Assembly: GCF_000754095.2 (NCBI RefSeq)
Contig: NZ_JQSG02000001.1
Span: 1-64,000 of the forward strand
Length of the DNA: 64,000 bases
Reading direction: 5' to 3'
From: Acidihalobacter prosperus
GTDB taxonomy: Bacteria; Pseudomonadota; Gammaproteobacteria; DSM-5130; Acidihalobacteraceae
Position numbers and translations under genes: made by a program. The notes beneath the pieces are model-generated. The model saw nothing but the letters and a program-made list of their open reading frames with translations, searched no databases and had not been told where the DNA came from. This document shows, in pieces, positions 1-64,000 of this stretch (its first letter is position 1; each line of letters begins with the position of its first letter).

Positions 1-2
1 TC

Positions 3-92
3 GGGTATCCGGAAGATCGTGTTGATTTGAGATGGAGTTGAGATGACGCATCTTGGCGCCTAAACCGGAATATTGTGTGTATGTGTGTCGAC
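3..92 (+). repeat. Left outer inverted repeat of the island
   Basis: Ninety bases matching the complement of 12279-12368 except at two positions (around 46 and at 88). The first 24 bases are the ISL3-type tip. The remaining 66 bases are not shared with the internal copy at 6490, so this is a second copy of the cargo-side end rather than of the transposase-side end. Confidence 0.9.
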
Positions 93-178
93 ACTGCCAC
101 ACCCGGCATGAATAGGGTTTGATGCTTGATTGTGCGGATTTCAGCTACACGATTTATAACAATTCACCCAGAGTATGA

Positions 179-583
179 TCAGGCGTGTGAGTGCTCTGTA
201 TCAGAAAGTTGACTTAAAATAGGGCACGAGTCGCCTCCATCCGAGCAACACAAATGGCTAAGGCGTGTGAGTTCATCTTTGAATGCAGACAGACTGGAGA
301 TCTTGTGCTCTATTTCTGCAAGCTTTGCCTGAGTCAGCCCCAGGACCTGCCGACGCGCTTCATTGGGTGCTGAGCGCAACCGCAACAGAACACGGATGTC
401 ATCCAGGCTAAAGCCGGCACTTTTGGCTCGACGGATAAACATCAGCTGTTCGATATCGTGACCATCGTAGTCACGTCGCCCAGCGGCATCGCGCCCGACG
501 GCATCCAGCAAGCCTATTTTGTCGTAGTAACGCAGTGTCTCGGGACTGAATCCCGAGCGCCTTGATGCCTCTCCAATTTTCAT
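179..583 (-). CDS. CueR-like MerR-family metal regulator
   Basis: A 134-residue MerR-family activator. The N-terminal winged helix begins MKIGEASRRSGFSPETLRYY, followed by a dimerisation helix (about 75-110) and a C-terminal metal loop with C112, C113 and C120 (CCSDGGDSC). E. coli CueR, a Cu(I) sensor, uses C112 and C120 with the same spacing and also continues CPI. The helix cysteine near residue 77-79 that marks zinc/lead sensors is absent, so a monovalent metal is favoured; the extra C113 is unusual. The start is set by AAGGAGG five bases upstream; an in-frame ATG six codons earlier lies on top of this site. It is divergent from the chaperone-ATPase cassette it probably controls. Confidence 0.88.
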   Translation of the reverse strand: MKIGEASRRSGFSPETLRYYDKIGLLDAVGRDAAGRRDYDGHDIEQLMFIRRAKSAGFSLDDIRVLLRLRSAPNEARRQVLGLTQAKLAEIEHKISSLSAFKDELTRLSHLCCSDGGDSCPILSQLSDTEHSHA

Positions 584-731
584 CCATACCTCCTTCGGCA
601 AACCGGGGCGACTCAGCTATCACCTCTAGAATCGCCAATGACGCGAGATAACCCGTGAGGTCTTCACCAGTGCGAGATCTAGCGTTTGTCAGCTGAGTGT
701 GTCTGGCAGCGAAATATCATGCCACAAAGCC

Positions 732-762
732 TTGACTTGGAGTTAACTCCAAGCGTTATAAG
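732..762 (+). promoter_or_regulatory. MerR-type promoter with 19-bp spacer and perfect dyad
   Basis: TTGACT (732-737) and TATAAG (757-762) are separated by 19 bases, the overlong spacer typical of MerR-regulated promoters. The perfect palindrome CTTGGAGTTAACTCCAAG (736-753) fills the spacer, as in CueR/ZntR operators. It points at the chaperone gene starting 34 bases downstream. Confidence 0.88.
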
Positions 763-795
763 TCACCAGGAGACTCGGGTAAAGAGGTATTCGAC

Positions 796-1041
796 ATGCA
801 GTCGTTCGAACTACAAATCGGTGGCATGCACTGTCATGGCTGTGCGCTGAGGCTTGAACAGGTGTTAAAGAGGGTTTCCGGCGTCAGCGCGGTTAAGGTT
901 TCCTATCAGGATGGTCAAGCTCGATTGATCATCGATCCCGATGCGACATCGCCGGAGAAGCTGGTGGCATTGGTGACCGACGCTGGATTTACGGCAACGA
1001 CGACATCGGAGGGGCGGCGTCATGACGAACATCGCACTTGA
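796..1041 (+). CDS. Small cytosolic heavy-metal-associated (HMA) chaperone, CopZ-like
   Basis: An 81-residue ferredoxin-like HMA domain with the metal motif GMHCHGC (C13, C16). There is no signal peptide, so it should act in the cytosol like CopZ rather than as periplasmic MerP. Its probable job is to hand Cu(I) or a similar soft metal to the ATPase encoded next. The two genes overlap by 20 bases, implying co-translation. It is the first gene after the MerR-type promoter. Metal specificity is inferred from the family and the regulator. Confidence 0.88.
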
Positions 1042-3493
1042 TCCTTCATCAGACTGGCACCCTTGGCGAGACGAGCCCACGCAAACACCGCCACTGCGTC
1101 GCGTCAGCGCCCATATCGGCGGTCTGCACTGCTCGCTTTGCACGGGAACGATCGAGCAATCACTTGGCAAACTGCCCGGTGTAAAGAAAGTCGCCGTGAG
1201 CCTGACCCACGAACAGGCCTTGGTCGAATACGATCCAGCGCTGACGGATCCGGCAGTCTTGATGGGAACGCTTGGCGATATCGGCTACGAACTACAGGAT
1301 CCGAGGCGGGTCGAGCCGTTCGAAGTGCAGGAACGCCGTCTCGCCAATGAAGGTGCCCGATTCCTGCTGGCGCTTTCCGCCAGCCTGATCGCCGTGGCTT
1401 TGATGGCGCCGTCACAGGGCTGGCAACTCGTCCTTTCCGGGCTCGTCTATGCCACCCTGCTTCTTTTCTCATGGACGCTGCTCAAGCCGCGCGGATGGAT
1501 ACGCGCGCTCTCCGGGACGGCCACACTAGCGCTTCTCGGCTTGCTCATCTACGCATTGAAGTTGGATGGCCTATTACAGACCTGGGCGGCACCGTTGACC
1601 GCGGCCTTGGCGCTAGGCGTGTTTTTAGGCCCTGGCGGCAATTTTTTGAAGATTGCCTGGCAGTCCCTGCGGCGAGGCATTCTCAATCAGCATGTATTGG
1701 TCGAAATCGGCGCTGTAGCGGGCATCATCGGCGGGGCCCTCGGTTTTGTTCTACGGCTGCCCCATTACCCTACGGCGGCTTTTTTCGGGGTCTCGGTGAT
1801 GGTGCTGACCTATCATCGCTTTTCCGAGTGGCTTTCATTGATCGTGAAGACGCGCAGCTCCCAAGCGGTGCGAAAACTGCTCGATTTGACGCCGCGTACG
1901 GCGAGACGAGTGGGAAAAAATGGACACGAAGAAACCGTGCCGGCGGAGACGCTTGCGATCGGTGATCGCATTCGTGTGCGCCCCGGTGAAAGGATCGGTG
2001 CCGATGGCCGGGTGCTGGAGGGGCATTCTTCGGTGGATGAATCGCTGTTGACCGGCGAGCCCCTTCCTGTTGAGAAAACGACCGGGACAAGTGTCGTCGG
2101 TGGTGCCATCAACGGGCCAGGCATGCTGCTCGTCGAAGTAAGCGCTGTAGGTGACGACAGTTTCCTGGCTCAAGTAGTCCGCAGCGTCGAGGAATCGCGC
2201 GCACTAAAGCCCGGTCTGCTGCATCTGGTGGACCGTACCCTACGCATTTACACGCCGCTTGTTCTGACCCTTGCCTTGCTGGCCCTGCTAGGGTGGCTGC
2301 TGGCAACCTGGCTGATGAGTGGCACACCGGATGTGGAGCGAGCGGTCTTCGCTGCGCTTTCCGTACTGGTCATGGGTTATCCCTGTGCGGTCGGGATTTC
2401 GGCACCTTTGTCGATCGTACGCGGGGCTGCCGATGCAGCAGAGGCTGGCGTGCTGATGCGTACGGGCGAGTCTTTCCAAGCGTTCCGCCAGACAACGCTC
2501 GTAGTGTTCGACAAGACCGGCACACTTACCGTCGGGCGTCCGCAGGTAGCCAAGCTCATGCCAGCCTCAGGAGTGGACGAGATGCATATGCTGAGCCTGG
2601 CGGCATCGGTCGAGATGGGCTCGGAGCATCCGCTTGGGCATGCGATCATAAATGAGGCACTGGAGCGCGGGGTCGCTTTGGGCGAGGCGTCGGATTTCAA
2701 GGCGATAGCCGGCTTGGGCATAACAGCCAAGCTCGGTGATACCCAGGTCCAGATTGGTAATGCCGAATGGTTGCGAACGCAACAGATCGCCATTCCTGAT
2801 GATAAGGCCATCAAGAGCGCGCAAGCGCTGGGGCATACGGCCGTTGGCGTGGCGGCTGCGGGTCTTTTCCAAGGCTGGATCCTGCTGGGTGATGCCTTGC
2901 GCGAAGATGCCCGCGAGACGATCCAGGCACTGAATCGTCACGGCATCCGCGCTTTGATGTTGACGGGGGATCACCCGCATACAGCGGAAGCGGTCGCTAA
3001 GCAATTGGGCATAGAAGAAGTCTATGGGCGTGTCCTGCCTCAGGAGAAGGCCGAGCGCATCCGGCAATTTCAGGCGTCCGGTGCCCATGTCGCCATGGTA
3101 GGCGACGGCATCAATGATGCGCCTGCGCTGATGCAAGCCGACACGGGGGTTGCCATGGGGTCCGGCACGGATATCGCGATCGAATCGGCCGATATCGTCG
3201 TTCTCAACAACCGGCTCTCATCGATTCTGATCGCCTGGCAGATCAGTCGTCGGAGTTATGCGCGTATGGTCCGTAATGTTTTGCTGGCATTCGCATTCAA
3301 TGGCCTTGGCATACCTGCGGCGGCGACAGGACTCGTGAACCCCGTGTGGGCCATGACGGCAATGGCAGTGAGTGTTACCGCGATTTTCGTCCACTCCTTA
3401 TGGGGCAAACCTGCCATATTTTTTTCAGCCGTCGGCAGTGTCGGCACGAAATCTGCTGTGCTATCGCAAGATGCCATGAGTACTCCAAGATGA
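1022..3493 (+). CDS. P1B-type heavy-metal ATPase with YPC transmembrane motif
   Basis: An 823-residue P1B ATPase for metal export. It has an N-terminal HMA domain with GLHCSLC (C37, C40), the actuator loop [16 protein letters not shown], the phosphorylation motif DKTGTLT (D497), SEHPLGHA in the nucleotide domain and GDGINDAP (from G694). The transmembrane metal motif, normally CPC in copper pumps, reads YPC (Y453-P454-C455) in [11 protein letters not shown]. The last helices carry FNGLGIP and MAVSV, in place of the YN/MSS residues of CopA. It therefore belongs to none of the classical CPC, CPH, SPC or TPC groups. It overlaps its chaperone by 20 bases and the next gene by four (ATGA). Copper or silver is the likeliest substrate from context. 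Confidence 0.92.
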
Positions 3494-4356
3494 AAACAAT
3501 TCGCTTTCGTCTTGATAACGATGCGGTGCGTATCGGCGTCACATTGATTGCACTGGCCCTGCTGTTCTTTGCGGGGGAATGGGTTTATCACACGGTTGGT
3601 TGGCTATTGTTTAAAGCCCAGGGAACGCCGGTCGTGCCCGCTCCGCTGATCCTGGCCATTGGGGTTCTTGGTGGTGCCGCCTCATTTTTTTCGCCTTGTA
3701 GTCTCGTGATTACACCCTCCTTCCTCATGTATTTCGTGGGCAATAGGGCTTCAATGTCTGTTGACATGAAACAACATGACCGCAGCCTGTTCATGGCGTC
3801 ATTACTGATCGCATTAGGTATCATCGGTTTTTACGGCGTCGCCGCCGTGCTGGTCGGCATGATTGGCCCCGTAATCTATCGGTTCCTGATCTACTTGATT
3901 CCTGTAGTCGGCATACTTTTCGCAATCTTGGGCTTTGCGCTGTTGATCGGAGGTGCCGCCGCATTGAGTGGTGCAGCGCGGTTTTTACCGGGACGGCGCT
4001 ACTATGATCGGTTGCTGGCGGGTGCGGCGCAGGGACGGCGGCGTGATCTTCTGGGTTTTGGCGTGGCCTACGGAGCGGCCGCACACACGTGCACCTTGCC
4101 CGTTTTTTTGGGGGTCATCATGCTACCGCTCGCCGCAGGTGTCTACTGGCTTGCCGCCTTGGCCGTGCTGCTCTATGGAACTGCCATGGCAGGCTTGATG
4201 CTCCTCATGCTTGCACTGGGTCAGCCCGCCGTATTGGCCGTGCGACGCCATATCGGTCTCTATTTGCAGCCGGCTACCGGCATTCTGTTTCTATTGACCA
4301 GTGCGTACTTATTTTATTATTTCCTGTTGAATTTCGGGCTTATATCGGGAATCTAA
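3490..4356 (+). CDS. CcdA/DsbD-like thiol-redox membrane protein
   Basis: A 288-residue integral membrane protein with about eight helices, resembling the CcdA/DsbD transmembrane module that passes electrons across the inner membrane. Two conserved-looking cysteines are visible: C70 in FFSPCSL and C201 in AAHTCTLP, the positions of the CcdA pair. The start ATG overlaps the ATPase stop (ATGA). With the secreted cupredoxin-like protein after it, the likely role is keeping periplasmic metal-binding cysteines reduced; this is inference. No periplasmic thioredoxin domain is present. Confidence 0.75.
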
Positions 4357-4370
4357 GGGGGGGAGAAATC

Positions 4371-4760
4371 ATGCATCAATCAGTGCGCATCCGTCTCGCG
4401 CCGGCCGCCGCATCACTACTGGTGGTATTTGCTTTGCCAGCGATAGCGGCAGCATCCGCCCCATCTGGTACGACGCCGGTTTTTAAGTTGATAGAAGGTA
4501 AAGCCTGGTCGTCCTATCCCTACTCGCCTCCGGTTCTCCATATTCCGGCAGGCAAGACCGTCGCACTCGAACTCACCGACAACATCGGCGGCTGCGGTCT
4601 CGTGACCGTATTCCCGCATCTAGGTCCTCAGGGGAAAACGGTGTCCATCCGCGTGCCGGTCGGAGACACGAAAAGAATCTTGATACACGCTCCCAAGCCA
4701 GGGAAGTACGTTTATCACTGTTCTGAAAACATGTGGTATGGAGAGATCGTGGCCGAATGA
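4371..4760 (+). CDS. Secreted cupredoxin-like protein with Cys/Cys/Met site
   Basis: A 129-residue protein with a signal peptide (hydrophobic run about 12-28, cleavage near AAASA) and a small beta-sandwich like cupredoxins. Candidate ligands are C75 (NIGGCGLV), H83, H116, C117 and M121 (YHCSENMW). The first His of a blue-copper site is replaced by Cys and the CxxH spacing is missing, so a Cu(I)/Ag(I)-binding chaperone is more likely than an electron carrier. A purine-rich site (GGGGGGAGAAATC) precedes the ATG. Last gene of the cassette, 14 bases after the CcdA-like gene. Confidence 0.75.
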   Translation: MHQSVRIRLAPAAASLLVVFALPAIAAASAPSGTTPVFKLIEGKAWSSYPYSPPVLHIPAGKTVALELTDNIGGCGLVTVFPHLGPQGKTVSIRVPVGDTKRILIHAPKPGKYVYHCSENMWYGEIVAE

Positions 4761-5130
4761 TTCGATGTGACTGACGAATCCATCAGCGACTGCCTCGTAG
4801 CCTAGCGAGGATGAACGTTATCGTGCCCGCGACCAGACACTGGAAGCTTTTGTAAGATTGGCGGCCTGGTGCACGCAGCAGCCACCGGGGCATGCTCGCA
4901 CGGGATGGTCTAGCCCGAATGTTTCATAAACCCGCCAATTCTGCCCAGCATCTCACTTGCATGTCTGGCTTTTCAGCCTGCTGAGTCAGATCGGTACCGC
5001 AACGTTGCCCTGGAAAGTGTACGCGCTCGCCGGTCACGGAGCCTGCAGCCGGAATTTCAGCGTCGAGGCGTGCCGAGGCCCGCGGGGCTTGCCCGGATGG
5101 ATGCGTTTCGCGGGTTACACACGGCGGTGT
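4761..5130. other. Non-coding stretch between the copper cassette and an IS remnant
   Basis: No gene is recognisable here. A short imperfect hairpin, CCTCG/CGAGG near 4793-4811, could end the cassette transcript but lacks a T-run. The right part probably contains the decayed terminal region of the IS1380-family element. Confidence 0.4.
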
Positions 5131-5149
5131 GTTTCAGGGTATGGCTGGA

Positions 5150-6395
5150 GGTCGGGCGAGATAAAGCAATTCGGTCACCCGGTGCAACAAGTCTTTTCAC
5201 CGGGCAGCTGCTCGGCAGGTCCAACTTGATCCGATCCTTGTACTGCACGACGCGCACCGCCCGCTTGAACAGCTTCTGGATAAGGGTCATGGACTGCGCT
5301 TTCACCAGTTCAGTGTGGCACAAGGTGTTCTCACGCAGACTGTGGATCAGGGTGTAGGCGCACACAGGCGTAGAACAGGCGCATGTGATGGCCGAAGAAG
5401 GTGTGATTGGACGTTCGATCACTGGCCAGGTCGTTTTTGATGGCCTTGATGAAGTTCTCATCCTGGCCCCGGGCGTAGTATAAATCCCAGTACAGCGTCT
5501 CAGACGTCGGGTTGGTCAGCGACGTCTCGACGAAACGCGGGTTGTCTCCTAAGCCCATCACCTCGGCCTTGAACACCAACCGGTGGGCCTGAGCTCGCCG
5601 TTGCTCATGCAGGGCCCGCGCTTTCGCGAGCAAGGGCTTGGCCGCGGGCACAAGCGCCGGGTTGCCGGCCAGGCCGAAGAGGAAATCCATCTGCGCATCC
5701 TCTTCGCACAGGGCCATCAATTCCGGGTTGGAGAAATGTCCATCCCCGCGCAGGACGATGTGGGTGTCCGGCCAGGCTTGACGCAGCCGGCGCACGACCC
5801 GACCGATGATAGCCGCATTCTCACGCCCGGTGGGGCGCTTGCCGGGACGCAGCACCGCCGTGATGAGTGCGCCGGAGAGCCCCTCGAAGAGAAACAGCGG
5901 CCGGTAGCAGTGGCTGCCATAATAGGGGTTGTAGAAGGCCAGTTCCTGTTGCCTATGGGTGCGGTCGTCGGAATGGTCCATGTCCAGGACAATCACCGAA
6001 GGCGGGTCGGCGTAGCGAGCAATGAAGGCCTCAACCAGGGTCTTGGCCAGACGATAGATGTCCTTGCGGGTGAGCCCATTCTCCAGGCGCGAGAACGTGG
6101 GCCCGGAGGCCAGGTCGTTGTCGGTATCCAGCGGCGCGCGCCCGAGTGCGAGCTTGAAGGCCGGGTCTTGGCGCAGATCGTTGGCGTCGTTGCCATCGGC
6201 ATAGCCGCAGGCGGTCTGGAAAATGCGCTGGCGCAGTAGATCGGCCAGGCAGTCGATCAATCCAGTTTGCCGATCGACACCGTGCAGCAGGAGTGCGCCG
6301 AAATCACTCGATACAGCACCTCCCTCGAAGTCGGCACGGACGGTGAAACCGGCCAGGGTGGGGAAACAGAGCTGAGTCGGGGCGACATCACTTAT
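5150..6395 (-). pseudogene. Decayed IS1380-family transposase
   Basis: The central reading frame carries IS1380-type sequence (CGYADGNDAND, LASGPTFSRLENG, VIVLDMDHSDDRTH, LRGDGHFSNPELM). Three lesions are visible. An indel near 5355-5362 moves the C-terminus (CAYTLIHSLREN ... VQYKDRIKL ... LPSSCPVK) into another frame. The N-terminal block (FTVRADFEGG) is intact in frame but has ATA (6395) where a start ATG would be expected. About 16 residues seem missing after DRQTGL, judged from remembered relatives. No clear terminal repeats were found. It is dead as it stands. Confidence 0.82.
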
Positions 6396-6489
6396 GGGCG
6401 GTCTCGGTTAGGCTTCGCCCGAAGCGTTATTATCGTAAATTTTTATTATATCAGTTAGTTAAGCGCCCGCCCTTCTATTTATGAAAAAT

Positions 6490-6513
6490 GGGTATCCGGA
6501 AGATCGTGTTGAT
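6490..6513 (+). repeat. Internal ISL3-type terminal repeat (transposase side)
   Basis: The 24 bases starting GGGTATCCGGAAGATCGTGT are identical to 3-26 and to the complement of 12345-12368. The match stops after these 24 bases. It lies seven bases beyond the transposase stop codon, the normal place for an ISL3-family end. Confidence 0.92.
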
Positions 6514-6519
6514 ACGGGT

Positions 6520-7836
6520 CTAGAGATCGCCGTTTTCAATCAAGGATATCAATGTTGATATCTGAGCGCCGTAGTTGGTTTCTCGTTCGATGTCGATAAT
6601 CCTTGAAAAGGTTTTGTACGCGAACATCGAGTCTTCCATCGTTGCTCTTCGCTTGGGATATTTGGGTTTCTTGACTGTATGTACCCCTTCGGTGAAAAGG
6701 ATCTTTGCCCGAAGCGCCTCGAAGCTATAGCCGCGCCCAAGACGATTCATCACCCGAATCAGGTTGTTCAGACTTTCCGTATAGGCGTTGGTGATCGGGT
6801 GATCGAAGTAGTTGAAGATCTCCGTGTGCCAGTTACCGATGGCCGTGAGAATCGGCTTGAAGGCATCTCTCATCTCATCGGATAGACTCCCACACCAGAT
6901 CTCATAAGCACTTTCCGCGTCAGGCCGGTTGTCCATATCCCAGATGCCATAAAAAGCTTCCTTAGCATCGTAGGCCGCCCCCAGCGATGGGTAGTTGACA
7001 GTCCAGCCCGAGAGCTTCAGGTAGTCTTCGTCGGAGATGTCACGGCGGCGTTTGAGCAGCACGAAACGATCGTGCATCAAGCCCCTGCGCTGTCGTGAGG
7101 TAAGTTCCACTCGCAAGTTCTTGCGTACAGTGTCCAGACACTGATTCGCCATCCGCACGACATGAAACTTGTCGATGACGATTCTGGCCTGTGGGAATAC
7201 CGTGTTGACGGCGTCGCGATATGGATTCCACATATCCATTGCGACATACCGCACCTTTTCCTTATCGGGTAGCGTTTGCAGGCGCTTGATCACGGTCGGC
7301 TTGTTGCGGTTAGGCAGCACCTCGACGATGGTTTGATGCTCGATATTCGAGATCACGCAGCGCGGTTTCTTGACGATGTAGATCTCGTCGATGCCCATCC
7401 ATCTCGGCGTCTCGAACCGGACTTCCTTCTCCAACCGGTTGACATAGGCGCGAAAAATGTTGCGGATGCTCTTTTCGTCGAAGCCTACGTCCTCGGCGAT
7501 ACTGGCAAAGGTGCGGCGTAGTGACTCACGCTCGATGTATTGCACCAGTCGTCGCGTCGCTTGCCGGCGATCATGCATCTCGGGCAGCGGTTCCATGAAA
7601 GTCTTGCCGCATTGTTTGCAGCGTAACCGTCTGCGGTCTACCCAAATACCTACCCGCTTGCCGCGCACGGGGGCGTCCATGAAGAGTTGGCGCTTGCGTC
7701 CGAAGCCCACGGTATGAGAAGAACCGCAGTCAAGACAATATTGGCTGGAGCCGTTGCTGGTTGCCTCAATGTGATAATCATGTTCGGATTCTTGAACCGA
7801 GTCCTGCTGTAAATACTTGAGATTCAACAAGTCCAT
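6520..7836 (-). CDS. tnpA: ISL3-family transposase, intact
   Basis: A 438-residue transposase, the usual family length. The N-terminal zinc-ribbon has CLDC and CKQC pairs, followed by a helix-turn-helix region. The DDE catalytic core shows GIDEI, VAMDMW and NAYTESLNN as the likely D, D and E. No frame damage is visible. It reads towards the terminal repeat at 6490. It could act on all three tips in the window. Confidence 0.93.
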   Translation of the reverse strand: MDLLNLKYLQQDSVQESEHDYHIEATSNGSSQYCLDCGSSHTVGFGRKRQLFMDAPVRGKRVGIWVDRRRLRCKQCGKTFMEPLPEMHDRRQATRRLVQYIERESLRRTFASIAEDVGFDEKSIRNIFRAYVNRLEKEVRFETPRWMGIDEIYIVKKPRCVISNIEHQTIVEVLPNRNKPTVIKRLQTLPDKEKVRYVAMDMWNPYRDAVNTVFPQARIVIDKFHVVRMANQCLDTVRKNLRVELTSRQRRGLMHDRFVLLKRRRDISDEDYLKLSGWTVNYPSLGAAYDAKEAFYGIWDMDNRPDAESAYEIWCGSLSDEMRDAFKPILTAIGNWHTEIFNYFDHPITNAYTESLNNLIRVMNRLGRGYSFEALRAKILFTEGVHTVKKPKYPKRRATMEDSMFAYKTFSRIIDIERETNYGAQISTLISLIENGDL

Positions 7837-7914
7837 CTAGAGCATCCCATGCGAGCAGGCATCGTCAGCCGCGGCATGCAGCCACGTGAAGGCTGCCATT
7901 TTCCCCAAACGAGC

Positions 7915-8250
7915 CTAATGTCTGGGTGCCAGCATGATAATGGCCACCCCCATTAGGGCGACGAGGTTGCCGATGACATCCCACAGACCGAGACGTATCC
8001 CTTCGCCCCTCATAGCCAACCGATAGTGACGGCAATGTATCCGCCGCCATACGCGGCGTAGGTACGCCCAGCCGCCGTAGGGTGAAGGGTCAATAACCAA
8101 GCGAAAACAGCGAGCGAGGCTGCCGCTGGCAATAGCAGCCAAGGATCTCGGCCACGGCCGTGTGGCCACGAACAGGACAGAATGCGTAACAAGTTGAGTT
8201 CACTGGCGAGCAACGGCAGGTCGTTTCCAGGTGCGGGCATGAACGTCCCC
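7915..8250 (-). pseudogene. Broken ynfA-like (UPF0060) small membrane protein gene
   Basis: UPF0060 sequence appears in different frames. [19 protein letters not shown] lies in one frame ending at a stop after TIGWL; the C-terminal block (GLWDVIGNLVALMGVAIIM) continues in another frame to 7915. Upstream, the same bases can be read as AEILGCY (family N-terminal motif) or [10 protein letters not shown] (a motif normally about 15 residues later), pointing to a deletion between two short direct repeats. The gene is not translatable as one protein. Confidence 0.75.
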
Positions 8251-8331
8251 TGGCTGCGACCGAATACGCGGAAAACCTTCCTGAGGATTGAACCCGGATG
8301 ATCCATATCGCGTGCCGCGAGAGGCATCGCC

Positions 8332-9513
8332 TCAGGCAGCCGGTTGTGCCGGACTCAGGCCGGGCAGGTGGCGGCGCAGGGGGCGCAGGGCCACAGCCGC
8401 GAGCAGAAAGGCGCAGCCCAGTTTCGCCCAGCCTGGCAGCAACTCAGCACTGGCCTGGATCTGGGCCGTGATATTGATGTTCAGGGCATGCACCAGGGCA
8501 TCGGTCAACAGACCGAATCCAATAGCGCAGGCGCTGATGCCGCCGACGTAGATCAGCACGAAGCGCCAGCCGAATACCTTGCGCAAGGCGCCTACCGTGC
8601 CCAGATTGGTTGCCGGTCCCGCCAGCAGGAATACCAGCACCGCGCCGGGCGAGACCCCTGCCAGTAGCATAGCAGTGGCGATCGGCGTGGATTCGGTCGC
8701 GCAGACGTAGAAAGGCACACCGACCAACAGCATCAGCAGCATCGCCATCCAGCCACTGCCGTAAGCACCCAGTGCAGCCGGCGGCACCAATGTCATGGTT
8801 AAACCCGCCAGCGCGAGGCCGAGCGCCATCCATAGACTGAACTCATCCAGTAGGTCGGTGACCGCATAGCGAATCCCCGCCATGCTGCGCCACCCGAGCG
8901 AACCCGTGTTCGTATTCAAAGCGTGTGCGGTCGATTCGTAGCCGCAGGACGAATCGTTGCAGTCCGCTTGTGCAATCCTCGCCGGCTTGACTTCAGTACT
9001 GCACGCACTCGAACACGTTTGTGATCCGCAGGCGTCGATTCCGACCCGATCTGGGGCAGAACCCGGCACCCGCCTTGCCTCCGGTTCGGCGAGATTGCCC
9101 AGCAGGCCAGTCACGATGGCGCTCAGGATGGCGCTGATCGGACGAACGATGGCCATGAACGGCCCCAACAGCGCGAACGAAATGGCCACCGAGTCCACGC
9201 CTGTCTCCGGGGTGGCGATCAGAAATGACAGGGTCGAGCCTCGCGAAGCCCCGGCACGGCGCAAACCCAGCGCGACCGGTATCACACCGCAAGAACACAG
9301 CGGCAGTGGCGCGCCGATCAGCGCGGCTTTGGTGACCGGCCACAAACCGCGACCGCCCAACCAACGCCCCAGCCGGTCTTGCGGCACCCATGCCTTGATC
9401 AGGCCAGCGCATATCAGCCCGAGCACCACCCAAGGCGCGGCCTCCAGGTACAGCGTCCAAGTGTTCGCGATCCACTGTGCGAGGGTGTGAAGAGTGGTGT
9501 CAATCAGGTTCAT
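8332..9513 (-). CDS. SO_0444-type Cu/Zn efflux permease
   Basis: A 393-residue permease of the ArsP/DUF318-like superfamily with two sets of helices. Signature segments are [20 protein letters not shown] and PETGVDSV in the first half, and [14 protein letters not shown] and LAGPATNLG in the second. The central cytoplasmic loop is cysteine-rich ([19 protein letters not shown]), suited to binding soft metals. The ATG chosen lies 14 bases inside the end of the upstream ArsR gene, so the two are co-translated; a start 12 codons upstream is possible but would lengthen the overlap. Confidence 0.82.
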
Positions 9514-9904
9514 CAGCGGTTTCCACACACATGCCGCGCACCGCCGCATTCAGGGCGGGCAACGGCGACTCGTCATTCCAGCGGTAATAGACCATCTTGC
9601 CCGCGCTGCGCATGCGCAGCCAGCCCTGGCCGCGCAGAATACGCAGTTGCTGTGAAGTCGCCGCTACGCTCAGGCCGAGCAGGTGAGCCAGATCGCAGAC
9701 GCACAACTCCGCCTCGCGTAAAGCGCGCAGGATCATCAAACGCTTGGGATTACCCAGCATTTTGAACAATTCGGCGCTGGCCGCCAGCTGTTCCGCCTCG
9801 GTCGCCAGAGCAGCCTGAACCCGGGTCACGGTGCGCGGATGAAAGCATTCCAGGGCGCAGACGTCCGCTTCGGTTGCAGTAGGGGTAGAGGGTTTATGTT
9901 TCAT
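9500..9904 (-). CDS. ArsR-family metal-responsive repressor
   Basis: A 134-residue ArsR/SmtB winged-helix protein. The alpha-3 motif ELCVCDLAHLLG resembles the Cys site of CadC/ArsR sensors, and the recognition helix is SVAATSQQLRILRGQGW, followed by MVYYRW of the wing. Extra cysteines lie in the N-terminus (VCALEC). The ATG at 9904 is preferred over one 17 codons upstream because a candidate operator lies directly before it. It overlaps and probably controls the permease gene. Confidence 0.87.
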   Translation of the reverse strand: MKHKPSTPTATEADVCALECFHPRTVTRVQAALATEAEQLAASAELFKMLGNPKRLMILRALREAELCVCDLAHLLGLSVAATSQQLRILRGQGWLRMRSAGKMVYYRWNDESPLPALNAAVRGMCVETADEPD

Positions 9905-9907
9905 GTT

Positions 9908-9923
9908 TTCGAATATAATTGAA
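9908..9923 (-). promoter_or_regulatory. Candidate ArsR operator/promoter
   Basis: An A+T-rich imperfect dyad, TTCGAATATAATTGAA, sits three bases before the repressor ATG, with 12 of 16 positions symmetric. Its position and composition fit autoregulation by the ArsR protein. No test beyond symmetry is possible here. Confidence 0.4.
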
Positions 9924-10047
9924 TGAGTCTTGGCACGCAAGCATGAACCGGACACTCAAAGCACCGCACGGCATACAGCCGGCAGCGGCTCGAATGGAAG
10001 GAATCGGGCGCTTGGGGCATCCATGATTGCATGATGGAGTCAACACG

Positions 10048-10530
10048 ATGAAAGCAATCGGCTCCAGGCACTACCTGCCTCTGGACGTATGGCTCATGCC
10101 CCTAGCCTTGTCGCCAGCGGGCTTGGCCGTAGCTGCACCTGCGCCGCGCAATTACTTGAGAGGCGCTCTCGACCCTTATCTGCTCTGCGGATGCATGCGA
10201 ACAACCCGTGGATTGGTATCCCTTGGGGGGGGCGGCGGCGCTGGAAAATGCTCGACGGGAAAACAAACCGATCTGTCTATCCATCGGTTATCTGGCCTGT
10301 TACTGGTGTCATGTGGCCGACCGCGAGTTGTTTTCCGATTCGGCTATCGCCCGCCTGATGAATCGCTGGCTCGTGAATATCTTGGTCAACCGAGAGAAGC
10401 GCCCGGACATCGACCGCGTCTGTCAACTCGCCGCAGTGGTCATGAACGGACAGGGTGGCTGGTCCAGTAACATTTTCCTCGCCTCTAATCTGAAACCGTT
10501 TTCCGCTGCCGTATATTTTCGCCGCATATC
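10048..10530 (+). pseudogene. Broken DUF255 (YyaL-type) thioredoxin-like gene
   Basis: A secreted-type N-terminus with RNYLRGALDPYLL lies in one frame, LRMHANNP in a second, and WYPLGGAAALENARRENKPI, CYWC, REKRPDIDRV and GGWSSNIFLA in a third. Together these reproduce the start of a DUF255 thioredoxin-fold domain with CxxC (CYWC). The homology stops near 10530, about 130 residues in, far short of the 600 or more residues of complete YyaL proteins. It is a frameshifted, truncated remnant between two metal-efflux operons. Confidence 0.72.
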
Positions 10531-10639
10531 AGCGCATTCGGTCAGTCGGATTTCTCCAGGTGCCATGTCGCATCCTTCAACCACGTTCAGATTTACTGAT
10601 AATCCTGAGGTATCTCTTAAGGTTAACCAATCATGGACC

Positions 10640-11656
10640 TCATCCTGCCTCAGGCAGCGGCCATTTGGTGTGACGAATCCCCTGCATGGGAATCCGGTAT
10701 TCGGTCTGGAAATGGTCCACCTGGAGTGTCACATGATCGATATCAAAATGCTCAGCAAGCAGTTCACTCAGGCGTCGACGCACTGCATGGCACTCTCCGG
10801 AGCAAGGCTTATCGCCGGATATGAGGACGTGGGCGGATAGGGCAGTAAAGCCAGATGTTATCTCCCAGACATGCAGGTCATGCACCTCGAAGACACCAGG
10901 ATCTGCAGCCAGTGTGTGACCGATTACATCCGGGTCCACTCCCTTGGGGGCGGCTTCGAGAAAGACGCGCCCCGATTCTCTGAGCAGACTTACCCCCGCA
11001 CGCAGCATCAAGGTCGCCACCACTAAGGCAGCGAGAGCATCGAAACGGTAGAAATGTGTCCAGTAGATCAACGCGCCGGCAATCGCGGTGACAATGAAGG
11101 CGTACAGATCGGTGAGGATGTGCTGAAAGCTGCCTTCGACGTTGAGACTTTCCCGATTGGCCTTGCTCATTGACCACGTTGCCAACAGGTTAACGACAAT
11201 ACCCACCAGGGCGATCCAGGTCACGAGAAGTCCATCGACCGCAGGTGGCCAGATCAGGCGTCGCACCGCCTCAATCAGGAACCAACCAGCCAATGCTACC
11301 AATGTTAGGCCGTTGATCTGGGCACTGAAGATTTCAGAGCGTTTGAAGCCGAAGGTAAATCGCCCTCCTGCAGGCCGCTGTGCCAAACGCATTACAGTCA
11401 GCGACATCGCGATTGCGCCCGCATCGGTGAGCATGTGCCCTGCATCAGATATAAGTGCCAGCGAGGAGGCCATCAGACCCGCGACGACTTCGACTGCCAT
11501 AAAGGCCAGCAGCAACGCTAGAGCGATCGTCAGATAGCGCTTGTCAGCATCCGGACCGATCGAATGGGTATGGTGGTCATGCGCATGCCCATGGTTATGG
11601 CGGTTAGAGTCATGTCCGTTCGCATCGTGTTCATGAGAATGGGTATGGGTATGCAT
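10640..11656 (-). CDS. czcD: Cation diffusion facilitator (CzcD-like Zn/Cd/Co exporter)
   Basis: A 338-residue CDF antiporter. The His-rich N-terminus (HTHTHSHEHD, HNHGHAHDHH) is followed by six predicted helices with the metal-site pairs DAGHMLTD (helix 2) and HILTDL (helix 5), and a cytoplasmic domain ending VTLQVDH. The second pair has T where zinc CDFs usually have G/S. The ATG at 11656 is preferred to a GTG four codons earlier because of the spacing to GGAGAGG. It lies 89 bases after the ArsR gene in the same direction. Confidence 0.92.
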   Translation of the reverse strand: MHTHTHSHEHDANGHDSNRHNHGHAHDHHTHSIGPDADKRYLTIALALLLAFMAVEVVAGLMASSLALISDAGHMLTDAGAIAMSLTVMRLAQRPAGGRFTFGFKRSEIFSAQINGLTLVALAGWFLIEAVRRLIWPPAVDGLLVTWIALVGIVVNLLATWSMSKANRESLNVEGSFQHILTDLYAFIVTAIAGALIYWTHFYRFDALAALVVATLMLRAGVSLLRESGRVFLEAAPKGVDPDVIGHTLAADPGVFEVHDLHVWEITSGFTALSAHVLISGDKPCSGECHAVRRRLSELLAEHFDIDHVTLQVDHFQTEYRIPMQGIRHTKWPLPEAG

Positions 11657-11745
11657 CACGTTCGGCACCTCTCCGAGTAGCTCGCCCAGGGCGAGGCCGC
11701 GTGCTTGGGCACCGCACCTGGCATGAGTTGCGTTGATTTCTATTA

Positions 11746-12057
11746 TTACCGTTCGTCTCCAGTTTCTTCAGCGACGTGGATCGTCATATCGCTAAGTACC
11801 CGACGCACGTGCTCATCGTTGACTGTGTAGAACACCTGTTTGCCACGTCGCTCGGCACGCATGAGGCGCGCCGCCTTCAGCAGACGCAAGTGGTGACTCA
11901 CCAGAGAGGGGGTCAGGCTAAAACGATCGGCCAGATCCTGGACGCAGACCGCTTCCTCAAGGCAAGCACAAATCAGTCGCAGCCGATTGACGTCGCCCAA
12001 CAGGTGGAACATGCCGGCTAATTCTTCGGCTTGCTCAAAAGTCGGTTCCATACTCAT
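11746..12057 (-). CDS. CzrA/SmtB-like zinc-sensing ArsR repressor
   Basis: A 103-residue ArsR-family repressor with recognition helix SLTPSLVSHHLRLLKAARL and wing QVFYTVND. The C-terminal alpha-5 helix shows D, H (+2), H (+13) and E (+16), in DEH...DMTIHVAEE. This matches the D84/H86/H97/H100 zinc site of CzrA with Glu in the last position. The alpha-3 element AVCVQDLAD retains one Cys. It precedes czcD in the same direction and is the probable regulator of that exporter. Confidence 0.9.
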   Translation of the reverse strand: MSMEPTFEQAEELAGMFHLLGDVNRLRLICACLEEAVCVQDLADRFSLTPSLVSHHLRLLKAARLMRAERRGKQVFYTVNDEHVRRVLSDMTIHVAEETGDER

Positions 12058-12089
12058 CGAATAGTTCCACGTCGAATCAAAGTAACGAT

Positions 12090-12103
12090 TGAATAGTTGT
12101 TCA
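12090..12103 (-). promoter_or_regulatory. Candidate CzrA/SmtB-type operator
   Basis: TGAA-N6-TTCA (TGAATAGTTGTTCA) in an A+T-rich stretch 33 bases before the repressor start. SmtB/CzrA operators are built on TGAA/TTCA half-sites, so repression of arsR-czcD from here is plausible. Confidence 0.55.
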
Positions 12104-12278
12104 TATATTAATGATGAAGCTCTATGATATCAACCGCCCCGACGGGAAACCCGACGCCGGGCATCTCTACATGGATGCTGGGGGAGCTGGTCTGGCCCTT
12201 CCGTGTACTGGCTTGTCACAAATCAGAAGGCGCTGCGGACTTACTGGTGAAACGGGAAGTTCGGTTGCGTCTTGGATA

Positions 12279-12368
12279 GTCGCCACACATACACACAATA
12301 TTCCGGTTTAGGCGCCAAGATGCGCCATCTCAACTCCATCTCAAATCAACACGATCTTCCGGATACCC
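12279..12368 (-). repeat. Right outer inverted repeat of the island
   Basis: Complement of 3-92 with two mismatches. The outer 24 bases (12345-12368) are the ISL3-type tip. Read leftwards, it supplies the last eight codons and the stop codon to the interrupted GGDEF/EAL gene. Confidence 0.92.
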
Positions 12369-14587
12369 GTTTTTTCCAGGTCGGCCAGGTAGGCCGTTTC
12401 GGTCACTTCGAGTTTGAGGGCATGGCGCGACTCGGGATGGGCGTCCAGAGCCTCGTCGAGATCCTGCAGGAACTCCGGGGCGAGCAGGTGGCGGGCGCCG
12501 ATGTTGATCGAGATGGTGGTGTCGAAACCGTCGTTGCGCCAGCTCGTCAGCTGGCTGAGCGCCTGTTCGAGCACGTATCGGCCGAGCGAACGAATCAGGC
12601 GCCCATCCGCCTCGACCAGCCCGATGAACTCGTTGGCCGGGCGATAGCCGCCATCGGCCAAGGGCCAGCGGATCAGTGCTTCGAATCCGGTCACGCGACA
12701 GGCGGCGACGTCCATCTTCGGCTGGTAATGCAGGACCAGATGGCAAGCGCGGATGCTTTCCAGGAACTCGCGCTGTACGCGATGCCGGCTGAGCATCTGT
12801 TCTTCGAGCTGCGGGCGAAAGAAGCGGTAGCTACTGCTTTCGTCGAGCTTGGCCTCGTGCAACGCCAGGTCGGCTCGACGCAGCAGCGATTCCGGGTGGC
12901 GGCCGTCGCCGGGACATTGCGCGAGGCCAATATGCGCCTGGATGTTGACGATTTCACCCTCGGGCAGGTTCAGCGGCGCGCCGAGAGCGGTCAGCAGTCG
13001 ACTCAGGGTGGCATGCCAGTGGGGATCGCCGGCGCGCGGGTAGAGGATGAGCCCGAATTCATCGCCACTGAGTCGCGCGACCAGATCGTCGCCTTGGCGG
13101 AAGGCTTCCAGGCGGCGTGCGGCTTCGTCGACCACCCGGTCGCCGCTGTTGTGCCCCAGGCGATCGTTGATGGCCTTCAGTCCCATCAGATCGAGTATGC
13201 CGATCGCGAAGGGCGACGATTGACGGTGTACCAGTGCCTTGGCCCTCAGGTCGGTCAGGCGGCCCATGAACAGGGTTCGGTTGGGCAGATGGGTCATCGG
13301 GTCGTAGAGGGCGTGACGCTGCAGTTCCTGTTCATTGTCGTAGTCCTCGAGTGACAGGCCGATGCGCTCCGCCAGTTCGCCGAAAAGCTTCAGCTTGTCC
13401 TCGGAACAAACCTGTGGTCCGCGCGAAAAGACCGCGACGATCGCTTCGACGCGGTTTTGCAGCATGATGGGGGCCAGGGCCAGCGAATTGATCTCGTGTT
13501 TTTGCAGCAGCAGCCACCAGGCGCCCAGCGAAGGCTCCTTGAAGATGTCGGGCAGACACTGCACTTCGGCCGATAAAAGCAGTCTTTGGAAAATGTTCGA
13601 TTCGGCGCTTGCATCCATGCGAATGCCGGCGATGGCCTGTTCGATGCGGGCACGCTCCTCGACGGGTTCTGGGCCGATCATTTCGCTGCGCAGTCGCAGG
13701 CGTTCCCAGTCGACCCGGGCGATCCAGATGAAATCGGGCCGCAGCGATTGCAGGATGATTTCGCCGGCGCGTCTGAACAGGGCGGACGGCGTCGGGCGTT
13801 CGGCGATGAAGCCGTTGAGCGCGCTGAGCGCGGCGTAGGTGTCGCGCAGGCGTTCGGCTTCGGTGCGTGCCTCGATCAGGCTGGTTTCTCGCCGGTGCAC
13901 CTTGTCGCGCATGCGGTTGAAACTGACGGCCAGTTGGCCGATTTCATCGTGCGAGGCGATGGGCAGCGTGATGGCGTAGTCGCCTTTGCTCAGTCGACGG
14001 GTGGCTTCGACCAGCAGTCGTATGGGCTTGGCGACCCAGCTGTCCTGTATGAGCAGGCCAACGAACAGCATGACCAGCATGAGGCTGACGAGTATGGCCT
14101 CCGCCTGCAGGATGGTTGCCTGCTCGACGCGCGCGAGTTCGTGGTTGTCGACCGAAACCTGGAGATAGCCGATGCGCTTGTCGTCGGTGCCGGCGATCGG
14201 CAGGGTCAGATGAACGCTCTGGCGGTAGGCCAGTGCCTCGCCGACCCGGTGTATGTAATCGTGATGGCTGTCCTCGGTGCTTCGCAGACCGAACAGGGGG
14301 TAGAGCCTGATGCCGTCGGTGTTGCGCAGGGTCAACTCGATCCAGTGCGGGTGGCGCCGGTGAACCTGGCGCAGGGTTTCATCGATCAGGGCCAGATTGC
14401 CGTTTGCCAGCGGAGGTGCAATGGCGGCGGCGACCACCTGCATCTGCTTGAGTGTGTCGGCCTCGATCTGCGCGGTGGCCTTCTCGTCGACATCGGGCAG
14501 CCAGAAGTAATACAGGCCACCGACCGCGAGCAGCAGCGTGGCGCTGATTGCAATCAGGGGCAACTGGAGTTTGAGGCGGATGTTCAC
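12341..14587 (-). pseudogene. GGDEF/EAL signalling protein, EAL domain cut by the island
   Basis: A membrane c-di-GMP protein: an N-terminal helix (about 10-30), a periplasmic sensor part, a second helix (about 165-185), HAMP (DSWVAKPIRLLVEATRRL), a GAF-like domain, then GGDEF with the altered signature SGDEF and an EAL domain with FEALIRW. The EAL sequence stops after LEVTETAYLADLEKT; the last eight residues and the stop come from the island repeat at 12345-12368. The second half of EAL (DDFGTG and the catalytic residues after it) is missing and should lie left of base 1. SGDEF suggests a weak or inactive cyclase. Its GTG start overlaps the PhnD-like gene by four bases. Confidence 0.9.
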
Positions 14588-15459
14588 GGCGCTTCCGCCT
14601 TCGCGTACGCATCAAGGCCGAGCGACTCCAGCGGCTTGTAGCGGGAAAATTCGACCCGTCCCACCTGCCGGATCGGCACGGCGGCGAGCAGGGCCTGTCC
14701 CTCGGCCGAATTTGCCAGATCGAGCAGTGCCTGCGTGACGCGCCGGACGACGGGTTCTGGTACGTGGGGCGATACGGCAATGGGATGGGTCGGGGCGCCC
14801 GGTGTGCGGTAAAGCACGCGCAGCCTTTGCTGAACGGTTTCGGGCTGCAGCTGCAGGGTCGCGAGTACACCGCCTCCGGCCGGCGCCAGCCCGAGGGCCA
14901 CATCAAGATAGACCGAGCTGTGATTGACCACGTACCAGGGGCGCACGGTGATGCCGAACCGGCGATGCAGCTGGGCGCGCACGAGCAGCGTGGCGGCGAA
15001 GGCGTGGGGGGCCGGAAAGGCCACGCGGCGGTCCGCGAGTGCTTCGATCGAATCGATGGGGCCGTTGCGGCGCACGACCACGATGCCATGCATCCGGCGG
15101 CTGATGTCTGCAACCAGCGGGCGATAGCCCTGCAGACGGTGCGCGACGATGAGGTGGTAGGGGTTCATGTAGGCGAAGTCGTAGGCGCCTGCATAAAGGT
15201 GGCGCTCGAACTCGGGGATGTTGCGCGGCACCTCCAGTCGCAGATGCACGCCGGAACGCTGCTCGACGGCGGCCAGCAAGGGCCGCCAGGTACGCTGGAT
15301 GCGTTCGGGCGTGAATTGCGGCACCACGGCAAAGCTGTAGACCGGCGGTGCCGGACCGTCGGGCGGGTGTCCTTCGTCGGCGTGGGCCGGCGTCGTCCAC
15401 AGGCCCGCGAGCGCGGCGAGCAGGAGCCATGGCCGCCAGCGCCGAAATGGCGAGGCCAT
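14584..15459 (-). CDS. PhnD-like periplasmic binding protein
   Basis: A 291-residue secreted protein of the phosphate/phosphonate-binding family (PhnD type). It has a signal peptide (WRPWLLLAALAGLWTTPAHA) and the family segments YDFAYMNPYHLIVAH, VAFPAPHAFAATLL and SVYLDVALGL. No ABC permease or ATPase is adjacent. Instead its stop overlaps the start of the GGDEF/EAL gene (GTGA), so it is likelier a ligand sensor feeding that protein than a transporter part. The ATG at 15459 starts a normal signal peptide; starts up to 27 codons upstream cannot be excluded. Confidence 0.75.
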   Translation of the reverse strand: MASPFRRWRPWLLLAALAGLWTTPAHADEGHPPDGPAPPVYSFAVVPQFTPERIQRTWRPLLAAVEQRSGVHLRLEVPRNIPEFERHLYAGAYDFAYMNPYHLIVAHRLQGYRPLVADISRRMHGIVVVRRNGPIDSIEALADRRVAFPAPHAFAATLLVRAQLHRRFGITVRPWYVVNHSSVYLDVALGLAPAGGGVLATLQLQPETVQQRLRVLYRTPGAPTHPIAVSPHVPEPVVRRVTQALLDLANSAEGQALLAAVPIRQVGRVEFSRYKPLESLGLDAYAKAEAP

Positions 15460-15598
15460 GGGGCTGCGAACGGGGCCCTGCGGATGACGGTTATGACGTC
15501 TTGTTATAGTCATGTGTTGAGCATAGTCGTTGACTCGCAAACCGGCACGCCAGCCCCGAGATTGACAGCCCGTGGGTGCGGTAGTAGCGTGGCCGGCC

Positions 15599-15652
15599 AG
15601 CGCCGATTTGAGTCTTCAGCTTGCGGGCGCTTAATAAATCCGGCTAAAGCGA
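15599..15652 (+). ncRNA. SAM-II-type riboswitch upstream of metZ
   Basis: AGCGCC (15599-15604) pairs perfectly with GGCGCT (15626-15631) as P1. The loop starts GATTTGAG, and the 3' strand reads TAATAAATCCGGCTAAAG. Both match the conserved GAUUU loop and AUAAA...GCUAAA tail of the SAM-II pseudoknot (metA/metZ leaders of alphaproteobacteria). Position 104 bases before a methionine-biosynthesis gene supports it. Not confirmed by a covariance search. Confidence 0.78.
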
Positions 15653-15665
15653 GAGGCCCAGTCGG

Positions 15666-15692
15666 CCCCGCTTCAAGCCCTGCGGGGTTCCT
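15666..15692 (+). terminator. Terminator-like hairpin in the metZ leader
   Basis: CCCCGC (15666-15671) pairs with GCGGGG (15682-15687), followed by TTCCTT. It lies just after the riboswitch and before the metZ ribosome-binding site, so it could be its expression platform. The T-run is weak. Confidence 0.45.
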
Positions 15693-15755
15693 TATGTGGT
15701 TTCGCCATGTGCGGCCCCGTTTTGCGACCAGATCATGCCACAGCGGAGGCGGTTC

Positions 15756-16949
15756 ATGAGCAGCGATTCAAATAAAGAATACGACGGATACGACTTCGAA
15801 ACGCTGGCGGTGCGAGCCGGCCAGGTGCGCACCCACGAGGGCGAGCATTCGGAGGCGATCTTCACCACCTCGAGCTTCGCCTTCGCCAGCGCCGCCGAGG
15901 CGGCCGCCCGCTTCTCCGGCGACGTGCCCGGCAACATCTACTCCCGCTTCACCAACCCGACGGTAAGGACCTTTCAGGACCGTCTCGCGGCGCTGGAGGG
16001 CGGCGAGGCCTGCGTGGCCACATCCTCTGGCATGGCGGCCATCCTGGCGACCTGCATGGGCCTGCTGCAGCAGGGCGACCATGTGGTCAGTTCGCGCAGC
16101 GTGTTCGGCACCACGACGGTGCTTTTCGATCGCTACCTGAGGCGTTTCGGCATCGAGGTCGACTTCGTGCCGCAAACCGACCTGGAGGCCTGGCAGGCCG
16201 CCGTCAGGCCGAACACCCGCATGCTGTTCGTCGAGACGCCTTCGAATCCGCTGACGGAAATCGTGGACATCGCCGCGCTGGCCGACATCGCGCATCGGGG
16301 CGATGCGCTGCTGGTGGTGGATAACTGCTTCTGCACGCCGGCGCTGCAGCGTCCGCTCGCCCTGGGCGCGGATATCGTGGTGCACTCTGCGACCAAGTAT
16401 CTGGACGGGCAGGGCCGGGCGGTCGGCGGTGCCGTCGTCGGCGATGCCGAACGGGTTGGCAAGGAGGTTTTCGGCGTGCTGCGTACCGCCGGACCGACCA
16501 TGAGTCCGTTCAACGCCTGGATCTTCCTCAAGGGGCTGGAAACCTTGGGCCTGCGCATGCAGGCGCACAGCGCGCATGCGCAGAAACTGGCCGAATGGCT
16601 GGAGGCGCAGCCGTCCGTCGCGCGCGTGCATTACCCCGGGCTTGCTTCCCATCCCCAGCATGCGCTGGCCACGCGTCAGCAGCGCGGTTACGGCGGCATC
16701 GTCTCCTTCGAGGTCAAGGGCGGTCAGGCGGCGGCCTGGCGCGTGATCGATGCCACCCGCATGATCTCCATTACCGCGAATCTGGGTGATGCGAAGACCA
16801 CCATCACCCATCCCGCCACGACCACGCATGGCCGCCTGAGCATCGAGCAGCGCGCCGAGACGGGTATCGCCGATGGCCTGCTGCGGGTGGCCGTGGGGCT
16901 GGAATCGGCCGACGACATCATCGCCGATCTGGCGCGCGGCCTTGGCTGA
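15756..16949 (+). CDS. metZ: O-succinylhomoserine sulfhydrylase
   Basis: A 397-residue PLP enzyme of the Cys/Met metabolism family, converting O-succinylhomoserine and sulfide to homocysteine in methionine synthesis. Features: YSRFTNPTV, SGMAAI, FVETPSNP, the PLP lysine in SATKYLDGQGR, and ITANLGDAKTTITHPATTTH. GGAGG lies seven bases before the ATG. The SAM-II-type leader upstream fits feedback control by S-adenosylmethionine. The end overlaps the start of the glycerate kinase gene. Confidence 0.95.
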   Translation: MSSDSNKEYDGYDFETLAVRAGQVRTHEGEHSEAIFTTSSFAFASAAEAAARFSGDVPGNIYSRFTNPTVRTFQDRLAALEGGEACVATSSGMAAILATCMGLLQQGDHVVSSRSVFGTTTVLFDRYLRRFGIEVDFVPQTDLEAWQAAVRPNTRMLFVETPSNPLTEIVDIAALADIAHRGDALLVVDNCFCTPALQRPLALGADIVVHSATKYLDGQGRAVGGAVVGDAERVGKEVFGVLRTAGPTMSPFNAWIFLKGLETLGLRMQAHSAHAQKLAEWLEAQPSVARVHYPGLASHPQHALATRQQRGYGGIVSFEVKGGQAAAWRVIDATRMISITANLGDAKTTITHPATTTHGRLSIEQRAETGIADGLLRVAVGLESADDIIADLARGLG

Positions 16950-18165
16950 TCCGACTCCGCGCGACACGCTGCTGGCCCTTTACCGGGCCGCGTTGACGCG
17001 GGTTGACGGCCGCCACGCCGTCAGGCGGTGGCTGGAAGACCACCCGCTGGAGGGCGGTTGCTGGCGCGTGGTCGCGCTGGGCAAGGCCGCCTCGGCGATG
17101 GCGCTGGGCGCGCATGAGGCCCTGGGCGACCGCCTGTCGGCCGGGCTGCTGGTCACCAAGACGGGGCATCTGGATGCCGCGGCGGAGGCCGACCCGCGAT
17201 TCGGGATTTACGTTGCCGAACATCCCTGGCCGGGCGCGGGCAGCCTGCGGGCGGGGCGCGCGCTGATCGAGTTCATCGATGCGGGCGCCGCCGACGTGCC
17301 TTTGTTGTTCCTGGTCTCGGGCGGCGCTTCCAGTCTGGTCGAAGTGCCGGTTGCGGGCGTCGATCTGGGATTTCTGCGCCAGGCCAACGACTGGCTGCTG
17401 GCCAGCGGCCTTGCGATCGATGAAATCAATCGCGTGCGTCAACGCCTGTCGCAGATCAAGGGCGGCGGGTTGCGGCGTCGTTTGAATGGCCGGCCTGCGC
17501 TCGCGCTGGTGATTTCGGACGTGCCGGGCGACGATGCGCGTGCGATCGGCTCCGGCCCGCTCGCGGAGCCGTTGCCAGGCTCGCCGCCTCCGGTACCGGA
17601 ATGGCTGTCCACGCGCCTGGCCACACCGCCGGTTCTAACGGACCTGCCTCCGGTTCCGCATCATCTGATCGCCTCCCTGGATCAGGCGCTGGCTGCCGTC
17701 GAAGCCGAGGCCGGAAGAATGGGGTTGCGTGTCGAGCGGATGCCGGCGCCGCTGTCCGGCGATGCGGGGGTGGCCGGTCGCCGCGTGGCGGAAGCCCTGT
17801 GCCAAGGACCCGTGGGCGTGTCGCTATGGGGCGGCGAAACCACGGTGACCTTGCCGGATCGCCCCGGTCGCGGCGGGCGCAATCAGCATCTGGCGCTGGC
17901 CGCCGCGGAAGTGCTTGCGGGACGGCGGGACTGCTGGCTGCTGTCTGCGGGCACGGACGGTACGGACGGCCCCACGGACGATGCCGGTGCCCTGGTGAGC
18001 GGCGGCACGCTGACCCGTGGTCGCAGGCAGGGTCTCGACCCGGAAACGGCTCTGAACAAGGCCGATGCCGGCAGCTTTCTGGAGGCGAGCGGCGATTTGA
18101 TCCACACCGGACCGACGGGTACCAACGTGATGGATCTGGTGATCGGCCTGCGAACGGAACGGTAG
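16942..18165 (+). CDS. Glycerate kinase, DUF4147/MOFRL type
   Basis: About 407 residues of the class-II glycerate kinase family (TtuD/GckA), phosphorylating glycerate. The N-terminal DUF4147 domain has ALGKAASAMA and LVSGGASSLVEVP; the C-terminal MOFRL domain has LWGGETTVTL, GRGGRNQHLALAA and SAGTDGTDGPTDDAGA. No ATG is placed well; the TTG at 16942, eight bases inside the metZ end, gives a normal N-terminus (LADPTPRDTLLALYRAAL) but is uncertain. The overlap implies coupled expression with metZ, though no biochemical link is obvious. Confidence 0.85.
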   Translation: MADPTPRDTLLALYRAALTRVDGRHAVRRWLEDHPLEGGCWRVVALGKAASAMALGAHEALGDRLSAGLLVTKTGHLDAAAEADPRFGIYVAEHPWPGAGSLRAGRALIEFIDAGAADVPLLFLVSGGASSLVEVPVAGVDLGFLRQANDWLLASGLAIDEINRVRQRLSQIKGGGLRRRLNGRPALALVISDVPGDDARAIGSGPLAEPLPGSPPPVPEWLSTRLATPPVLTDLPPVPHHLIASLDQALAAVEAEAGRMGLRVERMPAPLSGDAGVAGRRVAEALCQGPVGVSLWGGETTVTLPDRPGRGGRNQHLALAAAEVLAGRRDCWLLSAGTDGTDGPTDDAGALVSGGTLTRGRRQGLDPETALNKADAGSFLEASGDLIHTGPTGTNVMDLVIGLRTER

Positions 18166-18175
18166 CGAGAGGTTG

Positions 18176-18952
18176 ATGCGGATGCAATGGGGTAACAGCT
18201 CGGGATGGAGGCTGCTGGCGGCTGTGTGGCTGTCACTCTTGCCTGTGGTCGTAGCGATGGCCGGGGAGGCGGGTAAGCGCGCGGTTTCCGATAAGGCCAC
18301 GGTGCTTCAATATCGCGAATTCCCGCATGGGCGCACGCCCTATCTGAGCCGGCTCCTGGTGACGCGGGAGTATCTGCGTTTCGACGATGGCCATGCCGCC
18401 GACGACTACCTGCTGTATGACCGTCGCAATCGTACGATCTACAGTGTCGACCACGAGGATCGCACGGTGCTGGTGATTCCGCCCCGTCCGGTGACGGTCA
18501 AGCCGCCCATCCCGCTCAAGCTGGGGGAGCGTCAGTCGCCCATGGACGACGCGCCCGATGTGGGCGGGCATCGCGCGATCCATTACACCTTTTACGCCAA
18601 CGGCAAACGCTGCGGGGACGTGATGGCTGTATCGGGATTGCTGAGTGACGTCCGCAAGGCGCTGATCGCCTATCGGCGAACCTTGGCGGGCCAGCAGGCC
18701 GCGGACATGGACAAGACGCCGCTGTCGATGCAGACGGCGTGTTCGCTCGCCGACCTGATATTCGCGCCGACACGCATGCTCGACCACGGCCTGCCGGTCA
18801 TCGAATGGCGCCCGGATGGCGATCGCAAGGAGTTGCTGGATTACCGGCGGCACGTGTCGGTGCCGCCGACGCTGTTCCGTCTGCCGCCGGCGTACCGCTA
18901 CTACGCCATCGGCCCGGACGGCATGGTGCCCGCGCATCCGCCTGCGCCGTAA
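18176..18952 (+). CDS. Secreted protein of unknown function
   Basis: A 258-residue protein with a clear signal peptide (LLAAVWLSLLPVVVAMAG). The rest is soluble and rich in short beta-like stretches (TVLQYREFPHG, LLYDRRNRTIYSVDHEDRT, YRRHVSVPPTLFRLP), with two cysteines (KRCGDV, QTACSL) that could form a disulfide. It reads as a periplasmic protein, perhaps lipoprotein-carrier-like in fold, but no family is recognised. GAGAGG stands four bases before the ATG. It follows glycerate kinase by 10 bases. Confidence 0.7.
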   Translation: MRMQWGNSSGWRLLAAVWLSLLPVVVAMAGEAGKRAVSDKATVLQYREFPHGRTPYLSRLLVTREYLRFDDGHAADDYLLYDRRNRTIYSVDHEDRTVLVIPPRPVTVKPPIPLKLGERQSPMDDAPDVGGHRAIHYTFYANGKRCGDVMAVSGLLSDVRKALIAYRRTLAGQQAADMDKTPLSMQTACSLADLIFAPTRMLDHGLPVIEWRPDGDRKELLDYRRHVSVPPTLFRLPPAYRYYAIGPDGMVPAHPPAP

Positions 18953-19019
18953 CGGCGTCTGGAACTATCGCCGGATGCCGGGGTCCATTGGGCTATCACA
19001 GCCTGTCTGGAGGTTTGAC

Positions 19020-19415
19020 ATGGACTACAGCTCAGCCGAACAACAGATTTCCCAGCTTCAGTCCCAGTCCCAGGAGGTCATGCAGCGCATGCAGGCGGTC
19101 GCGCAGAAGCTGCCGCAGGTGGCGCCCGACGTCACTACAGGGCGTGAGCTGGCGATGGATATGCGCGAGATCGCATTGGGTTTCAAGCAGCAGCAGCAAC
19201 AGATGATGTTCGTGTTGCAGCAGATGGGGCAGCATATCCAGGAACTGGAAAACGCGATGAACTCGCATCCCAATCCACCCGTGCAGACGCGTGGTTGGAA
19301 CATGGGCGGAGGACTGGGTGGTGGTTTTCTGGGCACTCTGACCACCGGGCTCGGTCTGGGCGCCGGCATGGCGGTCGGCGAGGATCTGGTCGACGACGTT
19401 TTCAACCTGTTCTGA
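19020..19415 (+). CDS. Small coiled-coil protein with glycine-rich tail, unknown
   Basis: A 131-residue protein. Residues 1-80 are helical and glutamine-rich with heptad character (QQISQLQSQSQEVMQRMQ, FKQQQQQMMFVLQQMGQ). Residues 92-118 are a glycine-rich, weakly hydrophobic stretch (MGGGLGGGFLGTLTTGLGLG), and the tail is acidic (GEDLVDDVF). GGAGG precedes the ATG. The glycine segment might insert in or pack on a membrane. No family recognised; it may share a transcript with the secreted protein 67 bases upstream. Confidence 0.65.
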   Translation: MDYSSAEQQISQLQSQSQEVMQRMQAVAQKLPQVAPDVTTGRELAMDMREIALGFKQQQQQMMFVLQQMGQHIQELENAMNSHPNPPVQTRGWNMGGGLGGGFLGTLTTGLGLGAGMAVGEDLVDDVFNLF

Positions 19416-19441
19416 CGCGGACGTGTGCGCGGCGCAGGCGG

Positions 19442-20170
19442 CTAGGGCGCCAGGGTCTCCAGCGTCAGGCCCTTGTCGTCGGCGCGCAGCACGCTACCCT
19501 GATGATACCAGTCACCGAGTACCCAGCGGGTACGCGCGTGACCATCCACCTGCAGCTCGTGGCGGCCAGGGCGGTGCGTGTGGCCGTGGATGAGCAGCGG
19601 CACATCGTGTTCGCGGAAGCAGCCGGCCACCGCTTCGGCATTCACGTCCATGATGGCTTCGGCCTTTTCACGGGTCGCGCTCTGACTTTCGGCGCGCAGC
19701 GATTCGGCCTGTCGTCGCCGTTCGGCGATCGGCAGGGATAGAAACTGATGTTGCCAGTCCGGGTGTCGCAGCATCCCGCGTAGCTGCTGGTAGGCCAGAT
19801 CGTCGGTGCACAAGGTGTCGCCGTGCAGCAGCAGGGCGGGCTGGCCCAGCAGTTCGATCCGATGGGCGTCGCCAAGCAGCGTGCAGCCCGTGGACTGCGC
19901 GAAGCGCTCGCCGACGAGGAAGTCGCGGTTGCCCGCCATGAAGTGGACCGGGACCCCGTGCGCGCTCAAGGCGCGCAGCCCATCGAGCACCGGCGCCAGC
20001 CCCGGGCGATCGTCGTCGTCGCCGATCCAGTACTCGAACAGGTCGCCGAGGATATACAGGGCGCCGGCTTCGGTCGCCCTATCCTGCAGGAAGGCGAGGA
20101 ACAGCGCGATCACCTCCGGACGTTCGGGATCGAGGTGCAAGTCGGAGATGAACAGCTGTTCGCGCGCCAT
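19442..20170 (-). CDS. lpxH: UDP-2,3-diacylglucosamine diphosphatase
   Basis: A 242-residue calcineurin-like phosphoesterase that cleaves UDP-2,3-diacylglucosamine to lipid X in lipid A synthesis at the inner membrane face. Metal motifs: ISDLHLD, GDLFEYWIGDD, AGNRDFL, LLHGDTLCTDD and HGHTHRPGRH. The ATG is five bases after the ppiB stop. The ppiB-lpxH pair, opposite cysS, is the arrangement of E. coli. Confidence 0.95.
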   Translation of the reverse strand: MAREQLFISDLHLDPERPEVIALFLAFLQDRATEAGALYILGDLFEYWIGDDDDRPGLAPVLDGLRALSAHGVPVHFMAGNRDFLVGERFAQSTGCTLLGDAHRIELLGQPALLLHGDTLCTDDLAYQQLRGMLRHPDWQHQFLSLPIAERRRQAESLRAESQSATREKAEAIMDVNAEAVAGCFREHDVPLLIHGHTHRPGRHELQVDGHARTRWVLGDWYHQGSVLRADDKGLTLETLAP

Positions 20171-20175
20171 TGCGG

Positions 20176-20694
20176 TCAGGCCGCGCGCACCGCGGCGCGT
20201 TCGATCATGACGGTGTCCTTGGGGACGTCCTGATGCCCGGCGCGGTTGCCCGTGGCGACCTGTTCGATGGCGTGTACCACGTCCATGCCTTCGGTGACCT
20301 TGCCGAATACGCAATATCCCCAGCCCGACTGGGTCTTGGACTGGAAGTTCAGGAAGTCATTATCCTTGACGTTGATGAAGAACTGCGCGGTCGCCGAGTC
20401 GGGCACTGCGGTGCGCGCCATGGCGATAGTCCCGACCCCGTTCTTCAGGCCATTGTCCGCTTCGTTCTTGATCGGTGCACCGGTGGGCTTTTGCTGCATG
20501 TCCTCGGTCATCCCGCCACCCTGGATCATGAAGCGGGGGATGACGCGATGGAAGATGGTGCCGTCGTAGAAGCCGTCGTTCACGTAGGCGAGGAAATTCT
20601 CGACCGTGGCGGGCGCGGACTCGGGGTAGAGTTCGAGCACGATGGTGCCATGGCTGGTGGTGAATTCGACCTGCGGGTGGGTGTTGTCGGTCAT
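20176..20694 (-). CDS. ppiB: Peptidyl-prolyl cis-trans isomerase B (cyclophilin)
   Basis: A 172-residue cytosolic cyclophilin that speeds proline isomerisation during folding. Family segments are [52 protein letters not shown] and GYCVFGKV. No signal peptide is present, so it is the cytoplasmic form. The start at MTDNTHPQ is chosen over an upstream start lacking homology. Confidence 0.94.
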
Positions 20695-20837
20695 GGGCTT
20701 GTCTCGTCCGGCTGATTGTCTGGCGGCCCCGGTGGGCCGGGTCAAAGGCGGGATGATACGGACTTGCCGCGTGCTGGGAAACCCGCCGGGCGCGAACCCG
20801 GTTTGTTTGCCGATGGCTTTCCGTTACCATCCGCGCC

Positions 20838-22256
20838 ATGCCCGCACCCCCGACCAAGACCCGCTTCGCCCCCAGCCCGACCGGCAACCTGCACCTAGGC
20901 AACCTGCGTACGGCCCTCTTTTCGGCACTGCACACCTGGAGTGTCGGCGGGCGATTCCTGCTGCGCATCGAGGATACGGATGCGGAGCGCTCGCGTTCGG
21001 CATTCACCGAGGCCTTGCAGGATGACCTGCGCTGGCTTGGTCTTGACTGGCAGGAAGGTCCCGGCGCCGACGGCGGACACGGTCCGTATTTGCAGTCCGA
21101 ACGCGGCAGTATCTATGAGGGCTTCTATACGCGATTGCTGGACGAAGGGCACGCCTATCCCTGTTTTTGCACGCAGGAACAACTCGCCGCCCAGCGTGCC
21201 GCCCAGCGTGCCTCCGGGCGGCCTCCACGCTATGCCGGCACCTGTGCGCACCTGGGGCATGCGGAGGCCGAGGCCAGGGTGCGTGCCGGTGAAGCGCACA
21301 CGCTGCGTTTTCGGGTGCCGGAAGGGCGGACACTCGATTTCGAGGATCTGGTCCGCGGCCGGCAGGCGTTCGCGAGCGACGATATCGGCGATTTCGTGAT
21401 TCGCCGCGCAGACGGGACGCCGGCCTTCTTTTTCTGCAATGCCGTTGACGATGCCCTGATGGAGGTCACGCACGTGTGGCGTGGCGAGGATCACATCAGC
21501 AACACGCCGCGCCAGCTCTTGATCATGCGCGCCCTCGGGCTGCGCGAGCCGAGTTATGGGCACCTCGCCCTGATCGTCGGCGCCGACGGCGCGCCCTTGT
21601 CCAAACGCCATGGCGCCCTGGGGTTGGGCGAACTGCGTCGACGCGGGTATCTGCCTGCCGCACTGAACAATTATCTGGCGCGACTGGGTCACAGCTACGC
21701 CGACGACGGTCTGCTCGATATGGTCGGGCTTGCCGCCGGATTCGATACGGCTCGCCTGGGTCGTGCCGCCGCCCGATTCGACATGGATCAGCTGAATCAT
21801 TGGCAGCGTCTTGCCGTTGCCGCCGCTGACGATGCCGTTTTTCTGGAGTGGGCCGGGGCTGCGGTTGCCCCGGTTCCCCCCGCCAGTCGCGATGTATTCC
21901 TGGCGGCCATCCGGGATAATGTGCTCTTCCCAGACGATGTGGCGTTATGGGCCGAAGCCCTCTTCGCGGCGTCGCCGCCGCGTTCGGCCGAGGCAGAGAC
22001 GGCCATGCGGGCCGCTCCGGCGTCGCTGTTCGAGGCCGGTCTGGAAGCGCTGGACCAGCATCCGCAGGATTTTCGCGCCTGGGCCAAGGCGGTGGGGGCT
22101 GCGACGGGTCTTAAGGGACGCGACCTGTTCATGCCGCTGCGCGCCGCTCTCACCGGGCAGGTGCACGGGCCTGAAATGACGCGGGTGTTTCCGCTGATGG
22201 ATGAGGCGGGTGTCCGTGAACGGCTGCTGTCCGCGGCGCGTTTCGCCACCGAATGA
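20838..22256 (+). CDS. gltX: Glutamate-tRNA ligase
   Basis: A 472-residue class-I synthetase charging tRNA-Glu. The HIGH-type motif lies in FAPSPTGNLHLGNLRTALF and the KMSKS-type motif in LSKRHGALG. A zinc-ribbon-like insert has CFC (CFCTQEQL) and a further C (YAGTC). The length and C-terminal helical anticodon domain exclude the shorter GluQ. A promoter must lie in the 140-base divergent gap with ppiB. The stop is 18 bases before cysS. Confidence 0.95.
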   Translation: MPAPPTKTRFAPSPTGNLHLGNLRTALFSALHTWSVGGRFLLRIEDTDAERSRSAFTEALQDDLRWLGLDWQEGPGADGGHGPYLQSERGSIYEGFYTRLLDEGHAYPCFCTQEQLAAQRAAQRASGRPPRYAGTCAHLGHAEAEARVRAGEAHTLRFRVPEGRTLDFEDLVRGRQAFASDDIGDFVIRRADGTPAFFFCNAVDDALMEVTHVWRGEDHISNTPRQLLIMRALGLREPSYGHLALIVGADGAPLSKRHGALGLGELRRRGYLPAALNNYLARLGHSYADDGLLDMVGLAAGFDTARLGRAAARFDMDQLNHWQRLAVAAADDAVFLEWAGAAVAPVPPASRDVFLAAIRDNVLFPDDVALWAEALFAASPPRSAEAETAMRAAPASLFEAGLEALDQHPQDFRAWAKAVGAATGLKGRDLFMPLRAALTGQVHGPEMTRVFPLMDEAGVRERLLSAARFATE

Positions 22257-22274
22257 CGGTAATGGATGACATGC

Positions 22275-23684
22275 ATGCTCAAGATCTATAACACCCTGAC
22301 GCGCAGCAAGGATGATTTCGTGCCGATCGAGGAAGGTCGGGTGCGCATGTACGTCTGCGGGATGACCGTTTACGACTACTGCCACGTCGGGCACGGTCGT
22401 ATGCTCGTGGTATTCGATACGGTAGTGCGCTATCTGCGTCGTCTGGGTTACGACGTGACCTACGTGCGCAACATCACGGATATCGACGACAAGATCATTC
22501 GCCGTGCGCACGAGAACGGCGAGTCCATCGGTGCGTTGACCGAGCGCTTCATCCAGGCGATGCACGAGGATCTCGGTGCGCTCGGCGTCCAGCCGCCCGA
22601 TCTGGAGCCGCGCGCCACGGACTCGATCGACGAAATCATCGCGCTGATCGAAACGCTGATCGAGAAGGGGTATGCCTATCGCGCGGACAACGGCGACGTC
22701 TATTACGATGTCTCGCGTTTCGAGCATTACGGGCAGTTGTCGGGCAAGGATCCGCAGGATCTGCGTGCCGGCGCTCGCGTGGACGTCGTCGAGGCCAAGG
22801 ACGACCCCCTCGATTTCGTGCTCTGGAAGGCGGCCAAGCCCGGCGAGCCGGCGTGGGCGTCGCCGTGGGGGGAGGGGCGGCCCGGCTGGCACATCGAGTG
22901 CTCCGCCATGTCGATCCGCGCGCTGGGTCCGCATTTCGACATCCATGGCGGTGGGCTCGACCTGCAGTTCCCGCATCACGAAAACGAGATCGCGCAAAGT
23001 GAGGCGGCGACCTGCCAGCATTTCGTCAACTACTGGATGCATAACGGTTTTGTACGCATCAATGAAGAAAAGATGTCCAAGTCGCTGGGCAATTTCTTCA
23101 CCCTTCGTGAGGTGCTTGCGCGCTATCGCCCCGAGGCCGTGCGCTACTTCCTGCTGAGCAGTCACTATCGCAGTCCGCTCAACTACACGGACGAACAACT
23201 CGATGCGGCCGATGCCGCATTGACTCGTCTGTATACCGCCTTGCGCGGCATCGCGCCTGTCAACACTGATGTGCTGGCGGGGAAAGGCGATGATTATGAA
23301 CAGCGTTTTTTGGCGGCCATGGACGACGATTTCAATACGCCGGTCGCGATAGCGGTGCTGTTCGACCTCGCGCATGCGGTCAACAAGGCACGTGACGCGG
23401 ACCCGGCGCATGCGGCGGCGCTGTGCGGGCTGCTCAAGCGTCTCGGCGGAGTGCTCGGTTTGCTGCAGGGGGCGCCGGACGCTTATCTGCAGGGCGGCGG
23501 GGCATCCGCGCAGGGGTTATCCGACGACGCTATCGAGGCGCTGATCGAGGCGCGCCGCGCCGCGCGTGCCTCGCGCGATTTCGCGCGTGCCGATGCGATA
23601 CGCGAGGAGCTGGCCGAAGCCGGCGTGGTGCTGGAGGATGGTGCCGCGGGAACGAGCTGGCGACGCGGGGTGCCCGCCCCCTGA
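22275..23684 (+). CDS. cysS: Cysteine-tRNA ligase
   Basis: A 469-residue class-I synthetase. CGMTVYD and the HVGHGRM version of HIGH are near the N-terminus. Zinc ligands include that Cys and [20 protein letters not shown] and the KMSKS loop [11 protein letters not shown] follow. The start at MLKIYNTL fits the family; an ATG three codons upstream is in frame. It follows gltX closely, so the two synthetases are probably co-transcribed. Confidence 0.96.
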
Positions 23685-23704
23685 GAGGCGGGGAGCGTGG
23701 TGGT

Positions 23705-24565
<861 letters not shown>

Positions 24566-24648
24566 GCGGAGGGATTCTCACGGGGATCGAAACGAGCGGC
24601 ATTTTGGCATGCGCCCCTTGAGGCGGCAAGGCGGTTCGCGGAAGGGTG

Positions 24649-24677
24649 TTGACGGCTTTGGCTCGTGTCTGTAGCAT
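24649..24677 (+). promoter_or_regulatory. Sigma70 promoter for the tRNA cluster
   Basis: TTGACG (24649-24654), a 17-base spacer and TAGCAT (24672-24677), followed by a very G+C-rich stretch as in stringently controlled stable-RNA promoters. It lies 60 bases before tRNA-Pro. Confidence 0.6.
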
Positions 24678-24737
24678 TCCCGGCCTGCGCAGCGCCAGAG
24701 GGCTACACGGGTCTGTGGGTTCCGCGGCGGGAGACTA

Positions 24738-24814
24738 CGGGGTATAGCGCAGCCTGGTAGCGCGCCTGCTTTGGGAGCAGGATGTCGGGGGTTCAAATCC
24801 CTCTACCCCGACCA
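24738..24814 (+). tRNA. tRNA-Pro(TGG)
   Basis: A 77-base cloverleaf with encoded CCA. The acceptor CGGGGTA pairs with TACCCCG, the anticodon loop is TTTGGGA, and the T-arm reads GGTTCAAATCC. First of four tRNAs in one run. Confidence 0.97.
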
Positions 24815-24853
24815 TTTACAGGCCGCGCTGTTGCAAGAGGTAGGGATTACGTT

Positions 24854-24930
24854 GCGCCCGTAGCTCAGCTGGATAGAGCATTCGCCTTCTAAGCGAACGG
24901 TCGCAGGTTCGAGTCCTGCCGGGCGCGCCA
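24854..24930 (+). tRNA. tRNA-Arg(TCT)
   Basis: A 77-base cloverleaf with encoded CCA. The acceptor GCGCCCG pairs with CGGGCGC, and TCT lies in the loop of CGCCTTCTAAGCG. Reads AGA/AGG-type codons. Confidence 0.97.
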
Positions 24931-24970
24931 TTAGCAGTCGTCCGGCGATGCCCGGATTCGAAAGATTTAT

Positions 24971-25047
24971 GGTGGGCGTAGCTCAGTTGGTAGAGCCCTG
25001 GATTGTGATTCCAGTCGTCGTGGGTTCGAGTCCCATCGTCCACCCCA
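24971..25047 (+). tRNA. tRNA-His(GTG)
   Basis: A 77-base tRNA including the extra 5' G (position -1) needed for charging. The anticodon GTG lies in GGATTGTGATTCC. CCA is encoded. Confidence 0.97.
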
Positions 25048-25083
25048 GCTATGTCGCCAGGCACGCGGCGGCGATCGGTTAAT

Positions 25084-25159
<76 letters not shown>

Positions 25160-25164
25160 TTGTG

Positions 25165-25203
25165 AACGACGAAGCCCGCCCGAGCGCGGGCTTCGTCGTT
25201 TTT
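25165..25203 (+). terminator. Rho-independent terminator after the tRNA run
   Basis: AACGACGAAGCCCGC (25165-25179) pairs perfectly with GCGGGCTTCGTCGTT (25186-25200) around a six-base loop, followed by TTT. It ends the Pro-Arg-His-Lys transcript six bases after tRNA-Lys. Confidence 0.93.
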
Positions 25204-25259
25204 GCACGTGCATTCCCGGTATGTCGTGCCGGCGTGTTAAGATTGAACGTTTAGGTGGC

Positions 25260-25346
<87 letters not shown>

Positions 25347-25428
25347 AATGCACCGTCGCCGGCCGTGTTGGTAGCGGCCTGCTGGATACATATCTAGATA
25401 TACATTAATGAGTCGAGAGGAATTGTCC

Positions 25429-26724
25429 ATGCACGTTTCGGTTGAGTCGGCCGGGAATCTGGAGCGGAAAATGACGGTGCAGCTGCCTGCTGAGCGCATC
25501 GGCGATGAGGTCGAGAAGCGGTTGCGTGCCTTGGGCCGCCGGGTCAAGGTGCATGGTTTCAGGCCTGGCAAGGTGCCGTTCAAGGTGGTCAAGCAGCGTT
25601 TCGGCGGCGAGGTGTATCAGGAGGTGGTCGGCGAGCTGTTGCAGAGCAGTTTCCGTGAGGCCGCCTTGCAGGAAAAGTTGCAGCCCGCCGGCAGCCCGCA
25701 AATCGAACTGACCAGCGGCGAGCAGGACGGTCCGTTGGAATACGTGGCGACCTTCGAGGTTTATCCGGAGCTGACTCTGGCACCGGTGGCTGATCTCAAG
25801 GTTACCTGTCCTACGGCGGAGGTCGAGGAGTCGGATGTCGACAAAATGATCGAGACGCTGCGCAAGCAGCGGACGGAATGGCTGGACGTCGATCGGCCGG
25901 CTGCGGACGGCGATCGCGTGACCATCGATTTCAAGGGCTTTCTGGGCGACGAGCCCTTCGAGGGCGGTGAGGCGCAGGATCATGCCGTGGTTTTGGGCCA
26001 GGGGCGCATGATCGCGGATTTCGAGCGTCAGCTTGCGGGTGTGTCGGCGGGCGATGAAAAATCGCTGGACGTGGTTTTCCCCGAGGATTACCACGCCAAG
26101 GATCTGGCCGGCAAGACGACCCGTTTCGATATCAAGGTCAAGTCTGTCGCCGAGCCCCGCCTGCCTGAAATCGACCAGGCCTTCGTGTCCGCCTTCGGCA
26201 TTGCCGGTGGCGACGAGGGAGCGCTGCGCAAGGAGGTGCGCGCCAATATGGAGCGCGAGCTGCGCCAGGCGCTCAAGGAGCGCTCCAAGACGCGTGTGAT
26301 GGACGCCTTGCATGACGCCAACGAGGTGCCGGTGCCGGGCGTGCTGGTACGCGCGGAAATCGGGCGCATGCGCGAGCAGGTTGGTGAGGCGATGAGTGCG
26401 GAGGCCCGCAAGGGACTGCCAGATAACTTGTTCGAGGAGCAGGCGCGCCGTCGCGTCGCGCTGGGGCTGCTGATCGGAGAGCTGGTTCGGTCGCAGGACA
26501 TCAAGCTTGATCCCGCGCGCGTCGACGAGACCCTGGAAGGACTCGCTGCGGGTTATGAGCAGCCCGAGCAGGTTGTGCGGTATTATCGTTCCAACCGCGA
26601 GGCCATGGCCGGTATCGAGGCCTTGGTGCTCGAAGACCAGGTCGTCGACTGGGTCGTCGAGCACGCAACGGTCGAGCGCGAGGCCATGACCTTCGATCAG
26701 GTCATGCATCCCGAAAAAGGTTAG
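25429..26724 (+). CDS. tig: Trigger factor
   Basis: A 431-residue ribosome-bound chaperone with prolyl isomerase activity. The N-terminal ribosome-binding domain carries the signature GFRPGKVP, the middle FKBP-like domain starts near [13 protein letters not shown], and the C-terminal arm is helical. GAGAGG precedes the ATG by eight bases. It begins the tig-clpP-clpX-lon-hupB-ppiD run, in the same order as E. coli. Confidence 0.96.
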
Positions 26725-26732
26725 GAGGCGGT

Positions 26733-27374
26733 ATGAGCGGACATTGGGAATGTGAGAGCGGCACCGGGGCCTTGGGGGCGCAGGCCCTCAATCTAGTGCC
26801 GATGGTGGTCGAGCAAACCTCGAGAGGTGAGCGCGCCTATGACATCTATTCCCGATTGCTGAAGGACCGGGTGGTGTTCTGCGTGGGGCCGGTCGAGGAT
26901 TACATGGCCAATGTGATCGTTGCCCAGCTTCTGTTTCTCGAGTCGGAGAACCCCGACAAGGAGATCAGCTTGTACATCAATTCGCCGGGTGGTTCGGTGA
27001 CTTCCGGCATGGCGATCTACGACACCATGCAGTTCATCAAGCCGGCGGTCAGCACTCTGTGTATCGGCCAGGCCGCCAGCATGGGCGCCGTGCTGCTCGC
27101 CGGCGGCGCGGCCGGCAAGCGATACTGCCTGCCACACTCTCGGGTCATGATCCACCAGCCCTCCGGCGGTTTCCAGGGGCAGGCCACGGATATCGATATC
27201 CACGCCCGCGAGATTCTCAAGATTCGCGAGCAGCTCAACCAGATTCTCTCCCGTCACAGCGGCAAACCGGCGGAACAGATCGGGGAGGATGCTGAGCGCG
27301 ACCGTTTCTACGGTCCGGAGGAAGCCAAGGCGTACGGGCTGATCGACGAGGTCCTGAGTTCAAGGCCTGCCTGA
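26733..27374 (+). CDS. clpP: ATP-dependent Clp protease proteolytic subunit
   Basis: A 213-residue serine peptidase forming the Clp chamber. The catalytic Ser is in [11 protein letters not shown], the His in VMIHQPSGG, and the Asp in the ATDIDI region; INSPGGSV forms the oxyanion strand. TTAGGAGG directly precedes the ATG. It is eight bases after tig, and clpX follows. Confidence 0.97.
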
Positions 27375-27497
27375 CGGTCGGGGAGGGCGGGGATGCCAAG
27401 CGATTATCGTGCCAAGTCATTTCCCTGTCATTTCCCGGCTTGCATCTTTCCCTTAAACCGGGCAATGTGTGATCGACACATTCCCTGAGAGGTGCCG

Positions 27498-28775
27498 ATG
27501 AGCGACGATAAACACCTCACGTCCGACAGCGGCAAGCTGTTGTATTGCTCGTTTTGCGGCAAGAGCCAGAACGAGGTGCGCAAGCTGATTGCGGGCCCTT
27601 CTGTCTTTATCTGTGATGAGTGTGTGGAGCTGTGCAACGACATCATCCGCGAGGAGATGGGCGAGCAGGCCCAGCTGGGTAACGGTAAGCTTCCCAAGCC
27701 GCACGAAATCAAACAGATACTGGACGAGTACGTGATTGGTCAGGATCGCGCCAAGAAGGTCTTGGCTGTGGCGGTCTACAACCACTACAAGCGCCTTGAG
27801 GTCCGTGACCGCAAGGACGAGGTGGAGCTGTCCAAGAGCAACATACTCCTGATCGGCCCCACCGGTTCGGGCAAGACACTGCTCGCCGAGACGTTGGCGC
27901 GACTGCTAAATGTGCCTTTCACGATTGCCGACGCGACCACGCTGACCGAAGCGGGTTATGTGGGCGAAGATGTCGAGAACATCATCCAGAAGCTGTTGCA
28001 GAAGTGCGACTACGACGTGGAAAAGGCTCAGACCGGCATCGTCTATATCGATGAAATCGACAAAATTTCACGCAAGTCGGACAACCCGTCGATCACCCGC
28101 GACGTGTCTGGCGAAGGTGTGCAACAGGCATTGTTGAAGCTGATCGAGGGAACGGTTGCGTCGGTGCCGCCGCAGGGCGGACGCAAACATCCGCAGCAGG
28201 AATTTTTGCAGGTCGATACCCGTAACATCCTGTTCATCGTAGGCGGTGCGTTCGCGGGGTTGGAGAAAATCATCCAGAATCGATCCCGTAAGACCGGCAT
28301 CGGCTTTTCCGCCGAGATCAGCGGCAAGGACGAAGCCAAACTCGCCGGCGAGTGGTTGTTCGATGTCGAGCCGGAAGATCTCATCCGCTTTGGATTGATC
28401 CCCGAGTTCGTCGGCCGCTTGCCCGTGGTGGCGACCTTGGAAGAGCTAGACGAGTCCGCGCTTGTGGAAATACTCGTTTCACCGCGCAATTCCCTGACGA
28501 AACAGTACAGCAAGCTGTTCGAAATGGAAGGTGCCGAGTTGGAGTTCCGTGAGGAGGCTCTGCGCGCCGTGGCGCGCAAGGCGATGGAGCGAAAGACCGG
28601 CGCGCGTGGCTTGAGGACCATCATCGAGCAAGTGCTGCTCGATACCATGTACGAGCTGCCTTCGCTCGATGACGTCACCAAGGTGGTCGTGGATGACGCC
28701 GTGATTCGTGGCGAGGCCAAGCCCTATCTGATCTATGAAGGCGGCGAGCTGCAACAGCGGGCTGCTGCCGACTGA
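27498..28775 (+). CDS. clpX: ATP-dependent Clp protease ATP-binding subunit
   Basis: A 425-residue AAA+ unfoldase. The N-terminal C4 zinc finger ([19 protein letters not shown]) is followed by Walker A GPTGSGKT, Walker [10 protein letters not shown], and the arginine-rich GRLP and GARGLR segments. It feeds substrates to ClpP. The ATG at 27498 follows GAGAGG; a GTG two codons upstream overlaps that site. The 123-base gap after clpP allows a separate promoter. Confidence 0.97.
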
Positions 28776-28794
28776 GGGCTTGCCTGCCCTGGCA

Positions 28795-28836
28795 CGCCCG
28801 GACACGGTTGAAATGTCCGGGCGCTGCCCCCACCTT
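28795..28836 (+). promoter_or_regulatory. Hairpin overlapping a sigma32-like promoter before lon
   Basis: CGCCCGGACA (28795-28804) pairs perfectly with TGTCCGGGCG (28814-28823). The loop contains GTTGAA, which with CCCCACCT 15 bases on forms a heat-shock-type (sigma32) promoter for lon. The hairpin is followed by TTTT only after 11 bases, so it is a poor terminator for clpX. Both readings are tentative. Confidence 0.45.
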
Positions 28837-28981
28837 TTCATGAAACACGCTTCCCCGGCCGATCGACTGCTCGGACCTCTGCGCGCGTCCGGTGCATGCC
28901 GTTCATATTCCGCGGAGCTGACTGTTCGACCGGACGAGTTGGCGAGCGTCGCTCCCACACGTAGATATCTCGAGGACCTTC

Positions 28982-31435
28982 ATGGATAAGGGCTCAAATT
29001 CTCCGCAAAGTCTGATCGCCGAGGAGCAGATGCTGCTCGTGCCCGTGTTGCCGCTGCGCGACGTGGTGGTCTACCCGCATATGGTGATTCCGCTGTTTGT
29101 CGGTCGGGATAAGTCGATCAAGGCGCTTGATCGCGCGATGGTCGACAATAAAAAGATTCTTCTCGTGGCTCAGCGTAGCGCTGAGGTCGATGATCCCGGC
29201 CCGAAGGATATTCACCGCATCGGCACGCTGTCGTCGATACTGCAGTTGCTCAAACTGCCTGACGGCACCATCAAGGTTCTTGTCGAAGGTTCCGAGCGTG
29301 CGCAAGTGGTCGATTTCATTGAGACCGACGATACATTCTCGGCACAAATCAAGGTGATGAAGCCGGTGGAGCCGTCGGACGAGCGCGAGATCGAAGTGCT
29401 GACGCGTTCGGTTCTCAACCTGTTTGATCAATATGTGAAACTGAACAAAAAGATCCCGCCCGAGATACTGACTTCGCTGGCGGGGATTGACGACGCTGCA
29501 AGGCTGGCCGACACCGTTGCCGCTCACATGTCGTTGAAGCTCGAAGAGAAGCAGCGGGTGTTGGAGATCCAGGGCGTGCGGGAGCGCCTTGAGCACATCA
29601 TGGGGCTGATAGAGGGTGAAATTGATCTGCTGCAGATCGAGAAGCGCATTCGTGGGCGCGTTAAGCAGCAGATGGAAAAAAGCCAACGCGAGTACTATCT
29701 GAACGAGCAGATGAAGGCGATCCAGAAGGAGCTCGGCGAGCTCGAGGATGCGCCGAACGAGGTCGAGGATCTTGCACAGCGCATCGAAAAATCCGGCATG
29801 CCGAAGGAAGCGCGTCAAAAAGCGGATGCCGAACTGAACAAGTTGAAGATGATGTCGCCGATGTCTGCGGAAGCGACGGTTGTGCGCAATTATATCGATT
29901 GGCTGGTCAGCGTGCCGTGGAAAAAACGATCCAAGGTCAGTCACGATCTTGCTGCCGCGCAACGCATCCTGGATGAGGATCACTATGGCCTGGAGAAGGT
30001 CAAGGAACGGATTCTCGAGTATCTTGCCGTCCAGCAGCGAGTGAAGAAGCTCAAGGGTCCGATCCTGTGCCTCGTAGGGCCTCCTGGTGTGGGCAAGACG
30101 TCGCTTGGGCGTTCGATCGCGCGCGCCACCAATCGCAAGTTCACGCGCATGGCTCTGGGCGGCGTGCGCGACGAAGCCGAAATCAGAGGTCACCGGAGAA
30201 CCTATATCGGTTCGCTCCCCGGCAAGATCATTCAAAATTTGTCCCGTGTCGAGACACGCAACCCTTTGTTTCTGCTCGATGAGATAGACAAGATGGCGAT
30301 GGATTTTCGGGGGGATCCCGCCTCGGCGCTTCTTGAAGTACTCGACCCGGAGCAGAACCATGCATTTGCGGATCATTACCTTGAAGTGGATTTCGATCTG
30401 TCCGACGTGCTTTTTGTGGCAACGGCTAACAGCATGAATATTCCGGGGCCGCTACTGGATCGCATGGAGGTGATTCGTCTGCCCGGTTATACCGAGGAAG
30501 AGAAGACCAATATCGCGACACGCTACCTCGTGCCAAAGCAGCTCAAACACAACGGCCTGAAGGAAGAGGAGCTGCAAATTGGCGATGCCGCGATCCGTGA
30601 GATCATCAGGCATTACACGCGCGAGGCCGGCGTTCGCAATTTGGAACGTGAAATTTCCAAGATCTGCCGTAAAGTGGTGATGAGTCATGTGCTCAAGGCC
30701 ACGAATAAACGGACCGTTGTCAACCCGAGAAATATCGACAAATATCTTGGTGTCCAGCGTTTCCGGTACGGGCGTGCTGAGGAGGGCGATCAGGTCGGTC
30801 AGGTGACCGGGCTGGCATGGACCGAGGTGGGCGGCGATCTGCTCACCATCGAAGTTACGCCGATGCCTGGCAAGGGTAATATCATCCGTACCGGACAGCT
30901 CGGCGATGTCATGAAGGAATCGATCGAAGCCGCGCGCACGGTTGTTCGCTCAAGGGCGCGCGTGCTGGGCATCCCGGATGATTATTTTGAAAAGCATGAC
31001 ATTCATGTGCATGTGCCGGAAGGGGCGACGCCAAAGGATGGCCCTAGCGCGGGCATAGCGATGTGCACGGCGCTCGTGTCCGCCATAACGGAGATACCGG
31101 TGCGTGCGGATGTCGCCATGACGGGCGAGATTACCCTGCGTGGCGAAGTGTTGCCGATCGGCGGCCTGAAGGAGAAGCTGCTGGCGGCACATCGCGGCGG
31201 AATTGCGACCGCGCTCATTCCACATGAAAATGAACGGGATTTGGTCGAAATCCCGAAAAATATCAAGGGACAGCTGGAGATACGCCCCGTCAGGTGGATC
31301 GATGAAGTATTCGACTTGGCTTTGCAACGTAGACCGGTTCCCTTGGACGAGCATGCAGACAAGTTGGCGCCATCGGCGACCGCAGCGAAGAAAGGTGAAC
31401 GCGAAGTCAAGAAGCGCGCTTCGAGGCCTCACTGA
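28982..31435 (+). CDS. lon: ATP-dependent Lon protease
   Basis: An 817-residue AAA+ protease degrading misfolded and regulatory proteins. The N-terminal substrate domain ([20 protein letters not shown]) is followed by Walker [10 protein letters not shown], Walker [10 protein letters not shown], and the protease domain with the catalytic Ser in TPKDGPSAG and Lys about 43 residues later ([10 protein letters not shown]). Its place between clpX and hupB is conserved in gammaproteobacteria. Confidence 0.97.
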
Positions 31436-31452
31436 AGACGGCCAAATCCAGG

Positions 31453-31482
31453 TTGACAGTCTCGGAGGCCGCTTGCTATAAA
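31453..31482 (+). promoter_or_regulatory. Sigma70 promoter for hupB
   Basis: TTGACA (31453-31458), an 18-base spacer and TATAAA (31477-31482), about 150 bases before the HU gene and just after lon. Near-consensus, as expected for an abundant protein. Confidence 0.75.
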
Positions 31483-31630
31483 ACGTCACTCGCGCAGCCA
31501 ATATAGACAAAGCTGCTTAGGCGTAGGCTGCGAGACTCAGTGCTCCCCGCGATTTTGCCCCCGGGTGTGCTATCCACCTGACGACGGGGTGGGTAGCCGT
31601 TATGCCTCTCAACGAATAGGGAAGACCTGC

Positions 31631-31903
31631 ATGAACAAATCAGAACTGATCGACGCTATTGCCGCCAAGGCGGACCTGTCCAAGGCTTCCGCCGGCAAGG
31701 CGCTGGACGCCTTCGTGGAAGTGGTATCCGATGCCATGAAGCAGGGTGACCAGGTGGTCATCGTCGGCTTTGGCAGTTTCACCGTGCGTCAGCGTGAAGC
31801 GCGCACCGGGCGCAATCCGCGCACTGGCGAGACGATCAATATTGCGGCATCGAATCTCCCCGCATTTAAGCCTGGCAAAGCGCTGAAGGATGCTGTAAAC
31901 TAA
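31631..31903 (+). CDS. hupB: DNA-binding protein HU
   Basis: A 90-residue HU/IHF-family nucleoid protein. [11 protein letters not shown] starts the dimer helices, [18 protein letters not shown] leads into the DNA-binding arm, and the end is [14 protein letters not shown]. The length and FKPGKALK signature fit HU rather than IHF. It lies between lon and ppiD, the hupB position. Confidence 0.96.
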
Positions 31904-31914
31904 CCGGCTTTCCC

Positions 31915-31990
31915 GGGTGCTTAGCTCAGCTGGTAGAGCGTCGCCCTTACAAGGCGAATGTCGGGGGTTCGACTCCCTCAGCACCCACCA
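31915..31990 (+). tRNA. tRNA-Val(TAC)
   Basis: A 76-base cloverleaf starting 12 bases after hupB. The acceptor GGGTGCT pairs with AGCACCC, the anticodon loop is CTTACAA, and CCA is encoded. Possibly co-transcribed with hupB. Confidence 0.97.
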
Positions 31991-32006
31991 GGGTCGTAGA
32001 GTTTTT

Positions 32007-32083
32007 GGAGTGGTAGTTCAGCTGGTTAGAATACCGGCCTGTCACGCCGGGGGTCGCGGGTTCGAGTCCCGTCCACTCCGCCA
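32007..32083 (+). tRNA. tRNA-Asp(GTC)
   Basis: A 77-base cloverleaf. The acceptor GGAGTGG pairs with CCACTCC, the anticodon loop is CTGTCAC, and CCA is encoded. Sixteen bases after tRNA-Val. Confidence 0.97.
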
Positions 32084-32101
32084 TTTTTATAAGTGACAAA
32101 C

Positions 32102-32128
32102 AAAAGGGCGCCTCAGGGCGCCCTTTTA
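32102..32128 (+). terminator. Rho-independent terminator after tRNA-Asp
   Basis: AAAAGGGCGCC (32102-32112) pairs with GGCGCCCTTTT (32117-32127) around a TCAG loop. Ends the hupB-tRNA transcript before ppiD. Confidence 0.92.
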
Positions 32129-32163
32129 TTTGTTGGAAGTCGTCTTTCTGGGAAGTCATAAAC

Positions 32164-34065
32164 ATGCTACAGACCATCCGTGACCGCGCTTCTGGCTGGT
32201 TCGCCTATGCGATCGTATTCCTCATCAGCGTTCCGTTTGCGCTTTGGGGCATCAACCATTATCTGGATGGCGGAGGTAAGCAGGTCGCGGCGAAGGTGGG
32301 CGACACGACAATATCCCTGGCGGCATTCGGGCAAGCCTACCGTGACGAACAGGCTAGGTTGGCGCAGATGTTTGGAGGGCAATTGCCGCCGAACGTGACC
32401 GATAAAATGGTTAAGCAGCTCGCCTTACGCCAATTGGTGCAGGAAACGTTGCTGGCGCAGGTTGTCGACGACGCGGGATACAAGGTCACGAATCAGGAGC
32501 TGCTGAAGCAAATCGTTTCTTTCCCTGTTTTTCAGCAGGATGGTAATTTTTCGAAAACGCGTTACGAGCAGATACTGGCGGCGCAAGGCATGACCCCCGC
32601 CGTGTTTGAGAAAAAACTCCGTCGCCAGCTTGCGATTGAACAATTTCAATCCGGCATAGTGGATACCGCATTCGCTACGCAATCCGAGGCGGAAGATGCG
32701 ATAAAACTTGAGGGTGAGAAGCGCCAGGTAGCGATGACGGTGATTCCGCTCTCCCGATTTTTCGCGGATATCAAGATCAAGCCGGAGGCCATCAAAGCGT
32801 ATTACAAGCAGCACCAGTCGGAATACATGACCAGTCAGAAAGTCCGCGTTTCATATCTTCGTTTGAAGGAAAGTGACTTGGCGGGAACGATCAATCCGGA
32901 TGCGGAGGCGCTGAAGCAGTATTATCGCGACCACCGTGCGAAATTTGCCAAGCCAGAACGTGCGGTGGCATCCGAAATTGTGCTGGATATTCCCACCGGC
33001 AAGGCGGAACGAGAGAAAAAAATGTCGCTGGCAGCGCATATACGCTCGCTGTCGATGAAGGGCGATTCCTTCTCGGAATTGGCCAAGCGCTACTCCCAGA
33101 ATCAGGGTAATGCCGGGCGTGGTGGCGAAATGGGGCAGGTCACTCGCGCCGACCTGCCGAATGCCCTCGCCGACGCACTGTTTTCACTCAAACCAGGCGA
33201 AACATCGAAGCCGATCGAACTGGATGGCAAACTGTATCTGCTGAAGCTGGAGCAATTACTGCCAGCGGAGCAGCAGACGTTTGCTGAGGCTGAAAGTCGC
33301 GTCAGGCATGATTACGTAGCAAGTCAGGCTAGAGGTTTGTTCGAGAAGCAGCAGCAGCGTTTGTCCGAATTGGCCTATGAGCATCCTGGCACCCTTGAGC
33401 CAGCCGCCAAAAGCCTGGGGTTGCCTATCAAACAAAGTGACTGGTTTACGCAGTCGGGTGGGGCCGGCGTGGCCGCCAATGCACAGGTACTCAAGGCGGC
33501 CTTCTCCAATGCTGTACTGAGCAACGGCACTAACAGTGGTGTGATCCAGATTTCAAAAGGCGACGTACTGGTGCTGCGGATCGCTGACAAACAGGCGCCG
33601 CAGCCTATGCCGTTAAAGTCGGTACAGTCACGGATCAGTGGCATACTCGAGCGTGACGCGGCGGAAAATGACGCCAGGAAGCTCGCCAAGCAGTTGCGTG
33701 ATGCCGTGGCGGGCGGCAAAGATTTGAAGGCCGTGTCCACCGAGCATCACTTGAGTTTTCGCGCCCTCGGGTGGCTCAGCCGCGGGGATCGCAGTCTGCC
33801 GAGCAATCTCGTGCAGGCGGCTTTCAGATCGCCGCCGCCAGCTTCGGCAAACCAGCCCAGCGTGGGCTCGGTGAAGCTGAACGACGGTGGTTATGCCGTG
33901 TTTTCCGTGAACCGTATTGATTGGCCCGCAGTCGATTCCTCCAAGGCGAGCGCCATGCTGAAGACGCTGGGTACGGGCGTGGGACAGACCGAGATGTCGG
34001 TGCTGTTCCAGTCGTTGGAAAAATCGGTGGATGTTCGGATATACCCGAACAATATCAATTTATAG
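32164..34065 (+). CDS. ppiD: Periplasmic folding chaperone, PpiD-type isomerase
   Basis: A 633-residue SurA/PpiD-family protein anchored by one N-terminal helix (WFAYAIVFLISVPFALWGI), with the rest in the periplasm. The N-terminal SurA-like helices are followed by a parvulin-like domain (about 255-355: SLSMKGDSFSELAKRYSQ, GRGGEMGQV) and a C-terminal degenerate repeat. It assists outer-membrane and secreted proteins leaving the Sec channel. Length matches E. coli PpiD and the neighbourhood is conserved. Confidence 0.93.
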   Translation: MLQTIRDRASGWFAYAIVFLISVPFALWGINHYLDGGGKQVAAKVGDTTISLAAFGQAYRDEQARLAQMFGGQLPPNVTDKMVKQLALRQLVQETLLAQVVDDAGYKVTNQELLKQIVSFPVFQQDGNFSKTRYEQILAAQGMTPAVFEKKLRRQLAIEQFQSGIVDTAFATQSEAEDAIKLEGEKRQVAMTVIPLSRFFADIKIKPEAIKAYYKQHQSEYMTSQKVRVSYLRLKESDLAGTINPDAEALKQYYRDHRAKFAKPERAVASEIVLDIPTGKAEREKKMSLAAHIRSLSMKGDSFSELAKRYSQNQGNAGRGGEMGQVTRADLPNALADALFSLKPGETSKPIELDGKLYLLKLEQLLPAEQQTFAEAESRVRHDYVASQARGLFEKQQQRLSELAYEHPGTLEPAAKSLGLPIKQSDWFTQSGGAGVAANAQVLKAAFSNAVLSNGTNSGVIQISKGDVLVLRIADKQAPQPMPLKSVQSRISGILERDAAENDARKLAKQLRDAVAGGKDLKAVSTEHHLSFRALGWLSRGDRSLPSNLVQAAFRSPPPASANQPSVGSVKLNDGGYAVFSVNRIDWPAVDSSKASAMLKTLGTGVGQTEMSVLFQSLEKSVDVRIYPNNINL

Positions 34066-34077
34066 TCGTAGTACACG

Positions 34078-34099
34078 GGGGGCGCCGGCAGGCGCCCCC
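34078..34099. terminator. Bidirectional hairpin between ppiD and fabI
   Basis: GGGGGCGCC (34078-34086) pairs with GGCGCCCCC (34091-34099), with a four-base loop, between two convergent genes. No clear T-run on either side, so it may stop transcripts only weakly. Confidence 0.6.
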
Positions 34100-34121
34100 G
34101 ATCCGGATAGCGCAGGGCCCG

Positions 34122-34901
34122 TCAGCTGCCCAAGCCGATGATGTTGTAGCCCGCGTCCACGTAAAGCACTTCGCCTGTGATGCCTGAGGCGAAATCCGAA
34201 CACAGGAAAGTCGCGGCATTGCCGACTTCCTCGGTTGTCACATTTTTTCTCAGCGGGGCGGTCTGTTCGACTTTTTCGAGCATGCGCCTGAAATCCCCGA
34301 TGCCTGCGGCGGCCAGTGTGCGTATGGGGCCGGCGGACACGGCGTTGACCCGAGTGCCTTCGGGGCCGAGCGTGTAGGCCAGGTAGCGCATGTTGGCTTC
34401 GAGGCTCGCCTTCGCGAGTCCCATGACGTTGTAATTGGGCATGGCGCGTTCCGCACCAAGATAGCTCAGGGTGACGATGGCGCCGTTTCGACCGCGCATC
34501 ATCGGACGGGCGCCTTTGGCGAGCGCGCTCAGACTGTATGAGCTGATGTCATGGGCTATATTGAAGCTTTCCCGGCTGATGTTTTCCAGAAAATCGCCTT
34601 CAAGCGCTTCCTTGGGCGCGAACGCAATCGAATGCACGAGAATGTCGAAATGCTCCCAGTGCTGCGAAAGCTCCTCGAAGAGCGCATCGATGGACTCGTC
34701 CGTAGAGACGTCGCAAGGTAGGACGATTTCGGAATCGCAGGCGCTTGCAAACTTTACGACGCGTTCCTTGAGGCGTTCGTTGGGGTAGGTGAAGGCTAGC
34801 TCGGCGCCCTCGCGGCGCATCGTCTGTGCGATGCCCCAGGCGATGGACCTGTCACTGGCTACGCCGGTCACCAGCGCGCGCTTGCCGGCAAGTATTCCCA
34901 T
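34122..34901 (-). CDS. fabI: Enoyl-ACP reductase (NADH)
   Basis: A 259-residue short-chain dehydrogenase catalysing the last step of each fatty-acid elongation cycle. FabI marks: [24 protein letters not shown] nucleotide site (Gly-rich variant), [15 protein letters not shown], and the catalytic Tyr/Lys in YNVMGLAK. The FabI spacing (Y-x6-K) distinguishes it from ordinary SDRs. This is the triclosan-target isozyme. Confidence 0.96.
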
Positions 34902-35028
34902 GATCTGTCTCCATGTCGCAGTTAGCCCTGAATTGGGGGCAGATTTTATGCCGGGCTATGATAGGGCAGCCGGGGGGAGGGCACAATGAGCCGCGACAAG
35001 GTGCCGAGTGCCGTGGAAGGCGGGCGGG

Positions 35029-35946
35029 TCATGCCGCCCGGAAGCGACGTCGCAGTCGTTCCACGAAGCCCGTGATCATGCCGCCTTCATCCTGGACTGG
35101 TGCTGTTTCCACCGTGTGTCGCGCCTTCAGCTGGGGGGTGCGCATGAGTTCTTGATGGTGGGAAAGGCAGTGATGGAGGCTACGCTCAAGCAGCGTTCTG
35201 CTGATGGGCTTGGGCAGCAACCGATGGATTTGCGCCTGGTTGATCAGTTCTATCAGTGAGGTGCTGTCACGGAATGCGGTGACCACCAGTGCAAGTGTGG
35301 CGGGGTTGAACCGTTTGAGCGCCTTGAGGGCGGGTGACAGATCCTTGTCGCCAAGCTTGAGTTCGCTGACCAGAATGGCGATGTCCTCTTCGGCGAGGAT
35401 CTTGAGTGCTTCAGAGAGGGATTGGCTGGATCGAACGCGTGCGTGCTTGCCGACAAGCATCTCCACCAGGCGTGCAGTCGCGGGGTCGGCGTCCAGAACC
35501 AGAACCTCGGGCGCTGCCTTGTCCAGCGCCATCTCTGACGGACATTGCTGGGGTTCCCGGCGAGTCGGCGTTGAGGCGCGTGCGATGGCCGCCGCCTGTG
35601 CGATGGTTTGTCTGAGGTGCTCGGGATCCCAGGGTTTGTTTATGAATCGATATATTTCGCCTTCATTGATCGAGCTGATGATGGCGTTAAGATCCGAATA
35701 GCCCGTCAACAGGATGCGCATGGTATCCGGGTGCAGGCGATGCGATTCGCGCAATAGTTCCACGCCGGTCATTTCCGGCATGCGCTGGTCGCTGACGAGC
35801 ACATCGATGGGGTGGCGGTCGAGGATTTCAAGAGCTTGGCTTCCAGATGCGGCAGTATGAATTTCATACTGGTTCTTGAGCAGCATCTTCAGTGAGCGAA
35901 GTACGCGCGACTCATCGTCCACCAGTAGCAGGCGTGCATCAGCCAT
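35029..35946 (-). CDS. Double-receiver response regulator
   Basis: A 305-residue protein with two receiver domains and no DNA-binding output. REC1 (about 5-118) has LLVDDESRVL, the phospho-Asp in VLVSDQRMPEMTG, T in RILLTGYSD and K in FINKPWD. REC2 (about 147-260) has ILVSELKLGDKD where the Asp should be, so it is probably not phosphorylated. The basic tail VERLRRRFRAA ends it. It overlaps the histidine kinase gene by eight bases and is probably its partner. Confidence 0.87.
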   Translation of the reverse strand: MADARLLLVDDESRVLRSLKMLLKNQYEIHTAASGSQALEILDRHPIDVLVSDQRMPEMTGVELLRESHRLHPDTMRILLTGYSDLNAIISSINEGEIYRFINKPWDPEHLRQTIAQAAAIARASTPTRREPQQCPSEMALDKAAPEVLVLDADPATARLVEMLVGKHARVRSSQSLSEALKILAEEDIAILVSELKLGDKDLSPALKALKRFNPATLALVVTAFRDSTSLIELINQAQIHRLLPKPISRTLLERSLHHCLSHHQELMRTPQLKARHTVETAPVQDEGGMITGFVERLRRRFRAA

Positions 35947-37243
35947 GGGAGGCCTCCATGGGGGGGCGATCGCTACCGTCGGCGGTGTTGGCTGCCGCGG
36001 TCGGGATGGGCAGGCGAATCGTGAAGCGTGTGCCCTTTCCCGGTTTGGATGCGACCCTTATCTGACCGCCATGCTGCTTGATGATCTGGTAGCTGATAGA
36101 AAGTCCCAGTCCGGTGCCTTGCCCTACATCCTTGGTGGTGAAGAAAGGATCGAAGATGCGTTTCATCAGTTCGGGTGCCATGCCGGAGCCGGTGTCCTGC
36201 AGGCTGGCAACGACATGACTTTCTTCGACATAGGTACGCAGCGTGATCCGGCCGTTGCCGTCAATGGCCTGCGCCGCATTGGTGATCAGGTTAAGGAACA
36301 CCTGGTTGATTTGCGAAGGCGAACATTCGATCAGGGGCGTTTCGTCGTATTGCTTGACGATTTCGATGCGGTCCTTGAGGAGATGGCGTGCAATCATCAA
36401 GGCGCTGTCCAGGCATTCCGAGATCGAAGCGGCGGCAAGCTTGGCCTGATCCAGACGGCTGAAGGTTTTGAGGTTGGATACCAGCTCCGAAATTTGCCGG
36501 ACGCCGTAGAGCGTATCTTCAAGCAGACCGGCGGTGTCTTCGAGCCCGTATTCCTGTTCGAAGGCAAGCGCGTACCGGCGGGCTTCGTCTAGTGTATCGG
36601 CGTCGTCGCCGGTCGATGCGTCAGGATTCAGTGCGCGAATGGCATCGCCAGCCGCATTCAGTGCGGCATTCACGAGCTCGACATTGTTGCGGACATAGCC
36701 GAGCGGCGTGTTGATTTCATGGGCCAGGCCAGCAACCATTTGGCCTAGCGAGGCCATTTTTTCCGACTGTATGAGTTGTCCTTGCGAGGCCTTCAGGCGC
36801 CCGTAGGCTTGCGACAGTTCTTGCGAGTGGCGCCGTACGCGTGCCTCCATCGCCTGGAGAAGATCGATCACGCGGCCGATGCCATGATACCGGCCTTCGT
36901 GAGAAACGATGAAGTCCTCCGTGACCGGCGCGGTGATGTGGCGAGTGACGTGTTGCGCCGCCTGCTCGATCGATTGGTCGAGCGCGACAATCAGGGGGGT
37001 CGTATTCATGAAACTCCGCACCGGGCGTTTGCCGAACAGCTCGCGCCCATAGGGCCGGAAGAAAATCCGCATGAGTTGGTAGCGACTGATGCTGCCTGCG
37101 ATACGGCCATCCTCTAAGACGACCGGCAGCGAAAGGATGTCCTGCAGCGCATCGCTAAGGAAAAGATTGCTGACTTCGCTGATCGCAAGTTCAGGCGGAA
37201 TGGCCTCAATGGAGGCCGATAGACCGGCTATGGTTCCTTCCAC
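35939..37243 (-). CDS. Soluble sensor histidine kinase with CBS-like N-terminus
   Basis: A 434-residue kinase without membrane helices. Residues 1-130 look like a CBS pair (LPVVLEDGRIAGSISRYQLM, RPYGRELFGKRPVRSFM), a ligand-binding module often binding nucleotides. A coiled coil leads to the H-box GLAHEINTPLGYV, N-box NLITNAAQAID, G1 DTGSGM and FFTTK...GTGLGLS. It should phosphorylate the adjoining double receiver. Last but one gene of the leftward signalling operon. Confidence 0.9.
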   Translation of the reverse strand: MEGTIAGLSASIEAIPPELAISEVSNLFLSDALQDILSLPVVLEDGRIAGSISRYQLMRIFFRPYGRELFGKRPVRSFMNTTPLIVALDQSIEQAAQHVTRHITAPVTEDFIVSHEGRYHGIGRVIDLLQAMEARVRRHSQELSQAYGRLKASQGQLIQSEKMASLGQMVAGLAHEINTPLGYVRNNVELVNAALNAAGDAIRALNPDASTGDDADTLDEARRYALAFEQEYGLEDTAGLLEDTLYGVRQISELVSNLKTFSRLDQAKLAAASISECLDSALMIARHLLKDRIEIVKQYDETPLIECSPSQINQVFLNLITNAAQAIDGNGRITLRTYVEESHVVASLQDTGSGMAPELMKRIFDPFFTTKDVGQGTGLGLSISYQIIKQHGGQIRVASKPGKGTRFTIRLPIPTAAANTADGSDRPPMEASHG

Positions 37244-37379
37244 TCGCGGCTCCCGGGCGTATGTCGCTCGCCCCCGTCATTGCGGGAGGATGATTATGAG
37301 TCATGGCTTGGCGTCGAGGGTAAGGCCCGCTCGACACTGGGAGCTTAGCGTGTGCGTGTGACAGCGCGTTGACAGCCTG

Positions 37380-38087
37380 TCATTCAAGGCGGAAGGTCAT
37401 GCGGATACCGCCAACCTCGATCTGGTCCTGATTCGACAGCGGCATGGAGCGAACGCTAATGGGCTCGCCGTTGAGACGAGGGTATTGTCCGGCGGTATCG
37501 GCTTCCACGCCGATGATCACGAAATTGCGCCCGCGTCGTGTAATCACCGCGACCTGATTGCCCGGTTTGCCGAGCGTGGTCATCGCGCGCGTGACTTCAT
37601 AGCGCTTGCCCTTGTTGGATCCGTTGAGGATTTCCAGCCAGGCATGCGTGTCCGCCTGTGCCGTGGTTGGCGCCGGGGATGCGGCGTCGTTGGCGATGCC
37701 CGTTGCCTGTCGCTCGGATGCGCGTGGTGGAGGGGGGGCGTTGTCCATTTGCAGGATCATGGTTCTTTCGTAGTCATTGTTGTCGCCTTGCGCGCCGGCG
37801 AATTCGTTGACGTATTGCAACTGATGGGTGCCGAGATTGATGAGATCGCCGTCGCGAAGAGCGTGTTTGGTGATTCGGCGCGTATTGACGAAGGTGCCGT
37901 TGGTGCTCTGTAGGTCTTCGAGAAACGAGTCGTTGAGTACGGTGATGATCTGGCAGTGGTAGCCGCTGATGGCCCGATCGTTGACTTGAATGTCATTGTC
38001 CGGCTTGCGGCCGATGGTGATGCACTCTTTCTCGAGCGGATATTCGTCGAGCACATGCATGTCGCGCGAAAGAATGAGTTTGGCCAT
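37380..38087 (-). CDS. Protein with FHA phosphothreonine-binding domain
   Basis: A 235-residue soluble protein. The N-terminal FHA domain (about 5-95) has ITIGRKPDNDIQVND, SGYHCQI and LQSTNGTFVN, the residues that bind phosphothreonine. After a Pro/Ala-rich linker with ERTMILQMD, a second FHA-like fold (about 145-235: LGKPGNQVAVITRRGRNF) lacks the Arg-Ser-His set. It is the natural reader of the Ser/Thr kinase in the same operon. ATG chosen from two adjacent ones by distance from GGAGAG. Confidence 0.87.
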   Translation of the reverse strand: MAKLILSRDMHVLDEYPLEKECITIGRKPDNDIQVNDRAISGYHCQIITVLNDSFLEDLQSTNGTFVNTRRITKHALRDGDLINLGTHQLQYVNEFAGAQGDNNDYERTMILQMDNAPPPPRASERQATGIANDAASPAPTTAQADTHAWLEILNGSNKGKRYEVTRAMTTLGKPGNQVAVITRRGRNFVIIGVEADTAGQYPRLNGEPISVRSMPLSNQDQIEVGGIRMTFRLE

Positions 38088-38234
38088 CATGCTCTCCATT
38101 GCCCAGAGGCTTGTTCAGTCTGCGATTTACGTGCAAGGCTTATGGCATGCCGTTGCGCGTTTGTCATCTCTGTCGGTCGGGCCTTGACTCCCTCCTGTTC
38201 CAGGGCCGGATGCGCCCCGAAACTTCGCGGAGGC

Positions 38235-39056
38235 TCATCGGAACCAATTACCCACGCGCGCGTACCAGCGCCGTTTGGCGGGGAAGTCGCCGATCGGCCT
38301 GGCGAGAATTAGTGAAATATTATCCTTGCCGCCTTGGTTATTTGCATCGTCCACGAGCGTTTGCGCGCACTGATTCAGGTCGGTGCAGGCGGCGAGCCTT
38401 TCGGCAAGTTGGGCGTCGCCCACAAGATCGTGTAGCCCGTCCGAACAAAGCAGGTACAAATCTCCAGGGAGGACCAGCTCTTCCTGGATGTCGACTGCGA
38501 CGCTACCCTCGACGCCCAGTGCGCGGGTCACCAGGTTGCGATGCATGGAGCGCTGTGCCTCCTCTTCGGTGTAAAAGCCGCGGTCTATCAACTCCTGCAG
38601 CATGGTGTGGTCGCTGGTGATTTGCTCGAGCTGGTCGTTGCGCAAACGATATATCCGCGAATCCCCGACGTGGGCGATGCTCAGGCGGTTGTCGTAGAAG
38701 ACGGCGACGACAAGCGTGGTGCCCATGCCCTCGTACTGTGGTTGAGCCTGGGCGGACTCGTAGATCGTGCGGTTGGCGTGGATGACCGCTTCTCGGATGG
38801 CGATGCTCTCGTGCGTGTACCCGAGGGCCTCGTCGAGTTGGCCGGGTTTGAGGGGCGGCAGCGTTTGCCGTAGTCTATCCAGCAGGCTGGTGATCGCGAG
38901 GTTGCTGGCGATTTCGCCCCCTTTGTGTCCGCCCATCCCGTCCGCCAGGACGAAGACGCCGAGCGAGGTGTCGACGGCCAGCGCATCTTCGTTGTTGCTG
39001 CGCACGCGACCGGTATCCGTGGCGGTACCCCACTCGAATAACCCTTCCAGGTTCAT
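38235..39056 (-). CDS. PP2C-family Ser/Thr protein phosphatase (Stp type)
   Basis: A 273-residue PPM phosphatase. Metal-binding motifs are GRVRSNNEDA, VLADGMGGHKGG, HVGDSRIYRL, LLCSDGLHDLV and GGKDNISLIL. It should reverse the action of the Ser/Thr kinase, whose gene its start overlaps by four bases. The first four residues after the motif block give a short basic tail; no membrane helix. Confidence 0.95.
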   Translation of the reverse strand: MNLEGLFEWGTATDTGRVRSNNEDALAVDTSLGVFVLADGMGGHKGGEIASNLAITSLLDRLRQTLPPLKPGQLDEALGYTHESIAIREAVIHANRTIYESAQAQPQYEGMGTTLVVAVFYDNRLSIAHVGDSRIYRLRNDQLEQITSDHTMLQELIDRGFYTEEEAQRSMHRNLVTRALGVEGSVAVDIQEELVLPGDLYLLCSDGLHDLVGDAQLAERLAACTDLNQCAQTLVDDANNQGGKDNISLILARPIGDFPAKRRWYARVGNWFR

Positions 39057-41650
39057 AGGTTCTGCTCCCTGATGTCGCGTGCGCAGCGCAGCAACTGGTT
39101 AGCCAGTTCCCGCCCGGTTTGAAAGCGTTTGTCCGGATTTTTCTGGAGAACCTTGTTGATGATGGGGCTGACGCAGGGAGCGAGATCGTCGCGTAATGCA
39201 TTCAGTGCCGGGTGGGCTTCATTGGTGATTTTGTACATCAAAGTGGCCATGGTGTCAGCATGAAATGGCGGCGCTCCCGTCAGCAGCTGAAAACAGGTAA
39301 TGCCCAAGGAGAACAGGTCGGACCGCCCATCCAGCTTGCGGCCGGCGAGCTGTTCCGGTGACATGTATGAGGGCGTACCCATGATCACGCCGGTGCGGGT
39401 CTTGCTGGCATCGGTGATACGGGCGATGCCGAAATCGGTCAGTTTGACGTCGCCCGTATCCACGTTGTAGACGATGTTGGCCGGCTTGACGTCCCGATGC
39501 ACGACTTGATGGCGGTGCGCATAGTCCAGAGCTAACGCACACTTGGCCACGATTTCGAGCACCACGGATACGGGCAAAAGATCTTCCCGGCCGACGAAAT
39601 GGGTCAGGTTGCGCCCCTTGAGGTACTCCATCGCGATATAGGCGACGTCGTCCTCTTCGCCTGCATCGTAGATCGTGACGATATTGGGGTGGCTGAGCTG
39701 CCCTGCGGTTTCGGCCTCGCGATAGAAGCGCGCCTTGACCTGCTCGAGTTCCTCGCCCTGGAATTCGGTCGAGAGCGGCAGGGTTTTGATGGCGACCGTG
39801 CGGCCGATCTTGGGGTCTCGGCCTTCGTAGACGGTGCTCATGGCGCCGCGTCCGATTTCCTTTTCCACTTCGTAGCGCCCGAGCATGGGTTTCTGCACGC
39901 CGCTATGACGCAGGATCAGCGTGCCGCCGTTACCGATCTTGTCCCCGCTGCCCGGTTGCGGCGTGAGTGTGGCTTCGCTCAGGGTTTGGGTGCGTTTCAT
40001 GCGTTCGCGTATATCGCGGTAGCTGCGGCGATGGCGCGCGATGTATTCGTATACGGTATGGGCTTTGTCGAAGCGGCGCTTGCGCTCGTAATCCAGGGCA
40101 AGCCCATACAGCAATTCGAGCGTTTGCTCGTTGATCGGCAGATGACGGAAGCGGTCGAAAGCCATGTCCAGCTGTCCCTGGCTTTGGAACGCCAGGCCGA
40201 GCACGCGCATGTTCTCCAAGTTGGCGTTGGAGCCTGGCAGCAGGCCTTTGCCGCTGTACAGGCGACGCTTGAGCATGATCAGCCAGAATCCCGCGAACAG
40301 GAGCAGGGCCGGGCCCGTGGGCGAGTACCATATGCCGTAGGTGTAGAACGGATAGAAGCTGGCGGCGACCAGAGCGGATATCAAAGCAATCGCGGTCGCG
40401 CCTGCCAGCCGGTTGCCCAGCAGGGGCAGTAGCCAGACCAGGTAGATCGCAGCCAGTATCCAGCCGGCCATGAGCGGGTAGCGCGACCAGGCAGGTGAGT
40501 AGATCGCGTCTTGTCCGAGGATACTGGAAATCTGGTCCGCCAGTAGTTCGAGACGGCTTTCGCCGGGAAGGCCGTCCGCGGAAGCGTCCGTAGGACCGAT
40601 CAGTACGATCTTGTCGCGGAATACCGTCGGATCGACGTTGCCGTTGAGGACGTCGGTGAAACTGTAGGTTTTGAAAGCAGGGGAGCCGCCGACGCCCCGG
40701 TAGGTTCGTGGGTGTATGCGCAAGGAGCGGTCCGCATGAATCAGCAGCGAACCCAACTTGAGACCCTGCTCGGGCAGGTAGCGGATGTCTGATGTGCTGA
40801 GATTGAGGCTTTGCATCGCGATCAGCAAAGCCAGGCTGGGCAGTATCTGGCCATAGTAACTGACGGCAAGCGGAGTGCCCGTGAATCTGCCCCAGCCCAC
40901 GGCGCTGCCGCCCAGCGCGCCGGCGCCCAGCGCGTGCGTGAGGAATGCGTTGAGGGGCAGATCGAGCGTATAGGCGGAGGGCGGCGACGCCTGTTTCAGC
41001 AATGTGCTGGCGGTGAGGCGGTTGCGTGTCAGCGCGGCCGGGAGTGGTGTCTCGGGGGCGCCCTGGGTGACGCCGGGGGCATAGGTGTAGGCGAGATCGA
41101 CATGATGGTTCTGGGAAAGTCCGAGACCGAGGCTGCGATCCTGGTCGAGCTTGTTCATGGTCGTGCGCAGCTGCGTCGAAAACCGGTCGAGCGAGGCACC
41201 TAGCCGTGCGAGACGCTCGGATTCGGGCGCAGGCAGTCGGCGTCCGAGGTGAGCCAGGGTGGCTGGTGCTTCGCTGAGACCTTCCGATTTGAAACGCATG
41301 CTGAGATGTTCCAGCGCCTCGAGTCCCGGCGTGACCTGCGGCGTATCCAGCGGCAGCGTGAGTGCCATGATCTTGGGGTTGCCCGTCGCCGCGATATCCA
41401 ACAGGCGCGCGAGCGTGCTGCGCGGCCAGGGCCACTGACCCAATGATTTAAGGCTGCGCTTGTCGATCGCGATCAAGTCGATGCGTGGTGTGGGGCTTGC
41501 CGGCGTCAGCCTTGCGAAGAGATTGAACAGGGACTCGTCCAGGCCGCGAAACTGGCCGATTCCGGAAAGTAGCCCCAGCACCACGATGGCAGCCAGTGCC
41601 CAGAGCCAATCCTTGCTCAAAAGGGATTCGCCAGTCGCGTTTCGGCCCAT
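39053..41650 (-). CDS. CHASE2-domain transmembrane Ser/Thr protein kinase
   Basis: An 865-residue receptor kinase. Helix 1 (about 15-33) is followed by a periplasmic CHASE2 sensor domain (IDLIAIDKRSLKSLGQWPWPR ... VFRDKIVLIGPTDASADG), three helices (about 390-465), a TPR-like linker (DMAFDRFRHLPINEQTLELL) and a C-terminal Hanks kinase (about 590-860) with GRGAMSTVYEG, VAIK, HRDVKPANI, DFGIA and GTPSYMSPEQ. First gene of a leftward operon with phosphatase, FHA protein, histidine kinase and regulator, linking Ser/Thr and His/Asp signalling. Ligand unknown. Confidence 0.93.
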   Translation of the reverse strand: MGRNATGESLLSKDWLWALAAIVVLGLLSGIGQFRGLDESLFNLFARLTPASPTPRIDLIAIDKRSLKSLGQWPWPRSTLARLLDIAATGNPKIMALTLPLDTPQVTPGLEALEHLSMRFKSEGLSEAPATLAHLGRRLPAPESERLARLGASLDRFSTQLRTTMNKLDQDRSLGLGLSQNHHVDLAYTYAPGVTQGAPETPLPAALTRNRLTASTLLKQASPPSAYTLDLPLNAFLTHALGAGALGGSAVGWGRFTGTPLAVSYYGQILPSLALLIAMQSLNLSTSDIRYLPEQGLKLGSLLIHADRSLRIHPRTYRGVGGSPAFKTYSFTDVLNGNVDPTVFRDKIVLIGPTDASADGLPGESRLELLADQISSILGQDAIYSPAWSRYPLMAGWILAAIYLVWLLPLLGNRLAGATAIALISALVAASFYPFYTYGIWYSPTGPALLLFAGFWLIMLKRRLYSGKGLLPGSNANLENMRVLGLAFQSQGQLDMAFDRFRHLPINEQTLELLYGLALDYERKRRFDKAHTVYEYIARHRRSYRDIRERMKRTQTLSEATLTPQPGSGDKIGNGGTLILRHSGVQKPMLGRYEVEKEIGRGAMSTVYEGRDPKIGRTVAIKTLPLSTEFQGEELEQVKARFYREAETAGQLSHPNIVTIYDAGEEDDVAYIAMEYLKGRNLTHFVGREDLLPVSVVLEIVAKCALALDYAHRHQVVHRDVKPANIVYNVDTGDVKLTDFGIARITDASKTRTGVIMGTPSYMSPEQLAGRKLDGRSDLFSLGITCFQLLTGAPPFHADTMATLMYKITNEAHPALNALRDDLAPCVSPIINKVLQKNPDKRFQTGRELANQLLRCARDIREQNL

Positions 41651-41773
41651 GTGCGTGCGGTCGTCTTTGGTGGTGTGGGGCTGGACGTCCTGTGCGTTGT
41701 TTATATTGAGGTGGACGTCCGTGTCTTGTCGCTGGCCGCTGCTGGTCGGGCTGCGGCCCGGCGTGCGGCCTGA

Positions 41774-43789
41774 TCAGCTTTCGTTGTGCATTTGAGTGAC
41801 ATCCACACGAAGCTTGAGCGGTTGGCCAGGGTGCAGGATGTCGGTCCTGCCCAGGTCGTTCCAGCGTCGTATGGAGGGGATGTTGACCCCGAAGCGCTGG
41901 GCGATGCTGTAAAGCGAATCGCCGTTGCGCACGGTATAGGATACCGTGCGCACCCGTTGCGCGGGCTGGCCGCTGCTGGCGATCGCGAGTCCGTCGCCAC
42001 TGGCGGGGTGAACGACCAGTCGTTGCCCGGGGTGCAGGGCGCTATGCGGGCCGAGATGGTTCCAGTGCATCAGGTCGGAGATGCTGACCTTGTAGTTGCG
42101 TGCGATATCCCAGAGCGTATCGCCAGACTTGACGACGTGATAGACCGTGCCGGCAGTTGCGCCCGTCTGTCCGCTCGGTGGCTTGGCCGCCGAGGCTAGC
42201 CGTACAGGCGTTGCGTGCACGCCGCCGCCGTGGCTCCAGATCAGAAGTCTCTGCCCCAAGCGCAAGGGCGCGTGGGTGGTCATGTTGTTCCAGCGTGCGA
42301 GTTTGGCGACGTCGACGTGGTACGCGCGAGCGATATCCCAGAGCGTGTCGCCAGGTTTGACGACGTGGTAGAGCTTGGTGCTTCCGGTATGCGCAGGCTG
42401 CGGCATGCGGTGGCGCAGACCCTCTGCCATGGCATAGGCCTGATAGGGCTTCGATGATCGCGGTACGATCAGATATTGCCCGACACGGATCAGGTTGCCT
42501 CGCAGATGGTTGGTTTGCCGTATGACCCCGATGGCGGTGTGGTACTCGGCGGCGATCTGGCTCAATGTTTCGCCCGCTTTTACTTCATGTCTGATCCAGG
42601 TGACGCGCTGACTGGCCGGAATACTGGCCAGCTTTTCGTCGAAGGTCTGCACGCGGTCTGCTGGCAGCAGGAGTCTGTGGGGGCCGTTCGGGTCGGTGGC
42701 CCAGCGGTTGTAGCCCGGATTAAGCAGATAGAGTTCGTTGAGTTTGATGCCGGCCAGCTTGGCCGCCAGGGCGAGGTCGATCTGAGATTTGAGATGTACG
42801 ACGGCAAGATAGGGTTTGTCGGGGATCGGCCATAGACTGACGTTGTATTGCTTGGGGTGTGCGACGATGGCCTTGACCGCGAGTAGCTTGGGCACGTAGG
42901 TCTTAGTCTGCTCAGGCAGATCGAGCGCCCAGAAGTCGGTGGGTTTGTGTCGTTCCTGGTTGCGCTTGATCGCCCATTGCACGGTGCCGGCGCCGGAATT
43001 GTAGGCGGCCAGCGCGAGCAGCCAGCTGCCAAACTGGTCGTGCAGGGACTGCAGATAATCCAAGGCCGCCTTGGTGGAGGCGTAGATATCGCGGCGACCG
43101 TCGTACCACCAATTCTGTTTCAGGCCGAAGTGGCGTCCCGTCGAGGGGGTGAACTGCCAGATGCCCGCGGCCCGACAGCTTGAGTAGGCGTAGGGTATGT
43201 AGGCGCTTTCGACCACCGGCAGCAGCGCCAATTCGGTCGGCATATGTCGTTGGTGTATCTGCTGCAGGATATAGTAGAGATAGGGTTCGGCCCTGGCAGT
43301 GACTCGCTCGAGGTAGGCGGGGTGCTGCCGGTAGAAGGCGATGGCGTTCTGAACCAGCGGCTGCTGAAGGCCGTCGGGCAGCTGAAACCCCGACCGTATG
43401 TCGGTCCAGATGGTTTCGTTCTGCGGTTGTGCAACGGGCGCGGCTTCCGCTGTCGTTTCGCCGTCCGGCGAGTCGGTCGCCGGCATTGCGGAATCGGTGC
43501 TGGCAAGGCTGGCCGTCGTGGCGTCTTCGCTTGTCGGGCCGTTGTTTGCGACTGGCGAGGACGCGCCGGGCGACGGAGCCGTGCAATTCGCGCTCGTGTC
43601 GTCAGGGGTGCCAGGACAGGGTGGGGCGGCGGGCGTCTCGCTTGCCGGCCGGCTGGCGCTTGCGGTTGTCGTGCCTGCCGGCGCGGGCGCTCCGCCCAGA
43701 TGCTCCAGTGTGGCGCATCCTGAGAGAGAAAGCAGAGCAGCTACCGCCGGCAAGCCCTTAATCAACTGAGTTTTTCTGAGGTTTCTCAT
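41774..43789 (-). CDS. mltD: Membrane-bound lytic murein transglycosylase D
   Basis: A 671-residue lipoprotein: signal LPAVAALLSLSGC with the lipobox Cys, a Ser/Thr/Pro-rich linker, and an SLT domain with the catalytic Glu in LLPVVESAY, plus SSCRAAGIWQF and LALAAYNSGAGTV. Four LysM repeats follow (each beginning like HVVKPGDTLWDIA), two more than E. coli MltD. It cleaves peptidoglycan. The start at MRNLRKTQL gives the signal; upstream codons lack homology. Confidence 0.94.
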   Translation of the reverse strand: MRNLRKTQLIKGLPAVAALLSLSGCATLEHLGGAPAPAGTTTASASRPASETPAAPPCPGTPDDTSANCTAPSPGASSPVANNGPTSEDATTASLASTDSAMPATDSPDGETTAEAAPVAQPQNETIWTDIRSGFQLPDGLQQPLVQNAIAFYRQHPAYLERVTARAEPYLYYILQQIHQRHMPTELALLPVVESAYIPYAYSSCRAAGIWQFTPSTGRHFGLKQNWWYDGRRDIYASTKAALDYLQSLHDQFGSWLLALAAYNSGAGTVQWAIKRNQERHKPTDFWALDLPEQTKTYVPKLLAVKAIVAHPKQYNVSLWPIPDKPYLAVVHLKSQIDLALAAKLAGIKLNELYLLNPGYNRWATDPNGPHRLLLPADRVQTFDEKLASIPASQRVTWIRHEVKAGETLSQIAAEYHTAIGVIRQTNHLRGNLIRVGQYLIVPRSSKPYQAYAMAEGLRHRMPQPAHTGSTKLYHVVKPGDTLWDIARAYHVDVAKLARWNNMTTHAPLRLGQRLLIWSHGGGVHATPVRLASAAKPPSGQTGATAGTVYHVVKSGDTLWDIARNYKVSISDLMHWNHLGPHSALHPGQRLVVHPASGDGLAIASSGQPAQRVRTVSYTVRNGDSLYSIAQRFGVNIPSIRRWNDLGRTDILHPGQPLKLRVDVTQMHNES

Positions 43790-43848
43790 GCGTGCATAGC
43801 TTATCCTCAGATGCGGCCGTTGAACAAGTAGATTGTGGGTCTGGCCGG

Positions 43849-44679
43849 ATGGTTGGCGCGAGGATGGCGTCAGGCGGTATGCTCGGGATTCTGGGCATGG
43901 CGCGCGAGTGGTGCGAGAGGATGGCTGGTTTGGAGCCAGAACAGGCGTTAGTCGAGTGGTATCAGGGAGATATCGGGCGTCATGTATGGTCGCGACTGCA
44001 CGAGGAAATGCCGAGCCTGTTAGGCGAAATGTTCGGCTATGTCGGCGTGCAGATCGGGCTGGGCGCGCTTTCCCCCTCGCTACTGGCAAGCAGCCGGGTC
44101 AAACAGCAGGCCGGGATGGCCACGATGCTGTCAGGCGCAGATGTGCTGGGGCGGCCCGAAGCATTGCCCTTTGCCGCGGAGACGCTTGATCTCGTGGTGC
44201 TGCCGCATGTGCTCGAATTTTCACCGGATCCGCATCAGGTGCTGCGCGAGATCGACCGTGTGCTGGTGCCGGAGGGGCATGCGGTTTTCATCGGTTTCAA
44301 TCCGATCAGTCTGTGGGGCCTGTGGGCGTTGGCAGGTGGCGGCCCGAGGCAGTTTTCTAAGCGTTCGGGTCGCGCGCATCTGTATACGCAGGCCCGCCTG
44401 AAGGACTGGCTGGCCCTGCTAGGGTTCGATATCAGCCAGACGCGTCATCTGATGTATCGCCCGCCGTCGCGCCGAGCCTTGATGACGGACCGCTGTGGAT
44501 GGCTGGAGACGATGGGCCGCCGCCGCTTTTCCATGTTGGGCGGTATCCGTATCATTGCCGCCAAAAAACGGGAGTCCACCCTGACATTCATCAAGCCGAG
44601 CCGGCGCAGGCTGCGTGTGCTGCCGGGTGCGGCGATCAAAACGACACCCAAGGTGATTTCCAGTGAACGACACGATTGA
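43849..44679 (+). CDS. YafS-like SAM-dependent methyltransferase
   Basis: About 276 residues. SAM-binding class-I methyltransferase features: [43 protein letters not shown] and [12 protein letters not shown]. coli yafS sits beside rnhA-dnaQ and mltD in the same way, with gloB between; gloB is missing here. The natural substrate is unknown. The start is uncertain: ATGs exist at 43849 and 43864 and a GTG at 43792. It overlaps rnhA by 17 bases. Confidence 0.8.
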
Positions 44680-45112
44680 GATCTATACCGATGGGGCTTG
44701 CCGCGGGAACCCTGGACCGGGCGGGTGGGGTGCATTGCTGCGTGTCGGTGATCGAGAAAAGCATTTGTCCGGCGCCGAGGCGCAGACCACCAACAATCGC
44801 ATGGAACTGACTGCCGCGATCAAGGCTCTGGAGGCCTTGCGCCGTCCGTGCAAGGTGCGTCTGGTCACCGACTCGACCTACGTGCGGGACGGGATCACGC
44901 GCTGGCTGTCGGGCTGGAAGCGCAAAGGCTGGAAAACGGCCTCGGGGCAGCCGGTGAAGAACCAGGATCTGTGGGTCAGTCTGGATGCGGCCAGCCAGCG
45001 ACACCAGGTCGTGTGGGAGTGGGTCAAGGGGCACGCCGGCCATCCGGAGAACGAGCTGGCCGATCGTCTTGCCAACGAGGCGATCGACCGCATGCAGGGC
45101 AACGCCGCATGA
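44663..45112 (+). CDS. rnhA: Ribonuclease HI
   Basis: A 149-residue nuclease removing RNA from RNA-DNA hybrids. The catalytic set is visible in [37 protein letters not shown] and [11 protein letters not shown], with H in the [10 protein letters not shown] loop. It starts with GTG, inside the end of the methyltransferase gene. Its stop overlaps the following 31-codon ORF (ATGA). Confidence 0.96.
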
Positions 45113-45204
45113 GTCAGAAGCGCCGGTTGTGCCTGCGCGAGTTGCTTGTGCGGCCGTTGACCTGCCGCGCGTGCCGTATTCGCCTTCATTGGGAGTCCGC
45201 GTGA
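45109..45204 (+). CDS. Possible 31-residue basic, Cys-containing small protein
   Basis: An ORF of 31 codons that begins with ATG overlapping the rnhA stop (ATGA, 45109-45112) and ends with TGA overlapping the dnaQ ATG (TGATG, 45202-45206). The product has eight Arg and four Cys/Cys-like positions ([25 protein letters not shown]), including C-R-A-C. It could be a real peptide or a translational bridge coupling rnhA to dnaQ. No family recognised. Confidence 0.45.
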
Positions 45205-45926
45205 TGCGTCAGATCGTGCTGGATACCGAAACCACCGGTCTTGAACCGCAGCAGGGCCACCGGGTTATCGAGATCGGTTGCGTCGAACTGTTGAACCGCC
45301 GCGCCACCGGTCGGCATTTCCACTACTATCTGCAGCCCGATCGCGAGATCGACGAGGGCGCTGCGGCGGTACACGGCATCACGTCGGCATTCCTGGCTGA
45401 CAAGCCGCGTTTCGCCGATGTGGCCGAGGAGTTCCTGGCCTTTGTCGCGGGGGCGGAGCTCGTGATCCACAATGCCCCCTTTGATCTCGGGTTTCTCGAT
45501 GCCGAGCTGGCGCGTCTGGAAGGTGGTCGGGCGACGATGCGCGAGCTGTGTCCCGTCGTCGATTCCCTAGTGCTGGCGCGCCAGATGCACCCCGGGCAGC
45601 GCAACAGCCTCGATGCCCTTTGCAAGCGTTACGGGGTCAGCAACGAACATCGCGAGTTGCATGGCGCGTTGCTGGATGCGCAGATCCTGGCCGAAGTGTA
45701 CCTGGCCATGACGGGGGGGCAGACGAGTCTGCTTCCGGATACCCATCCAGACGGCGCACAACGGTCGGGCACGCGCACCCAATCGGTCGTGCGCCGTCTG
45801 GATGACGATCGGCCGCCTCTGCGGGTGATACGCGCCGACGAGCGTGAGCGTGCGCGACACGAGACGGTGCTCGACGGTATTGCCAAGGCGGCTGGCGAGA
45901 CGGGTTGCCGCTGGCGCCAGTCTTAG
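45204..45926 (+). CDS. dnaQ: DNA polymerase III epsilon subunit (3'-5' exonuclease)
   Basis: A 240-residue proofreading exonuclease. ExoI VLDTETTGLEP, ExoII HNAPFDLGFLDAEL, and ExoIII HRELHGALLDAQILAEVYL with the catalytic His and Asp. The C-terminal tail, which binds the polymerase subunit, is Arg-rich. The ATG shares its A with the stop of the small ORF, so translation is probably coupled. Confidence 0.96.
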   Translation: MRQIVLDTETTGLEPQQGHRVIEIGCVELLNRRATGRHFHYYLQPDREIDEGAAAVHGITSAFLADKPRFADVAEEFLAFVAGAELVIHNAPFDLGFLDAELARLEGGRATMRELCPVVDSLVLARQMHPGQRNSLDALCKRYGVSNEHRELHGALLDAQILAEVYLAMTGGQTSLLPDTHPDGAQRSGTRTQSVVRRLDDDRPPLRVIRADERERARHETVLDGIAKAAGETGCRWRQS

Positions 45927-45947
45927 GGCTGGGGGCCTTGGTGACGG

Positions 45948-46424
45948 TTAACGGGAAGACTTGAGAATGCGGGCTTTGTCCCGATCCCATTCGCGGTCAC
46001 GCTCGGTGGCCCGCTTGTCGTGGACCTTCTTGCCCTTGGCAAGCCCGAGTTCCAGCTTGGCGCGCCCGCGCTTCCAGTAAAGCGCCAGGGGAATCAGTGT
46101 GAAGCCTTTGCGTTCGACCGCGCCGATGAGGCGATTGAGTTCGGCGCGGTGCAGGAGCATGCGTCGAGTGCGCGTGGCGTCAGGGTGAACATGCGTCGAG
46201 GCGCTCAGCAGCGGCGAGATATGCGCGCCGAACAGCCAAGCTTCTCCTTCCTTGATCAGTGCGTAGCTCTCGTTGAGCTGGGCGCGGCCGGCGCGAAGGC
46301 TCTTGACCTCCCAGCCTTCAAGCGCGAGTCCTGCCTCGAAGGTGTCCTCGATGAAAAAATCATGGCGCGCGCGCCGATTGAGGGCAATGGTCGAACGGCT
46401 GCTGCTGTCGGGTTTCTTGCTCAT
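45948..46424 (-). CDS. smpB: SsrA-binding protein
   Basis: A 158-residue tmRNA partner that rescues stalled ribosomes. Family signatures: [59 protein letters not shown] and the basic tail KGKKVHDKR. The tmRNA gene itself is not seen in the window. Convergent with dnaQ. Confidence 0.97.
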
Positions 46425-46543
46425 CGGCGCATTATAAAGGGAATGTGCCAGGTGCGGGTCGATAGCACGTGTCCGACGCGCCAGGTCGACTTGTCCGTGG
46501 ATGCCGCAGGGTCGACAATACGACGTTTTGCGATGGTGCCTGC

Positions 46544-47908
46544 GTGAGAAGACTCAAGTCCATACATGGCGAGTGGTCGTCGCAGGGAGGGTTTTTCCTC
46601 GCTGCGACCGGCGCGGTCGTCGGGCTCGGCAACATCTGGAAATACCCCTATATCGCCGGCCAGAATGGTGGCGGAGCCTTTTTGTTGGTGTATCTGGTCT
46701 GCCTGCTGCTGGTCGGCATGCCGCTGATGATGGCCGAGCTGCTGCTCGGACGGCGCGGTCGCGGCAGCCCGCCGGCGGCCTTTCGCGAGATCGCGATGGA
46801 CGAGGGCCGCTGCCGGCCATGGGCGGCGGTGGGCATCTTCGCGGTGGCGGCCGGCCTGTTGATCCTGTCGTTCTACAGCGTCATCGCAGGCTGGGGTCTC
46901 GACTACATGTGGATGAGCGCGCGGGGTGAGTACCGCGGTCTGGACGCGACGGCCGTACAGGGCGTGTTTTCTCGGCTCAATGACGAGCCCTGGCGTTTGC
47001 TGTTCTGGCATAGCCTGTTCATGGCGATGACGGTAGCCGTCGTGTCGCGCGGCGTGCGACAGGGGCTCGAACGTGCGTCGCGGCTGTTCGTGCCGGCGTT
47101 GTTCATTCTACTGTCGGTACTGGGGCTGTATGCGGCCGTGGAGGGTGGTGTCGGTCGCGCGATGGCCTATATGTTCGAACCGGATTTCGCCGCGATCGAC
47201 GGCAAGGTCGTACTGATCGCGCTTGGCCATGCCTTCTTCACGCTCAGCCTGGGGACCGGGACGATGATGGCGTACGGCGCCTATCTGCCGGATCGCGTGT
47301 CGATAGCGCGCATGAGCCTGTGGGTCGTGCTGGCCGATACCCTGGCCGCGCTGTTGTCCGGCATTGCGATCTATCCCCTGGTGTTTGCCGGTCATTTGCC
47401 GGTCATGCAGGGGCCGGGGCTGGTATTTACCGTCTTGCCCTCGGCTTTCGGACATGCGCGTTGTGGCGACCTGTTCGGCACCCTGTTTTACGCTGCTCTG
47501 GTCCTGGCCGCATTGACTTCCGCAATCGCCCTGCTGGAACCCGCCGTGGCCTGGTGGGTCGAACGCGGCAAGTCGCGCGCGAAGGCGGCCCTGTGGGTGG
47601 GTGGCGGCGTGTGGGTGCTGGGCGTTATGACGATTCTCTCGTTCAATATCTGGTCCGGCGTGTTGATCTTGGGGCATACCTGGTTCGGTCTGCTCGATAT
47701 GCTGACGGGCAACCTCATGTTGCCGGTGGTCGGGTTGCTGATCGTGATATTCGTCGGCTGGATGATTGCCGGTCGCTCGTTGCGCCAGGAGCTGGCGCTG
47801 TCGCGCGCCGCTGTCCGCGTATGGCTGACCGTGCTGCGCTATGTGACGCCGGTGGCCATGCTGCTGGTTTTGTTGAACGCTCTGGGCCTGATTCGGGGGG
47901 GTATATGA
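46544..47908 (+). CDS. Sodium-dependent transporter, NSS (SNF) family
   Basis: A 454-residue LeuT-fold symporter. TM1 carries the sodium/substrate site [28 protein letters not shown]2 [12 protein letters not shown], and TM6/7 [23 protein letters not shown]. About 11-12 helices. The substrate, probably an amino acid, cannot be read. The GTG at 46544 is chosen because the signature starts 12 residues later; an ATG 25 codons upstream is possible. Its stop overlaps ratA (ATGA). Confidence 0.88.
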
Positions 47909-48342
47909 CGGCTGTAAGCCGCTCGGCACTGGTGGACTATACGCCGCAGGAGATGTTTGCGCTGGTGGACGATATCGAGCACTACGCCGATTTTCTGCCG
48001 TGGTGCCGACAGACGACCATTCTCTCGCGCGAAGAACGCGAGGTGAAGGCCAGTATCGAGCTTTCGCGCGGAGGCGTACGCAAGACCTTCACCACGCATA
48101 ATCGGATGCAGCCCGGTAAGATGATCGAAATCAGGCTGGTCGAGGGGCCGTTCAGTCATCTGCACGGCTTTTGGCGTTTCGATGCGCTGGGCGAGAAGGC
48201 ATGCAAGGTGTCGCTGGACATGGAGTTCGATTTCTCGAACCGGCTGCTCGGTCTTGCCGTGGGCCCGGTGTTCAGCCAAATCGTCAATAGCCTGGTGGAC
48301 GCCTTCGTCAAGCGGGCACGCGAGGTATACGGTGCCCGCTGA
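47905..48342 (+). CDS. ratA: RatA/Coq10-like START-domain protein
   Basis: A 145-residue START-like protein. TPQEMFALVDDIEHYADFLPWC, IELSRGGVRKTFTT, GPFSHLHGFWRFDALG and EFDFSNRLLGLAVGPVF are typical of RatA (YfjG). In E. coli it was described both as a ribosome-association toxin and as the ubiquinone-binding Coq10 equivalent; the sequence cannot decide. The pair with rnfH/ratB next to smpB is conserved. Confidence 0.92.
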   Translation: MTAVSRSALVDYTPQEMFALVDDIEHYADFLPWCRQTTILSREEREVKASIELSRGGVRKTFTTHNRMQPGKMIEIRLVEGPFSHLHGFWRFDALGEKACKVSLDMEFDFSNRLLGLAVGPVFSQIVNSLVDAFVKRAREVYGAR

Positions 48343-48616
48343 GGCATTGGCGGTGGAGGTGGCCTATGCCCTGCCCGACCGCCAAACGGTGTTGCAGGTC
48401 GTGTTGCCCGAGGGCGCGACGATCGGGCAGGCGATAGCGGCATCCGGCATGCTGGCGCGCCACCCGACCGTCGACCTCGAGACCTGCCGGGTTGGCATAT
48501 TCGGGCACCTGCGCAATCTGGCGGACGTGGTGCGCGATGGCGATCGGGTGGAGATCTATCGTCCGCTTGTCGTCGATCCCAAGGAGCGCCGTCGCCGGCG
48601 CGCGCAGGGCGACTGA
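48332..48616 (+). CDS. rnfH: RnfH/RatB ubiquitin-fold protein
   Basis: A 94-residue beta-grasp protein of the RnfH family (LAVEVAYALPDRQTVLQVVL, VGIFGHLRNLADVVRDGDRVEIYRPLVVDPKERRRRR). Its GTG start lies inside the end of ratA and is preceded by GAGG. Function unknown in the family; the association with ratA is conserved. Confidence 0.92.
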   Translation: MPAEALAVEVAYALPDRQTVLQVVLPEGATIGQAIAASGMLARHPTVDLETCRVGIFGHLRNLADVVRDGDRVEIYRPLVVDPKERRRRRAQGD

Positions 48617-48632
48617 GCAAGCGCAGGACGAC

Positions 48633-48968
48633 TTACTGCGCCGTTGAGGTGGGGCCGCCGACGATGCGAGCCAGCTTGCCGTCCTGAAAATACAGGGTCA
48701 GATGCTTGACGGTCTGCCGACCGTAGGTCGGGGTCAGGGCGTACACATAGTCCCACCGGTTCGGATTGAAGGCGTCGGTCAGCATCGGGTCGCCGAGGAT
48801 GAAGCGGACTTGGGCCTCGGTCATGCCGATCTTGACCTGCTGTAGCTGGGTCGCCTTGATCTCGTTGCCCTGATGAATGGGCGGACGATAACCGGATAGC
48901 CAACTGAAGCTGCAACCGCTCAGTGCTAGAATGGTCAGGCCGAACAGGGAAATGCGTATTTTTTTCAT
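48633..48968 (-). CDS. bamE: Outer-membrane assembly lipoprotein BamE
   Basis: A 111-residue lipoprotein (signal ISLFGLTILALSGC with lipobox Cys) of the SmpA/OmlA family. IKATQLQQVKIGMTEAQVRFILGDPML and WDYVYALTP are typical. It supports the BAM complex inserting outer-membrane proteins. It is divergent from fur, as in many gammaproteobacteria; the 68-base gap must hold both promoters. Confidence 0.95.
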   Translation of the reverse strand: MKKIRISLFGLTILALSGCSFSWLSGYRPPIHQGNEIKATQLQQVKIGMTEAQVRFILGDPMLTDAFNPNRWDYVYALTPTYGRQTVKHLTLYFQDGKLARIVGGPTSTAQ

Positions 48969-49036
48969 TTGCGTCATCGATTCGAATGGGCGCGCACATC
49001 TTAAAGCAAACCGATGTGCATTGCTGGAAGGGACTG

Positions 49037-49468
49037 ATGGAAAACCAAGACCTCAAACGTGCCGGCCTCAAGGTCACGCTGCCGCGCATGAAGATTCTGG
49101 AAATCCTTGAGACGGCGAAGCCGCGCCATTTGACTGCGGAGGATATCTATCGCCTGCTGCTGGATTCGGGCGAGGAGATCGGCTTGGCGACGGTGTATCG
49201 CGTGCTGACGCAGTTCGAGGCCGCCACGCTGGTGCAGCGCCTGCACTTCGAGGGTGGCCAGGCCGTATTCGAGCTGGCGCGAGGTCATCATCACGACCAT
49301 ATCGTCTGCGGCGAGTGCGGTCATGTGGAGGAGTTCTACGACGAGGTCATCGAGACGCGGCAGAAGGCCGTTGCGAGTAGCCGGGGGTTCGAGATCAGGG
49401 ATCATTCGCTGATTCTTTACGGCAACTGTCTGCGCCAGGATTGCCCGCATCGCAACGTCGAGGAATAG
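49037..49468 (+). CDS. fur: Ferric uptake regulator
   Basis: A 143-residue iron-responsive repressor. Winged helix LKRAGLKVTLPRMKILEIL and TAEDIYRLLLDSGEEIGLATVYRVLTQFE; metal sites HHHDHIVCGECG and the second Cys pair CLRQDC near the C-terminus. GGAAGGGA precedes the ATG. Divergent from bamE. Confidence 0.97.
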   Translation: MENQDLKRAGLKVTLPRMKILEILETAKPRHLTAEDIYRLLLDSGEEIGLATVYRVLTQFEAATLVQRLHFEGGQAVFELARGHHHDHIVCGECGHVEEFYDEVIETRQKAVASSRGFEIRDHSLILYGNCLRQDCPHRNVEE

Positions 49469-49502
49469 CGCGGAACGGTGGCGCAATGGATGAGGTGCCC
49501 GC

Positions 49503-51182
49503 TCAGCCTTCCTGAGCGCCGCGCAGCATCTCCTGCGCGTGTGCCTGAGACTGCGGGGTGATGCGTACGCCGCCGAGCATTCGTGCGAGTTCATCGATGC
49601 GCGCAGGTTCGGTGATTAGCGGTTCGATCAGCGTTTCGGTCGAGTCGCTGTCCTTGATCTTGCGCACGGCGAGTTGTTGGTGGGCCTGAGCCGCGACCTG
49701 GGGGAGGTGGGTGACACAGAGGATCTGGCGGTCGGCGCCGAGGCGCCGCAGCATGCGGCCAACCACTTCGGCTACGCCGCCGCCAATGCCGCTGTCGACC
49801 TCGTCGAAAATCAGGGTGGGCAGGCGCCGGTCGCGCGTGGCGGCGAGCTGCAGCGCGAGGCTGATACGCGAGAGTTCGCCGCCAGATGCCACCTTGGCAA
49901 GCGGGCGCAGGGGTTGGCCGGGATTCGCGCTGACCTGAAATTCCACCTGGTCGATGCCGTGATGAGAAGGTTTGGCGCGTGGCTCATTCTCGACCGCAAC
50001 GGCAAAGCGCCCACCCGACATGCCCAGCGTCTGCATCGCTTCGGTGACCTCGTGGCCGAGGGTGGTCGCGGCTTCGCGACGTCCGGCAGAGACGCGTTCG
50101 GCCAACGCGCGGTAGCGTTCGGCGGCTGACGCCAGCTTGGCGTTGAGACGAGTACGGTGGCTGTCGTGATCCACCAGCGACTCCCGTTCCTGCTGGAGCG
50201 CCGACAAGCGTTCGGGTAGCTCGTCGATCTCGCAGTGATGTTTGCGCGCAAGGGATTGGAGTAGCGCCAGGCGGGCGCCAATTTCGTCGAGGCGCGCCGG
50301 GTCGATCTGCAGGTCGTCCAGATAGCGGCGCAGTTCCGCGGCAGCCTCCTGGACTTCGATTTGCGCGTTGCGCAGTAAGGCGAGTGATTGGTCGAGCCGG
50401 GGGTCAAGCGAGGCGGCGTGGTCGAGTGCGTCGACGGCGTGCGAGAGCAGGCCGTTGGCATCCGGTTCGCCGTCGTAGGCCAAACCGTAGGCTGCCTGCG
50501 CGGCCTCGAGCAACTGGCTGGCATGCGCCAGGCGACGATGCTCGTCTTCCAGTTCGTCGGCCTCGCCGGCGCGCGGGGCGGCGGTTTCGAGCTCGCCACA
50601 CTGAAATTCGACGAGTTCCAATCGCGCTTGGCGATGTTGCGCGTCGTCCTCGATGGCGGCCAGCGAGGCCTTGAGTTCGGTCCACTGCCGGTGAGCTGCG
50701 GCCAATTCTTCCAGCAGGGCCGCATGGCCGGCCTGCAGGTCGAGCAGTCCGCGCTGCGCGTCGCGATGCAGCAGCGATTGGTGGGCGTGCTGGCCGTGGA
50801 TGTCAACCAGCTGCTCGCCGAATTCCCGCAGCGCCTGCAACGCGACCGGCGTACCGCCGATATAGGCGCGCGCGCGCCCTTCGCGGGTGACGATGCGGCG
50901 CAGGGTGCAAGCACCGTCATCGTCTTCCAGGTCGTGCGCGCGCAGCCAGGCCAGGGCGTTTGGTTGCGCACCCAGGTCGAACCCGGCGCTGATTTCGGCC
51001 CGTTCGGCGCCGGCGCGGACCACGCCGCTGTCGGCGCGGTCGCCGAGTACGAGGCCGATGGCGTCTATCAGTATGGATTTGCCGGCGCCGGTTTCGCCGG
51101 TCAATGCGGTCATGCCGCACGTCAGTTCCAGCTCGAGATGCTCAATGATGGCGAAATCGCGGATCAGAATGTGTGACAGCAT
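49503..51182 (-). CDS. recN: DNA repair protein RecN
   Basis: A 559-residue SMC-like ATPase acting in double-strand-break repair. Walker A GETGAGKSIL lies near the N-terminus (about 29-38), long coiled coils in the middle (about 160-350), ABC signature ASGGELSRISLAL and Walker B TLIFDEVDSGIGG near the C-terminus. Convergent with fur. Confidence 0.96.
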   Translation of the reverse strand: MLSHILIRDFAIIEHLELELTCGMTALTGETGAGKSILIDAIGLVLGDRADSGVVRAGAERAEISAGFDLGAQPNALAWLRAHDLEDDDGACTLRRIVTREGRARAYIGGTPVALQALREFGEQLVDIHGQHAHQSLLHRDAQRGLLDLQAGHAALLEELAAAHRQWTELKASLAAIEDDAQHRQARLELVEFQCGELETAAPRAGEADELEDEHRRLAHASQLLEAAQAAYGLAYDGEPDANGLLSHAVDALDHAASLDPRLDQSLALLRNAQIEVQEAAAELRRYLDDLQIDPARLDEIGARLALLQSLARKHHCEIDELPERLSALQQERESLVDHDSHRTRLNAKLASAAERYRALAERVSAGRREAATTLGHEVTEAMQTLGMSGGRFAVAVENEPRAKPSHHGIDQVEFQVSANPGQPLRPLAKVASGGELSRISLALQLAATRDRRLPTLIFDEVDSGIGGGVAEVVGRMLRRLGADRQILCVTHLPQVAAQAHQQLAVRKIKDSDSTETLIEPLITEPARIDELARMLGGVRITPQSQAHAQEMLRGAQEG

Positions 51183-51238
51183 GGGTGCCGAGGCTCGATG
51201 GGCGATGCGCGCGGGGACAGGGGGTCATGCGCAGATAT

Positions 51239-52111
51239 TCAAGGCTGCTCGCCCCAGTGCAGTTTGGCCCGCAGGATATGGAAGTGATCGTAGGTGTTCG
51301 GGTGCAGCAGACGCAAGGGTTTCTCTTTCTGACGAATGCGGATCACCTCGTCCGGCTGCACGAGCCGGCACGACTGGCCGTCAAAGGCCACTTGTGCCGG
51401 GGCGGTATTGTGCGCAGAGAGCGAAATCTCGATGCAGGATGAGGCCGCGACCACCAGGGGGCGGCTCGTGAGTGTGTGCGGGCAGATCGGGACCAAGACG
51501 ACGGCCGGCAGCGAGGGCGACAGGATTGGCCCGCCGCCGGACAGCGCGTAGGCGGTCGAGCCGGTGGGCGTGGCGATGACGAGACCGTCGGCGCGCTGGC
51601 TGCTGACGAATCGTCCGTCGATGCGGATATCGAATTCGATCATGCGAACGTCGCTGCAGATATGCAGTACGACGTCGTTGAGGGCGTCATAGCAGTCGCC
51701 CGGCCCCTCCTCGCCGCCCGTGATTTCGGCCTGGAGCAGGGCTCGCGGTTCCTCGATGTAGTCGCCTGCCAGAATCTCGTCCAGGCGCGGCGCCATTTCC
51801 TCGGGCGATATGTCCGCCAGAAACCCCAGGCGCCCGAGGTTGATGCCGACCAGCGGCACTTCGCAGCAGGCCAGTGACCGCGCGGCGTTGAGCAGCGTGC
51901 CGTCGCCGCCCACCACGATGGCCAGGTCGCAGCGGCGCGCGATGGCCTCGCGCTCGTGCAGGGCTTCGTCCGGAACGAGTCCGTCGGCGCTCGCGTCCAG
52001 CAGCGGTGTCAGACCGCGCGCCCTTAGGAATGTCGTCAGTGCCGCCAGCGTCGGCGCGAGGCGGGTGTCGCCGTGTTTGGCGATGATGCCGACAGTCTTG
52101 AAATTTCTCAT
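51239..52111 (-). CDS. nadK: NAD kinase
   Basis: A 290-residue kinase making NADP from NAD. The GGDGTLL motif is in VVGGDGTLLNAAR, with NLGRLGFLADI and the Gly-rich TPTGSTAYALSGGGPILSPSL typical of the family. The start at MRNFKTVGIIAKHGD is fixed by homology. Divergent from hrcA and 56 bases from recN, which it precedes. Confidence 0.96.
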   Translation of the reverse strand: MRNFKTVGIIAKHGDTRLAPTLAALTTFLRARGLTPLLDASADGLVPDEALHEREAIARRCDLAIVVGGDGTLLNAARSLACCEVPLVGINLGRLGFLADISPEEMAPRLDEILAGDYIEEPRALLQAEITGGEEGPGDCYDALNDVVLHICSDVRMIEFDIRIDGRFVSSQRADGLVIATPTGSTAYALSGGGPILSPSLPAVVLVPICPHTLTSRPLVVAASSCIEISLSAHNTAPAQVAFDGQSCRLVQPDEVIRIRQKEKPLRLLHPNTYDHFHILRAKLHWGEQP

Positions 52112-52225
52112 GTATACAGATACTTGGTTGGGGAGGGTGGCGGCGGGCCGGGTGGTGTGAAGCTTGACACTCAGAACCCGTATTGTAATCATCGTCGCGG
52201 CCATATTGCATGCCCCCGACGGTTG

Positions 52226-53299
52226 ATGGCACATATCCGTATCCGCAGCAGTTCCTCCGATGAATCCGGGCTGGACGAGCGTTCGCGGCACCTCTTGAAG
52301 GTGTTGGTCGAGAGCTATATCCGTGAAGGACAGCCGGTTGGTTCACGCCTGCTGAGCCAGAAGGCGGGGCTCGACATCAGCCCCGCGACCGTGCGCAATG
52401 TGGTCGCCGATCTGGAGTCGATGGGCTTCGTTCGCTCGCCGCATACTTCCGCCGGTCGTGTCCCAACCGCGCGCGGTTATCGTCTTTTCGTGGACACCCT
52501 GCTGCAGCAGCGCCCGCCGGATGCGGCGGCGTTGCGTCAGATGCGTGTGCATCTTTCGCCGGGGCGAGGTGCCGATGATCTGGTCGAATCGGCTTCCAAT
52601 ATCCTGTCCGGGATCACGCAGCTCGTGGGTGTCGTGACCGTGCCGCGTAGCCAGCACCTGGCGTTGCGGCAGATCGAGTTTCTGGCACTGTCCGACAAGC
52701 GTGTGCTGGTGATTCTGGTGATGAACCAGCACGAGGTCCAGAATCGCATCCTGCAACTGGATCGCGCCTATACGCAATCCGAGCTGGATCAGGCCGCCCG
52801 TTACCTCAATCTGCATTTCGCCGGACGCGATCTGATGCACATACGCGGTTCGCTGCTGCGCGAACTCGACGAGATGCGGGCGGATATGGATCGCATCATG
52901 CGCAATGCGGTGGAGTTGGGGCAGAAAGCGCTCGAGGACGAGGTCGAGCAGACCGGTGACTACGTGCTCGCGGGCCAGAACAACCTGCTCGAATATCAGG
53001 AACTGGCGGACCTGGAAAGACTGCGTACCCTTTTCTCCGCCTTCACCGAAAAACGAGAAGTTCTGCACCTGCTGGACAAGAGCGCCGTGGCGGAGGATGT
53101 GCAGATATTCATCGGCCACGAATCCGGCTACGGCGCGCTCGATTACGTGAGTGTGGTCACGGCGCCTTACGTCGCCAATGGCGAGGTGATCGGCATGCTG
53201 GGCGTGATCGGCCCGACACGCATGCCTTACGATCGTGTGATTCCAGTCGTGGACATTACCGCCAGGCTTCTGGGTAGCGCTCTGAACGGACGGGCTTGA
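52226..53299 (+). CDS. hrcA: Heat-inducible transcription repressor HrcA
   Basis: A 357-residue repressor. The N-terminal winged helix has LLKVLVESYIREGQPVGSRLLS and SPATVRNVVADLESMGFVRSPHTSAGRVPT; the C-terminal GAF-like domain ends MLGVIGPTRMPYDRVIPVVD. It usually binds CIRCE elements; none is visible in this gene cluster. Heads hrcA-grpE-dnaK-dnaJ. Confidence 0.96.
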   Translation: MAHIRIRSSSSDESGLDERSRHLLKVLVESYIREGQPVGSRLLSQKAGLDISPATVRNVVADLESMGFVRSPHTSAGRVPTARGYRLFVDTLLQQRPPDAAALRQMRVHLSPGRGADDLVESASNILSGITQLVGVVTVPRSQHLALRQIEFLALSDKRVLVILVMNQHEVQNRILQLDRAYTQSELDQAARYLNLHFAGRDLMHIRGSLLRELDEMRADMDRIMRNAVELGQKALEDEVEQTGDYVLAGQNNLLEYQELADLERLRTLFSAFTEKREVLHLLDKSAVAEDVQIFIGHESGYGALDYVSVVTAPYVANGEVIGMLGVIGPTRMPYDRVIPVVDITARLLGSALNGRA

Positions 53300-53323
53300 A
53301 GTCTGTGTGAGAGGCCCCACCTA
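53295..53323 (+). promoter_or_regulatory. Sigma32-like promoter before grpE
   Basis: CTTGAA (53295-53300), 14 bases, then CCCCACCTA (53315-53323), close to the heat-shock consensus CTTGAA-N13/14-CCCCATNT. It begins at the hrcA stop codon, 56 bases before grpE. Confidence 0.7.
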
Positions 53324-53378
53324 TTGCCCAGGTTTGTCCAAGTTTGCCCGCTAAGCGGCATCGAATCTGGAGCGATTG

Positions 53379-53948
53379 ATGAGTCAAATACCCCCACAGA
53401 ACGGCGACAATACGTCCGATGAGGCGGAAAAGCCGAGTGTCGGCGAGCAGCCGGTGCAGGCCGAGAACGTCGACGCCATGGAGGCGCTGCATCGCGACCT
53501 CCAGGAGATGAAGGACAAGGCGCAGACGCATTGGGATCAGTTTGTGCGTGCCCAGGCCGAGCTCGACAACCTGCGCAAACGGGCCGAGCGCGATCTCGCC
53601 AACGCTCATAAATATGCGCTGGAGCGCTTCGCGAACGAGCTGCTTCCGGTGAAGGACAGCCTCGAATTGGGCATGGGCGCGGCAGATGGCGCGGATGCCG
53701 TTGCCAGCATCCGCGAAGGTATGGAATTGACGCTGCGCATGTTCGGCCAGGTTCTGGCCAAGTTCGGCATTGAAGAGGTCAATCCTGTCGGCGAACGCTT
53801 CGATCCGGAGCGTCATCAGGCGATGACCATGCAGCCTTCCGGCGAACAGCCACCCAATACCGTGCTCGGCGTCATGCAAAAGGGCTATGTGCTCAACGAC
53901 CGCCTGCTCAGGCCGGCCATGGTCGTCGTCTCCAAGGCGCCCGATTGA
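53379..53948 (+). CDS. grpE: Nucleotide exchange factor GrpE
   Basis: A 189-residue DnaK exchange factor. An acidic N-terminus, a long coiled coil (about 35-95) and the C-terminal beta domain with NPVGERFDPERHQAM, NTVLGVMQKGYVLNDRLLRPAMVVVSK. TCTGGAG precedes the ATG at 53379; a TTG one codon upstream is less likely. Confidence 0.96.
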   Translation: MSQIPPQNGDNTSDEAEKPSVGEQPVQAENVDAMEALHRDLQEMKDKAQTHWDQFVRAQAELDNLRKRAERDLANAHKYALERFANELLPVKDSLELGMGAADGADAVASIREGMELTLRMFGQVLAKFGIEEVNPVGERFDPERHQAMTMQPSGEQPPNTVLGVMQKGYVLNDRLLRPAMVVVSKAPD

Positions 53949-53957
53949 AGCCGACGC

Positions 53958-53985
53958 CTTGAAATCGGGGCGCTGGCCCCAATTT
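53958..53985 (+). promoter_or_regulatory. Sigma32-like promoter before dnaK
   Basis: CTTGAA (53958-53963), 13 bases, then CCCCAATTT (53977-53985), an excellent heat-shock match. The stretch also forms a small hairpin GGGGC/GCCCC, which could partly terminate grpE read-through. Confidence 0.8.
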
Positions 53986-54035
53986 AGCCCTCATATTCAG
54001 TACGTATTCACCCAGTGCTAGGGAGATGCAACATC

Positions 54036-55967
54036 ATGGGTAAAGTCATTGGTATCGACCTTGGAACCACCAATTCCTGCGTGGCCGTCATGGAGGCGGG
54101 CAAGCCCAAGGTGATCGAAAACAGCGAAGGCGATCGCACCACCCCCTCCATCATCGCGTTCGGCGACGACGGCGAGGTGCTGGTCGGTCAGCCGGCCAAG
54201 CGTCAGGCCGTCACCAATCCCACGAACACCCTGTTTGCGGTCAAGCGCCTGATCGGACGTCGGTTCGACGAACCCGAGGTGCAGAAGGACATCAAGCTTG
54301 TGCCCTACACGATTGCCAAGGCCGACAACGGCGACGCCTGGGTGGAGGTGAAGGGCAAAAAGATGGCGCCGCCGGAAATTTCCGCGCGCGTGCTGATGAA
54401 AATGAAGAAAACCGCCGAGGATTATCTCGGCGAGCCGGTGACCGAAGCCGTCATCACCGTGCCGGCCTATTTCAACGATTCGCAGCGTCAGGCGACCAAG
54501 GATGCTGGCAAGATCGCGGGCCTCGACGTTAAGCGCATCATTAATGAGCCCACCGCGGCGGCGTTGGCCTTCGGTTTGGACAAGAAGGGCGGCGATCGCA
54601 AGGTGGCGGTCTACGACCTTGGTGGCGGCACCTTCGACATCTCCATCATCGAAATGGCCGACGTCGACGGAGAGCAGCAGTTCGAGGTGCTGGCGACCAA
54701 CGGTGACACCTTCCTGGGTGGCGAAGATTTCGACAAGCGCCTGATCGACTATCTGGCGGACGAGTTCAACAAGGAGCAGGGCATCGATCTGCGCGGTGAT
54801 CCGCTTGCCATGCAGCGTCTGAAGGAGGCTGCGGAAAAGGCCAAGATCGAGTTGTCGTCCACTCAGCAGACCGAGGTCAACCTGCCCTACGTCACCGCCG
54901 ATCAGACAGGGCCGAAGCATCTCAACATCAAGGTGACGCGCGCCAAGCTGGAGTCGCTGGTCGAGAGCCTGATTCAGCGCACCATCGAGCCGTGCAAGCT
55001 GGCGCTCAAGGATGCCGGCCTGTCGACATCCGACATCGCCGATGTGATTCTGGTCGGTGGCCAGACCCGCATGCCGAAGGTGCAGGAAGCGGTCAAGAAC
55101 TTCTTCGGCAAGGAGCCCCGCCGCGACGTCAATCCCGACGAGGCGGTAGCCGTGGGTGCGGCCATCCAGGGCGGCGTGTTGGGCGGCGAAGTCAAGGACG
55201 TGCTGCTGCTTGACGTGACCCCGCTGTCGTTGGGAATCGAGACCCTTGGCGGCGTGATGACCAAGCTCATCGACCGGAACACCACCATCCCGACCAAGGC
55301 CACGCAGGTTTTCTCCACTGCCGAGGACAATCAGACGGCCGTGACCGTGCATGTGCTGCAGGGCGAGCGCGAGCAGGCGGGCGGCAACAAGTCGCTCGGA
55401 CGATTCGACCTGACGGACATTCCGCCCGCGCCGCGCGGCGTGCCGCAGATCGAGGTGATGTTCGATATCGACGCCAACGGTATCCTCAACGTGTCGGCCA
55501 AGGACAAGGCGACCGGCAAGCAGCAGTCGATCGTGATCAAGGCATCCTCCGGCCTGGCCGAGGACGAGATCGAGCGCATGGTCAAGGATGCCGAAGCGCA
55601 CCGCGACGACGACAAGCGCTTCCACGAACTCGTGACGGCGCGCAATCAGGCCGACAACCTCATACACGCGGCCGAAAAATCCCTTCAGGAAGCCGGTGAC
55701 AAGGCGACCGCCGATGAAAAGCAGGCGATCGAACAGGCGGTCGGTGAGTTGAGGGAAGCCGTCAAGGGCGACGACAAGGCGGCGATCGAGGCCAAAACGG
55801 AAGCCTTGAGCGCGGCCTCCGGCAAGCTTGCCGAGAAGCTGTACAGCCAGGCGGGTGCGGCACAGGACGCGCCCGCCGGTGCGACGGACGCAGGCGCCAA
55901 GAGTGGCCGCGGCGACGAGGATGTCGTGGACGCCGAGTTCGAAGAGGTCAAGGAAAACAAGAAATAA
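54036..55967 (+). CDS. dnaK: Chaperone DnaK (Hsp70)
   Basis: A 643-residue Hsp70. The ATPase domain (1-385) shows [31 protein letters not shown] and [14 protein letters not shown]; the substrate domain has [20 protein letters not shown]; the C-terminal tail [16 protein letters not shown] is the usual acidic end. GGGAGATG stands before the ATG. Followed by dnaJ. Confidence 0.98.
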
Positions 55968-56117
55968 TCCGGAGCGAGGCCGGCCGCTGCGCGCGCAGGG
56001 TCGGCCTCCCCTTGTCCGGATCGACTGCCCGCCGCGCGCGGGCCGTGTGCGTCGAGGCCTGCCCGGCGCCGTGGCTGCGGCCAACCATTCTGGATCAACG
56101 TCAAGCGACCGAGAGCG

Positions 56118-57254
56118 ATGTCGAAAAGAGATTATTACGAAGTGCTGGGCGTGGAGCGTTCGGCGGGCGATGACGAACTCAAGAAGGCGTACCGGCGACT
56201 GGCGATGAAATACCATCCGGACCGGAATCCGGACGATGCCGAAGCCGTCGAGCACTTCAAGGAGGCCAAAGAGGCCTACGAGGTGCTCAGCGACGCCCAA
56301 AAGCGGGCGGCCTACGACCAGTTCGGCCATGCCGGCGTGAATGGCGGTGCCGCGAGCGGCGGTGCCGGTTTCGGTGGCGCCGGTTTCGGCGATATCTTCG
56401 AGGACATTTTCGGCGATATCTTCGGCGGTGGGCGCGGTCGCGAGCGCAATTACCGAGGGGCAGACCTGCAGTACAACCTCGACCTCAGTCTGGAGGAGGC
56501 GGTGTTCGGCACCGAGGTCAAGATCCGCGTGCCGACGATCATCGCTTGTACCGCCTGCGACGGCACGGGTGCGCGATCCGGTACGCGGGCCGAGGGTTGT
56601 CCCACCTGCGGTGGCGTCGGTCAGGTCCGCATCCAGCAGGGATTTTTTTCCGTGCAACAGGCCTGCCCGCGTTGTCACGGCAGCGGCAAGATCATCCCCG
56701 ATCCCTGCCCAAGCTGTCGCGGCGAGGGCCGCGTACGCGACACCCGCACCTTGTCCGTCAACGTGCCGGCTGGCGTCGACACCGGCGATCGTATCCGCCT
56801 CGCCGGGGAAGGCGAGTCTGGGCCGCAGAATGGCCCGGCTGGCGACCTCTATGTGCAGATTCGCGTGCGCGAGCACAAAATCTTCACGCGCGAAGGCGAA
56901 AATCTTTATTGCGAGGTGCCCATCGATTTCGTCACCGCTGCGCTGGGCGGCGAGATCGAGGTGCCGACGCTGGGCGGCCGCGCCCGACTCAAGATCCCGG
57001 CGGAAACACAGACCAATCGCATGTTCCGTATCCGTGGCAAGGGCATCAAGCCGGTACGCGGCGGCCCGGAGGGCGATCTCATTTGCCGCGTGATGGTCGA
57101 GACGCCGGTGAATCTGACCAAGTCCCAGCGCGAACTCCTGATCCAGTTCCAGGACACGCTCAAGGGCAGCGAACACAAGCACAGCCCGCAGGCGCACAGC
57201 TGGCTGGACGGCGTCAAGGGCTTCTTCGACGATCTCAAGTCCTGGCTGCATTGA
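56118..57254 (+). CDS. dnaJ: Chaperone DnaJ (Hsp40)
   Basis: A 378-residue type-I J protein. J domain with HPD ([10 protein letters not shown]), Gly/Phe-rich linker ([17 protein letters not shown]), four CxxCxGxG-type zinc repeats ([32 protein letters not shown]) and the C-terminal peptide-binding domains. Stimulates DnaK. The 150-base gap after dnaK has no obvious terminator. Confidence 0.98.
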
Positions 57255-58094
<840 letters not shown>

Positions 58095-58150
58095 ACCGCA
58101 TCTTCGCGTGGACAGGCCCAGTCGGGGTCGCGTAAAATTACGACGATTAC

Positions 58151-58279
58151 ATGAACCCTTGCTACGCGCGGCATCTCGGCGTGTCGAAGTCGCGTGCGCA
58201 AGCGCATGAGTCCCCCGCGCACAGCGGGGATTGGCATATCCAAACGGGGCGCGGGTCCCGTTTTTCGTATCTACGGTGA
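58151..58279 (+). CDS. Possible 42-residue carA leader peptide
   Basis: An ATG-started ORF of 42 codons that fills the carA leader and whose TGA overlaps the carA GTG start (GTGA, 58276-58279). The product is Arg/His/Ser-rich ([17 protein letters not shown] ... [10 protein letters not shown]). Both leader hairpins lie inside it. It may couple translation to attenuation; no ribosome-binding site is obvious. Confidence 0.4.
58213..58265 (+). promoter_or_regulatory. Attenuator-like hairpins in the carA leader
   Basis: Hairpin 1: CCCCGC (58213-58218) with GCGGGG (58224-58229). Hairpin 2: AAACGGG (58242-58248) with CCCGTTT (58257-58263), followed by TT, a terminator shape. GCGGG inside hairpin 2's loop (58251-58255) can also pair with hairpin 1's CCCGC, so the two can be alternative folds. 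This suggests transcription attenuation ahead of carAB. Confidence 0.5.
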
Positions 58280-59412
58280 ACCGCTTGAACCAAGCCGCTT
58301 TGTTGGCTCTAGAGGACGGCAGCGTGTTTCATGGTGCCGCCGTCGGCGCGCTGGGGGAGTGCGTCGGTGAGGTGGTGTTCAATACCGCCATGACGGGCTA
58401 CCAGGAAATCCTGACCGACCCCTCCTACGCACGTCAGATCGTCACGCTGACCTACCCTCATATCGGCAATACCGGCACCAATGCCGAGGACGAGGAGTCC
58501 GCCAAGACCTTTGCGGCTGGCCTGGTCGTTCGGGATCTGCCGATGACGCATTCGAACTGGCGTTCGGCCGAATCCCTCGACCACTATCTGCAGCGTCACG
58601 GCGTGGTCGCCATTGCCGAGATCGATACGCGCCGCCTGACGCGTTTGTTGCGCGACAAGGGCGCACTCAACGGTTGCATCCAGGCGGGCGCCATAGACAT
58701 CGACAAGGCCTTGGCGGCTGCAAAGGCGTTTGCCGGCCTCAAGGGCATGGATCTGGCGTGCGAGGTCACCGCGCGCGAAATCTACGAATGGCGAGCCGGT
58801 AGCTGGGAAGCGCACGGCGGCTTCGGCCCCGGCAGTCGCGACCAGTCCGACGTACTGCACGTGGTGGCCTATGATTTCGGCGTCAAGCGCAATATTTTGC
58901 GCATGCTGGCGGATCGCGGATGCCGCCTGACCGTGGTGCCGGCCCAGACGCCGGCCGCCGAGGTGCTTCGACTCGAGCCCGACGGCGTGTTTCTTTCAAA
59001 CGGACCTGGGGATCCGGAGCCCTGCGACTATGCCATCGCCGCCATCGCCGAGCTGGTCGAGCGCGGCATACCGACCTTCGGCATCTGTCTTGGGCATCAG
59101 TTGCTGGGGCTGGCCAGCGGCGCGTCGACCATGAAAATGAAATTCGGGCATCACGGCGCAAATCATCCGGTGCAGGATCTGGAAAGCGGGCAGGTGATGA
59201 TCAGTTCGCAGAATCACGGATTTGCGGTGGACGAAAGCAGCCTTCCCGGCCATCTGCGCGCCACCCATCGCTCGCTCTTCGATGGCTCCCTGCAGGGGAT
59301 CGCGCGGACCGATCGGCCGGCATTCGGCTTCCAGGGGCATCCTGAGGCCAGCCCCGGGCCGCACGACGTGGCTGGTCTTTTCGATCGTTTCATCCGGCTC
59401 ATGCGCGCCTGA
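58276..59412 (+). CDS. carA: Carbamoyl-phosphate synthase small subunit
   Basis: A 378-residue glutaminase subunit giving ammonia for carbamoyl phosphate (arginine and pyrimidine synthesis). N-terminal [10 protein letters not shown]; class-I amidotransferase domain with the catalytic Cys in [10 protein letters not shown], and [14 protein letters not shown] with His and Glu. The GTG start fits the family N-terminus; TTG at 58285 and 58231 are alternatives. Confidence 0.95.
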
Positions 59413-59447
59413 ATGCCGCGCCGCCCGTACATAGACAACGGACACCC

Positions 59448-62400
59448 ATGCCCAAACGCACCGACATCAAAAGCATCCTGGTCATAGGCGCCGGGCCGAT
59501 CGTCATCGGCCAGGCCTGCGAATTCGATTATTCCGGCGCCCAGGCATGCAAGGCGCTCAAGGAGGAAGGCTACCGGATCATTCTGGTCAACTCGAATCCG
59601 GCCACGATCATGACCGATCCGGAAACCGCGGATGCGATCTATATCGAGCCGATCGAGTGGCGTACCGTGGCGCGCATCATCGAGCGCGAGCGTCCGGATG
59701 CGCTGCTGCCAACCATGGGTGGGCAGACGGCGCTCAATTGTGCGCTTGATCTGGCCCGCGAAGGCGTGCTTGATCGGCTGGGCGTGGAGATGATCGGTGC
59801 CGACCGCGACGCCATCGACATGGCGGAGGATCGCGAGCGCTTTCGTCATGCCATGGCCGAGATCGGGCTTTCGACGCCCAAGGCCTTTGTCGCACACAGT
59901 TTCGAGGAAGCGCAGCAGGTTCAGGGTGGCATCGGCTTTCCGACTATCATCCGGCCTTCCTTCACCATGGGCGGCAGCGGCGGCGGTATCGCCTACAACC
60001 GCGAGGAATTCGAGGAAATCGTCAAGCGCGGTCTCGATCTGTCGCCGACCAAGGAAGTGCTGCTCGAGGAGTCGGTGCTGGGTTGGAAGGAATTCGAGAT
60101 GGAGGTCGTGCGCGACCGCGCCGACAACTGCATCATCGTATGCTCCATCGAAAATCTGGACCCGATGGGCGTGCATACCGGCGATTCGATCACGGTGGCG
60201 CCGGCGCAGACCCTGACGGACAAGGAATACCAACGTCTGCGCGATGCGTCCATCGCCGTCCTGCGCAAGATCGGCGTCGATACCGGCGGCTCGAACGTCC
60301 AGTTCGCGATCGACCCGGCGACGGGGCGGGTGATCGTCATCGAGATGAATCCACGCGTGTCGCGTTCCTCGGCGCTGGCCTCGAAGGCGACCGGTTTCCC
60401 GATTGCCAAGGTCGCGGCCAAGCTGGCGGTTGGCTACACCCTGGACGAGTTGCGCAACGACATCACCGGCGGCGTGACACCGGCATCGTTCGAGCCGACC
60501 ATCGATTACGTGGTGACCAAGATACCGCGCTTCACTTTCGAAAAATTTCCCAAGGCGGATCCCCGTCTGACCACCCAGATGAAGTCCGTCGGTGAGGTCA
60601 TGGCGATCGGCCGCAGCTTCCAGGAGTCCTTCCAGAAGGCGCTCAGGGGGCTCGAAATCGGTGTTGACGGCCTCAATGAAGTGCTGGATCTGAGCGACCG
60701 GGACGCGGCCGCCGCACGTCTGCGTCAGGAATTGCGCGCACCGACCGAGCAACGCATCTGGTATCTTGCCGATGCCTTCCGCTTCGGCATGACGCGGGAA
60801 GAAATTCACCAGCTCAGCCGGATCGACCCGTGGTTCCTGGCGCAGATCGAGGATCTCGTGCATACCGAGCAAGCGCTGCGCGGTACGGCCATGGAGCGCC
60901 TGACGGCGGCGGCATTCCGACGTCTCAAGCGCAAGGGCTTTTCGGACCGCCGACTGGCGCGTTTGCTGGAGGAAACCGAACGCACGGTCCGCCAGCGGCG
61001 CCATCTGCTTGGCGTGCGCCCCGTCTACAAACGGGTGGATAGCTGTGCCGCAGAGTTCGCTTCGAGTACGGCCTATCTCTATTCCACTTATGAGGAGTCC
61101 TGCGAGGCAGAGCCCGGCAGTCGTGACAAAATCATGGTGTTGGGGGGCGGCCCGAACCGCATCGGCCAAGGGATCGAGTTCGACTACTGCTGCGTGCATG
61201 CGGCCCTGGCCCTGAGCGAGGATGGCTATGAAACCATCATGGTCAACTGTAACCCCGAGACCGTCTCGACCGATTACGACACCTCGGACCGTTTGTATTT
61301 CGAGCCGCTGACGCTTGAGGACGTGCTCGAGATCATCGAGGTCGAGCAGCCCAAGGGGGTGATCGTGCAGTATGGCGGCCAGACGCCGCTGAAATTGGCG
61401 CGAGATCTCGAGGCGGCCGGTGCGCCGATCATCGGTACTAGCCCCGATTCGATTGATCTTGCCGAGGACCGGGAGCGTTTCCAGCACCTGATCGAGTCGC
61501 TGGAGCTGATGCAGCCGCCGAACAGAACGGCGCGCAGTGCGGAAGAGGCCGTGCGACTGGCCGACGAGATCGGCTATCCCGTGGTGGTGCGGCCTTCCTA
61601 CGTGCTGGGCGGGCGTGCCATGGAGATCGTCTACGACGAACAGGACCTGCGTCGGTACATGAACGAGGCGGTGAAGGTTTCCAACGATGCGCCCGTGCTC
61701 ATAGACCGCTTCCTCGATGATGCCATCGAAGTTGACGTGGATGCGATCTGCGACGGCGAAACGGTGCTGATCGGCGGCGTGATGCAGCATATCGAGCAGG
61801 CGGGAGTCCATTCCGGCGATTCGGCCTGTTCGCTGCCGCCCTATTCGTTGAGCGAGGTGCTGCTCGACCGCTTGCGCGACCAGGTCCGGCGCATGGCCGT
61901 CAGTCTCAAGGTGGTGGGGCTGATGAACGCGCAGTTGGCTGTCAAGGGCGACGACATCTATATCCTTGAAGTCAATCCGCGTGCTTCGCGTACCGTGCCG
62001 TTCGTGTCCAAGGCCAGCGGCTTGCCCATGGCCAAGGTCGCGGCTCGCTGCATGGTGGGGCGGAAGCTGGCCGAGCAGGGTATTGCCACCGAGATCATCC
62101 CGCCGTATTTTTCGGTCAAGGAGGCGGTGTTCCCGTTCATCAAATTTCCCGGCGTGGATCCGATCCTCGGGCCGGAGATGAAATCGACCGGTGAGGTCAT
62201 GGGTATCGGGCTGAGCTTTGGCGAAGCCTTCGCCAAAGCTCAGTTGGCATCCGGCGTGGTGTTGCCGCGAGGCGGTCGAGCCTTCATCAGTGTCCGTGAC
62301 GAGGACAAGGTCGCCGCCGTCGGCATTGCACGCGAGTTGCTCAAGCGCGGGTTCAGACTGGTGGCGACACATGGGACCGAGAAGGTTCTGGTGGCCGCGG

Positions 62401-62672
62401 GCTTGCCCTGCGATGCCGTCAACAAGGTCATGGAGGGCCGACCGCACGTGGTCGACATGATCAAGAACGGCGAAATCGACATGATCGTGAACACCACCGC
62501 GAACAAGCAGGCCATTGCAGACTCCTTCACCATCCGGCGAGAGGCGCTGCAGCGCAAAATTACCTACGCGACGACCATGGCGGGCGCGCTTGCGATGTGT
62601 CTTGCCATGGATTTTCTGGATAACGAGGCGGTTTACCGTCTGCAGGACCTGCATGAGGAGGCTCGGCAATGA
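59448..62672 (+). CDS. carB: Carbamoyl-phosphate synthase large subunit
   Basis: A 1074-residue enzyme with two homologous ATP-grasp halves: [21 protein letters not shown] starts the first, and [21 protein letters not shown] the second (about 560). The C-terminal MGS-like allosteric domain (about 940-1074) is complete. Works with CarA. It lies 36 bases after carA; its stop overlaps greA (ATGA). Confidence 0.97.
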
Positions 62673-63145
62673 ACAAGGTGCCGTTGACGATCCGCGGGGC
62701 TGAAAAGCTCCGTGCGGAGTTGCAGAAGCTCAAGTCGGAAGAGCGTCCGCGCGTCGTGGCCGCCATCGCAGAGGCGCGCGCGCATGGCGATCTCAAGGAA
62801 AACGCCGAATATCATGCGGCCCGCGAACAGCAGGGTTTCATCGAGGGGCGTATCAAGGAGGTCGAGGCCAAGCTCGCCAATGCCCAAGTCATCGACGTCA
62901 CCAAGCTCAATCCCGGCGGTAAGGTCGTGTTTGGCGCCACCGTCGATCTGGCGGACGTGGCTTCGGGCGACGAGATCACATACCAGATCGTCGGTGACGA
63001 CGAGGCGGATATCAAACAGGGGTTGGTGTCGGTCAGTTCGCCGATCGCGCGGGCGCTGATAGGCAAGATGGAAGGAGACGAAGTGCTCGTGCAGGCGCCC
63101 GGCGGCAATCGCGAGTATGAAGTGCTCGCTGTACGTTACGTCTGA
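62669..63145 (+). CDS. greA: Transcription elongation factor GreA
   Basis: A 158-residue factor that rescues backtracked RNA polymerase. N-terminal coiled coil ([40 protein letters not shown] with the acidic tip) and C-terminal FKBP-like domain ([20 protein letters not shown]). The carA-carB-greA order is known in pseudomonads. Its end overlaps the convergent yhbY by 10 bases. Confidence 0.97.
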
Positions 63146-63414
63146 TTCAAGCGATTCTTCAGATACAGCACGACCACGCCGCCGATGCGCTGCACCAGTT
63201 CGGCGTCCGTGGCCGCGAGGATTTCCTCGATGATCGGTGTCATGGCCTCGCGTCCGCCGGGAATCTTGATCTTGATCAGTTCATGATGTTCGAGGGCGGC
63301 CCTGATTTCATCGATCACGCTGGCGTGCAGGCCCTTTTGGCCGATCAGCACGACCGGTTTGAGCGCGTGCGCCCTCGCCTTGAGTGCGCGTCTGTCGCGG
63401 TCATCGAGTACCAT
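63136..63414 (-). CDS. yhbY: Ribosome-associated RNA-binding protein YhbY
   Basis: A 92-residue CRS1/YhbY (CRM) protein that binds pre-ribosomal [22 protein letters not shown], the GxxG-type loop and [10 protein letters not shown] are typical. The ATG at 63414 has a better-spaced GAAGGA site than one two codons upstream. Divergent from rlmE, as in E. coli. Confidence 0.93.
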
Positions 63415-63471
63415 GGTCATATCCTTCGCCCGGAAAGCCGGGCAGTCTAGCATGGGTCGGAGAGGAAACCA

Positions 63472-64000
63472 GTGCCCCCTCGCAGCAAGAGCAGCCGCCA
63501 GTGGTTGCGGGAACATTTCGACGACCCCTATGTGCAGCGCGCGCAGGCGGAGGGCTATCGTTCGCGAGCGGTTTACAAGCTGCTCGAGCTCGACGAGCGC
63601 AATCCGGTTTTCCGCCCCGGGCAGACCGTCGTCGATCTGGGAGCGGCGCCGGGTGGGTGGAGCCAGGTGGCCCGCGCGCGTCTTGGCGGCTCGGGTCGGG
63701 TAATCGCGACGGATATTCTGGCGATTGATCCGTTGCCGGGCGTCGAGTTCCTGCAGGGCGATTTTCGCGAACAATCCGTGCTCGACGATCTGTTGCGTCT
63801 GATCGGCGAGACAGGGGCCGACCTTGTATTATCGGATATGGCGCCCAATATGAGTGGGGTGACCGCGGTGGATCAGCCGCGCGCGATGATATTGGCCGAA
63901 CTCGCGCTCGATCTGGCCATGAAGGTTCTGCGGCCCGGCGGCGGTTTGATACTGAAGCTTTTCCAGGGGCAGGGGTCCGACGCCTTCCTGGCGGAGCTGA
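63472..64000 (+). CDS. rlmE: 23S rRNA 2'-O-methyltransferase RlmE (partial)
   Basis: The first 176 codons of the FtsJ/RrmJ enzyme that methylates U2552 of 23S rRNA; about 30 more residues lie beyond the window. SAM motif [15 protein letters not shown]; catalytic K-D-K residues in [22 protein letters not shown] and [15 protein letters not shown] precedes the GTG start. ftsH is expected next. Confidence 0.96.

Follow-up and report, generated by a model that had tools for sequence, protein, structure and literature searches.

A transposon-borne cassette of a YPC ATPase, a remote CcdA relative and a cupredoxin as a candidate soft-metal resistance operon

What joint task could a metal regulator, a cytosolic chaperone, a metal pump, a thiol-redox membrane protein and a cupredoxin serve when their genes stand side by side? 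Five such genes lie near the start of the 64,000-nucleotide stretch of Acidihalobacter prosperus DNA analysed here (the window; Table 1), and they had been read from the sequence alone as one unit with overlapping starts, distinct from the standard cop, cus and mer operons. Each of the five ORFs is intact and lies close to the coordinates proposed, with a 20 bp overlap between the HMA chaperone and ATPase genes, an ATGA overlap between the ATPase gene and gene 4, and a cupredoxin start 15 bases past gene 4. Because the MerR-family regulator is divergent, however, the transcription unit comprises four genes (HMA, ATPase, gene 4 and cupredoxin) rather than five. The promoter/operator layout of the window is repeated in three other loci (L024, L046 and L030).

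A mobile setting for the cassette

The cassette resides within a 12.37-kb ISL3-type transposon (window positions 3-12368), which the original prediction overlooked. The transposon is present at two genomic sites. One copy, which joins contigs C6 and C1, has the ISL3 transposase, terminal inverted repeats and 8-bp target duplication of the ISL3 family; at the other, on C7, no target duplication was seen. A third copy was considered and rejected, since the end of C6 and the start of C1 belong to a single copy whose joined flanks give both the 8-bp duplication and an unbroken 1033-aa GGDEF/EAL frame. The extra internal transposon end suggests capture of the cassette. Like ISPpu12, the window's element is of the ISL3 family and carries a czcD-type metal gene with a regulator (PMC4133298, PMC4447125); it differs in its length, its copper cassette, its SO_0444 permease, its YnfA gene and its internal end. 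By analogy with ISPpu12, the ORF at 8010-8327 was considered as lspA, an assignment rejected on its Pfam match to YnfA.

Table 1. Features of the cassette and its transposon, in window coordinates
Feature	Position	Strand	Support
Left terminal inverted repeat; 24-bp ISL3-type end at 3-26	2..92	+	
MerR-family metal regulator	179..586	-	Pfam MerR_1 + MerR-DNA-bind
MerR-type promoter/operator: TTGACT, 19-bp spacer, TATAAG, over 18-bp perfect palindrome CTTGGAGTTAACTCCAAG (736-753)	732..762	+	Read from sequence
HMA (CopZ-like) cytosolic chaperone, motif MHCHGC	796..1041	+	Pfam HMA 5e-15
P1B-type ATPase: N-terminal HMA (CSLC), TM6 GYPC, TM7 FN, TM8 AMxxSV	1022..3493	+	Pfam E1-E2_ATPase, Hydrolase
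Gene 4: 288-aa, 7-helix membrane protein, remote CcdA relative; Cys70 (FSPC) and Cys201 (HTC) invariant	3490..4356	+	
Cupredoxin, signal-peptide-like N-terminus, CupA-type Cys75, Cys117, Met121	4371..4760	+	
Transposase remnant, DDE_Tnp_1_4 (IS1380-like)	5331..6260	-	
Internal copy of 24-bp transposon end, just downstream of tnpA	6490..6513	+	
ISL3-family transposase, intact	6520..7836	-	Pfam DDE_Tnp_ISL3 1.8e-63
YnfA/UPF0060 protein, partial	8010..8327	-	
SO_0444-family Cu/Zn efflux permease	8332..9549	-	NCBIfam NF033936 418 bits vs cut-off 300
ArsR-family regulator	9500..9955	-	
CzcD-like cation efflux protein	10640..11668	-	
ArsR/SmtB-family regulator	11746..12057	-	
Right terminal inverted repeat, then target duplication GTTTTTTC at 12369-12376	12279..12369	-	

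Recurrence of the gene set and its components

The worry that the association might be found only here fell away in a gene-neighbourhood search, which recovered gene 4 in 28 loci of other genomes. A P-type ATPase accompanies it in 26 of the 28 (with GYPC in 25 of those 26), as does a cupredoxin in all 23 loci whose contig runs on past gene 4. This association is far beyond chance and is not local: the hosts come from Gammaproteobacteria, Burkholderiaceae, Acidobacteria, Bacillota and Marsarchaeota, and many are apparently microbes of metal-rich sites. As its genes are carried on a mobile element, the module also offers a way to study the spread of metal tolerance among such microbes. No gene-4 relative was found on viral contigs, or on plasmids at E 1e-5. 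Thirteen loci (11 distinct) have gene 4 and the cupredoxin fused in a single ORF, and the two co-vary more strongly with each other (r=0.93) than gene 4 does with the ATPase (r=0.54). In three loci (L031, L043 and L049) the pair stands beside a different pump; the two genes have moved jointly between YPC and CPC pumps.

The membrane protein had been called CcdA-like, a description that profile comparison sustains for a remote relative. In hhalign, gene 4 reached 98% against the CcdAs of other YPC loci and 96% against a CcdA; the window's own protein has no Pfam DsbD_TM or NCBIfam match, and a few of its relatives match DsbD_2 weakly. Cys70 and Cys201 are invariant in the alignment and place one membrane cysteine in each half-repeat, as in CcdA/DsbD. 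Its predicted topology is N-in/C-out. An AF2 model of the gene 4-cupredoxin fusion was poor (mean pLDDT 57.7) and gives gene 4 no structural support.

For the cupredoxin, a structure search with an AF2 model at pLDDT 80 ranked pneumococcal CupA first (Z 12.0, rmsd 2.0 over 88 aa) and the CopA metal domain 4f2f second, with B. anthracis Cupredoxin_1 and FtrB tied within 1 Z among the matches; the protein falls just under the Pfam Cupredoxin_1 cut-off. A CupA-type fold is predicted from the model. Profile alignment places C75, C117 and M121 on CupA C74, C111 and M115, with no equivalent of M113. Across relatives both cysteines are invariant and the Met near-invariant, and the protein looks exported, in keeping with the periplasmic Cys/Met cupredoxin first proposed. 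CupA binds Cu(I) by C74/C111 and reduces Cu(II) with the same cysteines, which then need re-reduction from an unknown source (PMC5646241).

The pump is a P1B ATPase by architecture (HMA, E1-E2 ATPase, DKTGT and HP), scores above the cut-offs for TIGR01525 and TIGR01511, and carries a genuine YPC motif, as its original label implied. In the motif alignment, the whole clade has GYPC, FN and AMxxSV, and the CPC (TM6), YN (TM7) and MxxSS (TM8) motifs of P1B-1 Cu(I) ATPases (CopA) are absent; with the first CPC Cys, the TM7 Tyr and the second TM8 Ser lost, Cu(I) selectivity is not readable from the motif. A GYPC DNA pattern matched only seven times in 398 genomes (three matches being the window's own copies, one a new YPC locus in genome G733, and three sites without a matching ATPase), and YPC ATPases are thus rare in this sample. 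The only tested YPC ATPase that we found in the open-access literature, CopAL6, which may belong to another clade than the window's pump, lowered copper resistance and raised copper content in E. coli (PMC11082258).

CueR is the nearest relative of the regulator by family score, although its 105 bits lie below the NCBIfam CueR equivalog cut-off of 147.4; its PDB matches are CadR and CueR. MerR-type sensors of Hg and of Zn/Cd/Pb use a cysteine at position 77-82. The position-77 table gives the regulator an Arg where CueR has Ser77, and the C-terminal LCCSDGGDSCPIL loop carries a cysteine pair (LCCSDGGDSC); a C-terminal Cys pair without Cys77 is the pattern of the monovalent-sensor class, and the CueR-like label stands. 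The HMA chaperone has CxxC but falls under the NCBIfam CopZ cut-offs (47 bits against the 85 required by the best-scoring CopZ model).

As had been claimed, the cassette matches none of the standard cop, cus or mer operons. The cop operon of Streptococcus pneumoniae (CopY-CupA-CopA) likewise joins a P1B pump to a CupA-type cupredoxin, and both Cu(I) cysteines and Met115 align; there CupA is the Cu(I) donor of the exporter CopA, which has a cupredoxin domain of its own (PMC7558416). In the cassette, by contrast, the cupredoxin looks exported, the pump is a YPC ATPase whose N-terminal domain is an HMA, there is an additional or fused CcdA-like protein, and a MerR regulator stands in place of CopY. 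CueR-CopZ-CopA efflux systems share the MerR regulator, HMA chaperone, P1B pump and small divergent unit; the cassette departs from them in GYPC for CPC, the altered TM7 and TM8, a regulator under the CueR cut-off, and the additional gene 4 and cupredoxin. ScsABCD (suppressor of copper sensitivity) and the DsbD/CcdA pathways also link a CcdA/DsbD-type membrane protein to copper tolerance, and ScsC binds Cu(I) according to the title of PMC8900818. ScsC, however, has a thioredoxin fold whereas the cassette's presumed partner is a cupredoxin, and Scs proteins are absent from the cassette. We found no description or test of a CcdA, cupredoxin and copper pump combination in the open-access literature.

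A proposed relay and competing readings

We give even odds, a probability of about 0.5, to the reading that this is a mobile operon for resistance to a soft metal, most likely Cu(I), in which export is combined with a periplasmic cupredoxin that gene 4 keeps reduced. The CueR-like regulator would sense cytosolic monovalent metal and switch the operon on, the HMA protein would hand metal to the YPC ATPase, and the pump would move it outward through the inner membrane. In the periplasm the CupA-like cupredoxin would take it up as Cu(I), held by Cys75 and Cys117 and with Met121 close by. Under the oxidising conditions there, this cysteine pair would be lost to a disulfide or spent in reducing Cu(II), and the gene-4 protein would keep it reduced by passing electrons from cytosolic thioredoxin through Cys70/Cys201. 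A relay of this kind had been predicted, with Cu(I), Ag(I) or Au(I) as the candidate metal; the fusion, the co-variation and the CupA match support it, and we infer the electron transfer by gene 4. The main reading draws further on the recurrence of the gene set, the invariant cysteines of both proteins, the predicted C-out topology of gene 4, the CcdA-type and thioredoxin-like genes around other YPC loci (see below), and the lack of a cysteine at position 77 of the regulator. Points against our main reading are the CopAL6 result, the mer neighbours described below, the poor fusion model, the lost CPC-type residues, and an Arg rather than the Ser of CueR at position 77.

More tentatively, gene 4 and the cupredoxin may form an undescribed two-part transmembrane machine, often as a single polypeptide, that delivers electrons from the cytosol to a CupA-type Cu(I) site in the periplasm. 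It would act together with a YPC branch of P1B ATPases that is itself uncharacterised and that in bacteria would as a rule go with CcdA-type redox partners. If true, metal export would be coupled to an extracellular supply of thiol electrons, an answer would be offered to what re-reduces CupA-type copper proteins, and the GYPC pump branch would gain its first role.

The same pair could instead be a transmembrane reductase of cupric or other metal ions, using thioredoxin electrons to turn Cu(II) into Cu(I) at the Cys pair to be stored, taken up or passed to an outward pump such as Cus, with the ATPase a separate activity of the same regulon. We consider this unlikely. The fusion, the exchange of the module between YPC and CPC pumps, the silA/cusA-like RND genes close to several gene-4 loci, and the need of CupA for an electron source when its equivalent Cys pair reduces Cu(II) (PMC5646241) all speak for it, yet periplasmic Cu(I) production would be harmful unless the ion were captured at once, and the almost constant adjacency of a pump argues for a joint task. 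A serious rival, if a rather improbable one, is that the system handles mercury or some other divalent thiophile, with Hg(II) exported by the YPC clade and an outer Hg-binding trap made up of the Cys pair and its reductase. Six gene-4 loci have merA no more than 8 kb away, plasmids of Cupriavidus, Nitrobacter, Afipia, Cytobacillus and Haloarcula carry MerT/MerP/MerA beside YPC ATPases, and many other YPC loci are likewise flanked by mer genes. Metal genes cluster on islands generally, however, so such proximity is weak evidence; moreover, mer genes (merT, merP and merA included) are absent among the transposon genes scanned, the window's regulator lacks the cysteine of the Hg and Zn/Cd/Pb sensors, and the cupredoxin is CupA-like.

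It is very unlikely that no joint mechanism exists, and that transposition merely gathered island metal genes while gene 4 serves a general thiol or cytochrome c role. The transposon does hold unrelated metal genes, and the co-variation of the ATPase with gene 4 is only moderate, but the same gene set recurs across distant hosts and gene 4 is fused to the cupredoxin. In addition, CcdA-type genes adjoin YPC pumps in general and not CPC controls: they lie within about 6 kb of all 12 bacterial YPC loci lacking gene 4 (weakly in Deinococcus) and near none of five CPC control loci. A small thioredoxin-like gene is likewise frequent around YPC loci.

The probable copper cassette and its protein pair

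A divergent MerR regulator and an operon of four genes make up the cassette; the operon encodes an HMA chaperone, a P1B ATPase, the gene 4 membrane protein and a cupredoxin. The HMA and ATPase genes share 20 bp, and gene 4 overlaps the ATPase gene in ATGA. The original prediction of five genes in one unit with overlapping starts was thus right in its gene set but not in its single unit. Its proposed relay gains strength: the cassette would be a metal-export operon with a cupredoxin resembling CupA of Streptococcus pneumoniae and, very probably, a membrane reductant to serve it. The promoter elements between regulator and operon, set over a palindrome, have the layout typical of MerR-type promoters. 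The operator is near-identical at a locus in a genome of the same genus (L024, G001), and a spacer of the same length holds TGGAGTTTACTCCA in L046 and TGGAGTGCGCTCCA in L030.

Features of the window and of the transposon that carries the cassette
Feature	Position	Remark
Cassette	179-4760	
Gene 4	3490-4356 (+)	288 aa
MerR-type promoter/operator	732-762	Between regulator and operon; TTGACT, 19-bp spacer, TATAAG, over 18-bp perfect palindrome
ISL3-type transposon	3-12368; G000:C6:1098807-end; G000:C7:5150-17515	12.37 kb; copper, Cu/Zn and CzcD genes
Terminal inverted repeats	2-92 and 12279-12369	91 bp
Transposase remnant	5331-6260	DDE_Tnp_1_4 (IS1380-like); between cassette and ISL3 transposase
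Internal copy of transposon end	6490	24 bp
ISL3-family transposase	6520-7836	Intact
ORF within transposon	10208-10840 (+)	DUF255 thioredoxin-like domain match; probably a fragment
GGDEF/EAL gene	12341-14587 and C6 flank	
Seven tRNA genes, two groups	24738-25346 and 31915-32083	Pro, Arg, His, Lys, Leu; Val, Asp

Neither Pfam nor NCBIfam gives a family name to the gene 4 protein of the window. In profile comparisons, its family matched CcdA proteins of other YPC loci (98%, 2.6e-13) and a CcdA (96%), spanning the two half-repeats. Cys70 and Cys201 are present in every one of 19 sequences. Hydropathy and K/R counts predict seven helices, N-in and C-out, so that a fused cupredoxin would lie outside; an AF2 model of the fusion was too poor to use.

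The AF2 model of the cupredoxin (mean pLDDT 80; at least 86 over residues 51-129) has as its top PDB match Cu(I)-bound CupA of the pneumococcus (Foldseek 3e-7; VIA Z 12.0, 2.0 A, 88 residues), followed by the CopA metal domain (Z 11.7); B. anthracis Cupredoxin_1 and Brucella FtrB tie with these to within 1 Z. The cupredoxin profile also detects CupA (E 2e-4), aligning both Cu(I) cysteines and Met115. Across 18 sequences Cys75, His116 and Cys117 are invariant and Met121 nearly so. Blue copper proteins have a His in the interval that corresponds to Cys117-Met121; the cupredoxin has none there, so the predicted site likely holds Cu(I) rather than transferring electrons. The N-terminus reads like a putative Sec signal peptide. 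CupA cysteines reduce Cu(II), and the re-reductant of CupA is unknown (PMC5646241).

A mobile cassette with a recurring core

The cassette travels in an ISL3-type transposon, alongside an SO_0444-family Cu/Zn permease, CzcD, two ArsR-family regulators and YnfA; the internal transposon end suggests capture of the cassette by a smaller ISL3 element. The same 12.3 kb also stands at the C6 contig end and inside C7. The C6 end and the window start are a single insertion, since they are flanked by the 8-bp duplication GTTTTTTC, within the GGDEF/EAL gene, and joining the flanks restores an open 1033-aa frame. C7 holds a second copy, at whose flanks no target duplication is visible. In G001 a related element, at 97% for ATPase and gene 4, shares this transposon end; gene 4 is absent from G002, a further genome of the genus. 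An ISL3-flanked copper cluster is reported in Acidihalobacter yilgarnensis (PMC7760498).

The association of a YPC ATPase with CcdA-like and cupredoxin genes recurs well beyond this window. Scanning ~85,000 species genomes with a gene-4 alignment returned 28 loci, or ~20 independent ones given several near-identical pairs. A P-type ATPase shares the locus in 26 of 28, 25 with GYPC and one with CPC; the latter adjoins gene 4 and cupredoxin in Bacillota (L049:4249-9123). L053 and L054 lack an ATPase and score better as ordinary CcdA. A cupredoxin follows gene 4 wherever the contig runs on (23/23), its match broken across two frames in L028 and L048. Hosts include Rhodanobacteraceae, Lysobacterales, Acidiferrobacteraceae, Burkholderiaceae, Acidobacteria, Bacillota and one Marsarchaeota archaeon, nearly all as metagenome bins, whose taxonomy can err; bin names point to mine drainage or contaminated groundwater for many. 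Gene 4 is rare: of 369 genomes in the class, three gave a match, namely the window's own, G044 and one in which the match is an ordinary CcdA.

The core of the system is the pair of gene 4 and cupredoxin. They are a single ORF in 13 loci (11 distinct). The correlation between identity matrices is 0.93 for this pair, 0.54 for ATPase and gene 4, and 0.40 for ATPase and cupredoxin (18 related loci, without significance test). In L031, L043 and L049 the pump's nearest relatives differ from those of the pair, which argues that the pair moved as a unit.

Pump, redox partners and metal

The cassette ATPase is a P1B relative whose motifs place it outside P1B-1: in its clade TM6, TM7 and TM8 carry GYPC, Phe-Asn and AMxxSV, where CPC pumps have CPC, Tyr-Asn and MxxSS. 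The clade also conserves NQHVL ahead of an earlier helix. One YPC ATPase from the literature, CopAL6, made E. coli less tolerant of copper and richer in it (PMC11082258); if it belongs with the cassette pump, that pump may depend on its partners to work, or may transport in another direction.

We favour copper or another monovalent soft metal as the substrate, with a probability of about 0.75. A mercury system, the less probable reading, would suit the six gene-4 loci that have merA no more than 8 kb away and the mer genes adjoining many YPC plasmid loci; copper is favoured by the CupA-type site of the cupredoxin, the class of the regulator, which lacks Cys77, the cus-type RND genes close to L025/L046, L030 and L042, and copper genes adjoining the loci of Cupriavidus and Thalassobaculum.

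Each of the 12 bacterial YPC loci examined that lack gene 4 has a CcdA-type gene no further off than about 6 kb (Deinococcus weakly, 1e-5), often with a small thioredoxin-like gene; given near-duplicates (Nitrobacter/Afipia; two Paraburkholderia), about ten of these loci are independent. No CcdA-type gene was found near three haloarchaeal YPC loci or a small control of five CPC loci. YPC ATPases with such partners and without gene 4 are a wider theme, apparently undescribed. On plasmids and in one genome (L009-L012, L015, L065-L070), CcdA-type and often small thioredoxin-like genes replace gene 4 beside the YPC ATPase, and several of these loci adjoin mer genes.
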